Of a stretch of DNA of 39,564 bases, positions 1 through 39,564 are shown in pieces. The notes beneath the pieces are model-generated. The model did no database searches. It saw only the letters and a list, made by a program, of their open reading frames with translations, and was not told the origin of the DNA. The translations under genes were made by a program, and so were the position numbers. Numbering within the stretch: the first letter of the stretch is position 1; the number at the start of each line of letters is the position of its first letter. Source of the DNA: Candidatus Nitrotoga sp. 1052 (GTDB lineage: Bacteria; Pseudomonadota; Gammaproteobacteria; Burkholderiales; Gallionellaceae); assembly GCF_927312905.1 (NCBI RefSeq), contig NZ_CAKMHQ010000062.1:1-39564 (forward strand). The letters are read 5' to 3'.

Positions 1-88
1 CCGGAAACTACGCACCGGACTCTGCTGTGCGGTGAATTATTCAGCGTTTCCTTAAATTCCGTAATGGCGCAAGTGTGATTGGATTGCC

Positions 89-1981
89 ATGCGCCTGAAA
101 TCAGTTTTCATCAGTCAGTACAAAAATCTCAAGAATTTTTCATTGAATTTCGATGGAGCAAGTTTCATCGATGTCTTTGTCGGGAAAAACGGCAGCGGCA
201 AGTCGAATCTGTTTGAGGCCTTGATCGAGATATTTCGCCACCTCTATGAGTTCGATAACAAGGGGAAAATCGGCTTCGAGTACGCCGTCAAGTATGAAAT
301 CAGTGGAACGGAAACTGAGATAGCCTGGAAAGACGGCAATCTCAGTGTCAATGGTAAAGTACGCAAGGCCATTGGCGACACTCCACTGCCCGACAATGTC
401 CTGATCTACTATTCCGGCCACAACGACACTGTCGCTACGCTGGTGCAGCAATACGAATCGGCCTTCCGTAAGCGCATCAGAAAAGCTGACTTCGATGAAA
501 GTCGTCGCTTCATCGGCATCGGCTCTGAATACAAAGCACTACTGCTGGCGGTGTTGCTGATGCAAAAGGCCGACAACAAGGCGCGGGAGTTTATCTGCAA
601 GAAGCTTGGCATTGACCAACTCGGCATCAGAAAGCCGGGAGGTAAAGAACTTACGGAGGCAGTCGTTAAGCTTGTTCTTGAGCGCCCGGTATATGCAAAC
701 GGCGCAAGATTCGATATCAAAAACAATGATGAGAGCGACCAGTATTGGAGGCCGGAGGGTATTACCAAGACATTTCTCAAACGGTTAACAAAATGCATAG
801 TCCACACTCCAGGAAAAATGACTGTAACCGAGGGTTACTTGGCCTCCGATGATCGCTACATCCTATACTTCAGCATCGCCAAGATTCAACAGGAATTTAC
901 TGATTACAGCGCTCAGGTATTGTTCCGCCAGTTCGACAATCTGAAAACTCTGGGCATGCTGGCCGACATTGCTATTCCCCTCACGCTAACCAGCGGTCTG
1001 GACGCCACCATCGCTCACTTCAGCGACGGCCAGTTTCAGTCGGTCTACATCTACTCCATCGTAGAACTGTTCAAAGACCGCAACTGCCTCACTTTGCTGG
1101 ATGAGCCGGATGCGTTTCTCCATCCAGAATGGCAGTTCGATTTTTTGAGGCAGGTGATTGAGATCACCGATACCGCGAATAACAATCATGTACTTATGAG
1201 CAGCCATAGCGCCGCAACGCTGTGTAGTCTCGATGAGCAGAATATCAGCCTGTTCAAAATTGAAAACTCGGTAGTCTCTTGTTCAAAACGTTCAAAGAAG
1301 GAAGTGATACGGGAGCTATCCGATAGCTTCATTCAGTACTCAGAAGATGAAAGCAAACTGCTAATAGACAATGTGATCCGGTCTTCGCCTAGACCAATAT
1401 TATTTGTTGAGGGCACGTCCGACGTTAGTATCCTGAATACTGCGTACACAAAGCTTTATCCGAATACAGACATCCCAATATTGATTCAAGATGCTTTTGA
1501 TCGCGGTTTTATCAAGGTGTTGCTTGCACGTGATGCACTTTGTAACACTTATCCAGATAAACAATTTTTCGCGTTATTTGATTTTGATGAAGCCTATGAC
1601 GACTGGAGACAATTGGGCGGGGAGCATCAAGTAACGGATATCACGCGTGGCTTGTGCAGAAAACTGCCAGATAAGAATGTTCATTCTTTCATGCTGCCTA
1701 TTCCCAACAACCAGCTAAAGGCGCAGGTTTGGGATGAGACCAATCCTAACGAAAAAATAAAGCCTAAGCCACATTTCTGCGCTGAGCACCTTTTCTGGGG
1801 GGCACAAGGTTTGGATCAATGGTTCAAGACAGATGCTAAAACAGGCCTGATCAAGTTTAAGGGTGACAAACATAAAGTTAAATTTGCCAAGGAGGTCGTG
1901 CCAACACTGGATGTCACCTGCTTTGAGGTGCTGCGTCCAATGTTTGAATTCATCAAATCGAAGTGTCAGTTATCAGTTTAA
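89..1981 (+). CDS. OLD-like AAA ATPase with C-terminal TOPRIM domain
   Basis: Probable ATP-driven nuclease of the overcoming-lysogenization-defect (OLD) type, a group that includes stand-alone phage-defence proteins. The N-terminus (MRLKSVFISQYKNLKNF) is typical of RecF/SMC-like AAA ATPases. Walker A is GKNGSGKS at residues 32-39, a degenerate signature FSDGQ lies near 311-315, Walker B LTLLDEPD is at 334-341, and the H-loop SSH is at 371-373. A TOPRIM-like module follows: ILFVEGTSD (Glu441) and FALFDFDEAYD (the DxD pair near 498-500). About 130 further residues have no recognised domain. The length of 630 aa suits class 1 OLD proteins. No UvrD/GajB-like partner lies downstream, so a Gabija pair is unlikely, although a partner upstream of the window edge cannot be excluded. 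The ATG has only a weak ribosome site. It lies in an accessory-looking patch before greB. The family call is fairly secure; the defence role is inferred. Confidence 0.82.
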   Translation: MRLKSVFISQYKNLKNFSLNFDGASFIDVFVGKNGSGKSNLFEALIEIFRHLYEFDNKGKIGFEYAVKYEISGTETEIAWKDGNLSVNGKVRKAIGDTPLPDNVLIYYSGHNDTVATLVQQYESAFRKRIRKADFDESRRFIGIGSEYKALLLAVLLMQKADNKAREFICKKLGIDQLGIRKPGGKELTEAVVKLVLERPVYANGARFDIKNNDESDQYWRPEGITKTFLKRLTKCIVHTPGKMTVTEGYLASDDRYILYFSIAKIQQEFTDYSAQVLFRQFDNLKTLGMLADIAIPLTLTSGLDATIAHFSDGQFQSVYIYSIVELFKDRNCLTLLDEPDAFLHPEWQFDFLRQVIEITDTANNNHVLMSSHSAATLCSLDEQNISLFKIENSVVSCSKRSKKEVIRELSDSFIQYSEDESKLLIDNVIRSSPRPILFVEGTSDVSILNTAYTKLYPNTDIPILIQDAFDRGFIKVLLARDALCNTYPDKQFFALFDFDEAYDDWRQLGGEHQVTDITRGLCRKLPDKNVHSFMLPIPNNQLKAQVWDETNPNEKIKPKPHFCAEHLFWGAQGLDQWFKTDAKTGLIKFKGDKHKVKFAKEVVPTLDVTCFEVLRPMFEFIKSKCQLSV

Positions 1982-2481
1982 CTTTGGCAAGTTAAGGGGT
2001 ATGGCCACGGGACGGGGGTCAGTTTCTCTTTGCCTAATAGTGAGGTTTGCCGTTTGGGAGTCTGCTCTCTTATATGGTGATTTTGACGTCGATTCGCATC
2101 TAATCGGTTGCCTGGTGCCTTAAAGATGTATTTTAAGTATTCGTGAAATAGTGGCGCTGACCGTTGCCACCACTAAAAGTGCAAATGGCGATTGAAATTT
2201 CTTTAATTCGCCTAGGTCGCCTGTAAAATGGCAAAAATGGTTCTGGAAATGGTTGTGTTGTTTACGAAGCGCCTATAGTTATTGCTTTGTTAATGGTATT
2301 AAAGCAATGTAAATCATGTGTATAGATAATTGTTTACGCCTACTAGGTAGGCACAACCGTTTTAGTGAGTTTCTATAAATCTCGAGATTACTAATCTCCG
2401 CCTCCGTCTTTATGACGGATGACGGCATTTAGTTGGAGTTGTCTATAAAATTATGGAGACTATCCAAAAGGGCGAGCGATC
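1982..2481. other. Palindrome-rich 500-bp intergenic region before greB
   Basis: No convincing gene was found. The last 200 bases carry four perfect inverted repeats: 8-bp arms ATTGCTTT/AAAGCAAT at 2281-2308, GCCTAC-TAG-GTAGGC at 2338-2352, the 12-bp palindrome AATCTCGAGATT at 2378-2389, and CCGTC/GACGG at 2404-2418. They may be operators, RNA leader structures or remains of a mobile sequence. Near 2011-2022 a GACGGGGGTCAG stretch follows the upstream gene; similar tails occur after other accessory genes in this window. Confidence 0.5.
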
Positions 2482-3051
2482 ATGAGCAAAGCTTTTACCA
2501 AGGAAACGGACGAAAGTCTTGACGAGGAAGAGGGTCAGATAGTTTCACCTCTTCCGCCAGGTGTCAAAAACTACATAACCCCCTTTGGTTACCAGCGTCT
2601 CAAAGACGAACTTGATCAGCTATGGAAAGTGGAACGCCCGGTGTTGGTACAAACCATTACTTGGGCCGCGTCCAACGGCGACCGCTCGGAAAATGGTGAT
2701 TACATTTACGGCAAGAAGCGCCTGCGTGAAATCGATCGGCGCATCCGCTTTCTTTCCAAGCGCTTGGAAAACGCCGCAGTGGTGGATCCGGTGCAGCGAG
2801 AATCGTGTGATCAAGTATTTTTTGGTGCGACAGTCACAGTGTGCAGGCAGGACGGCGCAGAACATACCTACAGCATAGTCGGCGTGGATGAAGCCGATGC
2901 CGGGCGCGGATTGATTAGCTGGGTATCACCGCTCGCTCGAGCGCTGCTAAAGGCGCGCGCCGATGATGTAGTTATGTTGCACATCCCAGACGGAATAGAA
3001 GAGCTGGTGGTGGTGGACGTTGCTTATCGGGCGATACGTTTTGACGATTGA
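2482..3051 (+). CDS. greB: Transcription elongation factor GreB
   Basis: Rescues backtracked RNA polymerase by inserting its coiled-coil tip into the secondary channel and stimulating transcript cleavage. The coiled coil spans roughly residues 36-100 and carries the tip motif NGDRSENGDYIYGKKR, with the acidic pair Asp67/Glu70 equivalent to Asp41/Glu44 of the E. coli protein. GDRSEN and YGKKRLREIDRR favour GreB over GreA. The C-terminal FKBP-like domain (about 105-185) ends with VVVDVAYR. At 189 aa it is longer than the usual ~160 aa because of an acidic 28-residue N-terminal extension (ETDESLDEEEG). A shorter start is not obvious, and the ATG at 2482 follows an AAGGGCGAG-like ribosome site. 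It is monocistronic: a MITE-like element follows 20 bases after the stop. Confidence 0.93.
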   Translation: MSKAFTKETDESLDEEEGQIVSPLPPGVKNYITPFGYQRLKDELDQLWKVERPVLVQTITWAASNGDRSENGDYIYGKKRLREIDRRIRFLSKRLENAAVVDPVQRESCDQVFFGATVTVCRQDGAEHTYSIVGVDEADAGRGLISWVSPLARALLKARADDVVMLHIPDGIEELVVVDVAYRAIRFDD

Positions 3052-3077
3052 GTTGCTGATATAAACGTAAGCTTTAA

Positions 3078-3218
3078 GGGCACCTCTAAAAATCCAATTT
3101 TCGTCACAATACGGCGTTACTGGAAAAAAATTATCGCTCACATATCAACTATATGCCGCGCTCAAATTTTTTACTCGTGCCTTGTCTTGCTTAGAAACTT
3201 GAATTTTTAGAGGCGCCC
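3078..3218. mobile_element. MITE-like palindromic element, copy 1 (short form)
   Basis: A 141-bp non-coding element with near-perfect terminal inverted repeats: GGGCACCTCTAAAAATCCAA at the left end, and at the right end the complement of GGGCGCCTCTAAAAATTCAA. It is flanked by TTAA on both sides (3074-3077 and 3219-3222), which reads as a 4-bp target duplication. The interior matches copy 2 at 26374-26550 almost base for base, but lacks about 37 bp containing the AGCCG-TTG-CGGCT hairpin. No transposase is encoded, so it would be moved in trans. IS5-group transposases make 4-bp duplications, but that link is only a guess. Confidence 0.8.
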
Positions 3219-3277
3219 TTAAATATATCAGTTGGAACTTCAACAGCAGTGTTCCTCGTTCCACTCGCCCGCCCGGA

Positions 3278-3910
3278 TTAGCCAAGGGTAGGAAATAAGC
3301 CGCGTATTCCACCCGCAATGAACTCTACAGAAATGGCCGCGAGTACCAAGCCCATTAGCCGAGTGAATACGTCAATGCCTATCTTGCCTAAACGTTGCGC
3401 CACCCACGGTGCAATCAGGAAGGTTAACCAGACCGTTACGCTGAGTAACATAATTTCCAAGCTCATGATTAAATAATGCTCAATGCCGTGCGCCTTGTGT
3501 GCTTCCAGTATCACCGCGCTGATGGAGCCGGGACCAGCCAGCAGTGGGATGGATAACGGCACGATGGCATGTATTGAGCTTGTTTCGCCCCCAGCACCGT
3601 CATTGTCGGCTTCGATGGATGTGTAGAGGTTGCCGTTCAACATTTTGAAGGCCATTAACATCAGCAGAATGCCGCCCGCCACGCGAAATGAGCTGATACT
3701 GATACCGAAAAAAGCCAGTAGTGGTTGGCCTATCAATAACGCAACCAGCAAAATGGCGCATACCGCCAGCGATGCGACGCGGCCAACCTTGGCTCGTTTT
3801 GGCGCCGTCATGCCGGAGGTGAACAGAATGATGACAGGAATGATCCCGATCGGATCAAGGATGGCGAACAGACTGATAAAAATCTTGGTGTATTCGGTGA
3901 AATCCAGCAT
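3278..3910 (-). CDS. MarC family integral membrane protein
   Basis: Member of the MarC/NAAT family of six-helix inner-membrane proteins. The substrate is not established for most members; some archaeal ones carry neutral amino acids, and the original link to multiple antibiotic resistance was withdrawn. At 210 aa it has the normal family length. The N-terminus TKIFISLFAILDPIGIIPV carries the conserved DPIG motif, and the mirrored second half has PLSIPLLAGPGSISAV, the typical PLAxPLLAGPG signature. Hydrophobic segments fall near residues 8-30, 45-68, 70-90, 115-135, 145-170 and 185-205. It is the last gene of the leftward block, 65 bases after the RNA methyltransferase, and may be read through from it. 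No terminator was recognised downstream; the MITE-like element lies in that gap. Confidence 0.9.
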   Translation of the reverse strand: MLDFTEYTKIFISLFAILDPIGIIPVIILFTSGMTAPKRAKVGRVASLAVCAILLVALLIGQPLLAFFGISISSFRVAGGILLMLMAFKMLNGNLYTSIEADNDGAGGETSSIHAIVPLSIPLLAGPGSISAVILEAHKAHGIEHYLIMSLEIMLLSVTVWLTFLIAPWVAQRLGKIGIDVFTRLMGLVLAAISVEFIAGGIRGLFPTLG

Positions 3911-3975
3911 GGCGCTCAGTCGAGAAAATGCAGCAAAATTGGTCGAATAAATCCCCGGTTATTCTTCTTTCGAAC

Positions 3976-5262
3976 TTAGGCAGAATCGACGTTGTTCGGG
4001 GCAACCGCTTTTACCCGTTCCAGTACCGCTGCGAAGAAGGCATCGGTGCTGTGCAGTTGCGGCAGCAGTTGCAGGCATTCTTCCGCTTCCAGCGGGATTT
4101 TTTGCTGTGCGAGAATTTCTCCTGCAGGACGTAATGTGAATTCTGGATGGTCGGCAAGAAATGCATCGACTATGGCGCGGTTTTCCTGTGGCAAAAAACT
4201 ACAGGTGGTATACACCAGGCGGCCGCCGGGTTTGAGCAACTTGCTGGCTGAGGCCAAGATAGAGGCTTGCAACTGGGTGAATTCGGTCACGCTTTGAGAC
4301 GATTGGCGGAATTTGATGTCCGGATTGCGGCGTAGTGTGCCCAATCCGCTGCACGGAGCGTCAACAAGAACGCGGTCGATCTTGCCAGCCAGACGTTTTA
4401 TTTTGCTGTCGTTTTCATGCGCTATGAGTTGCGGATGCAGGTTGCTAAGCCCCGAACGCTTCAGACGTGGCTTGAGGTTGGCCAGTCGTTTTTCAGATAC
4501 GTCCAGGGCATACAGCCTGCCCTGAGACTGCATCATGGCACCCAGCATGAGTGCTTTGCCTCCTGCGCCGGCGCAAAAATCCACAACCATGTCATTGCGC
4601 TTGGGGGCAAGAAGAAATCCAAGCAGCTGGCTGCCTTCGTCTTGTACTTCTATTTTTCCGGCGAGGAACAGCGGATGCTTGGTGAGGGATGGCTTGTCCT
4701 TGAGGCGGATGCCGATGGGGGAGTAAGGCGTGGCTTGCGCGTCCATGCCTTCTGCCCGCAAGGCTTGCAGCACCTCGTCACGCGTGGCGAGCAGGGTGTT
4801 AACGCGCAAATCCAGTGCGGCGGGTTGTTGCATGGAGCGACCCAGCATGAGGATGGTTTCATCCGTCATTGTGATTTGCAACTGTTCGACCAGCCATTCT
4901 GGCAGTTCGGCCTGTACCGACAAAGATAATTCGGCAAGATTGATGGCTTTCACTTGCCCCAGCCAATCGGCCTCATCGCGTTTCAGAAGCGGGGTGAGTT
5001 CACGCAGGTTATAGCCGCTGAATTTGATCCAATAAGCCAGCGCCATGCGGCGCGGCGTGGCCTGATTGGCGCAGGCGTGCTCCAGAAACAGGCGATGTCG
5101 CAACACACCGAACACAGTTTCTGCCACCAGCGCACGTTCGTTGGAGCCAATGCGCTCGCGCTGGAAAAAGTGGCGCAGCATAGCGTCGGCGGGATGTTCC
5201 AGCGGCAGGATGCTGCGCAGGGCTTGGATAACGAGGTCTAGGCGATATTCGGTCAGTAGCAT
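3976..5262 (-). CDS. RsmB/NOP-family rRNA cytosine-C5 methyltransferase
   Basis: S-adenosylmethionine-dependent methyltransferase placing m5C on RNA, probably rRNA. The 428-aa length matches E. coli RsmB, and the N-terminal ~130 residues are helical and NusB-like. Motif I is DFCAGAGGK (228-236), motif II region LYALDVSEKRL (250-260), motif IV DAPCSG with Cys304, and motif VI TTCS with the catalytic Cys354. Both cysteines of the two-cysteine mechanism are present. The SAM loop DFCAGAGGK differs from DLCAAPGGK of canonical RsmB, so this may be a paralogue with another target position. For that reason no gene symbol is given. It lies 99 bases downstream of the first DUF3108 gene in the leftward block. 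Confidence 0.88.
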   Translation of the reverse strand: MLLTEYRLDLVIQALRSILPLEHPADAMLRHFFQRERIGSNERALVAETVFGVLRHRLFLEHACANQATPRRMALAYWIKFSGYNLRELTPLLKRDEADWLGQVKAINLAELSLSVQAELPEWLVEQLQITMTDETILMLGRSMQQPAALDLRVNTLLATRDEVLQALRAEGMDAQATPYSPIGIRLKDKPSLTKHPLFLAGKIEVQDEGSQLLGFLLAPKRNDMVVDFCAGAGGKALMLGAMMQSQGRLYALDVSEKRLANLKPRLKRSGLSNLHPQLIAHENDSKIKRLAGKIDRVLVDAPCSGLGTLRRNPDIKFRQSSQSVTEFTQLQASILASASKLLKPGGRLVYTTCSFLPQENRAIVDAFLADHPEFTLRPAGEILAQQKIPLEAEECLQLLPQLHSTDAFFAAVLERVKAVAPNNVDSA

Positions 5263-5361
5263 GGTTCTAAATTAGGGTAAAAGTATTCGATGCGGTGATA
5301 GAAGCGATCACAGGAATGGAGGCGAAGTTTACAGGACAGGGCTTCATGACTTCTGAATTTC

Positions 5362-6474
5362 TTATTCATCTGCGACGCGGATGTCAGAAATGACAACTTC
5401 CAAGACCATGTTGCCGGAACGTTTAATCTGGCGAAACTTGATTGGCAGCAGGCGATATTCCAGCCCGAGCCAGACTTCCATGCCGTCTCCACCTTGGCTA
5501 TGCAGCCTGCGCAAAGGTAATGCGCGCAACTTGCCCATTGGGGTAATGATGTCCTCTTCTGCACCGATCTCAAGCTCATATTTTTCAAGTTTTTTGCCAG
5601 TGGTGATAGCTATCGATATGACTTTATTGTGCAAGGGAAGTCGCGAGAGTTGATATAAAAAGCTCAGAATGTCTTGGGCGTCGGGGGGTAGCTCAGTTTC
5701 ACCGCCGTGAGAAAAATGCAATTTATTTTCTGTCCAGTTGAAGGCGACATTCATTTTTTGTTTGCCGCTGGATATATTTTGCTCTTCTTCGTAGCCTTCT
5801 GGCTGCAGCCCGAAGTTGCCAGCCTTGCCGCGGCTGGTTTGAATGAGTTGGTAGCTTTTAAACAACCGGGCTAGCCCGGTTGATTTCGTTTCCGCTTCCA
5901 GGACATATTTATCTCCACTAACTTCAAGCCGGTGGGTGATTTCGCCAATCTGGAAATTGTCCTGGCCATAGTAGACGGCAAACTTTAGCTGTGCGTGTTT
6001 TGGCAATGGATGCGACGCGACTGGTTCTTCCACCCTGGCTACTGCAGATGCTGCTTCAATAGCAGGTATTGATACCGGTTCGGGAATGGCTGCTACAGCA
6101 GATGCTGCTTCTATAGCAGGGATTGATGCTGGTTTGGGAGTGACTGCTACGGCAGATGCTGCTTCAATAGCAGGTATTGATGCCGGCTCGGGAATGGCCG
6201 CTACAGCAGATGATGCTTCCATAACAGGTATTGATGCCGGTTCTGGTATGGTTGTTACAGTACTGTCAGGTTCGGCTGGAGGGTGTGCAAGTTCAACTTC
6301 TGGCATGGGCGCGTCGGCTTGCAGAGGTATCGCTTCGAGTTTGGCGCTTAGCGGTGGCAGTAGCGCTTCGCTATTCGGCAACTCTACTTGAAAGAGCCAC
6401 AGTGCTGCACCATGCAGCAGCACGGAAAGCGCGATGGCAAGGGTGATGCGTCTGGTGGGCGTGCCAGAATTCAT
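5362..6474 (-). CDS. DUF3108 protein with TonB-like N-terminus and 18-residue repeats
   Basis: Envelope protein of unknown function. Residues 8-27 (RITLAIALSVLLHGAALWLF) form a single membrane anchor of the kind seen at TonB N-termini. Residues ~40-160 are a proline/alanine-rich spacer containing four tandem 18-residue repeats (PASIPAIEAASAVAAIPE type, ~73-144), encoded by 54-bp DNA repeats. Residues ~165-370 are a DUF3108 domain (FAVYYGQDNFQIGEITHRLE... and MEVWLGLEYRLLPIKFRQI), predicted to be periplasmic and beta-rich. The spacer probably spans part of the periplasm. A second DUF3108 protein is encoded immediately upstream, 24 bases away, and the pair probably works together. The pairing with purN/purM is a conserved neighbourhood rather than a pathway link. 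Confidence 0.8.
   Translation of the reverse strand: MNSGTPTRRITLAIALSVLLHGAALWLFQVELPNSEALLPPLSAKLEAIPLQADAPMPEVELAHPPAEPDSTVTTIPEPASIPVMEASSAVAAIPEPASIPAIEAASAVAVTPKPASIPAIEAASAVAAIPEPVSIPAIEAASAVARVEEPVASHPLPKHAQLKFAVYYGQDNFQIGEITHRLEVSGDKYVLEAETKSTGLARLFKSYQLIQTSRGKAGNFGLQPEGYEEEQNISSGKQKMNVAFNWTENKLHFSHGGETELPPDAQDILSFLYQLSRLPLHNKVISIAITTGKKLEKYELEIGAEEDIITPMGKLRALPLRRLHSQGGDGMEVWLGLEYRLLPIKFRQIKRSGNMVLEVVISDIRVADE
6044..6259. repeat. Four tandem 54-bp repeats inside the DUF3108 gene
   Basis: Units start at 6044, 6098, 6152 and 6206, each beginning GCAGATG(C/A)TGCTTC. The period is exactly 54 bp, or 18 codons, so unit gain or loss keeps the frame. Units differ by a handful of substitutions; the last one (6206-6259) is the most divergent. 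They encode the proline/alanine-rich spacer of the overlapping protein. A likely length-variable locus between strains. Confidence 0.93.
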
Positions 6475-6498
6475 TTCATAAATAGCCCAGAATGATTG

Positions 6499-7227
6499 CT
6501 ACTCAAAATTTATTTGGGTCAACACCTGCGTGAATTTGTCACCGTTGGACTCGGTGATGGTCATCTTGTAAGGAAAATTGCCGTGTTCTGTTGCCAGCCA
6601 GATTTCAGTTCGATTCTCACCGTCTTGCGGCGGGTTGGCTACGTACACTGCCTTGAATGTGCCGAGCGGAATCGTCATGCTTTGGTCGGGGGTAATGCGA
6701 TAATTGTATTCATCCACCTTACTGCCGTTAGTCATGTTGAAGTTGAGCTCGGTGGCATTTTGTAGGGGCGCGAACATGAACTGGTACATCGCGCTTAACC
6801 GGTCTTGAGTTCCAGCTTGCAGCGGCAGCGTGCGTTTCCCGGCGCGGTCAGTCAGAGTAATGTTTTTAGTCTTCCAGTCAAAGTCGGCGCGCGTATTTCG
6901 CTCGGTATCGAGTTTGCGCTCCTGAATAAAAGTGAGTGGGCGTAAGCCCTTCACTGTCAGGATACCTTCGCTGGTGACGCGGATGACTTCCGCCTTAAAC
7001 ATGGCGAGCAAGCCGATTGCTTTGGTTACGCTCTCAATATGGTAGCCGCCCTGCGTGCGGGTATAGTTTTCTGTAATGGTCGCGACTTTAATATTGCCTT
7101 TGAGTACATCGTAATGGGCACCAACATTGGTGAACTGTACCGGCAAGGAGGGAGTAGCAGCGAATACTGCTTGCGGTGCAGTACTGACAAGAAGTAGCAA
7201 GCCGGCTAGATAAATGATGTTCAGCAT
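6499..7227 (-). CDS. Secreted DUF3108 domain protein
   Basis: Periplasmic protein of unknown function, 242 aa. Residues 1-23 (MLNIIYLAGLLLLVSTAPQAVFA) are a clear signal peptide with cleavage after AVFA. The rest is one DUF3108 domain: VGAHYDVLKGNIKVATITENYTRTQGGYHIES at the start, then YNYRITPDQSMTIPLGTFKAVYV and TEIWLATEHGNFPYKMTIT. It is a paralogue of the next gene's C-terminal half but lacks the membrane anchor and proline spacer. It lies 4 bases after purN and 24 bases before the longer paralogue, so all three are probably co-transcribed. DUF3108 folds resemble lipoprotein-carrier-like beta structures, but no ligand is known. Confidence 0.82.
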   Translation of the reverse strand: MLNIIYLAGLLLLVSTAPQAVFAATPSLPVQFTNVGAHYDVLKGNIKVATITENYTRTQGGYHIESVTKAIGLLAMFKAEVIRVTSEGILTVKGLRPLTFIQERKLDTERNTRADFDWKTKNITLTDRAGKRTLPLQAGTQDRLSAMYQFMFAPLQNATELNFNMTNGSKVDEYNYRITPDQSMTIPLGTFKAVYVANPPQDGENRTEIWLATEHGNFPYKMTITESNGDKFTQVLTQINFE

Positions 7228-7231
7228 TAAC

Positions 7232-7870
7232 TTATTCCATTTCCGGAGATATTAGAGCGCAACCGGGCTGTTCCAGACGTTTCATTAACACCTTGCCATC
7301 CGCACTCAGGCTGATATCGCCGTTGCAGAACCAACGGATGGCTTGCGGAAAAATGCGATGCTCTTGATATAACACGCGTGCCGCTAAGGTTGCCGGGGTG
7401 TCGTCCATGAGCACCGGCACTGCGGCCTGGATGATGATGGGACCGTGATCGACGTCGCCGGTGACGAAATGCACGGTGCAGCCGTGGATCTTCACGCCGT
7501 CCCGGAGCGCGCGCGTATGAGTATTCAGGCCACTATATGCGGGCAACAGGGAAGGGTGGATGTTAATAAGTTTGTTTTGATAGCGTGCCACGAACTGAGG
7601 GGTGAGAATGCGCATGAAGCCGGCAAGCACGATAAGGTCGGGCCGGTAACTGTCTATGCAGTTGGCTAGCTCGGTGTCGAAAGATTCGCGGTCTGGATGG
7701 CTGTGATGCGCCACGACCCGCGTTGTAATCCCATGCTGTTTGGCAATTTCCAATCCTGGGGCAGCGGCTCGGTTGCTGATAACCGCCGCTATCCGGCAGG
7801 GCAGGTCGGATTCCAGCAGTGCGCGCAAATTACTGCCGAGGCCGGAAATCAGAATAACGATGGACTTCAT
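7232..7870 (-). CDS. purN: Phosphoribosylglycinamide formyltransferase (GAR transformylase)
   Basis: Transfers the formyl group of 10-formyltetrahydrofolate to glycinamide ribonucleotide, step three of purine synthesis, in the cytoplasm. The start MKSIVILISGLGSNLRAL was chosen because homologues begin there and it lies 7 bases after the purM stop; longer in-frame starts at 7921 and 7903 would overlap purM. The catalytic triad is visible as Asn103 and His105 in INIHPSLLP and Asp141 in GDVDHGPIIIQ. The 212 aa match the E. coli enzyme. The phosphate loop reads SGLGSN where SGxGSN is usual. It is co-transcribed with purM, which supplies the next-but-one step. Confidence 0.95.
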   Translation of the reverse strand: MKSIVILISGLGSNLRALLESDLPCRIAAVISNRAAAPGLEIAKQHGITTRVVAHHSHPDRESFDTELANCIDSYRPDLIVLAGFMRILTPQFVARYQNKLINIHPSLLPAYSGLNTHTRALRDGVKIHGCTVHFVTGDVDHGPIIIQAAVPVLMDDTPATLAARVLYQEHRIFPQAIRWFCNGDISLSADGKVLMKRLEQPGCALISPEME

Positions 7871-7877
7871 TGATACG

Positions 7878-8918
7878 TTAACAGATTCGGGTTTGTGTTT
7901 CATCGCCTGTCCGCGCTTCAATTGTGCCTATGCGCCATACGGTTTCTCCGGCGGCGACCAGCTGGGCGATTGCGTCTGCGGCATCATTCTGATCCACGAT
8001 AACCACCATGCCGATGCCGCAGTTGAAAGTGCGATACATTTCCTGCTGATCTACGTTGCCCTGTTCGCGGAGCCACTCGAACAGCTTGGGTGTGCGCCAG
8101 GATAGTCCGTCGATCACGGCGGTGACGTTGGAAGGCAGCACACGCGGCACATTTTCAAGCAGGCCGCCGCCAGTGATGTGTGCCATACCTTTTATCCGGA
8201 GGGTTTGCATCAGCGCCAGCAACGGCTTCACATAGATACGCGTGGGCGCCATAATGCAATCAGCCAGCGTGTGCTCACCATCAAATTCAGCATTGAGGTC
8301 GGGCTGGCTGCGCTCGATGATTTTACGCACTAGCGAGTAACCGTTGGAGTGCGCGCCGTTAGAGGCGAGTCCCAGCACTATGTCGCCAGGCCGAATGTCA
8401 GCGCCGGTGATGATGTTGGCTTTTTCCACTACACCCACAGCAAAACCGGCGAGGTCATATTCGCCCACCGGATACATGCCCGGCATTTCGGCGGTCTCGC
8501 CGCCTATGAGCGCGCAACCGGCCAGTTCGCATCCTGCCGCTATGCCCTTGATGACTTCGGTGGCGGCATCCACATCCAGCTTGCCACAGGCGAAATAATC
8601 GAGGAAAAACAGCGGCTCTGCGCCCTGCACCAGAATATCGTTGACGCTCATCCCAACCAAGTCGATGCCAACGGTATCGTGACGATTCAATTCGAATGCC
8701 AATTTCAATTTGGTACCCACGCCATCGGTGCCAGACACCAGCACCGGCTCGCGGTATTTTTTAGAAATTTCGACTAATCCGCCAAAGCCGCCTATGCCAC
8801 TCAGAACTTCCGGGCGCATAGTACGTTTGGCGAATGGTTTGATGTTTTCCACCAGACGGTCACCTGCGGCTATGTCTACGCCGGCGTCGCGGTAGGAAAG
8901 GGTATTAGGTAAGCTCAA
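7878..8918 (-). CDS. purM: Phosphoribosylformylglycinamidine cyclo-ligase (AIR synthetase)
   Basis: ATP-dependent ring closure of formylglycinamidine ribonucleotide to aminoimidazole ribonucleotide in purine synthesis. The 346 aa are the normal length, and the start [20 protein letters not shown] is typical. Family landmarks are [23 protein letters not shown], the metal/nucleotide region [58 protein letters not shown] and [16 protein letters not shown]. It is the first gene of the leftward block, divergent from hda across about 200 bases. That arrangement is common in betaproteobacteria. Confidence 0.97.
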
Positions 8919-9126
8919 GTTGAGTTCTCGCTTTCTTCGGGATACAGTGAAGGCTATTTTCTTAGCGATATTTTACCCCAAATGACCATTCAACGCTTCG
9001 CCGCACTTCAAGGGGGTGCGCTTGCTTACTGCTCGACCCTTCCCGTGCGGGCAGCACTGTTGGTCGGATTGGGCCATGTCCAGGGCATGGTAGCTATCTA
9101 TATCCGTGTATCGTGATTCATTTTTT

Positions 9127-9795
9127 ATGACGCAATTATTATTAAACATCACTCCGGACTGGTTGCCCACGCTAAATAATTTCGTACCGGGCCGTAACGT
9201 TGAGTTGCTCTCGACATTGCAACATGCATTGGCAGGAACCTCGAATGAACGGTGTTTCTACCTATGGGGCGAGGTGGGCTGTGGCAAGAGCCATCTTATG
9301 CAGGCAGCAGTGGTGCAGGCACGCTCATTGGGACAGTCCGCAGTCTTTGCTCATGGCGCTGTGCCGGATGTGGTTTCAGTGATTGCAGTGGATGATGTTG
9401 AGGTGCTGGATGATGCAGCGCAGATTGCGCTCTTCGCCCTTTATAATAGGGTGCGCGAAAGCGGCGGCATGTTGCTGGTTAGCGGTGTATCCGCGCCGGC
9501 CCATTTAAGTGTGCGCGATGACCTGCGCACCCGGTTGGGCTGGGGGCTGGTATATCAGGTGCATGCGCTGAATGATGCAGAAAAGGCGCAAGCATTGGAG
9601 CAGCATGGACAAGCGCGCGGCTTCATCCTGCCGCCTGAGGTGACGCAATATCTGCTGCGTCATGGACGGCGTGATATGCCTGCGCTGCTCGGGCTGCTGG
9701 ATGCACTGGACGCGCAGTGTTTGCGTTTACAGCGTACGCCGTCGGTACCATTGCTGAAAGAAGTGATGCAAACTTTTAACTTGGAGTCAGTGTGA
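9127..9795 (+). CDS. hda: DnaA-inactivator Hda-like AAA+ protein
   Basis: Homologue of the DnaA AAA+ module that, with the DNA-loaded beta clamp, stimulates DnaA-ATP hydrolysis and so limits replication initiation. MTQLLLNITPDWLPTLNNFVPGRNVELL carries the N-terminal QLxLxxxP-like clamp-binding segment and the FVPGRN box. Walker A is GEVGCGKSH, and a weak Walker B follows (VIAVDDVEVLD). Only the AAA+ lobe is present (222 aa), with no DNA-binding helix-turn-helix, which separates it from DnaA. A GTG 21 bases upstream could extend it by seven residues; the ATG at 9127 fits the clamp motif at the very N-terminus better. Its stop overlaps the next start by 4 bases (GTGA). Confidence 0.9.
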   Translation: MTQLLLNITPDWLPTLNNFVPGRNVELLSTLQHALAGTSNERCFYLWGEVGCGKSHLMQAAVVQARSLGQSAVFAHGAVPDVVSVIAVDDVEVLDDAAQIALFALYNRVRESGGMLLVSGVSAPAHLSVRDDLRTRLGWGLVYQVHALNDAEKAQALEQHGQARGFILPPEVTQYLLRHGRRDMPALLGLLDALDAQCLRLQRTPSVPLLKEVMQTFNLESV

Positions 9796-10454
9796 ACCTT
9801 GCGCTATTTGATTTAGACAATACCTTGCTGAACGGTGACAGCGATTTCGAGTGGGCTCAATTTCTCATCGAGCAGGGCGTGCTCGATCGCGAACTGTTTG
9901 AGGCGAAGAACTTGGCTTTTTATGAGCAATACAAAGCTGGTACGCTGGATATTTATGAGTTCCTCGACTTCCAGTTGAAACCTTTGTCGCGTCATGCGCG
10001 CAAGGTATTAAATGGCTGGCGTGACGACTTCATGCAGCACAAGGTGCGCGGCATGATGACTGTGCCTGCGCAAGAGCTAGTGGCGCGGCACCGTGCGGCG
10101 GGGGATGTGTGCATCATCATCACTGCCACTAATAGTTTTGTGACCTCGCCGATTGCGCGCGAATTCGGCGTGGAACATTTGATTGCTACCGAGCCGGAAG
10201 AGAAGGACGGTGAGTTTACCGGGTGTGTGGTTGGCGTGCCGTGCTTCCGTGAAGGCAAGATTACCCGGTTGGAAAACTGGTTGGCACAACGAGGATGGGG
10301 GTGGGATAGTTTTGCCGATAGCTTTTTTTACAGCGATTCTTTGAACGACCTGCCGTTGCTGGCGAAAGTGAACAACCCAATAGCTGTCGACCCGGATGCA
10401 ACTTTACGCAAGCATGCAGAACAGCATGGCTGGCGTATTTTGACTTTGCGTTGA
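9792..10454 (+). CDS. HAD-superfamily (subfamily IB) phosphatase
   Basis: Mg-dependent phosphomonoesterase of the SerB/CicA-like HAD-IB group. Motif I is FDLDNT with nucleophile Asp7 and acid Asp9, motif II Thr in IITATNS, motif III Lys in REGKITRLE, and motif IV YSDSLNDLPLL with the metal-binding aspartates. The 220 aa and the helical cap FLIEQGVLDRELFEAKN suit the subfamily. The start is GTG at 9792 and overlaps the hda stop by 4 bases, so the two are translationally coupled. The substrate is unknown; phosphoserine is possible, but SerB proteins normally have an extra N-terminal domain. Confidence 0.88.
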   Translation: MNLALFDLDNTLLNGDSDFEWAQFLIEQGVLDRELFEAKNLAFYEQYKAGTLDIYEFLDFQLKPLSRHARKVLNGWRDDFMQHKVRGMMTVPAQELVARHRAAGDVCIIITATNSFVTSPIAREFGVEHLIATEPEEKDGEFTGCVVGVPCFREGKITRLENWLAQRGWGWDSFADSFFYSDSLNDLPLLAKVNNPIAVDPDATLRKHAEQHGWRILTLR

Positions 10455-10549
10455 GGGCTGGCGCAATAGGGCAAGCAGACTATAACCAGTACGTTGCGTT
10501 CTGTTCTGGAAACGCATTATTTGAATTGATTGCTGATGTCAAATAAATA

Positions 10550-11515
10550 ATGCCCCCACGAGTCCTTTTTTTCCTGCTGATATGCTCAGTCCCGCTCAGT
10601 CTAGGCTTTGGCCTGATGAACGGTTCGTTGCCACTTGCGCCGATTGAGGTGTGGTACGCTTTGTTGGGCAATAACGAAGACACTGCAACAGAGGTGTTGT
10701 GGCAGTTGCGCTTGCCGCGTGTACTGGCGGCATTTGTCTGTGGCGGGCTGCTGGCGTTGTCCGGTGTGCTGTTGCAGGCGCTGTTGCGCAATCCGCTGGC
10801 AGATCCTTATATTCTCGGTATTTCCGGCGGCGCGGCGGTGGGTGCGCTGGCCGCCATGTTGCTCGGCGCGGGGTTGGCTACCACGCAGTTATCTTCGTTT
10901 ACGGGTGCATCGCTGGCTATAGTCGCGGTATTTGGTTTGGGTTTTCGACACGGCGAACGAAACATCTACCGCCTGTTGCTTACCGGCGTGGTGCTTTCTG
11001 CTGGTTGCGGCGCGCTGATCAGCCTGCTGCTGACATTAGCGCAGGGTGAGCAGGTGAAAGGCATGTTGTTCTGGCTGATGGGGGATTTATCGCATTCGCA
11101 AGGCTTGCCATTTGCCTGGTTTGTGCTGTTGGCAGTGGGGCTGTGTGCCACGGTGCTGTCCGGCGGGCTGGATGTGCTGGCGGGCGGACTGGACAAGGCG
11201 GCGGCACTGGGGGTGGCGGTTGGTCGCTGGCAGGCGGGATTGTATTTCGCCGCTGCTGTGCTTACTGTGACCGCGCTGCAACTCGGCGGTAGCATAGGTT
11301 TCGTCGGTTTGATGATACCGCATGCCATTCGCCTCCTAGGTGTCAGCGCACACCGCTGGCTCATTCCATCGTCGACTTTATTGGGCGGCAGCTTTTTGGT
11401 GCTGGCCGATACTTTGGCACGTATGGTGTGGTCGCCGATGCAATTGCCTGTGGGTATATTAACAGCGCTGCTGGGCGTGCCGGTATTGCTGTGGTTGTTG
11501 AGTCGGCGGAGCTGA
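10550..11515 (+). CDS. FecCD/BtuC-type ABC transporter permease
   Basis: Inner-membrane permease of the vitamin B12/siderophore importer family. The 321 aa contain about nine to ten hydrophobic helices, starting with VLFFLLICSVPLSLGFGLM. Family signatures are LRLPRVLAAFVCGGLLALSGVLLQALLRNPLADPYILGISGGAAVG near the N-terminus, MLFWLMGDLSHS in the middle, and the coupling-loop region GSIGFVGLMIPHAIRLLG near the C-terminus. Its stop overlaps the ATPase start (TGATG). No binding protein or TonB receptor gene is adjacent and no cobalamin riboswitch is visible in the 95-base leader, so B12 versus ferric siderophore stays open. Confidence 0.9.
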   Translation: MPPRVLFFLLICSVPLSLGFGLMNGSLPLAPIEVWYALLGNNEDTATEVLWQLRLPRVLAAFVCGGLLALSGVLLQALLRNPLADPYILGISGGAAVGALAAMLLGAGLATTQLSSFTGASLAIVAVFGLGFRHGERNIYRLLLTGVVLSAGCGALISLLLTLAQGEQVKGMLFWLMGDLSHSQGLPFAWFVLLAVGLCATVLSGGLDVLAGGLDKAAALGVAVGRWQAGLYFAAAVLTVTALQLGGSIGFVGLMIPHAIRLLGVSAHRWLIPSSTLLGGSFLVLADTLARMVWSPMQLPVGILTALLGVPVLLWLLSRRS

Positions 11516-12297
11516 TGCAAGCATTTAATAATCCGGTTTTGGAAGCACATAAACTCACGGTAGCAATAGGCGGCAAGATGATATGCCGTGAGCTTGATAT
11601 CGTGATTCGTCCAGGCGAATGTTGGGGTGTATTAGGGCAGAACGGGGTGGGTAAGACCACCTTGCTGCGCACGATGGCCGGTTTGCATACGCCACAAGCT
11701 GGCATGGTGAGTTTGAATGGTGTGGCACTGGCCGCCCATGCTAGACGCAGCCTCGCGCAGCATATGGGGGTGTTGCTGCAAAATGAAGGAGGTGAATTTT
11801 GGGGTAGTGTGCAGGAATATGTATTGCTGGGCCGCTTTCCCCATCGCGCCTCATTGTTCGGTTATAACGCACAGGATGAAGCGCTGGCGCAGCAGGCTTT
11901 GGCGCAGATGGAGTTGGAAGGGCTGGCACAACGACCACACAATTCATTGTCAGGCGGTGAGCGGCAGCGTGTTGCAATTGCCCAGGTGCTGGCGCAGCGG
12001 GCACAGTGCTATTTGCTGGATGAGCCATTACAGCATCTTGACTTGCGCCATCAGGCACAGACGATGCAAGTGTTCAGTCATTTGAAGGAGCAAGGCTGTG
12101 CGCTTATGATGGTGCTGCATGACACTCTTTGGGCGCAACGCTGCTGCGATCATGTGCTGCTGCAGTTTGCCGATGGTCATGCGTTGCATGGTACGGCGCA
12201 AGAGTTGCTGACACGCGCACACCTGGAGGCGCTGTATCAGTGCCCGTTACGCGAGCTGTCCGTGGAGGGAGAACGCTGGTTTGTAGCGGGTGTATAA
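11515..12297 (+). CDS. ABC transporter ATPase, FecE/BtuD type
   Basis: ATPase partner of the permease just upstream. Walker A is GQNGVGKTT (41-49), the Q-loop LLQNEGGEFWGSV, the signature LSGGERQRVAIAQ, Walker B YLLDEPLQHLD and the H-loop MVLHD. The start at 11515 was chosen because it gives a TGATG coupling with the permease stop and a typical N-terminus (PVLEAHKLTVAIGGKMICREL); the frame is open further upstream but only inside the permease gene. The 260 aa are normal for the family. Transport of cobalamin or an iron chelate is inferred from the permease. Confidence 0.92.
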   Translation: MQAFNNPVLEAHKLTVAIGGKMICRELDIVIRPGECWGVLGQNGVGKTTLLRTMAGLHTPQAGMVSLNGVALAAHARRSLAQHMGVLLQNEGGEFWGSVQEYVLLGRFPHRASLFGYNAQDEALAQQALAQMELEGLAQRPHNSLSGGERQRVAIAQVLAQRAQCYLLDEPLQHLDLRHQAQTMQVFSHLKEQGCALMMVLHDTLWAQRCCDHVLLQFADGHALHGTAQELLTRAHLEALYQCPLRELSVEGERWFVAGV

Positions 12298-12313
12298 TCC
12301 GTGCTCCTAATGT

Positions 12314-12340
12314 TGCCGCGGTTTATTGCGGCATTTCTGT
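12314..12340 (+). terminator. Weak hairpin between ABC ATPase and pcnB
   Basis: TGCCGC and GCGGCA form a perfect 6-bp stem with an 8-base loop, followed by TTTCTGT. The T tract is poor, so it may only attenuate read-through into pcnB, which starts 15 bases later. Confidence 0.4.
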
Positions 12341-12354
12341 CACAGTAGAAAGCA

Positions 12355-13695
12355 ATGATAAAAAAACTGCTCAAGCGCATGTTCGGAAAATCTGTCCGCA
12401 CTCGGATAGACGGAAATTGTCACATCATCCCCTTCGATGTGCATGGCGTTAGCCGCGATGGCATCAGCCCCGCTGCGCGTAAAGTGACTGATGGTTTGCA
12501 GGCGGCGGGCTACGCGGCTTTCGTTGTGGGCGGTGCGGTACGCGATTTATTGCTCAATCGCCATCCCAAAGATTTCGATATTGCAACTGACGCCACGCCG
12601 GAAGAGGTGCGCCGCGTGTTCCGTCGTTCGCGCATCATCGGGCGACGCTTCCGTTTGGTGCATGTATTGTTTGGCGAGGAAACTGTGGAGACTTCCACCT
12701 TTCGCCGCAAAATAGAGAGCGAAGATGCGGAAACTGATGAACATGGACGGTTGTTGCGTGACAATGAATTCGGCGACCAGGAGCAGGACGCGGCACGACG
12801 CGATTTTACTGCCAACGCGCTATTTTATGATCCGTCCAGTCAGGAAATTTACGACTACCACAATGGCTATGCCGACATCTGCGCCAATACCCTGCGCATG
12901 ATCGGTGATCCAGCCGTGCGTTACCGCGAAGATCCAGTGCGTATGTTACGCGCGGTGCGCTTGTCGGCCAAACTGGGCATGAAGCTGGAGGCTGCTACCG
13001 CCGCACCCATCGCAAAAATGAAAGACTTGCTGGGTAACGTACCGCAGGCACGCTTGCTGGATGAGATGCTTAAGCTGCTGTTATCGGGGCATGCGTTGGA
13101 GTGCGTCAAAAAACTACGATCTATGGATTTACACCATGGACTGTTGCCGATGCTGGATGTGATACTGAAACAGCCTTTGGGTGAAAAATTCGTCATGCTG
13201 GCTTTGCAGAATACCGATCAGCGTATTCATGATGGGAAATCTGCATCGCCCGCTTTCCTGTTTGCCGCGCTACTGTGGCACCATGTACTGTCTGCCTGGA
13301 AAGTGCATCAAGACGCAGGCGAGCGTCCGATCGCAGCGCTACATGCAGCGATGGATGAGGTACTCAGCAGGCAGCAGGCGCAGCTCGCCATCCCGCGCCG
13401 TTATGATGCGGTCATGAAGGATTTGTGGTTGTTACAACCTCGTTTTGAACAGCGCGGTGGGCAGCGGCCGTTTCGCTTGCTGTCTCAGCCGCACTTTCGC
13501 GCCGCTTATGATTTTTTGCTGCTGCGTTGTGAAAGTGGCGAGGTGGATTCGCAACTGGGTTTGTGGTGGGACGAGTTTCAGGATGCCACGGACGAGCGCC
13601 GCGCCGAAATGCTATTGCCTGGCGAAGGGGTCAAGAAACGCCGTCGTCGCAAGAAATCGGGCACGACAGTACCAGTGGAAGTGCCTATTAAATGA
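12355..13695 (+). CDS. pcnB: Poly(A) polymerase I
   Basis: Adds 3' poly(A) tails to RNA and so promotes exonucleolytic decay. It is a class II nucleotidyltransferase: VVGGAVRDLLLNRHPKDFDIATDATPEEV holds the GG motif and the two catalytic aspartates of DFD. Further landmarks are RRSRIIGRRFRLVHV, the RRDFTANALFYDP motif, ADICANTLRMIGDPAVRYREDPVRMLRAVRLSAKLG and the neck domain. The long N-terminal region (FGKSVRTRIDGNCHIIPFDVHGVSRDGIS) and the basic C-terminus (KKRRRRKKSG) are features of PcnB rather than of CCA-adding enzymes. The 446 aa match the family. It is followed by folK in the usual proteobacterial order. Confidence 0.95.
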   Translation: MIKKLLKRMFGKSVRTRIDGNCHIIPFDVHGVSRDGISPAARKVTDGLQAAGYAAFVVGGAVRDLLLNRHPKDFDIATDATPEEVRRVFRRSRIIGRRFRLVHVLFGEETVETSTFRRKIESEDAETDEHGRLLRDNEFGDQEQDAARRDFTANALFYDPSSQEIYDYHNGYADICANTLRMIGDPAVRYREDPVRMLRAVRLSAKLGMKLEAATAAPIAKMKDLLGNVPQARLLDEMLKLLLSGHALECVKKLRSMDLHHGLLPMLDVILKQPLGEKFVMLALQNTDQRIHDGKSASPAFLFAALLWHHVLSAWKVHQDAGERPIAALHAAMDEVLSRQQAQLAIPRRYDAVMKDLWLLQPRFEQRGGQRPFRLLSQPHFRAAYDFLLLRCESGEVDSQLGLWWDEFQDATDERRAEMLLPGEGVKKRRRRKKSGTTVPVEVPIK

Positions 13696-13833
13696 TGAAT
13701 ATCAAGGAAGCCTGCATTTGCGGATGGGAGAGTAAGCGATGCACTTTATTTTGCCTGCCGACTTTCGTTAAAATGCGATGGGTATCGCTTCGCCGCACAC
13801 ATCCTGCTGAAATCGCATAAGGCATATTTAAGA

Positions 13834-14331
13834 ATGAATTCCAAGCATACGGCTTTCATTGGCTTGGGCAGTAACCTGGACGATCCGTGCGAACAGGTAT
13901 TACATGCTTTGCGGGCGTTAGCCAGCTTGCCACATACCCGAGTATTGGCGAGCTCTTCGTTCTACCGCAGTGCGCCAGTCGGCTATCTCGAACAGCCGGA
14001 TTTCATTAATGCGGTAGCGCAATTGGAAACGACATTGGGTCCTCGCGCCCTGCTGGATGCGCTTCTTGGACTTGAACGCGAATGTGGTCGCACGCGAGAG
14101 TTTCGTAACGCACCGCGAACGCTGGATTTGGATGTGCTGTTGTATGATGATTTGCGTCACCATGAGCATTGCCTGACCATTCCTCATCCGCAGATGCACC
14201 TGCGTGCATTCGTGTTGCGTCCCTTACTGGAAATTGCACCGGATTGTGTTATTCCCGGTGTGGGTGCGGTGGCAGAAGCATTGCTAGGTTGTCAGCAACA
14301 GCAATTGGAGCGGATTGTAGATGTTGTTTGA
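13834..14331 (+). CDS. folK: 6-hydroxymethyl-7,8-dihydropterin pyrophosphokinase
   Basis: Transfers pyrophosphate from ATP to 6-hydroxymethyl-dihydropterin in folate synthesis. The N-terminus TAFIGLGSNLDDP, the FYRSAPVGYLEQPDFINAV strand, the ERECGRTREFRNAPRTLDLDVLLYDD signature with the metal-binding DLD pair, and IPHPQMHLRAFVLRPLLEI are all present. The 165 aa are standard. Its last 11 bases overlap the next gene, indicating translational coupling. The neighbourhood pcnB-folK-dNK-panB-panC is conserved in many betaproteobacteria. Confidence 0.96.
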   Translation: MNSKHTAFIGLGSNLDDPCEQVLHALRALASLPHTRVLASSSFYRSAPVGYLEQPDFINAVAQLETTLGPRALLDALLGLERECGRTREFRNAPRTLDLDVLLYDDLRHHEHCLTIPHPQMHLRAFVLRPLLEIAPDCVIPGVGAVAEALLGCQQQQLERIVDVV

Positions 14332-14962
14332 TAAGTACCGTTACGTAGTGGTCGAGGGACCGATCGGGGTGGGCAAGACCAGCCTGGCGCGCCGTCTTGC
14401 TAAACATTATGAAGCGACTGCGCTGCTGGAAAAGCCCGAGGAAAATCCTTTTTTGGCGCGATTTTATGAAAATCCCGCGCGCCATGCGTTGTCCACTCAA
14501 TTGTTCTTCTTGTTTCAGCGTATTGATGAGGTACGTGATTTAGCGCAGATGGATTTATTCCGCACCAGTACCGTGGCGGATTATTTATTCGACAAGGATG
14601 TGCTGTTTGCCCGCTTGAATCTTAGCGATGATGAATTTGCACTTTACCAGAACATCTACCACAACCTGGCACCGCAAGTGCCTGCACCGGATTTGGTCAT
14701 TTACCTGCAAGCCTCGCCGGAAGCTTTGGTCGAGCGCGTGCACAGACGTGCCACGCCTTACGAGCGGCAGATTGCTGATTCCTACCTGATGCGTCTGGCG
14801 CAGGCTTATAGCGATTTCTTCTATCATTACGACACGGCGCCAGTGTTTATCGTGAACAGTGAGAATTTGAATTTTGTGGATAGCGACGAGCATTTCGCTT
14901 TGCTGTTACAGCGTATCGAGGGGATGCGCGGGAAGCGTGAATTCTTTAGTAGAGGAGCATGA
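14321..14962 (+). CDS. Deoxynucleoside kinase (dGK/dAK-like)
   Basis: Phosphorylates deoxynucleosides for salvage. The P-loop GPIGVGKTS (13-21) follows YRYVVVEGP, a typical dNK family start. The lid/ERS region reads [44 protein letters not shown] gives the arginine-rich LID, and [12 protein letters not shown] forms the terminal strand. The 213 aa fit the bacterial deoxyadenosine/deoxyguanosine kinase group; specificity cannot be read from the sequence. The ATG overlaps folK by 11 bases with GGAG ten bases upstream. Its TGA overlaps the first possible panB ATG. Confidence 0.88.
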
Positions 14963-15753
14963 TGCGAACGACATTAACGTCATTGCAGGCTTTACGTGAC
15001 AAAGGCGAAAAAATCGCTGTGTTGACCTGTTACGACGCCAGCTTTGCGGCGTTGCTCGAAGCAGGCGGCGTAGACGTGCTGCTGGTGGGCGATTCGCTCG
15101 GCATGGTATTGCAAGGGCATGAGACCACTCTGCCGGTGACCTTGGACGAGATGGTTTACCACACAGCTTGCGTAGCGCGTGGGTCGAAGCAGGCATTCAT
15201 AATCACCGATATGCCGTTCGGCACCTTTCAGGTCAGCCCGGAAAAAACATTTGAAAATGCCGCGCGCCTTATGGCAGCGGGCGCACAAATGATCAAACTT
15301 GAAGGCGGTGCGGCGATGGCCGAGACTATTTCCTTTCTCTCCGGGCGTGGCATTCCAGTATGTGCCCATATCGGGCTTACTCCGCAGTCAGTGCACCAGA
15401 TAGGCGGTTACCGTGTGCAGGGCAAGAATGAAGCCGACGCGCAGCGTCTGCTGCAAGATGCAGTAATAGTCGAGCAGGCTGGGGCTGGACTGGTGGTGTT
15501 GGAAGCCATGCCAGCGCTGCTGGCCGCAGAAATTACCGCCAATCTTTCTATTCCTACCATAGGCATAGGAGCGGGCGCGGCTTGCTCCGGCCAAGTGCTG
15601 GTGTTGCACGACATGCTGGATATTTACCCAGGCAAAAAAGCACGCTTTGTGAAGAATTATATGCAGGGTGCACAAGGCATTGCCGACGGGGTGAAGCGTT
15701 TTGTGATTGAGGTGAAATCCGGCGCCTTTCCCAGTGCGGAACACAGCTTCTGA
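14962..15753 (+). CDS. panB: 3-methyl-2-oxobutanoate hydroxymethyltransferase
   Basis: Makes ketopantoate from alpha-ketoisovalerate and 5,10-methylenetetrahydrofolate, the first committed step to pantothenate. The TIM-barrel landmarks are [84 protein letters not shown] and [23 protein letters not shown]. Two ATGs lie in tandem (14959, 14962); the second is preferred because AGAGGAG then sits 4 bases upstream instead of 1. The 263 aa are normal. It is coupled to the kinase gene upstream and precedes panC by 20 bases. Confidence 0.96.
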
Positions 15754-15773
15754 AATTTTTTTAAGGGGCATTG

Positions 15774-16610
15774 ATGCTAGTGATTCACACCATTGTCGAA
15801 CTGCGCGCACGTTTGCAAGGTGTAACTGGCATCGCCTTGGTGCCGACCATGGGCAATCTGCACCAGGGGCACCTTGATCTGGTGCGGATTGCGCGCCAGC
15901 ATGGTCAGTTTGTGGTGGTAAGCATATTTGTCAATCCGCTACAGTTTGGCATGAACGAGGATTATTCCAAATACCCGCGAACACTCGAGCAGGATTGCAA
16001 AATGCTGGAACAGTGCGGGGTGGATATGGTATTTGCGCCGAGCGAGCGTGATTTATATCCGCAGCCGCAGCAAGTGACAGTGGATTTACCGCCCATCGCC
16101 AATGAGTTATGCGGTGCTTTCCGTCCCGGTCATTTTCGCGGTGCGGCGACGGTGGTGCTGAAACTGTTCAATATTGTACAGCCGCGCATCGCGGTATTCG
16201 GCAAGAAGGATTATCAACAGTTGTATTTAATACGCCAAATGACGGCACAATTGAATCTGCCAGTAGAGATTATCGGCGGCGAAACTGTGCGTGCATCGGA
16301 TGGCCTGGCGCTGAGTTCGCGCAATCAATATTTGAACGTTGCGGAGCGAACTGAAGCGGTTTTTCTATATCAAAACCTTGTTGGAATTCGTCTGGCCATT
16401 ATGGATGGTGCGACGGATTTCTTTAAACTGGAACGACAAGCTATCGAAGTGCTTACCGCGCGTGGCTGGCAGGTCGATTACGTGACGATACGCGCTCAGT
16501 CCAACTTGGCTGAGCCAACAGAGAGCGAGTGTAATCTGGTCATATTGGCTGCGGCTAGGCTAGGGCAAACCCGACTTATAGACAATCTGGAGGTCTTAAG
16601 AGAGTGGTGA
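15774..16610 (+). CDS. panC: Pantothenate synthetase
   Basis: ATP-dependent condensation of pantoate and beta-alanine to pantothenate. VPTMGNLHQGHLDLVRIA carries the HxGH nucleotide motif (His30 and His33, with Gln in place of the usual Glu between them). FVNPLQFGMNEDYSKYPRTLEQD, RPGHFRGAATVVLKLFNIVQPRIAVFGKKDYQQL and GLALSSRNQYLN (KMSKS-like loop) follow. The ATG at 15774 is preferred over the in-frame TTG just before it, with AAGGGG five bases upstream. The 278 aa are standard. It is co-transcribed with panB; panD lies 226 bases on, with its own promoter. Confidence 0.96.
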   Translation: MLVIHTIVELRARLQGVTGIALVPTMGNLHQGHLDLVRIARQHGQFVVVSIFVNPLQFGMNEDYSKYPRTLEQDCKMLEQCGVDMVFAPSERDLYPQPQQVTVDLPPIANELCGAFRPGHFRGAATVVLKLFNIVQPRIAVFGKKDYQQLYLIRQMTAQLNLPVEIIGGETVRASDGLALSSRNQYLNVAERTEAVFLYQNLVGIRLAIMDGATDFFKLERQAIEVLTARGWQVDYVTIRAQSNLAEPTESECNLVILAAARLGQTRLIDNLEVLREW

Positions 16611-16774
16611 TTGGGTTGCCATTATTATCAATTCAAAATTTTAAAGTAAGATAAGGCGTGCAGAGATTTAATCAGACAAGCCACAAACGAAGGTCCGCAA
16701 GAAATTTGAATATACCGAATGGTCGAATACATAAATAATAGAACTTCATGGGTGAAACAGTATTGGGACGAAAT

Positions 16775-16803
16775 TTGGATTTACAGAGGCGGCCTTATAT
16801 AAT
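16775..16803 (+). promoter_or_regulatory. Sigma70-type promoter of panD
   Basis: TTGGAT (16775-16780) and a perfect TATAAT (16798-16803) are separated by exactly 17 bases. The predicted start is near 16810, giving a leader of about 27 bases with an AGGGGG ribosome site seven bases before the panD ATG. The rest of the 226-base panC-panD gap shows nothing recognisable. Confidence 0.65.
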
Positions 16804-16836
16804 GCCTGCCCTTGTTCTCCCGTAGGGGGTAACGCA

Positions 16837-17217
16837 ATGCAAAGAACTATGCTCAAAGCCAAATTGCATCGAGTGCATGTGACGCATTCGGAATTGCATT
16901 ATGAAGGCTCGTGTGCGATCGATGAGGATTTATTGGATGCCGCTGATATCCGTGAATACCAGCAGATCGATATTTATAACGTCACCAATGGTGAACGTTT
17001 CACCACTTATGCCATCCGCGCACAACGCGGTTCCGGCGTCATTTCGGTGAATGGCGCAGCGGCGCATAAGGCCAATCCAGGCGACATTCTAATCATCGCC
17101 ACTTACGCAATGTATACCGAACTGGAGTTGCAGAAATTTCATCCCCAACTGGTGTACGTGGATGGGCGCAACCGTATTATTGCCCAGCGCGATGAAATTT
17201 CAGTTCAGGCAGCGTAG
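16837..17217 (+). CDS. panD: Aspartate 1-decarboxylase (pyruvoyl-dependent)
   Basis: Decarboxylates L-aspartate to beta-alanine, the second substrate of PanC. It is made as a proenzyme that cleaves itself at Gly24-Ser25 in [10 protein letters not shown], leaving a pyruvoyl group on Ser25. The surrounding [50 protein letters not shown] and the 126-aa length are typical, so this copy looks functional. The start at MQRTMLKAK aligns with the E. coli protein so that the cleavage site falls at residues 24/25. Its 3' end is duplicated twice downstream, and it may be a chimera whose 3' part and following genes came from another lineage. Confidence 0.96.
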
Positions 17218-17274
17218 CCAATTCTCTGGTTGGCCTTGGAATAAATCGAGTCTGAGCCTATAGATTTTCCGACC
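17163..17274 (+). repeat. panD 3'-end repeat, copy T1 (native)
   Basis: The last 55 bases of panD plus about 57 bases beyond the stop (CCAATT...TTGGAATAAAT...TATAGATTTT). Copy T2 at 17892-17998 matches it through both the coding tail and this untranslated part. It ends just before the start of the 202-aa cassette gene. Confidence 0.8.
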
Positions 17275-17276
17275 CA

Positions 17277-17885
17277 ATGAAACCAATCCTCCTCGCCGTC
17301 ATGCTTCTCTTCACCACCCTGAACGCGTCTGCGCTCAAGGTAAAAATCACCGCAGCAACGGAAGGTGCAGACAAGCCCGCCGTTGTCGGAACGACCAATC
17401 TGCCAGACGGAATTGAATTGATGGTCACGCTTCGGCGCAAGGAGAGTGCCTTCATGGCCCAAGACAAGGCCAAAGTGACTCAGGGCAAGTTTCGTGCGGG
17501 ACCTTTTTCACAGAAAGGTGTGCCCTTGAATCCGGGAATCTATTCCATCTCTGTGAGCATGCCAATTGCCTCAATGCAGCCGCCAGCAACGTGGCCGACT
17601 ATTGGAAACGACGGAGACAAACTCGAAGGTCCGCTAACGAAGAAGTCCAGTTTTGGTGGGCGTGTCGCCGAATACAGTACAACTTTCAAGATCGGCGACG
17701 GAAAGGCATCTGGGAGTCAGGACAATGCGGCTCGTGCACAGTCAGAGAAGGACAAACACGCCTGGTGGCTGCAGTCGTGCAAGGACATATGCAAGCTTGC
17801 GCAAGGAATGGCCTCGAAGAAGGGCGCAGCATTTGACTTTGATCGCTGCTATTACAAGTGCGTTGCTGATGAAGGCAAGAAATAG
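17277..17885 (+). CDS. Secreted protein of unknown function with twin CX3C motifs
   Basis: Not recognised as a known family. Residues 1-19 (MKPILLAVMLLFTTLNASA) are a clear signal peptide, so the product is exported. The body (20-140) looks beta-rich (LKVKITAATEGADKPAVVGTTNLPDGIELMVTLRRKE, then VPLNPGIYSISVSMP), perhaps an immunoglobulin-like or lipocalin-like fold. The C-terminus is helical and carries C168-KDI-C172 and C191-YYK-C195, two CX3C pairs 18 residues apart, suggesting a disulfide-linked helical hairpin. It sits between two copies of the panD 3' end, 59 bases after panD and 6 bases before repeat T2, as if carried in as a cassette. No operon partner is visible. Confidence 0.72.
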   Translation: MKPILLAVMLLFTTLNASALKVKITAATEGADKPAVVGTTNLPDGIELMVTLRRKESAFMAQDKAKVTQGKFRAGPFSQKGVPLNPGIYSISVSMPIASMQPPATWPTIGNDGDKLEGPLTKKSSFGGRVAEYSTTFKIGDGKASGSQDNAARAQSEKDKHAWWLQSCKDICKLAQGMASKKGAAFDFDRCYYKCVADEGKK

Positions 17886-17891
17886 CGCGGT

Positions 17892-17998
17892 TGGGCACAA
17901 CCGTATAATTGCCCAGCGAGATAAAATTTCAGTACGGTCAGCGTATCCAATCATATGATTATATTGGAATAAATAGAGTATTATAGATTTTTCTCAAC
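17892..17998 (+). repeat. panD 3'-end repeat, copy T2 (decayed)
   Basis: Aligns without gaps to panD bases 17163-17217 (offset 729) with 8 differences in 55, including loss of the stop (TAG to TAT), and then continues into the panD 3' flank (CCAAT, TTGGAATAAAT, TATAGATTTT). It shares the variant GCGAGATAAAATTTCAGTAC with copy T3 and not with the intact gene. It begins at panD codon 109, directly after the 202-aa gene. Confidence 0.85.
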
Positions 17999-18013
17999 GT
18001 CGTTAGGCCGCAG

Positions 18014-18796
18014 ATGACCAATGCTTCCGCACCCCCACCACCTAAAACAGCCGGGTTCCACATCACTCGTGGGGTAGCACTTCGAATCCCTGTAGGTGGA
18101 CTCACTCTCACCCTCGACGACGACGGTGAAGCAAAGATGGAGTTGAAGGGACTACTCTTGCGCCTCGACACATCGGTCCACTGGCTTGAAATCGCAACTG
18201 ACCATCTGGCGCAAGCAAAGACCGCGCATGAGTCAATGGCCGCCGCGCATGCTGACGGCAAGGGCACGGGAGACCTGCTTCAGTCAACATTCAAAGCAGC
18301 AATGCAGGCAATTGTGGCAGGCGCGACATTCTTTGAAGCCCTGTACGCGGCGTCAAGGGACTGCATGCCTCCGGGCAGGCTAGCGCCACGAGCTTCGGAT
18401 CGCTCTGGAGCTAAACGATCGGCCCTGGTTACTGAACAACTGAAGAGGTCGTTTGGGCTCAAGCCAAGGAAGATGGCTGACCTGGCTAGCGTCTTGTCCG
18501 AGGTCTACCGATTTCGCGATGAAGCAGTGCACCCTTCATCGTCCTTCGGCACACCGGCGGTCCATCCCATGCTTGGTGTAATGGTCGAAAGGCGCTTTGC
18601 AATGTACACCTACCCAAATGCGCAACTGCTCGTCCGCGCTGCACTAGCCTACTGCAAGATTCTTCCGACCATTGGGAAGAAGGACGGTCCGAAAGAAATA
18701 CAGGAGCTTGCCCAATACCTGCTTACTGCTGGTGAGCCGCACTTTAACCTATGGGACAAAACGTATGGCCCGCTGCTCGATGCGACTGCGGCCTAG
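18014..18796 (+). CDS. Unknown protein with HEPN-like RX4H motif
   Basis: Not recognised as a named family. The 260 aa have no signal peptide or membrane helix. An N-terminal beta-like section (FHITRGVALRIPVGGLTLTLDDDGEAKMELKGLLLRLDT, 15-53) is followed by long helices. MADLASVLSEVYRFRDEAVHPSS (154-176) contains R168-DEAV-H173, an RX4H motif in a helix, as in HEPN RNases and HEPN-like helical bundles. This supports a possible RNase or nucleotide-related role but does not prove it. The gene follows panD repeat T2 by 15 bases, and its base composition is richer in G+C than the neighbouring envelope genes. GGGTCTGAC occurs 10 bases after its stop. Probably horizontally acquired together with the T2 segment. 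Confidence 0.7.
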   Translation: MTNASAPPPPKTAGFHITRGVALRIPVGGLTLTLDDDGEAKMELKGLLLRLDTSVHWLEIATDHLAQAKTAHESMAAAHADGKGTGDLLQSTFKAAMQAIVAGATFFEALYAASRDCMPPGRLAPRASDRSGAKRSALVTEQLKRSFGLKPRKMADLASVLSEVYRFRDEAVHPSSSFGTPAVHPMLGVMVERRFAMYTYPNAQLLVRAALAYCKILPTIGKKDGPKEIQELAQYLLTAGEPHFNLWDKTYGPLLDATAA

Positions 18797-18862
18797 CAAT
18801 CAATAGGGTCTGACTTGATGAAATAAAGCGGCCTGACATCGGCACGCGACGCCCAGCGCAAA

Positions 18863-19199
18863 TTAATCGATCAATTCAATCGCCAAGTTATCCGCCCACA
18901 GCGTTCCACCATCTTCCAGCATCACGCCAGCTATTAGAGAATAGGCAGAAGGCGGGATTTTGAGTTCGATGGAGTAACGCTTCCAGTCTTGCGTGCCTTT
19001 CACGCGGTCATTTTGCATGAAATTCCAGGCCAGGATTTGGCCACTTCCGTCATCTGCACGAAGGACGAGTGCGCCGCCAGCTCCGTTGATGTCCACGCCT
19101 CTAAGCGAGCCAGAAAGCCGCGCTGTCTTGTTGTGCCATGAGGGATGGACGGCGATCGATTGTTGGAGCAAACCAAAAGGTTCAGAGCCATGGCGCCTG
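18863..19199 (-). pseudogene. 5'-truncated gene fragment, C-terminal beta domain
   Basis: The reverse strand encodes a coherent C-terminal domain: [84 protein letters not shown], ending in TAA. The DW-x-RYSIEL...GGTLWADNLAIE pattern resembles the carbohydrate-binding-like beta-sandwich found at the C-termini of various bacterial enzymes and regulators. Upstream of 19199 the frame runs antisense through panD repeat T3 and is no longer homologous-looking, so the 5' part was lost exactly at the junction. The frame stays nominally open to 19288, so an annotator may call a 141-aa protein, but that start is spurious. Confidence 0.6.
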
Positions 19200-19403
19200 A
19201 TTCGCGCACAACGAGGTTCCGGCGTCATCTCGGTGAATGGCGCAGCGGCGCATAAGGCCAATCCAGGCGATATCCTAATCATCGCCACTTACGCAATGTA
19301 TACCGAGCTGGAGTTGCAGAAATTCCATCCTCAACTAGTGTATGTGGATGAACGTAACCGTATTATTGCCCAGCGAGATAAAATTTCAGTACAAGCAGCG
19401 TAG
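19200..19403 (+). pseudogene. panD: Duplicate panD 3' end (codons 60-126), copy T3
   Basis: Aligns without gaps to panD 17014-17217 (offset 2186) with about 17 differences in 204 bases, and ends with the same TAG. Only two of 67 encoded residues differ (Gly to Glu near 109 and Glu to Lys near 121); the rest are synonymous. It lacks the N-terminal part and the Gly-Ser cleavage site, so it cannot make an active enzyme. An open frame runs into it from 18993, but that upstream part is antisense to the truncated gene and is accidental. After the stop its flank (TTAATCC...) differs from that of T1 and T2 and may be the original panD flank. Confidence 0.9.
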
Positions 19404-19743
19404 TTAATCCTTCTAAGTAGTCTTGTTTCTTCTCAGTCCCACAGTTGCTGCTCTGTATGCGACAGTAAGCTAGCTATGTGGGGCTCGCTTTCCACTACGT
19501 CGGCCACCTATAAGAGCATCGTCAATCTTGATCAGATCTTGCAGGCGATAGAGGCTGCGCCCTAAAAATCGCTTTATCATTATGCGTTTATTGGTCAATA
19601 TGGATTAATTTACAATTATGTTCGCTACCGAACCGACTGTGCTTATTATTAATAATATATTGCAGCTGGTTTCTGAACACTTGGAAATTTTTCAACTACA
19701 TACTATTTAGGTATCTAATTTTTAACATGAAATGGAGTATGAC
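19404..19743. other. 340-bp gap after panD repeat T3
   Basis: No complete gene was found. Positions 19476-19565 read as a short open tail (MWGSLSTTSATY, then NLDQILQAIEAAP and TAA), which could be the decayed 3' end of an old gene; I could not assign it. The A+T-rich part after 19600 probably holds the promoter of the DUF883 gene (CATACT near 19700), with GGAG seven bases before its start. Confidence 0.3.
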
Positions 19744-20058
19744 ATGACTCAATATATTAGCCAGAATTTAAAACATGATTTACTCAAAGATTTTAATGCC
19801 GTTGTAAACGAAGGTGAGCAATTGTTGAAGTCTGTGGTCGATGAAGGTGGTGATAAAGCTAATGCTTTACGCGCAAAGATGGAATCAAATTTGAAGGCAG
19901 CCAAAGATAGGCTGCGCCACATCGAAGAAACTGCAATTGAAACTACCAAGACGGCAGTTCGGGCAACTGACAATTATGTTCATGAAAATCCTTGGCGTGC
20001 CATAGGTGTAGCTGTTGGAATCGGAGCAGTGATTGGGCTGCTTCTGAATCGTCGTTAA
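19744..20058 (+). CDS. DUF883 family membrane-anchored protein (YqjD/ElaB-like)
   Basis: Small inner-membrane protein with a long amphipathic helix (residues ~5-75) and a C-terminal membrane segment, ENPWRAIGVAVGIGAVIGLLLNRR, the hallmark of the DUF883 family. E. coli YqjD and ElaB, which share this tail, associate with ribosomes at the membrane in stationary phase and are RpoS-controlled. The ATG at 19744 is chosen because GGAG lies seven bases upstream; an ATG 12 bases earlier overlaps that site. The 104 aa match the family. It opens the run of envelope and stress genes reaching to 24.9 kb. Confidence 0.88.
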   Translation: MTQYISQNLKHDLLKDFNAVVNEGEQLLKSVVDEGGDKANALRAKMESNLKAAKDRLRHIEETAIETTKTAVRATDNYVHENPWRAIGVAVGIGAVIGLLLNRR

Positions 20059-20145
20059 TTTTTCCGGGTTTTTGTATCGAACGGTACAGCAGCTATTCGC
20101 GATGCAGAATATTGTGATAGGCAAGCAAGAATCGTAAAGGAAAGC

Positions 20146-20961
20146 ATGTTTAATAATAAGATTTATTCGGCAATATTTGTCAGTTTGTCATTAGCTGCAG
20201 TTGGCGGATGCCAAACTACTACTTCTGGCGGTGTGGTCGGCGCACAGCGATCTCAGTTAATGCTTGTTTCTTCACAGCAGTTGGAGCAAATTGCCGATCA
20301 AAGCTATACCAAGCTGAAGGCAGAAGCAGAACAAAAAGGGACGCTGAATCAAGATCGCGCAATGTTGGAACGGTTGCTTACGATTACCAACCGCATCAAG
20401 CCACATACTGCAACATTCCGTCCTGATGCGCCAAGTTGGAAGTGGGAAGCCAATATAATTAGCGACAAACAGCTTAATGCATTTTGTATGCCTGGCGGTA
20501 AAATTATTTTTTATTCCGGGCTGATTAATGAGTTAAAGCTAACCGACGATGAAATTGCAATTGTATTGGGGCATGAGGTTGCTCATGCCTTGCGCGAGCA
20601 TTCTCGTGAACAGGTGTCTCAGGCAATTGCTGCCAATACCACAATTAATATTGGCGCCGCATTGTTAGGTTTACCTGGAGGTTCTGCTGATCTGATTGGC
20701 GCGGGTTATCAGGCATTAGTCGCAACCAGATTTAGCCGTACTGACGAGACTGAGGCTGATCGCATTGGTTTGGAACTAAGTGCACGAGCAGGCTACGACC
20801 CACGCGCAGGAGTTACATTGTGGCAGAAAATGATGAAGGACAAAGGCGGCCAGCGCTCACCTGAGTTTCTGAGTAGCCATCCAGCTGACTCAACTCGCAT
20901 TCGACAGATTGAAACGCTGTTGCCAACCGTCATGCCACTTTACGAAGCTACACGTAGATAA
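20146..20961 (+). CDS. M48-family metalloprotease lipoprotein (LoiP/BepA-like)
   Basis: Zinc-dependent periplasmic protease, probably involved in outer-membrane protein quality control. The signal sequence ends in a lipobox, AVGGC with Cys22, so it is likely anchored in a membrane by lipid. The zinc motif is HEVAHALREH (His143, Glu144, His147), and the third ligand Glu203 lies in TDETEADRIGLELSARAGYDP. SSHPADSTRIRQIETLLP near the end is typical of the LoiP/YcaL group. The 271 aa lack the TPR domain of BepA, so a LoiP-type member is more likely. It lies 87 bases after the DUF883 gene. Confidence 0.9.
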   Translation: MFNNKIYSAIFVSLSLAAVGGCQTTTSGGVVGAQRSQLMLVSSQQLEQIADQSYTKLKAEAEQKGTLNQDRAMLERLLTITNRIKPHTATFRPDAPSWKWEANIISDKQLNAFCMPGGKIIFYSGLINELKLTDDEIAIVLGHEVAHALREHSREQVSQAIAANTTINIGAALLGLPGGSADLIGAGYQALVATRFSRTDETEADRIGLELSARAGYDPRAGVTLWQKMMKDKGGQRSPEFLSSHPADSTRIRQIETLLPTVMPLYEATRR

Positions 20962-20988
20962 CTAAAGAATCGTCTGAGTGTCGCCAAA

Positions 20989-21026
20989 TATGTTCGCTAG
21001 CGCACTGAACAGATTTTGGAAGTATG
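20989..21026 (+). repeat. CGCTAGCGCAC repeat, copy A
   Basis: TATGTTCGCTAGCGCACTGA followed by ACAG and TTTTGGAAGTATGA. A closely similar segment lies at 25091-25133 (TATATGCGCGCTAGCGCACG, then GACAAGC and ATTTGGAAATAAGTGA). Each lies 100-300 bases upstream of a stress or signalling gene, around a GCTAGC palindrome. It could be a regulator site or an old repeat. Confidence 0.5.
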
Positions 21027-21128
21027 AAAAAATTGTAATATAAGTTGATGAATATTTGATGATATGGATTTATAGGATAGCTATAGATTTATATTCTGTT
21101 TCTAGCTAAATTATATTGGAGAAGAATC

Positions 21129-21698
21129 ATGAATGTTTACTATAGGTTACTTGTTCTGATTGTGTCAGTTGCCGGCGTTCTGTCCTTCGCCGGTTGCAGC
21201 AAACATGAAGATACGAGTAAGCCAGCCACAGGCACTACGGTGGGAACAGAGATTGATGACAGTACTATTACCGCCAAAGTGAAATCCAAGTTGTTGGCTG
21301 ATCAGGATATTAAGGGTTTTGATTTTAAAGTAGAGACGCATAAGGGAGATGTTCAGTTAAGTGGCTTTGTGGATAATCAAGCTCAAATTGATCATGCAAT
21401 CATGATTACGCGTTCAGTAGAAGGTGTTAAAAATGTTGACAATAAGGTGAGCTTAAAAAAGGATAGCGTCACGACCATGGGCGTCAAAGTTGATGACAGT
21501 ATAGTAACCTCCAAAGTTAAGTCATCGTTACTTGCTGATCCCGATATTAAGAGCTTCGACATTGCAGTGGTAACCCATAATGGCGAAGTTCAGCTTAGTG
21601 GTTTAGTTAACAGTCAGGCTCAAATTGATCGTGCAATCGATGTCGCACGCAGAACTGAGGGTGTGCATAATGTTATTAACGAGTTGCGCGTAAAATAA
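21129..21698 (+). CDS. Lipoprotein with two BON domains (OsmY-like)
   Basis: Periplasmic lipoprotein of the osmotic-stress BON family, which is thought to bind phospholipid and protect the envelope. The signal peptide ends in SFAGC, with Cys23 as the lipid attachment site. Two BON domains follow: TEIDDSTITAKVKSKLLADQDIKGFDFKVETHKGDVQLSGFVDNQAQIDHA (~40-113) and a near copy, VKVDDSIVTSKVKSSLLADPDIKSFDIAVVTHNGEVQLSGLVNSQAQIDRA (~118-189). The strong similarity of the halves shows an internal duplication. GGAG lies seven bases before the ATG. The CsbD gene follows 37 bases on, probably in the same transcript. Confidence 0.92.
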   Translation: MNVYYRLLVLIVSVAGVLSFAGCSKHEDTSKPATGTTVGTEIDDSTITAKVKSKLLADQDIKGFDFKVETHKGDVQLSGFVDNQAQIDHAIMITRSVEGVKNVDNKVSLKKDSVTTMGVKVDDSIVTSKVKSSLLADPDIKSFDIAVVTHNGEVQLSGLVNSQAQIDRAIDVARRTEGVHNVINELRVK

Positions 21699-21735
21699 AA
21701 TTTAATTATTAATCAATATTAAAAAGGAGTAAAAG

Positions 21736-21936
21736 ATGAACTGGGATAAAGTTGAAGGTAACTGGAAACAATTAAAAGGCAAAGTTAAGGAGCAATGGGG
21801 AAAACTTACAGATGATCATCTTGACGTAATAGCGGGCAAACGTGATCAGCTATCAGGCAAAATTCAGGAAGCTTATGGAGTCACTAAAGAAAAAGCGGAC
21901 GAGGAAATTTCTGAATGGGAAAAAAGTCAGAAATAA
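21736..21936 (+). CDS. CsbD family stress protein (YjbJ-like)
   Basis: Small hydrophilic protein of the CsbD family, induced by general stress in many bacteria; its biochemical role is unknown. MNWDKVEGNWKQLKGKVKEQWGKLTDDHLDVIAGKRDQLSGKIQEAYG is the full family signature, and the 66 aa are the normal length. AAAAAGGAG lies just upstream of the ATG. It is close behind the BON lipoprotein, a pairing that fits a common osmotic or envelope stress response. Confidence 0.95.
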   Translation: MNWDKVEGNWKQLKGKVKEQWGKLTDDHLDVIAGKRDQLSGKIQEAYGVTKEKADEEISEWEKSQK

Positions 21937-22014
21937 ATAAATCGTTTGTGATTTGAACTACGCCTCGAAGGGAAATGTATTTCAACTTTCATTCAATAAC
22001 CTAAAGGAAATCCC

Positions 22015-22461
22015 ATGAACAAATTTAATATCAGCATGATAACAATTGGCCTCGCCATCACCTTCAGCGCGATGGCAGATGAGTCTATGACAAAAGAGGC
22101 ATATAAATCTGAAAAGGGACGTATTGAACTGGAATATAAATCAGACAAGGCTAAATGCAAATCGCTAGTCGATAATGCTAAAGATATATGCAAAGCTGAA
22201 GCCAAGGGTAAGGAGGAAGTTGCAGAGGCTGAACTAGACGCCAAATATAAACCATCAAAGAAATCTCGTTACAAGGCTCAGGTCGCCAAGGCAAAAGCAG
22301 ATTATAAAATAGCCAAGGAAAAATGCGATGATCTAACTGGCAACCCAAAAGATGTTTGCCAAAAGGAAGCTAAAGCTGCATTGACTGCTGCAAAAGCTGA
22401 TGCCAAGGCGCAGATGGAGGCTTCGGAAGCAACTCCAACTACTGGCGACAAGGCCCAGTAA
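22015..22461 (+). CDS. Periplasmic KCD-repeat protein, probably C-terminally shortened
   Basis: Exported lysine/alanine-rich helical protein of unknown function, of the type often labelled TolA-like in betaproteobacteria. The signal peptide is MNKFNISMITIGLAITFSAMA. The body is charged helix with repeats of the form AKCKSLVDNAKDICKAEAKG and AKEKCDDLTGNPKDVCQKEAKAA, where paired cysteines recur at fixed spacing. The frame ends with a low-similarity EASEATPTTGDKAQ, while a decayed further repeat unit is recognisable for about 120 bases past the stop. The ancestral gene was therefore probably longer, and this is a shortened but possibly still expressed version. Confidence 0.75.
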   Translation: MNKFNISMITIGLAITFSAMADESMTKEAYKSEKGRIELEYKSDKAKCKSLVDNAKDICKAEAKGKEEVAEAELDAKYKPSKKSRYKAQVAKAKADYKIAKEKCDDLTGNPKDVCQKEAKAALTAAKADAKAQMEASEATPTTGDKAQ

Positions 22462-22464
22462 CGC

Positions 22465-22587
22465 ATGCAGATGTTGCGGCTGAAAAGTGCGATGCCGATA
22501 CGCAGTCGCTAAAGAAAATGTGATACCTTAACTGGGGAAGCCAATAGTAAATGTTAGGCTGAAGCTAAAGCTCGTTACGGAAAATAG
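22465..22587 (+). pseudogene. Decayed C-terminal repeat unit of the KCD-repeat gene
   Basis: Bases 22475-22496 and 22512-22587 resemble the in-gene unit at 22313-22385 (GCTGAAAAGTGCGATGCC; AAAGAAAATGTGATAC, CTTAACTGG, GAAGCTAAAGCT), with frameshifts and stops. In one frame the end reads AEAKARYGK followed by TAG, a likely original C-terminus for this family. It cannot be translated as one piece. Confidence 0.55.
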
Positions 22588-22643
22588 GTAGGCTTGGTGG
22601 TGGTAGCCACGATTGATTTTATATAACTAAAAAAGGAACTAAC

Positions 22644-22859
22644 ATGAAAAAGATACATAAAGTTGCAGTAAACACATTAATTGTAGCTATGTTTCTTGGT
22701 TTAGGTGGATGCTCCGGCATGTCAACGCAGGGTAAAAGTACAGCTATCGGTGCTGGGGTAGGCGCAGTTGGCGGTTCGGTACTAACAGGAGGTAGCACAG
22801 CCGGAACGATAGGCGGCGCCGTAGTCGGGGGCGTTATCGGTCACGAAATCAAGAAGTAG
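22644..22859 (+). CDS. Small glycine-zipper lipoprotein (OsmB-like)
   Basis: A 71-aa lipoprotein with lipobox GLGGC (Cys23). Residues 31-67 are glycine-zipper sequence (STAIGAGVGAVGGSVLTGGSTAGTIGGAVVGGVIGHEIKK), probably two short membrane helices. Length, lipobox and zipper match osmotically inducible lipoprotein B-like proteins of the outer membrane. AAAAGGAAC lies upstream of the ATG. It neighbours other stress lipoproteins; no partner can be named. Confidence 0.85.
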   Translation: MKKIHKVAVNTLIVAMFLGLGGCSGMSTQGKSTAIGAGVGAVGGSVLTGGSTAGTIGGAVVGGVIGHEIKK

Positions 22860-22952
22860 AAAATACATTACCAATTCGATGCATCGATTACTAACTGTAT
22901 GCGAAGATGCATCGTTTATCAGATATACAATTTATTCAGGGAGTTTAAATAA

Positions 22953-23150
22953 ATGATGAAATTGAAAAAACGCACTGCTGCGGCATTAGCAGTAAGTGCC
23001 TTAATGTTAGCGCTATTTGGTTGTCAGAAACATGAAGGTCCGGCCGAGAGTGCTGGGAAGGAAGTTGATAAGGCAGCCAAGAAAACCGGAGAGCAAATTG
23101 AAAAGGCGGGAGATAAAATTCAAGATGCAGCTAGCGGTGACAAAAAATAG
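22953..23150 (+). CDS. Small lysine-rich lipoprotein
   Basis: A 65-aa predicted lipoprotein: signal KKRTAAALAVSALMLALFGC with Cys24 as the lipid site, then a charged amphipathic helix (ESAGKEVDKAAKKTGEQIEKAGDKIQDAASGDKK). The AAKKTGEQIEKAGDKIQDA pattern is common in small stress-induced envelope proteins, but no function is known. Tandem ATGs occur at 22953 and 22956; AGGGAG lies upstream at a slightly long distance that suits the first one. Confidence 0.8.
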   Translation: MMKLKKRTAAALAVSALMLALFGCQKHEGPAESAGKEVDKAAKKTGEQIEKAGDKIQDAASGDKK

Positions 23151-23258
23151 TTGCGTGAATTTGCCGTGTATATGTCGGATGCGTTCCTTTTTTTCTGTGG
23201 CTCTGTAAATGGCCTGGCTTTTGCTGAAGTTTTATAATTTAATTTTTTTAAAATCCGG

Positions 23259-23265
23259 CTATGCT
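23259..23265 (+). promoter_or_regulatory. Possible sigma-S-type -10 element before the SlyB-like gene
   Basis: CTATGCT preceded by CCGG matches six of seven positions of the CTATACT -10 element favoured by stationary-phase sigma factor. The start would be near 23272, leaving a short leader that contains the AGGAG ribosome site. This fits the stress character of the cluster but is a single short match. Confidence 0.3.
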
Positions 23266-23285
23266 GGTTTACTTAGGAGTGCCAA

Positions 23286-23762
23286 ATGAAATCGATACAA
23301 ATTATTTTAATAGGAGCTATGACAGCTACGACGTTATTGGGAGGCTGTGCCAACAGTAGCAAACCTGCCGCGCCGACCAATACATCTTCAGGGTCATCTA
23401 CCTCATCATCTTCCAATTTTATTGGCTATGGCGTGGTTGAAGATATAGAGACCATTAAGGTTTCCGATGATGGTAAAAATATTGCCGGAACCTTAATCGG
23501 TGGGGCGGTAGGTGGTCTGTTGGGACATCAAGTTGGTAGCGGAAGAGGCCAGACCGCAGCTACAGTTGCTGGTGCGGTCGGAGGTGCAGTTGCCGGTCAC
23601 GAAATTGAAAAGCGTACACAAGCCGGAAGTCGAGAGGAGTATCGTGTTCGCGTTCGATTGAGTAACGGTACTACTCACACAGTCACTCAAAGCAGTGTTA
23701 GTGATATAAAAGTTGGAGATCGAGTGCGTGTAGACAATGATCGCGTGTCACGCGCTAATTAG
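23286..23762 (+). CDS. Glycine-zipper 2TM outer-membrane lipoprotein (SlyB/Pcp-like)
   Basis: A 158-aa lipoprotein: lipobox LLGGC with Cys21, then a serine/threonine-rich linker (TNTSSGSSTSSSS). Next comes GYGVVEDIETIKVSDDGKNIAGTLIGGAVGGLLGHQVGSGRGQTAATVAGAVGGAVAGHEIEKR, the glycine-zipper 2TM domain (~47-115). A C-terminal beta domain follows (EEYRVRVRLSNGTTHTVTQSS, then VGDRVRVDNDRV). This is the domain order of the SlyB/Pcp family, which stabilises the outer membrane under stress. AGGAG lies five bases before the ATG. The two glycine-zipper genes in this cluster are distinct paralogues. Confidence 0.9.
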   Translation: MKSIQIILIGAMTATTLLGGCANSSKPAAPTNTSSGSSTSSSSNFIGYGVVEDIETIKVSDDGKNIAGTLIGGAVGGLLGHQVGSGRGQTAATVAGAVGGAVAGHEIEKRTQAGSREEYRVRVRLSNGTTHTVTQSSVSDIKVGDRVRVDNDRVSRAN

Positions 23763-24134
23763 TGATGCTGTTTGCATGATTTCCATAAATGACTAATGAG
23801 TTAAATAACTTAGCTGCGTACAGTTGGCATAGATAGTTATATGAAACAAAGCGAGAAGATGTCATAGCTATGAGTTGAAGGCTTCCATGATGTTCTATTG
23901 CTGTTAGTTTTCGGCTTCATAGATGCTTCTTCCACAAGGATTATCCTAAAAGGCATCCTGAATCCTACCTCTATATAGGGCAGATGATTAAAGGCGCCGC
24001 AATTTTTGATTGTGCGCCTTTTTTTATACTGAAATATTTTGCTGTATGTATATGATAACCCGCATAGATTTGGCATTGGATTATGGAAGTATTAACGCAG
24101 AGGAATAGTCCTAAAATTAAAAAGAGAGAGCCTC
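23763..24134. other. 372-bp gap containing an isolated terminator
   Basis: No coding frame was convincing. The only clear structure is the terminator at 23990-24027, about 230 bases past the upstream stop. The gap could therefore be a long 3' untranslated region or contain a small RNA gene. The A+T-rich end leads to the OmpA-domain gene. Confidence 0.35.
23990..24027 (+). terminator. Strong Rho-independent terminator
   Basis: AAAGGCGC pairs with GCGCCTTT (8 bp), and the inner GCAAT/ATTGT extends the stem after one bulged C; the loop is TTTTG. A run of T follows directly. The orientation is for rightward transcripts. Confidence 0.8.
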
Positions 24135-24851
24135 ATGAGAAAATCATTAGCAAATAAAAAAAACGGACTATCTGTGTTAATTGCTTTAATACTGGGAATT
24201 ATCACCGCGTCGGTTAATGCACAAACAACACGCAATGAAATGGAGCATATCGAAGTAAATATTCATGACTCGAGTGGCAAGATAGTGAGGAGTGGGGCTG
24301 GAGAATGTTGGCACACTCATTTCGGTGTGGCAGAGGGTGAATGTGATAAGTCAATGCCGATAGCGAAGACCGTTGCGCCCGCTCCAATTGACAAGCCCAC
24401 TCCAATTGCTCCACCAATTCAAATCGAGGAACCGGTTGCGGTGGCCGAATTGCCAATTGTTTCAACTAAAAAAATAACACTGGATGCAAGCGAATTTTTC
24501 GATTTTGGTGAACCGATATTGCGGCCGTCAGTTCGCGCTGAGCTGGATGATTTTGTCGAAAAGCTTAAAGATACCAATCCCCAAACAATCAAGGTAATTG
24601 GACATGCCGATCGATTTGGTAGTGCCACTTACAACCAGATCCTTTCCGAACAACGAGCAGCCACAGTGAAGGCTTACCTGGTTAGAAAAGGTATCTCGTC
24701 CGATATAGTGCTTGCCGAAGGAAAGGGTGATACGCAGCCGATTACGATAAAAGACCAATGCCCAGGCGACATGACCCCCCAAACTATTGCATGTCTGCAA
24801 CCTGATCGCCGTGTTGAGATTGAAGTGACTGGCACCAAGATTGGGCCATAG
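24135..24851 (+). CDS. OmpA-domain outer-membrane/peptidoglycan-linked protein
   Basis: Exported protein with a C-terminal peptidoglycan-binding OmpA domain. The signal peptide covers about residues 1-29 (to SVNAQ). Residues 30-75 form a small domain with HIEVNIHDSSGKIVRSGAGECWHTHFGVAEGECD, and 80-110 are a proline-rich linker. The OmpA-like domain (~112-232) has ITLDASEFFDFGEPILRPSVRAELDDF, IKVIGHADRFGSATYNQILSEQRAATVKAYLV and LQPDRRVEIEV, with the conserved Asp and Arg that bind diaminopimelate. No beta-barrel domain is present. The N-terminal WHT...EGECD motif is common in betaproteobacterial OmpA proteins. It closes the envelope cluster. Confidence 0.92.
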   Translation: MRKSLANKKNGLSVLIALILGIITASVNAQTTRNEMEHIEVNIHDSSGKIVRSGAGECWHTHFGVAEGECDKSMPIAKTVAPAPIDKPTPIAPPIQIEEPVAVAELPIVSTKKITLDASEFFDFGEPILRPSVRAELDDFVEKLKDTNPQTIKVIGHADRFGSATYNQILSEQRAATVKAYLVRKGISSDIVLAEGKGDTQPITIKDQCPGDMTPQTIACLQPDRRVEIEVTGTKIGP

Positions 24852-25378
24852 TCCTCATTAATTTGTACTGTATAAACTCGGATATGTCACAGACCTTTGT
24901 TCGCCAAGGCTATAGGTTTGGCCAATGCAAGCGATGGATAGTCGCGACTACCCGCCTCACTTCGTAATCACTCATCCATTTTCTCGAACGTTCGCGGGTA
25001 ATTAACACCGGGGATAGTCCATATTAAAAGTTGCTGCGAATTGTTGGGGCGGCAGCCTCAGAGTTGCTATAAAAATAGTAAAAGTGTTTATATATGCGCG
25101 CTAGCGCACGGACAAGCATTTGGAAATAAGTGATGATTCGCATGACAATGATGGGTGCTCAGAATTTGATATTTAGCAACTCCCAACGTCCAAAAAATTT
25201 AAATACGTTAAAGCTTTAAATTCTGAATTTTTCGTCGATCTTGTTGTTGCAGAATATCTTTTTGGCGTTTGGCAAGACCTTGCCTGTCGGAGATTGTGAG
25301 GTGATGTGCAATTCCATGATGTCCCCAGTTTTAAAGGTGCCAAGTAGAGCAGATTTAACTGAAGTAAGGTGAACGTCA
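24852..25378. other. 527-bp gap before the GGDEF gene
   Basis: No gene is supported. It contains the perfect 12-bp palindrome TAGTCGCGACTA at 24939-24950 and the second CGCTAGCGCAC repeat at 25091-25133. The remainder is A+T-rich without further recognisable structure. AAGGTG lies just upstream of the GGDEF gene start. Confidence 0.4.
25091..25133 (+). repeat. CGCTAGCGCAC repeat, copy B
   Basis: Resembles 20989-21026 in both the GCGCTAGCGCAC core and the following TTTGGAA(A/G)TA. Copy B lies 246 bases before the GGDEF gene. Confidence 0.5.
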
Positions 25379-26317
25379 ATGGTCAGCCTATCTGATATTC
25401 TGAATGCTAACGTCCTGATTGTTGACGATCAGGACGTGAACGTTCGCTTGCTCGAACACATGTTGGGCGGTGCGGGCTATGTTTCTGTCACATCCACGAC
25501 GAATCCGTTTGATGTGTGCGAGCTATATCGCAAAAATCGTTACGACCTGGTACTGCTTGATTTGCAAATGCCCAGAATGGACGGATTTCAGGTAATGGAA
25601 AGTCTTAAAGAAATCGAATTGGATAATTACCTTCCAGTGCTTGTGATTACTGCCCAACCGAAACAAGAGTTGCGCGCGCTGCAAGCTGGCGCGAAGGATT
25701 TCATCAGCAAACCTTTTAATGTAGCCGAGACGCTGGCAAGAGTTCATAACTTGTTGGAAGTACGTCTGTTACATAAAAAAGTGCGTAATTATGCCAAGGT
25801 ACAGGAATCCCGGGCATTGCATGATCCGCTGACTGGGCTAGCCAACAGGCAACTGCTGGCGGATAGGGTTTCGCAGGCCATTACCCACGCGCAAAGGAAC
25901 ATGAGTGCGATGGCGCTGTTATATATAGACTTGGATGGATTTAAACAGATTAATGACACCTTTGGCCACGACGGTGGAGATATTGTGTTAAAGCTGGCCG
26001 CATCACGCTTGGTGGCTGCGGTGCGCAATGAGGACACCGTGGCGCGTCTGGGTGGAGACGAATTCGTGATTGTACTGTGGCAGATTAGCAGCGCCGACGG
26101 TGCGGCCCTTGCCGCGGAAAAAATGATCCAAACACTGTCACAACCGTACAGCATTCATGGGCACACCGTCAATATTACCGCCAGCATAGGCGTTAGTATT
26201 TATTCCGAGCATGGCCGTGATGCGGAGTCGCTTTCGAAGAGCGCAGATCTGGCGCTATATGAGGCCAAGCATGCGGGTAGAAATAACTATCGAATTTCAA
26301 ACCGCACAGACTTGTGA
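25379..26317 (+). CDS. Response regulator diguanylate cyclase (REC-GGDEF)
   Basis: Phosphorylation-controlled synthesis of the second messenger cyclic di-GMP. The receiver domain (~10-125) has the acidic pair Asp16/Asp17, phospho-acceptor Asp61 in LVLLDLQMPRMDG and Lys111 in ISKPF. After a short helix (LLEVRLLHKKVRNYAKVQE), the GGDEF domain starts with DPLTGLANR (149-157). It has an intact RLGGDEF (GGDEF at 225-229) and an RNED inhibitory site five residues before it (216-219), so both catalysis and product inhibition look intact. The 312 aa are standard. No sensor kinase gene is adjacent, so it is an orphan regulator; its location beside envelope-stress genes may be meaningful. Confidence 0.93.
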   Translation: MVSLSDILNANVLIVDDQDVNVRLLEHMLGGAGYVSVTSTTNPFDVCELYRKNRYDLVLLDLQMPRMDGFQVMESLKEIELDNYLPVLVITAQPKQELRALQAGAKDFISKPFNVAETLARVHNLLEVRLLHKKVRNYAKVQESRALHDPLTGLANRQLLADRVSQAITHAQRNMSAMALLYIDLDGFKQINDTFGHDGGDIVLKLAASRLVAAVRNEDTVARLGGDEFVIVLWQISSADGAALAAEKMIQTLSQPYSIHGHTVNITASIGVSIYSEHGRDAESLSKSADLALYEAKHAGRNNYRISNRTDL

Positions 26318-26373
26318 AGGGCGCTTCAAAAAATTTAACACCAACTAACCCCCTGAGATACCAATCCACATAA

Positions 26374-26550
26374 GGGCACCTCTAAAAATCCAATTTTGCG
26401 AGCAGCCGTTGCGGCTTGCTTGCTTACCCCGCTTCGTCACAATACGGCGTTACTCGAAAAAATTATCGCTTACATATCAACTATATGCCGCGCTCAAATT
26501 TTTTACTCGTGCCTTGTCTTGCTTAGAAACTTGAATTTTTAGAGGCGCCC
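26374..26550. mobile_element. MITE-like palindromic element, copy 2 (full form)
   Basis: A 177-bp element with the same terminal inverted repeats as copy 1 (left GGGCACCTCTAAAAATCCAA; right complementary to GGGCGCCTCTAAAAATTCAA). It is flanked by ATAA on both sides (26370-26373 and 26551-26554), a 4-bp duplication different from the TTAA at copy 1, which supports independent insertion. It retains the ~37-bp inner segment with AGCCG-TTG-CGGCT that copy 1 lacks. No coding capacity was found. Confidence 0.82.
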
Positions 26551-26601
26551 ATAAGTTAAGCATCCCGCTCTTTAAAATTAAAAAAACACTGGACATGAAG
26601 T

Positions 26602-26651
26602 CGCGCTTTGCGCGGCGGCCAATGAGGATTGTCTGATCTTCGCTGGCCGCC
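26602..26651. other. Double hairpin upstream of the PIMT-like gene
   Basis: CGCGC-TTT-GCGCG (26602-26614) is followed by GGCGGCCA/TGGCCGCC with perfect 8-bp arms (26614-26651). They lie about 150 bases before the methyltransferase start. They could be an RNA structure or a remnant of a mobile sequence; there is no T tract. Confidence 0.4.
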
Positions 26652-26798
26652 TTATCGCTTCCCTTTCTATTTGCCGCCTTTAATTGCATCCATTAGGAAT
26701 GTCATCAAAATGCGTAAATGGGGCAGTCATTGAGCGCAAGCAGTGACCTTGCTAAACTGTTAATATGAAACATTGATAATATTTTGGAGTAGAGGGAG

Positions 26799-27449
26799 AT
26801 GGGTAACGTGGAGCAAGCGCGCTTTAATATGGTGGAACAACAGATTCGACCTTGGGACGTGCTGGATATGCGGGTGCTGGATTTGTTGAGCAAGGTTAAA
26901 CGCGAACGTTTCGTGCCGCCCGGCAGCCAAAGCATGGCTTTCATGGATATGGAAATTCCACTGGGACATGGAGTTTCAATGTGGCAGCCCAAGATGGAAG
27001 CGCGCGCATTGCAGGCTTTGCAGCTTGGGCGCAACGACCGCGTGCTGGAAGTCGGCAGCGGCAGTGGTTATCTGACAGCTTTGCTGTCCCATCTCGCGAT
27101 GCATGTGACCAGCGTTGAGATCGTGCCGGAGCTGCATGCCTTTGCGGAAAAGAATTTGGCGGCGCATCATATCAATAACGTAACTTTAGCGCTGGGCGAT
27201 GCGGCGCAAGGCTGGCCGGGTTCTTACGATGCAATCGTGCTGACTGGCTCAGTACCAATTTTACCGGAAGCATTCCAGGACAGCTTGAAACCAGGAGGCC
27301 GTTTGTTTGCTATCGTTGGTGATGCTCCGGCGATGCATGCCAATCTGATTACTTGTGTGGCACCCGGTATATTCGAGAGAGTTACCCTGTTCGAGACCTG
27401 CATTGCGCCACTGCAAAACGCGCTGCAACCCAAGCGTTTCGTCTTTTGA
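26799..27449 (+). CDS. Protein-L-isoaspartate O-methyltransferase-like protein
   Basis: SAM-dependent methyltransferase of the PIMT family, which repairs isoaspartyl residues. VEQARFNMVEQQIRPWDVLDMRVLDLLSKVKRERFVP is the start seen in the betaproteobacterial subgroup. The SAM motif is VLEVGSGSGYLTALLS (82-97), followed by VTSVEIVPELHAFAEKNL and LKPGGRLFAIVGD. The region that normally holds the substrate-site serine is altered here (IPLGHGVSMWQPKMEARALQAL), so activity on isoaspartate is uncertain. The 216 aa are typical. A GGAGTAGAGGGAG stretch precedes the ATG. Confidence 0.82.
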   Translation: MGNVEQARFNMVEQQIRPWDVLDMRVLDLLSKVKRERFVPPGSQSMAFMDMEIPLGHGVSMWQPKMEARALQALQLGRNDRVLEVGSGSGYLTALLSHLAMHVTSVEIVPELHAFAEKNLAAHHINNVTLALGDAAQGWPGSYDAIVLTGSVPILPEAFQDSLKPGGRLFAIVGDAPAMHANLITCVAPGIFERVTLFETCIAPLQNALQPKRFVF

Positions 27450-27462
27450 TGCGGTTATTTGC

Positions 27463-27497
27463 CAAAAAAGCACTGGCGATAGTTAATCGAGTGCTTT
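27463..27497 (-). terminator. Rho-independent terminator of the leftward hypothetical gene
   Basis: AAAGCACT/AGTGCTTT form a perfect 8-bp stem that overlaps the stop codon of the leftward gene. On that strand six T follow. It may also slow rightward transcripts from the convergent PIMT-like gene, though only three T follow on that side. Confidence 0.7.
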
Positions 27498-28005
27498 AGA
27501 ACACCTGCTGTTTTATGTCGATGCCCAATTTTCGTGCCGCTGTACCCGCTGCCACAATGATGTGTTCATCCAACTCGGTGTTATGCACACCACCCGTAGC
27601 AGGGATATGTGCAAGAGCGCCGTGCGCTGATTCCATCAGCATGTTGAAATGGCTATCTTGATCATTGATCAATGGACGCGGGACGATGGCCTGAAAATAC
27701 AACATGCCGTGTCGCATTGTGATGGCGAGCAGATAAAGTTCGTGGCCAATTGCAGCGGCTTCTGGGTCGCGCACCTCAAAACATTGCGTTGAGCTGTTTT
27801 GGCTTGCATCACGCGGACCGGGTATCTGCTTGGCGATGGCTTCAATAAATGTTTGTGCGATATTGAGCTTGGGTGCCAATGTAGCGTGATATTGCCCCGT
27901 GCGGTTGAGGATGACCGGATTTTCAAGCACTGCGCGCTTGGTGTTACGCAGTGTGAGAACTACGATAATCGTGATGATAATTGTGGCAAGGGTTATTTCA
28001 ATCAT
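27496..28005 (-). CDS. Membrane-anchored hypothetical protein
   Basis: Not recognised. Residues 3-19 (EITLATIIITIIVVLTL) form a single N-terminal membrane helix; the remaining ~150 residues are soluble and mixed alpha/beta (YHATLAPKLNIAQTFIEAIAKQIPG, FEVRDPEAAAIGHELYLLAITMRHGMLYFQAIVPR, LDEHIIVAAGTAARKLGIDIKQQ). It is convergent with the methyltransferase gene and has its own terminator directly after the stop. A stand-alone transcript is likely. The reading frame is well formed, but no function can be proposed. Confidence 0.7.
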   Translation of the reverse strand: MIEITLATIIITIIVVLTLRNTKRAVLENPVILNRTGQYHATLAPKLNIAQTFIEAIAKQIPGPRDASQNSSTQCFEVRDPEAAAIGHELYLLAITMRHGMLYFQAIVPRPLINDQDSHFNMLMESAHGALAHIPATGGVHNTELDEHIIVAAGTAARKLGIDIKQQVF

Positions 28006-28175
28006 GGTTATAAACTTTAATACAATGAATCGATAGTATAGCCGCCTCTACCACATTTGAATTAGTAAACTATAGAGTCGGCCATGCAATTGATCGATAG
28101 AATATCTGGAGTTTGGTGAGTTCATATCGGATATAAATCGCCCGAATTGGGAGTTTTTTACTATAGGAGATAGCC

Positions 28176-28550
28176 ATGGCAAATCCATTCGTACATATAG
28201 AGCTGCAAACGGGCGATGTCGCCAAAGCAAAAGAGTTTTATTCAGAATTGTTTGATTGGAAGTTGGAGGATCTGCCCATGCCCGGCGGCAGTGGCACTTA
28301 CACCATGATCAACGTAGGCGAAGGTACCGGTGGCGGAATGATGACCAGTCAATCTCCGGGTGTGCCGCCTCACTGGCTGGCCTATATCGGTGTAGACGAT
28401 ATCGCTGCCAGTACCGCAAAGGCTAAGTCGCTTGGAGCAAAGGTTGTACATGATGTCATGGAGGTGGGGAGCCATGGTTGGATGAGTATTATTGTGGATC
28501 CCACGGGTGCTAAATTTGCTTTATGGAAAGGAAAAACGAGGGAGTCCTGA
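28176..28550 (+). CDS. VOC (glyoxalase/bleomycin-resistance fold) protein
   Basis: Small metal-dependent-fold protein of the vicinal oxygen chelate superfamily, 124 aa, forming one beta-alpha-beta-beta-beta pair. PFVHIELQTGDVAKAKEFYSELFDWKLEDLP is the classic start (His at the first metal position and Glu in IEL). VPPHWLAYIGVDDIAASTAKAKSLGAKVVHDVMEV and MSIIVDPTGAKFALWKG are the second half. This subgroup is usually annotated as a hydroxylase-like or glyoxalase-related protein, and the substrate cannot be read from sequence. GGAGA lies just before the ATG. Confidence 0.87.
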   Translation: MANPFVHIELQTGDVAKAKEFYSELFDWKLEDLPMPGGSGTYTMINVGEGTGGGMMTSQSPGVPPHWLAYIGVDDIAASTAKAKSLGAKVVHDVMEVGSHGWMSIIVDPTGAKFALWKGKTRES

Positions 28551-28661
28551 ATTTTATGTAAACGGAATTTGTTAATGCTGCGGCACCGCTGTTCATCGAA
28601 TTGGATAGTAAGACGATCAAGCGCAGCTTTTAGAGTTTCAATAATGCCTCATCAGACTGAA

Positions 28662-28805
28662 ATGAGTCACGATATCCTGGATATCTTTCCCATGCTCATG
28701 TTCACCGGTTCAATCGCGCTGGTGGTTTAGATCACCTGCCTGACTGATTTCTGGCGGGCCTTAAGCACAAAGGGTTTGATTTTCTTCATGGTGTGCTTTT
28801 ATTAA
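28662..28805 (+). other. Possible remnant of a small membrane protein
   Basis: From ATG 28662 a frame reads MSHDILDIFPMLMFTGSIALVV, then a TAG at 28728, then ITCLTDFWRALSTKG and LIFFMVCFY with TAA. The hydrophobic segment suggests a decayed or truncated membrane protein. It could equally be chance. The rest of the gap 28551-28812 shows nothing else. Confidence 0.2.
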
Positions 28806-28812
28806 TTACGCC

Positions 28813-31800
28813 TCAACGGTTTTTTTCCTCAAACCACTTGTACAACGTTGGTAGCACAACCAACGTGAGCAAGGTGGAGGTAACCAGGCCGCCGATTACC
28901 ACGATGGCGAGGGGCCGCTGGACTTCAGATCCTGGCCCTGTAGCGAACAACATGGGGATAAGCCCCAGCATCGCTACCGTGGCGGTCATCAGCACTGGGC
29001 GAAAGCGCTGCCGGCAACCTTGAATTACGGCATCTGTCTGAGACATGCCTTTATCCCGCAAGGTGCGGATATAGGATACTAGAACCACACCATTTAGCAC
29101 TGCGATCCCCCACAGGGCGATGAAACCCACTGAGGCTGGCACTGACAAATACTCACCTGTTAGAAACAGGGACACCACGCCGCCTATCGAGGCGAAAGGC
29201 AGCACCATGATGATAAGCGAGGCGTAGCGCAGGGAACCGAATAGCAGGAACAGCAGGAAGAAAATCGCAGCAATGGTCACGGGAACGATAATCATCAAGT
29301 GACCCATCGCCCGCTCCATGTTCTGGAACTGACCGCCCCATTCCAGGTAATAACCCTCGGGGAGCTTGACCTTGGCATCTACAGCTAATTGCAGTTCGGC
29401 GACGAAACCGCCCAAGTCACGACCCTTCACGTTCACCCCAACCACGATACGACGCTTGGCCTTCTCCCGGCTAATCTGCGCCGGCCCATCCAGAACACTG
29501 ATGGTGGCCAAATCTTCCAGAGCCACGTGGGCACCGTTGGGCGAGATGATGCGCAGACCATGGATCTCCCCCAAGCTGTTGCGGAAGCTCTCCGGCAAGC
29601 GCACCACGGCGCTAAAGCGGCGCTCGCCCTCAAAGATTTCGGTGGTCGTCCTGCCGCCTATAGCAGTCTCGATCACGTCGTTAATGTCAGCCACGTTGAG
29701 GCCGTGGCGAGCGATGGCTTGACGATCGATATTAATAGACAAATATTGCTGACCGGTAACCCTTTCCACGCGCAGATCCTGCGCTCCCTTGATGGAGGTC
29801 GCCACCTTGGCGATTGCGTCGGCTTTGAGTTTGAGCGTGTCTATGTCATCACCGAACAATTTGATCGCGACATCGGAGCGCACCCCGGTGACCATCTCGT
29901 CAACTCGGTCTGAAATTGGCTGGGCCATCACAATCTGCACCCCGGGCAAAGTCCTGACCTTGTCCCGGATGGCGTCAGCAATGTCGTCCTGCGTCCATCC
30001 CTTTGGCCACTCGTCACGGGGTTTGAGACTGACTATCGGGGTAGATTCATTCTGACTTTGCGAATCGGCGGGGCTCTCGCCACGGCCAACGCCAGAAAAA
30101 GCGGATTTCACACCGGGCACCTGCATCACCATGCGCATCGCCTCCATTTCTATCTTGATGGATTCTTCCAGCGAGATATTGGGCACGCGATTTATGCCGG
30201 GCACGATAGACCCTTCCTTCATCTCGGGAATGAACGCCGTGCCGAGCAAAGGTAGCAGCAGCAAGGCTCCGACGAACGCCCCTCCAGATACGATGATGGT
30301 CTTCCTGCCGTTGGACAGCGTCCAATCCAACAGCCGCAGATAAGGTTTCTTCATAAAGGCAACCAAGCGGGTATCGTGCTCGTTCTTTCCTATTAACAGG
30401 TATGAGCACAGAACCGGGGTCAGGGTGAGCGCCAGAATCAGCGATACGAACAGGGCGATAGCAATGGTGTATGCGAGGGGAGCGAACATTTTGCCTTCCA
30501 TGCCCTCCAGAGTCATCAGTGGCAGGAACACCAGGATGATGATAGAGATACCAAAAATAACAGGCGTGGCTACCTCCGATGCTGCATCAAGGACTACCTG
30601 CATCCGGCTAATATCTTTGCGCTCAGCGAGACGCTGAAAAGTATTTTCCACTACCACCACCGCACCGTCCACAATCAAACCGGTGGCAATAGCAAGGCCG
30701 CCGAGGGACATCAGATTGGCAGACAGGCCGTAATGGTTCATCACCATGAAGGTGATCAGTGGGGTCAAGAGCAGGGATGCAACTACGATCAGGGATGAGC
30801 GCACATCACCGAGGAACAGAAACAGCACGATGATGACAAGAACCACGCCCTCGAGCAGTACCTTCATCACAGTTTTCAAAGCAGCGTCCACTAGTTCGCT
30901 GCGGTCGTAGTATGGAATGATTTTGAGGCCGCCGGGGAGCATCCCCTTATCGTTTATTTCTGCGACCCTTTGCTTGACCCGGCTAACAATCTCTTTGGCG
31001 TTGCCGGCGCGGATCATCATCACTATCCCGCCCACCGACTCGGTGATGCCATTTTTAAGCAACGCGCCGTAGCGCACCTCGTGACCGATGGTTACTTCAG
31101 CTACATCGCGCATGAACACCGGCACTCCACCCTGCTCCTTGAGCACGATCATACGGATATCATCCAGGGTTTTTATCAGGCCTATGCCGCGAATCAGATA
31201 TTGCTCAGCGTAATGGGGCAACACGCCGCCGCCAGAGTTGGCATTGTTACGGGCGAGAGCCTGATACACTTCCTGCAGTGTCACCTTGTAATGCTTCATG
31301 CGATCCGGATTCACCAACACCTGATACTGCTTGACGTAGCCACCCTGGGAATTGATCTCCGCCACGCCTGGAATGCCACGCAGCAGTGGCCGCACCACCC
31401 AGTCCTGAGTAATGCGGCGTTTGGTCAGCTCTTCTTGACTAAGCACACGCTCTCCGTCGTCTGGCTGCTCCAGTGTGTACTGATAAACCTCACCCAACCC
31501 TGTAGACAGCGGGCCGAGTATTGGTGTCACGTCCTGCGGCATTCGCCCGCCTACCTCGATCAGGCGCTCCATTACCAGCTGGCGCGCGAAATAGACATTG
31601 GTAGCATCGGTAAACACCAGGGTGATCAGCGATAGCCCCGGTTTATTGAGCGAGCGCATCTCCTCTAATCCCGGCAGGCCGGTCATGGCCATTTCCAACG
31701 GCACGGTAACGAAGCGTTCGACTTCCTCGGGTGAACGGCCCAAAGCCTCAGTGGCAATCTGCACTTGTACGTTGGTCACGTCTGGAAAGGCATCCACTGA

Positions 31801-31902
31801 CAGCTTCCGCGTCGCGTCCAGCCCGAATGCCACCAAGCAAACCGCCACCACGACAAGCACCAAACGCTGTTTAAGCGCAGCCTCAATCAGGGATTCCAGC
31901 AT
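28813..31902 (-). CDS. Heavy-metal efflux RND pump (CzcA/CusA family)
   Basis: Proton-driven inner-membrane pump that exports metal ions across the envelope together with the adaptor and outer-membrane channel encoded upstream. The 1029 aa are the normal HME-RND length. The N-terminus MLESLIEAALKQRLVLVVVAVCLVAFGLDATRKLSVDAFPDVTNVQVQI, the helix-4 motif GLIVDGAVVVVENTFQRL (acidic proton-relay residue; around residue 410), GTAFIPEMKEGSIV, and PLAIVVIGGLVTSTLLTLVVLPTLYKW at the end identify the family. The VDGAVVVVE variant suggests divalent or unspecified metals; copper/silver pumps usually read differently here, but this is not decisive. Its start lies 1 base after the adaptor stop. Confidence 0.92.
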   Translation of the reverse strand: MLESLIEAALKQRLVLVVVAVCLVAFGLDATRKLSVDAFPDVTNVQVQIATEALGRSPEEVERFVTVPLEMAMTGLPGLEEMRSLNKPGLSLITLVFTDATNVYFARQLVMERLIEVGGRMPQDVTPILGPLSTGLGEVYQYTLEQPDDGERVLSQEELTKRRITQDWVVRPLLRGIPGVAEINSQGGYVKQYQVLVNPDRMKHYKVTLQEVYQALARNNANSGGGVLPHYAEQYLIRGIGLIKTLDDIRMIVLKEQGGVPVFMRDVAEVTIGHEVRYGALLKNGITESVGGIVMMIRAGNAKEIVSRVKQRVAEINDKGMLPGGLKIIPYYDRSELVDAALKTVMKVLLEGVVLVIIVLFLFLGDVRSSLIVVASLLLTPLITFMVMNHYGLSANLMSLGGLAIATGLIVDGAVVVVENTFQRLAERKDISRMQVVLDAASEVATPVIFGISIIILVFLPLMTLEGMEGKMFAPLAYTIAIALFVSLILALTLTPVLCSYLLIGKNEHDTRLVAFMKKPYLRLLDWTLSNGRKTIIVSGGAFVGALLLLPLLGTAFIPEMKEGSIVPGINRVPNISLEESIKIEMEAMRMVMQVPGVKSAFSGVGRGESPADSQSQNESTPIVSLKPRDEWPKGWTQDDIADAIRDKVRTLPGVQIVMAQPISDRVDEMVTGVRSDVAIKLFGDDIDTLKLKADAIAKVATSIKGAQDLRVERVTGQQYLSINIDRQAIARHGLNVADINDVIETAIGGRTTTEIFEGERRFSAVVRLPESFRNSLGEIHGLRIISPNGAHVALEDLATISVLDGPAQISREKAKRRIVVGVNVKGRDLGGFVAELQLAVDAKVKLPEGYYLEWGGQFQNMERAMGHLMIIVPVTIAAIFFLLFLLFGSLRYASLIIMVLPFASIGGVVSLFLTGEYLSVPASVGFIALWGIAVLNGVVLVSYIRTLRDKGMSQTDAVIQGCRQRFRPVLMTATVAMLGLIPMLFATGPGSEVQRPLAIVVIGGLVTSTLLTLVVLPTLYKWFEEKNR

Positions 31903-31903
31903 A

Positions 31904-33055
31904 TCAGCCTCCCAGCTCTTCGCGCTTGCGCTCGTTGTTTAGATGAAAACCGCCTTCTGTGACGATACGTTCGCCTATTTTGATGCCCTCCAGCACTGGG
32001 AAATAACCATGGCTTTCTTGTCCAAGCAGGACACGCCGCAACTGGAAGCGTTTATCGTCCAGCTGGACGAAAACATGATCCTTGTTCTCCTCCCGTACCA
32101 CCGCCGCAGCTGGAACCACCAGGCGGCGCTGGGATTTAACCAGAATCAGCATAGAGGCAAGCATTTCCGGCTTGAGTACGCGCTCATGATTCGCTGCTTC
32201 CATGCGTACTTTCACCGTTCGTCTATCGGGATCAACGGTGTCGGCGATAAAAATCACTTGTCCCTCGATACGTTTTCCGTCCAATGCGGGAATCTCAGCT
32301 TGCACCACTTCATTTAACTTCACCAGGGCAGCCTGCTGCTCGGTCACCTCGGCCACAAGCCAGACGTGGGACAGATCTGCTACGGTAAAGAGAGCTTCCG
32401 CCGGTTGCACTACTTGGCCCGATGTTACGTTTCGCTCAATCACCACTCCGTCGAGAGTGGCAATAATGGAGGATAGGGAATTCACCCGGCGCGTAGCCGC
32501 CAGCTTGGTAATGGCGCTTTTGGCCATACCGAGCACCTTGAGCTGTTCGTGGGAAGCGTGTAGTTCGGCTTGGGCCTGGACCAGATCAGCCTCGCGCTTT
32601 TGCAGTTCAGCTCCGCCAATAACATCGGCAGCGAACAGTAATCTTGCCCGCTCTACCGCGCGGTGCTGCAGCGCTTCTTGGGATAAAGCCTTGAGATAGG
32701 TGAGCTGGGCAGTAGCCAATTCGGTGCTATTCAGTGTGGTTAGCACATCGCCGCGTTTTACCGTCTGACCAAGAAAAGCATGGATCTCAGTCACACGTCC
32801 AGTTACGGCAGCGCCGATGCGCGCCACCCTATGTTCGTCCACCTCGACCCGGGCCGGTACGCGCAGGGTCTCCGCCACATCACCTTCGCCAGCAGGGATG
32901 ACTGTCAGGCGCTTGAGAAATTCCGGTGCAACCTTTACCACAGAGGGATCATTGACTGGAGCCGCGGCGGAACGCGGCGTTTCCTTGCCCTTGCAACCAA
33001 TCAGCATAGCGACAAATAGAAGAGGGATTAAAACAGATAAGATTGTGCGCTTCAT
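31904..33055 (-). CDS. RND efflux periplasmic adaptor lipoprotein (CzcB/CusB family)
   Basis: Membrane-fusion protein linking the pump to the outer-membrane channel. The signal ends in a lipobox, LIGC with Cys21, indicating an inner-membrane lipid anchor. The hairpin, lipoyl and beta-barrel parts are visible: RVEVDEHRVARIGAAVTGRVTEIHAFLGQTVKRGDVL, the coiled-coil hairpin ~115-170, IIATLDGVVIERNVTSGQVVQPAEALFTVADLSHVWLVAEV, and FIADTVDPDRRTVKVRMEAAN. The 383 aa are normal. No histidine-rich metal-binding stretch is present. Its ATG overlaps the stop of the upstream channel gene by 4 bases (ATGA), showing translational coupling. Confidence 0.92.
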   Translation of the reverse strand: MKRTILSVLIPLLFVAMLIGCKGKETPRSAAAPVNDPSVVKVAPEFLKRLTVIPAGEGDVAETLRVPARVEVDEHRVARIGAAVTGRVTEIHAFLGQTVKRGDVLTTLNSTELATAQLTYLKALSQEALQHRAVERARLLFAADVIGGAELQKREADLVQAQAELHASHEQLKVLGMAKSAITKLAATRRVNSLSSIIATLDGVVIERNVTSGQVVQPAEALFTVADLSHVWLVAEVTEQQAALVKLNEVVQAEIPALDGKRIEGQVIFIADTVDPDRRTVKVRMEAANHERVLKPEMLASMLILVKSQRRLVVPAAAVVREENKDHVFVQLDDKRFQLRRVLLGQESHGYFPVLEGIKIGERIVTEGGFHLNNERKREELGG

Positions 33056-34308
33056 AGTATTTCACCGGCATTGGGGGGGGAGGCTCGCAGCCGGGCAATT
33101 TCGATTAGCGCGGCTTGCAGTTCGTAACGAGCATTAAGGTAGTCCAGGCGGGTGTTGCGCAAAACCCGCTGGGCGTCCAGAAAATCAAGAATGCCACGCT
33201 CACCATAGCGATAGGCCGCTTCGGCCACCTTCATGGCGTTTTCGGCATCGTGCATCAGGCCGGTCTCGAATATCATTACTTGATTTTTGGCAATCTGATA
33301 TCGGCCGTAAGCCTGATCCAGGACTCCCAGTAGATTGATGCTTGTCTGCCGCTTTTCCGCCTCAGCCCGATCAAGCCCTGCGACGGCCTCGCCGATGGGG
33401 CCCTGACGACGATTCCATAACGGCAAGGGCAAGCTCACGCCGACTTGCCACTGTTTCCAATCCGGATCTTGATTGGAGCCTACCGTAATGGTGGGCTGTG
33501 GGAAACGCAGGTTGCGTTCTAGCTGCACTTTCGCTTGAGCACGACGCGTTTGAGCGTCAGCCACTTTAAGTAAAGGCTGACGCTCCAATAAATCTCTACG
33601 CAGTTCTTCCAGTGGTGGCAGATCAGGTGGTAGTAGCTTTTCCTGCGCCACTTTGAAGTTCCCCGCAAGTGGCGCGCCAATTAGTGCCCGCAGCCGATCG
33701 CGAGCCTGGGTAATGCGTAGTTCAGCACTATTAACGGCACTCTTCGCAGCCAATGCCTCGACTTCTGCTTTCACCAATTCAAAGCGCGGAGATTCTCCAA
33801 CTTTGACCTTGAGTTTAACCCTGTCGCGAATTTGCATCAGTAACTCATGGTTCACCGAAGCGAGCTTGACCTCCTCTTGACGACGCAATACATCGAAAAA
33901 AGCCTGCGTCACTGAGGTCCGCAGATTTATTTGCGCATCCGACACTACCGCCGCACTGGCGGCAATACCGGCTTCTGCGCCCTGCCTCCGTGCGGCACGC
34001 ACGGAGGGCAGTTCGACCAGCTGAGATAATGCAGCTGCGCGGGTATGCCCATCCGGCACGCTAAAGTGCTTTGAAAGAGAACTCCCACCCCCGACTAGAA
34101 GATCGGGATTGGGATAGGCCCGCGCCGTAGTGAGAGCGGCATGCGCGCCACGCTCCTGGGCTGTTGCGTCAGCGAGCATTGGACTGTGTATGGCTGCGAG
34201 GCGTAAGGCTTCGTTTAAAGTCAATGACGTCGCTGCATATGATGGGGTGATGACGATTAGTAAAAATATCGACCACCATAAACGAATAGGTAAGCTATGC
34301 AATTGCAT
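33052..34308 (-). CDS. Outer-membrane efflux protein (TolC/CzcC family)
   Basis: Outer-membrane channel of the metal efflux system. The start MQLHSLPIRLWWSIFLLIVITPSYA gives a proper signal peptide; the frame is open 30 codons further upstream (to 34398), but that extension is cysteine-rich and unlike a signal, and the candidate promoter lies inside it. Two OEP repeats are visible: LTLNEALRLAAIHSPMLADATAQERGAHAALTTARAYPNPDLLVGGG and the second half, LERNLRFPQPTITVGSNQDPDWKQWQVGVSLPLPLWNRRQG. The C-terminal helix is AYRYGERGILDFLDAQRVLRNTRLDYLNARYELQAALIEI. The 418 aa fit CzcC-type proteins. It is the first gene of the three-gene efflux operon. Confidence 0.9.
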   Translation of the reverse strand: MQLHSLPIRLWWSIFLLIVITPSYAATSLTLNEALRLAAIHSPMLADATAQERGAHAALTTARAYPNPDLLVGGGSSLSKHFSVPDGHTRAAALSQLVELPSVRAARRQGAEAGIAASAAVVSDAQINLRTSVTQAFFDVLRRQEEVKLASVNHELLMQIRDRVKLKVKVGESPRFELVKAEVEALAAKSAVNSAELRITQARDRLRALIGAPLAGNFKVAQEKLLPPDLPPLEELRRDLLERQPLLKVADAQTRRAQAKVQLERNLRFPQPTITVGSNQDPDWKQWQVGVSLPLPLWNRRQGPIGEAVAGLDRAEAEKRQTSINLLGVLDQAYGRYQIAKNQVMIFETGLMHDAENAMKVAEAAYRYGERGILDFLDAQRVLRNTRLDYLNARYELQAALIEIARLRASPPNAGEIL

Positions 34309-34340
34309 GTTATTTTTAATTCTCCAAATGCATTTTAGGG

Positions 34341-34369
34341 CTATAACCTGACACCGATAACAACTACAA
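34341..34369 (-). promoter_or_regulatory. Candidate promoter of the metal-efflux operon
   Basis: On the reverse strand TTGTAG and TTATAG are separated by 17 bases, about 30 bases upstream of the chosen outer-membrane channel start. No MerR-like operator with 19-20-base spacing and no regulator gene was seen. Confidence 0.35.
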
Positions 34370-34692
34370 GTTCCACCAGTAAAAAAATTTTTCAGCATAG
34401 TCGTTTCAAAATTTTTTGAAAATGTAGTTCATGGCGGGCCACAAACTGCAATCGGTGTTTATCAAAATAAACCGAAGTTAAACACCCACTCAGCAGGCCC
34501 TATAATTCCCGCCAGTTCGATGGTAAATTAAAATTCACTATACCCATTTTGCTGATGTTCAAATTCAAATTTACATTTCGCAATTGTTTTAGCGCACGAA
34601 TTAATTCATCTGATAAAGCCGAAGTCGCACATTGTGTACTGAAGGAAAAACTTGACGGAAGCGGAATGCTGAATGAAGCTGCGCAAGTGCAG
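34370..34692. other. Intergenic region between glgA and the efflux operon
   Basis: Carries the inverted repeat GTTTAT-CAAA-ATAAAC at 34457-34472 and A+T-rich stretches. No gene was found. The open frame at 34549-34896 on the forward strand mostly lies antisense to glgA and was discounted. No clear terminator for glgA was recognised. Confidence 0.35.
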
Positions 34693-36138
34693 CTATCGCC
34701 GCATCAAATGCATATAGATGTCATGGTAGGCTGTGGCACTCTGATTCCAGCCAAAATCCTTGATCATGCAATTGTGCTGCAATGCCCGCCAGGTTTTTTT
34801 GTCATGATAGGCCATCGCGGCACGTCGTGCCGTAGCCAACAGGCTGGACGTATCCATGCTATGAAATACGAACCCGCTGGCAACGCCCTGTTCTAGTGTA
34901 GCTACGTTGCTATCCAATACTGTGTCAATCAGGCCGCCAGTCGCATGCACCACTGGCGGCGTGCCATAGCGTTGGCTATACATCTGGCTTAGTCCGCATG
35001 GCTCGAAACGTGACGGCATTAAAAAAATGTCTGCGCCTGCTACTATCAGGTGTGACAAGGCCTCATCGAAGCCCACGTAAGCACTGATCTGGCCGGAATA
35101 ATGATGCGAAAGCTCCAGCGCAGTTCGCTGCATTTCCACATCGCCATTACCCAGCAATACCAGTTGCGCCGGTATGGCAATCAATTGTGGTGCAATTTCC
35201 AGCACCAGATCCACGCCCTTCTGATGGGTAAATCGGCTCACTAAGCCGAACAATGGCAGGTCGGGATCAATACGCAATCCCATACGTTTTTGTAACTCGC
35301 GCTTATTAAAGGATTTTCCGTTTATATCGGTGTCATCGTAAGGATGAGCAAGGTTAGGGTCGGTGGCGGGATTCCATTCTGTGGTATCAATACCGTTCAA
35401 AATGCCTGTCAAAACTTCTCGCCGGTAGGCAAGCAGGCCCTGTAGACCGAATCCCAGCGCATCGGTCTGAATTTCGTTGGCATAAGACGGACTCACGGTA
35501 GTGATGTGATCGGCGTAATACAAACCCGCCTTCATGAAGGACAGGCTGCCGTAAAACTCCACACCGTCAGGCTGAAAACACTCAGCGGGCAACGCCAATT
35601 CCGCAACCGTCTGCGACGGGAATACGCCTTGAAATGCAAGATTATGCACAGTCATCACACAAGGTATAGCACCATCTGAAAAATGCAGATAGGCCGGGGT
35701 AAGTCCGGTTTGCCAGTCATTGCAATGAACTATATCGGGTTTCCAGTCAAGTGGAGAATCCGCACAGCTCAGCAATGCAGCAATTTTTGACAGCAACCCA
35801 AATCGTAGGGCGTTATCTGGCCAGTCGAGACCATGTTCATCCTGATATGCTCCGCCACCACGCTCATACAGTTCGGAACATTCAATTACTAATAAAAGTA
35901 TGCCATTAGGCAACGAACCAGCCAACAGTCGTGCTGCAGGAAAGCTGGACTGAATGGAGATTTTGGCAGCAACCTGAAGATGCGGCAACGCCTTTAAAAC
36001 TTGCGGATAACCTGGCAGCAATATGCGTACGTCTACTCCCATTCTATGCAGCGCAGCCGGCAGTGCGGCGCTGACATCGGCCAAACCGCCAGTTTTGATT
36101 AGTGGTGCGACTTCAGAAGTAGCAAACAATACCCGCAT
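34693..36138 (-). CDS. glgA: Glycogen synthase (ADP-glucose type)
   Basis: Elongates alpha-1,4-glucan with ADP-glucose (GT5 family). The start MRVLFATSEVAPLIKTGGLADVSAALPAALHRMGVDVRILLPGYP carries the nucleotide-sugar Lys15 in KTGGL; a frame extension of 11 codons upstream lacks family similarity. The other landmarks are HCNDWQTGLTPAYL, TVHNLAFQGVFP, LNGIDTTEWNPATDPNL, LFGLVSRFTHQKGVDLVLE and SRFEPCGLSQMYSQRYGTPPVVHATGGLIDTV. The 481 aa are standard. It follows glgP in the same direction at a distance of 187 bases. No glgB or glgC is in the window. Confidence 0.95.
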   Translation of the reverse strand: MRVLFATSEVAPLIKTGGLADVSAALPAALHRMGVDVRILLPGYPQVLKALPHLQVAAKISIQSSFPAARLLAGSLPNGILLLVIECSELYERGGGAYQDEHGLDWPDNALRFGLLSKIAALLSCADSPLDWKPDIVHCNDWQTGLTPAYLHFSDGAIPCVMTVHNLAFQGVFPSQTVAELALPAECFQPDGVEFYGSLSFMKAGLYYADHITTVSPSYANEIQTDALGFGLQGLLAYRREVLTGILNGIDTTEWNPATDPNLAHPYDDTDINGKSFNKRELQKRMGLRIDPDLPLFGLVSRFTHQKGVDLVLEIAPQLIAIPAQLVLLGNGDVEMQRTALELSHHYSGQISAYVGFDEALSHLIVAGADIFLMPSRFEPCGLSQMYSQRYGTPPVVHATGGLIDTVLDSNVATLEQGVASGFVFHSMDTSSLLATARRAAMAYHDKKTWRALQHNCMIKDFGWNQSATAYHDIYMHLMRR

Positions 36139-36325
36139 CGTTATTCCAATTTCAATTCGAAGGTAATACAAGTTAACGACGAACGAGCAAGGCTGAAAAC
36201 CTCACTTTTAGCGAAGGCTAACCTTGGCAATGAAGGTAAGCCACTAAGGATGACGAAAATAACATCACCCAAACTAAAAATGAGCGAGGTAACCAAACAG
36301 TGTCACCTATGAAGTGCAATTGGAA

Positions 36326-38884
36326 TTATAGCCAGCGCATTAAGCCCATCTCGAATTGATGCGTCAGTATTTCGTGGTGCGGATAAACCCGTATGCGATA
36401 TTCAAGCTTGCCACATAGTTCCGGTGTCAATTCCAGCACATAAACATGTTCGCCTGTTTCTGCATTAACTTCCTGTGCTGCAAACTGGTAAAGCATCGAC
36501 TGCTTGAGTTTTTCCTTATTGTATGCATGACCAATCAACATTTCGACCACCACGTCAGCAGGCTTGAGGCCATTCAGGTTTACGCTTACTTCAAAGTACA
36601 CGTTCTCTCTGAACATAATGCTTTGTTTAGGGGTGCCCAAGCGGCGTATTGTTACGCCGGGCCAAGCTTTACGGACCGCATTTTTCCAAGTCGAAATTTG
36701 ACGCGCACCTTCAAAAGCAGCATCGCAATATTTGCGATACTGCCGTGTGGCTGGTAAGTATGTTTTAGCAACATACTCACCCACCATGCGTGTGGCATTG
36801 AAGCTCGGCAGCAAGGTTGCGATGGAGCGCTTGGACATCTTTACCCATTCTGACGAATAGCCCATCTTGTTGTGTTTGTAGTAAGTTGGAATGACCTGAT
36901 CCTGCAATAGCTCATAGAGTGTTTGACTTTCTTCACGGTTGCGCTGCGCTTCAGGCAAAAACTCTGAAACTGGTTTGATTGCCCAGCCATTCTTGCCATC
37001 GTAACCTTCATCCCACCAGCCATCCAGTACTGACAAGTTAAGCACCCCATTCATGGCTGCCTTCATGCCCGAAGTGCCGCTTGCCTCAAGCGGATACAGT
37101 GGGGTGTTCAACCACACATCCACCCCGGCCACCATACGACGTGCAAGCCGCAGGTCGTAACCTTCCAGCATCAGGATCTTGCCTTCAAATTCCGGCATGC
37201 GTGAAATCTGCGTTACTTTGCGGATAAGATCCTGCCCCGGAATATCTGCAGGGTGTGCCTTGCCGGCAAAAATAAACAACACCGGACGCTCAGGATCCTG
37301 CATGATCTGGCGCAGCCAATCCAGATCTTCAAATAATAATGCAGCGCGCTTATACGTCGCGAAACGGCGCGCGAAGCCGATAGTAAGCACATTCGGATTG
37401 GCCGGATCTGCATATTTCAAAATGCGATCAAGATGTGCTTCAGAACCGTGATTGCGGAAATGTTGCCGACTGATACGATAACGGATTAACTGCAGCATTC
37501 TCGATTTAAGCGACTCGCGCACACTCCAGAATTGATGATCCGGAATACTGTCGACCCGCTCCCAGAAACCGACATCTGCTACATGCTGACTCCAATCCCA
37601 ACCGAGGAATCGCACAAACACCTCCGACCATTCCTTAGCCAAAAATGTAGGCATATGCACCCCATTAGTAATGTAGCTCATGGGATTATCTTCTTGCTCA
37701 ATTTCCTGCCACATTTCGGCGCAGATTTTGGCAGAAATCTTGCCGTGGATTCGTGATACGCCATTCTGAAAACGCGAACAATGAATTGCCAATGCGGTCA
37801 TATTAAAATCGGGTGTATCCGATACATTCCCCAAGGCAAGAAATTCATCGCGGCTGATTTTCAATTGCGGATAATAATTTTCAAAATAGTACATCATCAT
37901 GCCGTAGTCGAAATGATCATGACCGGCTGGTACGGGTGTGTGCGTTGTGAAGACAGTATGTGCAGCAACTGCTTCGAGTGCGGCTGAAAACTCTATACCT
38001 TGTTCCGTCAGGATGCGGATGCGTTCCAGTAGCAAGAAAGCGGCATGACCTTCATTGATGTGCCATACGCTCGGCTTGATGCCCATTTCCCCAAGAGCGC
38101 GGGCACCACCGATTCCGAGCACGATTTCCTGTTCAATACGAATGGACTTGTCGCCGCCATAAAGATGGTGAGTGATGGCACGATCTTGCTGGGAATTTTC
38201 ATCAAGGTCAGTGTCCAGCAAATAGATAGTGACATTGCCGACCCGCGCTTTCCATACCTTAATTGCTACTCTGCGCCCCGGTAAATCCACGCTTACATGG
38301 ACCTCTGAACCATCACTATTTAATACCGGTGAAATAGGCAGGCTCTCGAATTCAGAGTCAGTATAAATGGCCTTTTGATTGCCATCACCATCTATAGTCT
38401 GATGGAAATAACCCTGGCGATAGAGCAGGCCTACGCCGACAAAGGGCAAATGCATGTCGCTGGCGGACTTGCAGTGGTCACCCGCCAAAATTCCCAAACC
38501 GCCGGAATAAATTGGAAAGCTTTCGTGAAACCCAAATTCGGCACAAAAATAGGCAATCAGATCGTTTTCCGCGAACCCTTCAGCATGACTATTGCGCACT
38601 GGCTTAGTATGATAGCTATCGTAAGCAGATAATGTGCGATGGTATTGATCCAGGAAAATCTGATCTTCCGAGGCAGTTATCAGGCATCGTTCGTCCACAC
38701 TTCGTAGAAAAGCTCTCGGGTTTTGACCTACCTCATCCCACAGTTTGCGATGAATATAAGAGAATAAATCACGTGTGGGCAGATCCCAGCTATACCATAA
38801 GTTATTTGCCAGTTCTTCAAGCCGGGCTAAACGGGCTGGTATTTTAGGTCTGACTTCCAAGATATGCGGCGTGCTTTTATACAT
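36326..38884 (-). CDS. glgP: Alpha-glucan phosphorylase
   Basis: Releases glucose-1-phosphate from alpha-1,4-glucan using pyridoxal phosphate. This is the 852-aa alpha-glucan phosphorylase type with a DUF3417-like N-terminus (LEELANNLWYSWDLPTRDLFSYI) rather than the ~800-aa E. coli MalP/GlgP type. Landmarks are YFCAEFGFHESFPIYSGGLGILAGDHCKSASDMHLPFVGVGLLYRQGYF, WHINEGHAAFLLLERI, TTHTPVPAGHDHF, and the cofactor site EASGTSGMKAAMNG with Lys608 as Schiff-base residue. A beta-rich C-terminal extension (~760-852) is present. It pairs with glgA for glycogen turnover. Confidence 0.94.
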   Translation of the reverse strand: MYKSTPHILEVRPKIPARLARLEELANNLWYSWDLPTRDLFSYIHRKLWDEVGQNPRAFLRSVDERCLITASEDQIFLDQYHRTLSAYDSYHTKPVRNSHAEGFAENDLIAYFCAEFGFHESFPIYSGGLGILAGDHCKSASDMHLPFVGVGLLYRQGYFHQTIDGDGNQKAIYTDSEFESLPISPVLNSDGSEVHVSVDLPGRRVAIKVWKARVGNVTIYLLDTDLDENSQQDRAITHHLYGGDKSIRIEQEIVLGIGGARALGEMGIKPSVWHINEGHAAFLLLERIRILTEQGIEFSAALEAVAAHTVFTTHTPVPAGHDHFDYGMMMYYFENYYPQLKISRDEFLALGNVSDTPDFNMTALAIHCSRFQNGVSRIHGKISAKICAEMWQEIEQEDNPMSYITNGVHMPTFLAKEWSEVFVRFLGWDWSQHVADVGFWERVDSIPDHQFWSVRESLKSRMLQLIRYRISRQHFRNHGSEAHLDRILKYADPANPNVLTIGFARRFATYKRAALLFEDLDWLRQIMQDPERPVLFIFAGKAHPADIPGQDLIRKVTQISRMPEFEGKILMLEGYDLRLARRMVAGVDVWLNTPLYPLEASGTSGMKAAMNGVLNLSVLDGWWDEGYDGKNGWAIKPVSEFLPEAQRNREESQTLYELLQDQVIPTYYKHNKMGYSSEWVKMSKRSIATLLPSFNATRMVGEYVAKTYLPATRQYRKYCDAAFEGARQISTWKNAVRKAWPGVTIRRLGTPKQSIMFRENVYFEVSVNLNGLKPADVVVEMLIGHAYNKEKLKQSMLYQFAAQEVNAETGEHVYVLELTPELCGKLEYRIRVYPHHEILTHQFEMGLMRWL

Positions 38885-39311
38885 GATTTCCTGTTTTCGC
38901 TGTGCGCATTGGACAAGCCGCCCAACACGGCTAAGGTTTAATATTGGGACCCAAACGGTAGAATGGATAGTGTTATTTTTCCTTTACGCTAAAAGCTGCG
39001 TAAAGGCTCATCTTAAGTCTTGTGAAATATATATTTATGCCTCCCGATTATGCCCTAACGCGTAACGCTTAGAACAATCGAGTCATAATAATGAATTATA
39101 TAACAGCATATTCGTCACCACTACCACTTCCATAAATTCCCTTCCTCAAAAATGAGGTAAGCTGGACTCGAGGTACGCGAGGCCGCAATGAGCGAGGTTG
39201 TGTACATGGAATCGTGTCATGCAGGGTTACTTTGTATGGCATCAATTTAGGTAACTCGTCCGGTAGTAGCCTGTCGGTTGGCTTTTACCGGATAAAATTA
39301 AAATAACTTGA
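38885..39311. other. Upstream region of glgP
   Basis: No gene is supported. CCTTTACGC/GCGTAAAGG form a perfect 9-bp inverted repeat with an 8-base loop (38981-39006), about 100 bases upstream of the glgP start. It could be an operator or leader structure for glgP. Further right the sequence carries CCTC-AAAAAT-GAGG (39145-39158), and AGCCTGTCGG near 39268 that recurs near 39516. Confidence 0.4.
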
Positions 39312-39365
39312 TTAAGAATGTAGAGCTGCTTGCGGGCGCGGCTTCAATTCCAGCCGCCTCCACCA
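39312..39365 (+). pseudogene. ssrA: Degenerate tmRNA (ssrA) 3' end
   Basis: TTAAGAATGTAGAGCTG, CTTGCGGGCGCGG and TTCAATTCCAGCC, then GCCTCCACCA, follow the order of a betaproteobacterial tmRNA 3' end (pseudoknot strand, T arm, acceptor 3' half, CCA). Compared with the usual form, about 10-15 bases before CTTGCGG are missing. The T stem is also broken: GCGGC-TTCAATT-CCAGC, where intact tmRNA has GCGGG...CCCGC. No tmRNA body or tag frame lies upstream, so this is a tail only, consistent with a displaced attachment site. Confidence 0.65.
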
Positions 39366-39371
39366 ATACTC

Positions 39372-39400
39372 AAACCCCAACTGTTCTCAGCTGGTTTTTT
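39372..39400 (+). terminator. Terminator-like hairpin after the ssrA tail
   Basis: CCAACTG-TTCT-CAGCTGG pairs with one mismatch and is followed by TTTTTT. Its place directly after the CCA end suggests it is the original tmRNA terminator, displaced together with the tail. Confidence 0.6.
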
Positions 39401-39564
39401 GACTGGTTACGCCAGCTGCAGCGTAGTAGGGGGGAGGGGGGGGGCGTGCGGGTCACTGCAGACTTCGCCTTTTGACTATACCACCCGCTCAGGGTCACAT
39501 TCTACTCTCCCCTAGCAGCCTGTCGGACTTCCCCCCATTAAAAATAACAAATTGCAAGTGTAAA
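39401..39564. other. Right-edge sequence with G-run
   Basis: Contains G6-A-G9 at about 39429-39444 and AGCAGCCTGTCGGACTT near 39514, of the kind found at some insertion-sequence ends. No gene was seen before the window ends. Confidence 0.25.

What the first reader, a model, noticed from the sequence alone, without database searches (positions are those of the whole stretch)
16837..19403. Tail-gene-tail-gene-tail array built on the 3' end of panD
The panD 3' end appears three times in the same orientation: in the intact gene, at 17892-17998 (55 coding bases plus flank, 85% identical in the coding part), and at 19200-19403 (204 bases, about 92% identical). The intervals hold an exported 202-aa protein, a 260-aa RX4H protein and a truncated reverse gene. 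T1 and T2 each run through about 55 bases beyond the stop and end just before a new start codon, so each unit reads as [panD tail + flank][cargo gene]. I know of no described element that uses the panD 3' end this way. The panD 3' end appears to act as a landing site where incoming DNA restores the gene and pushes the old tail downstream.
Basis: partly seen in the sequence, partly recalled or inferred. Interest (0 to 1): 0.8.

Follow-up and report, generated by a model that had tools for sequence, protein, structure and literature searches.

The report
Displaced panD tails at recombination hotspot
Two leftover pieces of the end of a housekeeping gene probably mark places where this bacterium took up foreign DNA next to that gene: one end of the incoming DNA matched the gene, the other joined by chance, so the gene stayed whole and its old tail was left behind.

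Summary
The three tails are real: the intact panD (16837-17217), T2 (17886-17991, 78-81%) and T3 (19200-19403, 91.7%). They do not look like units of a dedicated mobile element. No recombinase was found in the interval's main ORFs, and displaced tails begin at different points of panD (about 61, 204 and, in G014, 151 nt before its end). T3 differs from the intact copy almost only at third codon positions (1/1/15), has sister-lineage states that the intact copy lacks, and is followed by the panD flank of other congeners: most likely the recipient's own, recently functional tail. Its left edge is a 7-bp microhomology joint (CGCGCAC) with the broken 3' end of an unrelated host gene. T2 is decayed (2/4/4). 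Best reading: one-sided homologous import anchored in panD with illegitimate joining at the far end, as proposed for Rhs and T6SS displacement. The panD 3' flank is a hotspot: five genomes share a REP-like flank (degenerate in two), G010 has an attC-bounded cassette, and defence-like genes recur. Extra tails were found in 2 of 18 congeners with panD; 80 related loci outside the genus gave only seven weak matches, which I take as chance. Unusual, but explicable by known processes.

The parts
16837..17217 (+). intact panD; its last part carries states unlike the sister lineages
   Evidence: PF02261 E=3e-49; diagnostic sites
17218..17268 (+). T1 flank, REP-type panD 3' flank; similar flank in G013 and G017, degenerate form in G006 and G010
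17249..17266 (+). REP-like motif (GAGTCTGACCCTATT type)
   Evidence: 2 matches in window, 0.02 expected; same motif flanks RAYT genes
17277..17885 (+). cargo 1, 202-aa protein with a signal-like N-terminus (read by eye), no close relative found
17886..17991 (+). T2: about 61 nt of decayed panD tail plus decayed REP-type flank
   Evidence: differences 2/4/4 by codon position
18002..18008 (+). GTTAGGC, possible integron-type 5' cassette boundary before cargo 2
   Evidence: suggestive only
18014..18796 (+). cargo 2, 260-aa RX4H protein; 52% identical homologue in G197
18791..18797 (+). GCCTAGC, 6 of 7 complementary to GTTAGGC; possible remnant of the cassette's attC (another 6-of-7 match lies 40 nt on)
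18798..18815 (-). REP-like motif in inverted orientation, in the 3' flank of gene X
18826..19212 (-). 3' end of host gene X (fragment); another copy on G000 contig C48, 94%
19203..19209 (.). CGCGCAC, 7-bp microhomology joint between gene X and panD tail
   Evidence: fraction 0.000645 of 200,000 random joints reach 7 bases
19200..19403 (+). T3: displaced, recently functional panD tail (67 codons and stop)
19404..19484 (+). panD 3' flank of the type seen in G005, G007, G009, now behind T3

Best explanation
The array is the scar of successive one-sided acquisitions. Linear DNA from a related cell carried a panD 3' end followed by REP-flanked cargo. It paired with the recipient's panD (homologous anchor; indicated by the mosaic pattern) and at its other end was joined illegitimately inside the same recipient panD at CGCGCAC (the joint is seen in the sequence). 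The donor restored a complete panD; the recipient's own 3' end remained as T3 with its own flank. The incoming piece already held an older, decayed scar of the same kind (T2; inferred). Natural transformation as the route, and selection for an intact panD as the reason why survivors show a restored gene, are inferred.
For: T3 vs intact panD: 17 differences, 1/1/15 by codon position, two amino-acid changes, so T3 belonged to a working allele until recently; T2 shows 2/4/4 and a lost stop. The upstream tree puts G000 with G017/G010/G013 (92/99); at 3 of 3 panD-tail sites diagnostic for those lineages plus G006 the intact copy has the other state and T3 the sister-lineage state; the tail tree puts T3 with G017 (85/86), inside a group with G006, G010, G013 (90/88), and the intact tail outside it. 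T3 is followed by the flank that follows intact panD in G005, G007, G009. The left edge of T3 is a 7-bp microhomology with gene X (fraction 0.000645 of 200,000 random joints reach 7). Tail edges differ: T2, T3, G014. G014 is a second case: decayed tail plus old-type flank on C40, intact panD with another flank on C92. ComEC is present.
Against: No donor was found: at the three sites the intact tail matches none of the four sampled genomes that share its flank type. The tail tree has weak support (one starred fork of 17). The T2 joint cannot be tested because cargo 1 has no relatives among 349 order genomes but its own, and the G014 joint shows no clear microhomology. ComEC is widespread (10 of 14 control genomes), so it says little about competence. 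A circle integrated by a single crossover would give the same sequence.
Confidence: 0.55

Rival explanations
1. A site-specific integrating element uses the panD 3' end as attB, carries a replacement tail, and displaces the old tail as attR, as islands do at tRNA genes and at some housekeeping genes (recalled).
For: The target gene is restored and a displaced tail lies downstream with the native flank. G015 has a decayed tyrosine-recombinase fragment about 1 kb downstream of panD (48 bits, under the family's cut-off; pieces).
Against: No integrase in the three main ORFs of 17218-19199 (smaller ORFs were not scanned). Three displaced tails start at three different panD positions, whereas one integrase would give one core. 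No extra tail in the other 16 of 18 genomes with panD although several have cargo there (short tails in the most distant ones could be missed).
Confidence: 0.1
2. Circular DNA (for example an excised circle holding a panD tail) integrated by a single crossover in panD, giving a partial tandem duplication.
For: Gives the same order [intact panD][cargo][truncated tail + native flank]; the CGCGCAC joint would then be where the circle closed.
Against: Needs a separate circle-forming step; no circle or donor was seen in the calls made.
Confidence: 0.15
3. The tails are within-genome tandem duplications produced by rearrangement between REP-like repeats, followed by decay.
For: REP-like motifs bound the insert in inverted orientation; G006 has a REP-like copy at the far end of its insert.
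Against: T3 differs from panD as another species' allele does (15 of 17 changes at third positions) and has a different flank; a local duplicate would share the flank.
Confidence: 0.12
4. Assembly artefact.
For: Draft genome of 99 contigs; a gene X fragment is duplicated from another contig.
Against: Only one full panD and only one copy of the whole downstream block (DUF883 plus M48) in the genome; the repeats differ by 8-22%, which makes a collapsed or chimeric join unlikely.
Confidence: 0.04

Closest known systems
Displacement arrays of T6SS effector-immunity genes in Vibrio cholerae (Kirchberger 2017, PMC5361080; passages seen) and Rhs C-terminal displacement (Jackson 2009, seen only as cited in those passages)
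   Same: Incoming DNA anchored upstream by homology replaces the 3' part of a gene, the old 3' end and its followers are shifted downstream, repeated events give arrays; homology-facilitated illegitimate recombination is the mechanism those authors propose.
   Different: Here the anchor is a conserved housekeeping gene whose product is nearly unchanged, so the displaced tail has no evident use; the new cargo is unrelated to panD.
Homology-facilitated illegitimate recombination (HFIR) in transformable bacteria (PMC3240628, two passages from abstract and introduction)
   Same: Homologous recombination at one end, illegitimate joining at the other end.
   Different: Inferred here from a natural scar, not observed; competence of this organism is untested.
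REP sequences and RAYTs (NCBIfam NF047646 REP_Tyr_transpos)
   Same: The panD flank, the T2 flank (decayed) and the gene X flank carry the motif that lies on both sides of a resident ~240-aa RAYT.
   Different: The RAYT scores 76.3 bits against a cut-off of 80; no REP/RAYT role in the insertion is shown.
Integron gene cassettes
   Same: G010 has behind panD and its flank GTTAGCT...ORF...AGCTAAC...GTTAGCC (read; attC-like site at +876..938); intI is over cut-off in 12 of 19 genomes.
   Different: In those 12 genomes the intI hits over cut-off are on other contigs than panD; in the window only the ends of cargo 2 suggest a cassette, with one mismatch and no attC; cassette ends in G006 and G013 were not confirmed.

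Membership tests
HFIR-type displacement scar | homology to the recipient on one side only of the acquired DNA | tested here: met
   panD side homologous and mosaic, far side an unrelated gene fragment
HFIR-type displacement scar | illegitimate joint, often with a few bases of microhomology | tested here: met
   CGCGCAC, 7 bp, at T3; T2 not testable, G014 unclear
HFIR-type displacement scar | acquired part is of foreign origin | tested here: inconclusive
   3 of 3 diagnostic sites say yes; tree support weak, flank type and tail states point to different relatives, no donor found
Integrative element targeting a gene 3' end | integrase encoded in the element | tested here: not met
   main ORFs of 17218-19199 by Pfam
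Integrative element targeting a gene 3' end | constant att core at every junction | tested here: not met
   tails start about 61, 204 and 151 nt before the gene end
Integrative element targeting a gene 3' end | element brings a 3' end that restores the gene | tested here: met
   intact panD upstream, displaced tail downstream
Integrative element targeting a gene 3' end | excised circle with attP | not testable with these tools
   no reads
Integron cassette (cargo 2) | 5' GTTRRRY boundary with complementary R'' after the gene and an attC | tested here: inconclusive
   GTTAGGC and GCCTAGC (6 of 7; a second 6-of-7 match 40 nt on), no attC left
Integron cassette (G010 first gene behind panD) | 5' boundary complementary to R'' and a folded attC | tested here: met
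   GTTAGCT / AGCTAAC complementary 7 of 7 (read); attC-like site at +876..938. Controls: strict sites in 1 of 200 shuffled 2-kb pieces, and 3 further strict hits in 307 kb of natural sequence scanned, which I take as false
REP/RAYT | motif flanks the transposase gene | tested here: met
   both sides in L154, L155, L157 (and L148, the same gene as L157), one side in L156 and L168; 34 of the 40 Y1_Tnp loci examined (some genes twice) have none, and I did not test whether these are other types
REP/RAYT | high copy number and a conserved tetranucleotide beside the hairpin (recalled) | not tested
   only few copies per genome with up to two mismatches; tetranucleotide not examined

The most novel reading that the evidence does not exclude
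The panD terminator/REP hairpin is itself a preferred single-stranded substrate for the resident RAYT or the integron integrase, so that the 3' end of a housekeeping gene serves as a recurrent cassette-capture port at which selection for panD always restores the gene and leaves countable tail 'tally marks'.
Probability: 0.07. Interest if true: 0.7.

Novelty: new member of a known kind. Interest (0 to 1): 0.35.

Why it matters
If right, partial gene tails next to intact housekeeping genes can be used as dated scars of one-sided DNA import: the codon-position pattern tells how recently a tail was displaced, and the joint tells how. It also shows a hotspot in an environmental betaproteobacterial genus where REP motifs, integron cassettes and defence-like genes meet.

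Tried and rejected
attC reading of the panD tail itself: a candidate at 17166-17235 exists, but the relaxed scan lists 20 hits over the window including it, so it is noise. Fixed-core integrase model: disfavoured by tail edges. Strict stacking in which T3 is the oldest scar: not favoured because T2 is decayed and T3 is not. Rfam: no match with E up to 1 in 16500-20000. Relatives of the cargoes: none in plasmids for cargo 2, one partial match of 30% for cargo 1; of 349 order genomes, own included, two hold cargo 2 (own and G197) and one holds cargo 1 (own); genome contigs gave nothing for cargo 2. Cargo 2 has no PADLOC match (E up to 0.1) and no NCBIfam match (E up to 0.01), one insignificant Pfam match (E=0.13) and one insignificant PDB match (E=0.81). 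Papers: no described use of panD as such a site was seen in the listings; these searches cover open PMC papers only, show ten papers each, and 'pand' also matches 'pandemic', so they are weak. The other paper searches were seen as listings only.

Full report
What is there. The window is one whole contig (G000:C62) of a 3.23-Mb draft genome. The nearest named records by panD are Gallionella, Ferrigenium and other Gallionellaceae (which may leave out the genome's own records); the genome itself is unnamed. Behind panB, panC (names by my reading) and panD (16837-17217) come, in order: a flank with a REP-like motif (17249-17266), cargo 1 (17277-17885), tail T2 with its own decayed flank (17886-17991), cargo 2 (18014-18796), an inverted REP-like motif (18798-18815), the 3' end of a reverse-strand gene (18826-19212), tail T3 (19200-19403) and a flank that leads into a conserved block (DUF883, M48 peptidase). 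The tails are far beyond chance (E=5e-80 and 6e-18).

The site in relatives. panD was found in 18 of 19 genomes of the genus. In G001, G004, G005 and G007 the panD flank leads into a two-gene stretch (a dapB-like gene, without an open frame in G007, and an MscS-type gene; names by my reading of the translations) and then the block; in G009 the block follows about 400 bp after panD. The sequence behind T3 (19404-19484) is this flank: it aligns in one piece with panD 3' end plus flank of G005 and G007 and, a little less far, G009. G013 and G017 have the REP-type flank that now follows the intact panD of the window, G006 and G010 a degenerate form of it, each with other DNA behind it, apart from some 200 bp that G006 and G010 share; G014, G015 and G016 have yet other neighbours. 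So gene order breaks often at the panD 3' flank.

Which tail is native. T3 and the intact tail differ at 17 of 204 positions, 1/1/15 by codon position: two working alleles, not a gene and an old pseudogene. T2 differs 2/4/4 over 61 coding positions and has lost the stop. For the diagnostic count I used 13 of 19 rows, dropping G002, G008, G011, G012, G018 as too distant, and the G014 tail. Sites at which G006, G010, G013, G017 agree and at most one of eight others shares the state: upstream G000 has their state at 4 of 5; in the panD tail the intact copy has it at 0 of 3 and T3 at 3 of 3; in the flank the intact copy has it at 5 of 6. The upstream tree places G000 with G010, G013, G017 (92/99); the tail tree places T3 with G017 and the intact tail outside that group, with weak support (one starred fork of 17). 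I read T3 as the recipient's tail and the intact 3' end as imported. A tension remains: the imported flank is of the sister-lineage type but the imported tail is not.

The joint. Gene X (the reverse fragment) has matches in 13 other genomes of the genus and a second copy in this one on C48. The window follows gene X up to CGCGCAC and panD from CGCGCAC on (19203-19209). Of 200,000 random joints between the two regions a fraction of 0.000645 reach 7 bases. Gene X's own 3' flank in G013 and G017 carries a like motif, and in G010 it is interrupted by an IS-like end, so the imported DNA probably came from a place where cargo 2 lay beside such motifs.

Mechanism. One homologous crossover in panD upstream of 17139 and one illegitimate joint at 17017-17023 of the recipient's panD give this product without any dedicated recombinase: the donor completes panD, the recipient's remaining 3' end becomes T3. 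Seen in the sequence: mosaic, joint, native flank. Inferred: linear DNA, transformation, selection for intact panD, T2 as an older event already in the donor. ComEC is present but is common (10 of 14 controls). The same geometry has been proposed for T6SS effector-immunity arrays and, as cited there, Rhs tips (PMC5361080, passages), with HFIR defined in PMC3240628 (passages).

REP and integron context. The motif search gave 52 hits with up to two mismatches in 19 genomes against 4 for the reversed pattern, but at least six of the 52 lie in one conserved context that looks coding and are not REPs. The stronger result is that TTAAATCGAGTCTGACCC-like copies lie on both sides of a RAYT in G000, G014 and G015 and on one side in G010. 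intI is over cut-off in 12 of 19 genomes, on other contigs than panD. G010 has an attC-bounded cassette behind panD; the strict attC scan of 307 kb gave three further hits that I take as false, and cassette ends in G006 and G013 were not confirmed. In G006 a TIR/deoxyribosyltransferase-like gene (PADLOC E=7e-11; Pfam 24.6 bits, under the cut-off of 28.8), in G010 DUF1780 and DUF2971 (PDC-S31) genes, and in G013 a 68-aa gene that I read as BrnT (recalled, no family call) follow. Cargo 2 has one homologue among 349 order genomes, in G197 beside a gene that I read as a phage-type integrase (recalled, no family call); its RX4H motif suggests a HEPN-type RNase (recalled), with no database support.

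How general. Extra tails: G000 (two) and G014 (one) of 18 genomes with panD; in the most distant five a short tail could escape the DNA search. Outside the genus I examined the best 80 of at least 585 related loci, 69 of them with at least 2 kb and 51 with about 10 kb downstream: no recognisable displaced tail. Seven loci gave one weak match each: five DNA matches of 29-34 nt (E 9e-4 to 8e-6; two of them at like places in two Dechloromonas) and two protein matches (20 residues on the other strand within panD; 60 residues at 30%, E=0.04), which I take as chance. The phenomenon therefore looks local, not a widespread panD-targeting element.

Noticed in passing
L041 (G000:C48:65000-77485), about 12200-12230: A sequence like a lone type I-E CRISPR repeat (GTGTTCCCCACACCCGTGGGGATGAAC; identity recalled) lies downstream of gene X near the contig end.
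   Followed up: no
L025 (G017 panD flank) and L128 (G010 gene X flank): The same IS-like end (CTGAGGTCTCCCCTCAAAGTTGCAG..., CTGGGG in G010) follows GTCTGACC of the REP-like motif in two different loci of two genomes, as for IS elements that target REPs.
   Followed up: partly
L033 (G015:C32), about 1.0-1.5 kb downstream of panD: Decayed tyrosine-recombinase fragments next to panD.
   Followed up: partly
L026 (G010), 1235-1870 and 265-1005: A DUF1780 gene as integron cassette directly behind panD, and next to it a DUF2971/PDC-S31 candidate defence gene.
   Followed up: partly
L040 and L030 (G014): G014 panD (C92) is apart from its usual downstream block (C40); the displaced tail lies behind a gene that I read as bacterioferritin.
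   Followed up: partly
G000:C67:555-1496 and G000:C85:26872-27813: One intact and one decayed integron integrase; the first lies at a contig end, so an array upstream of it would not be assembled with it.
   Followed up: no
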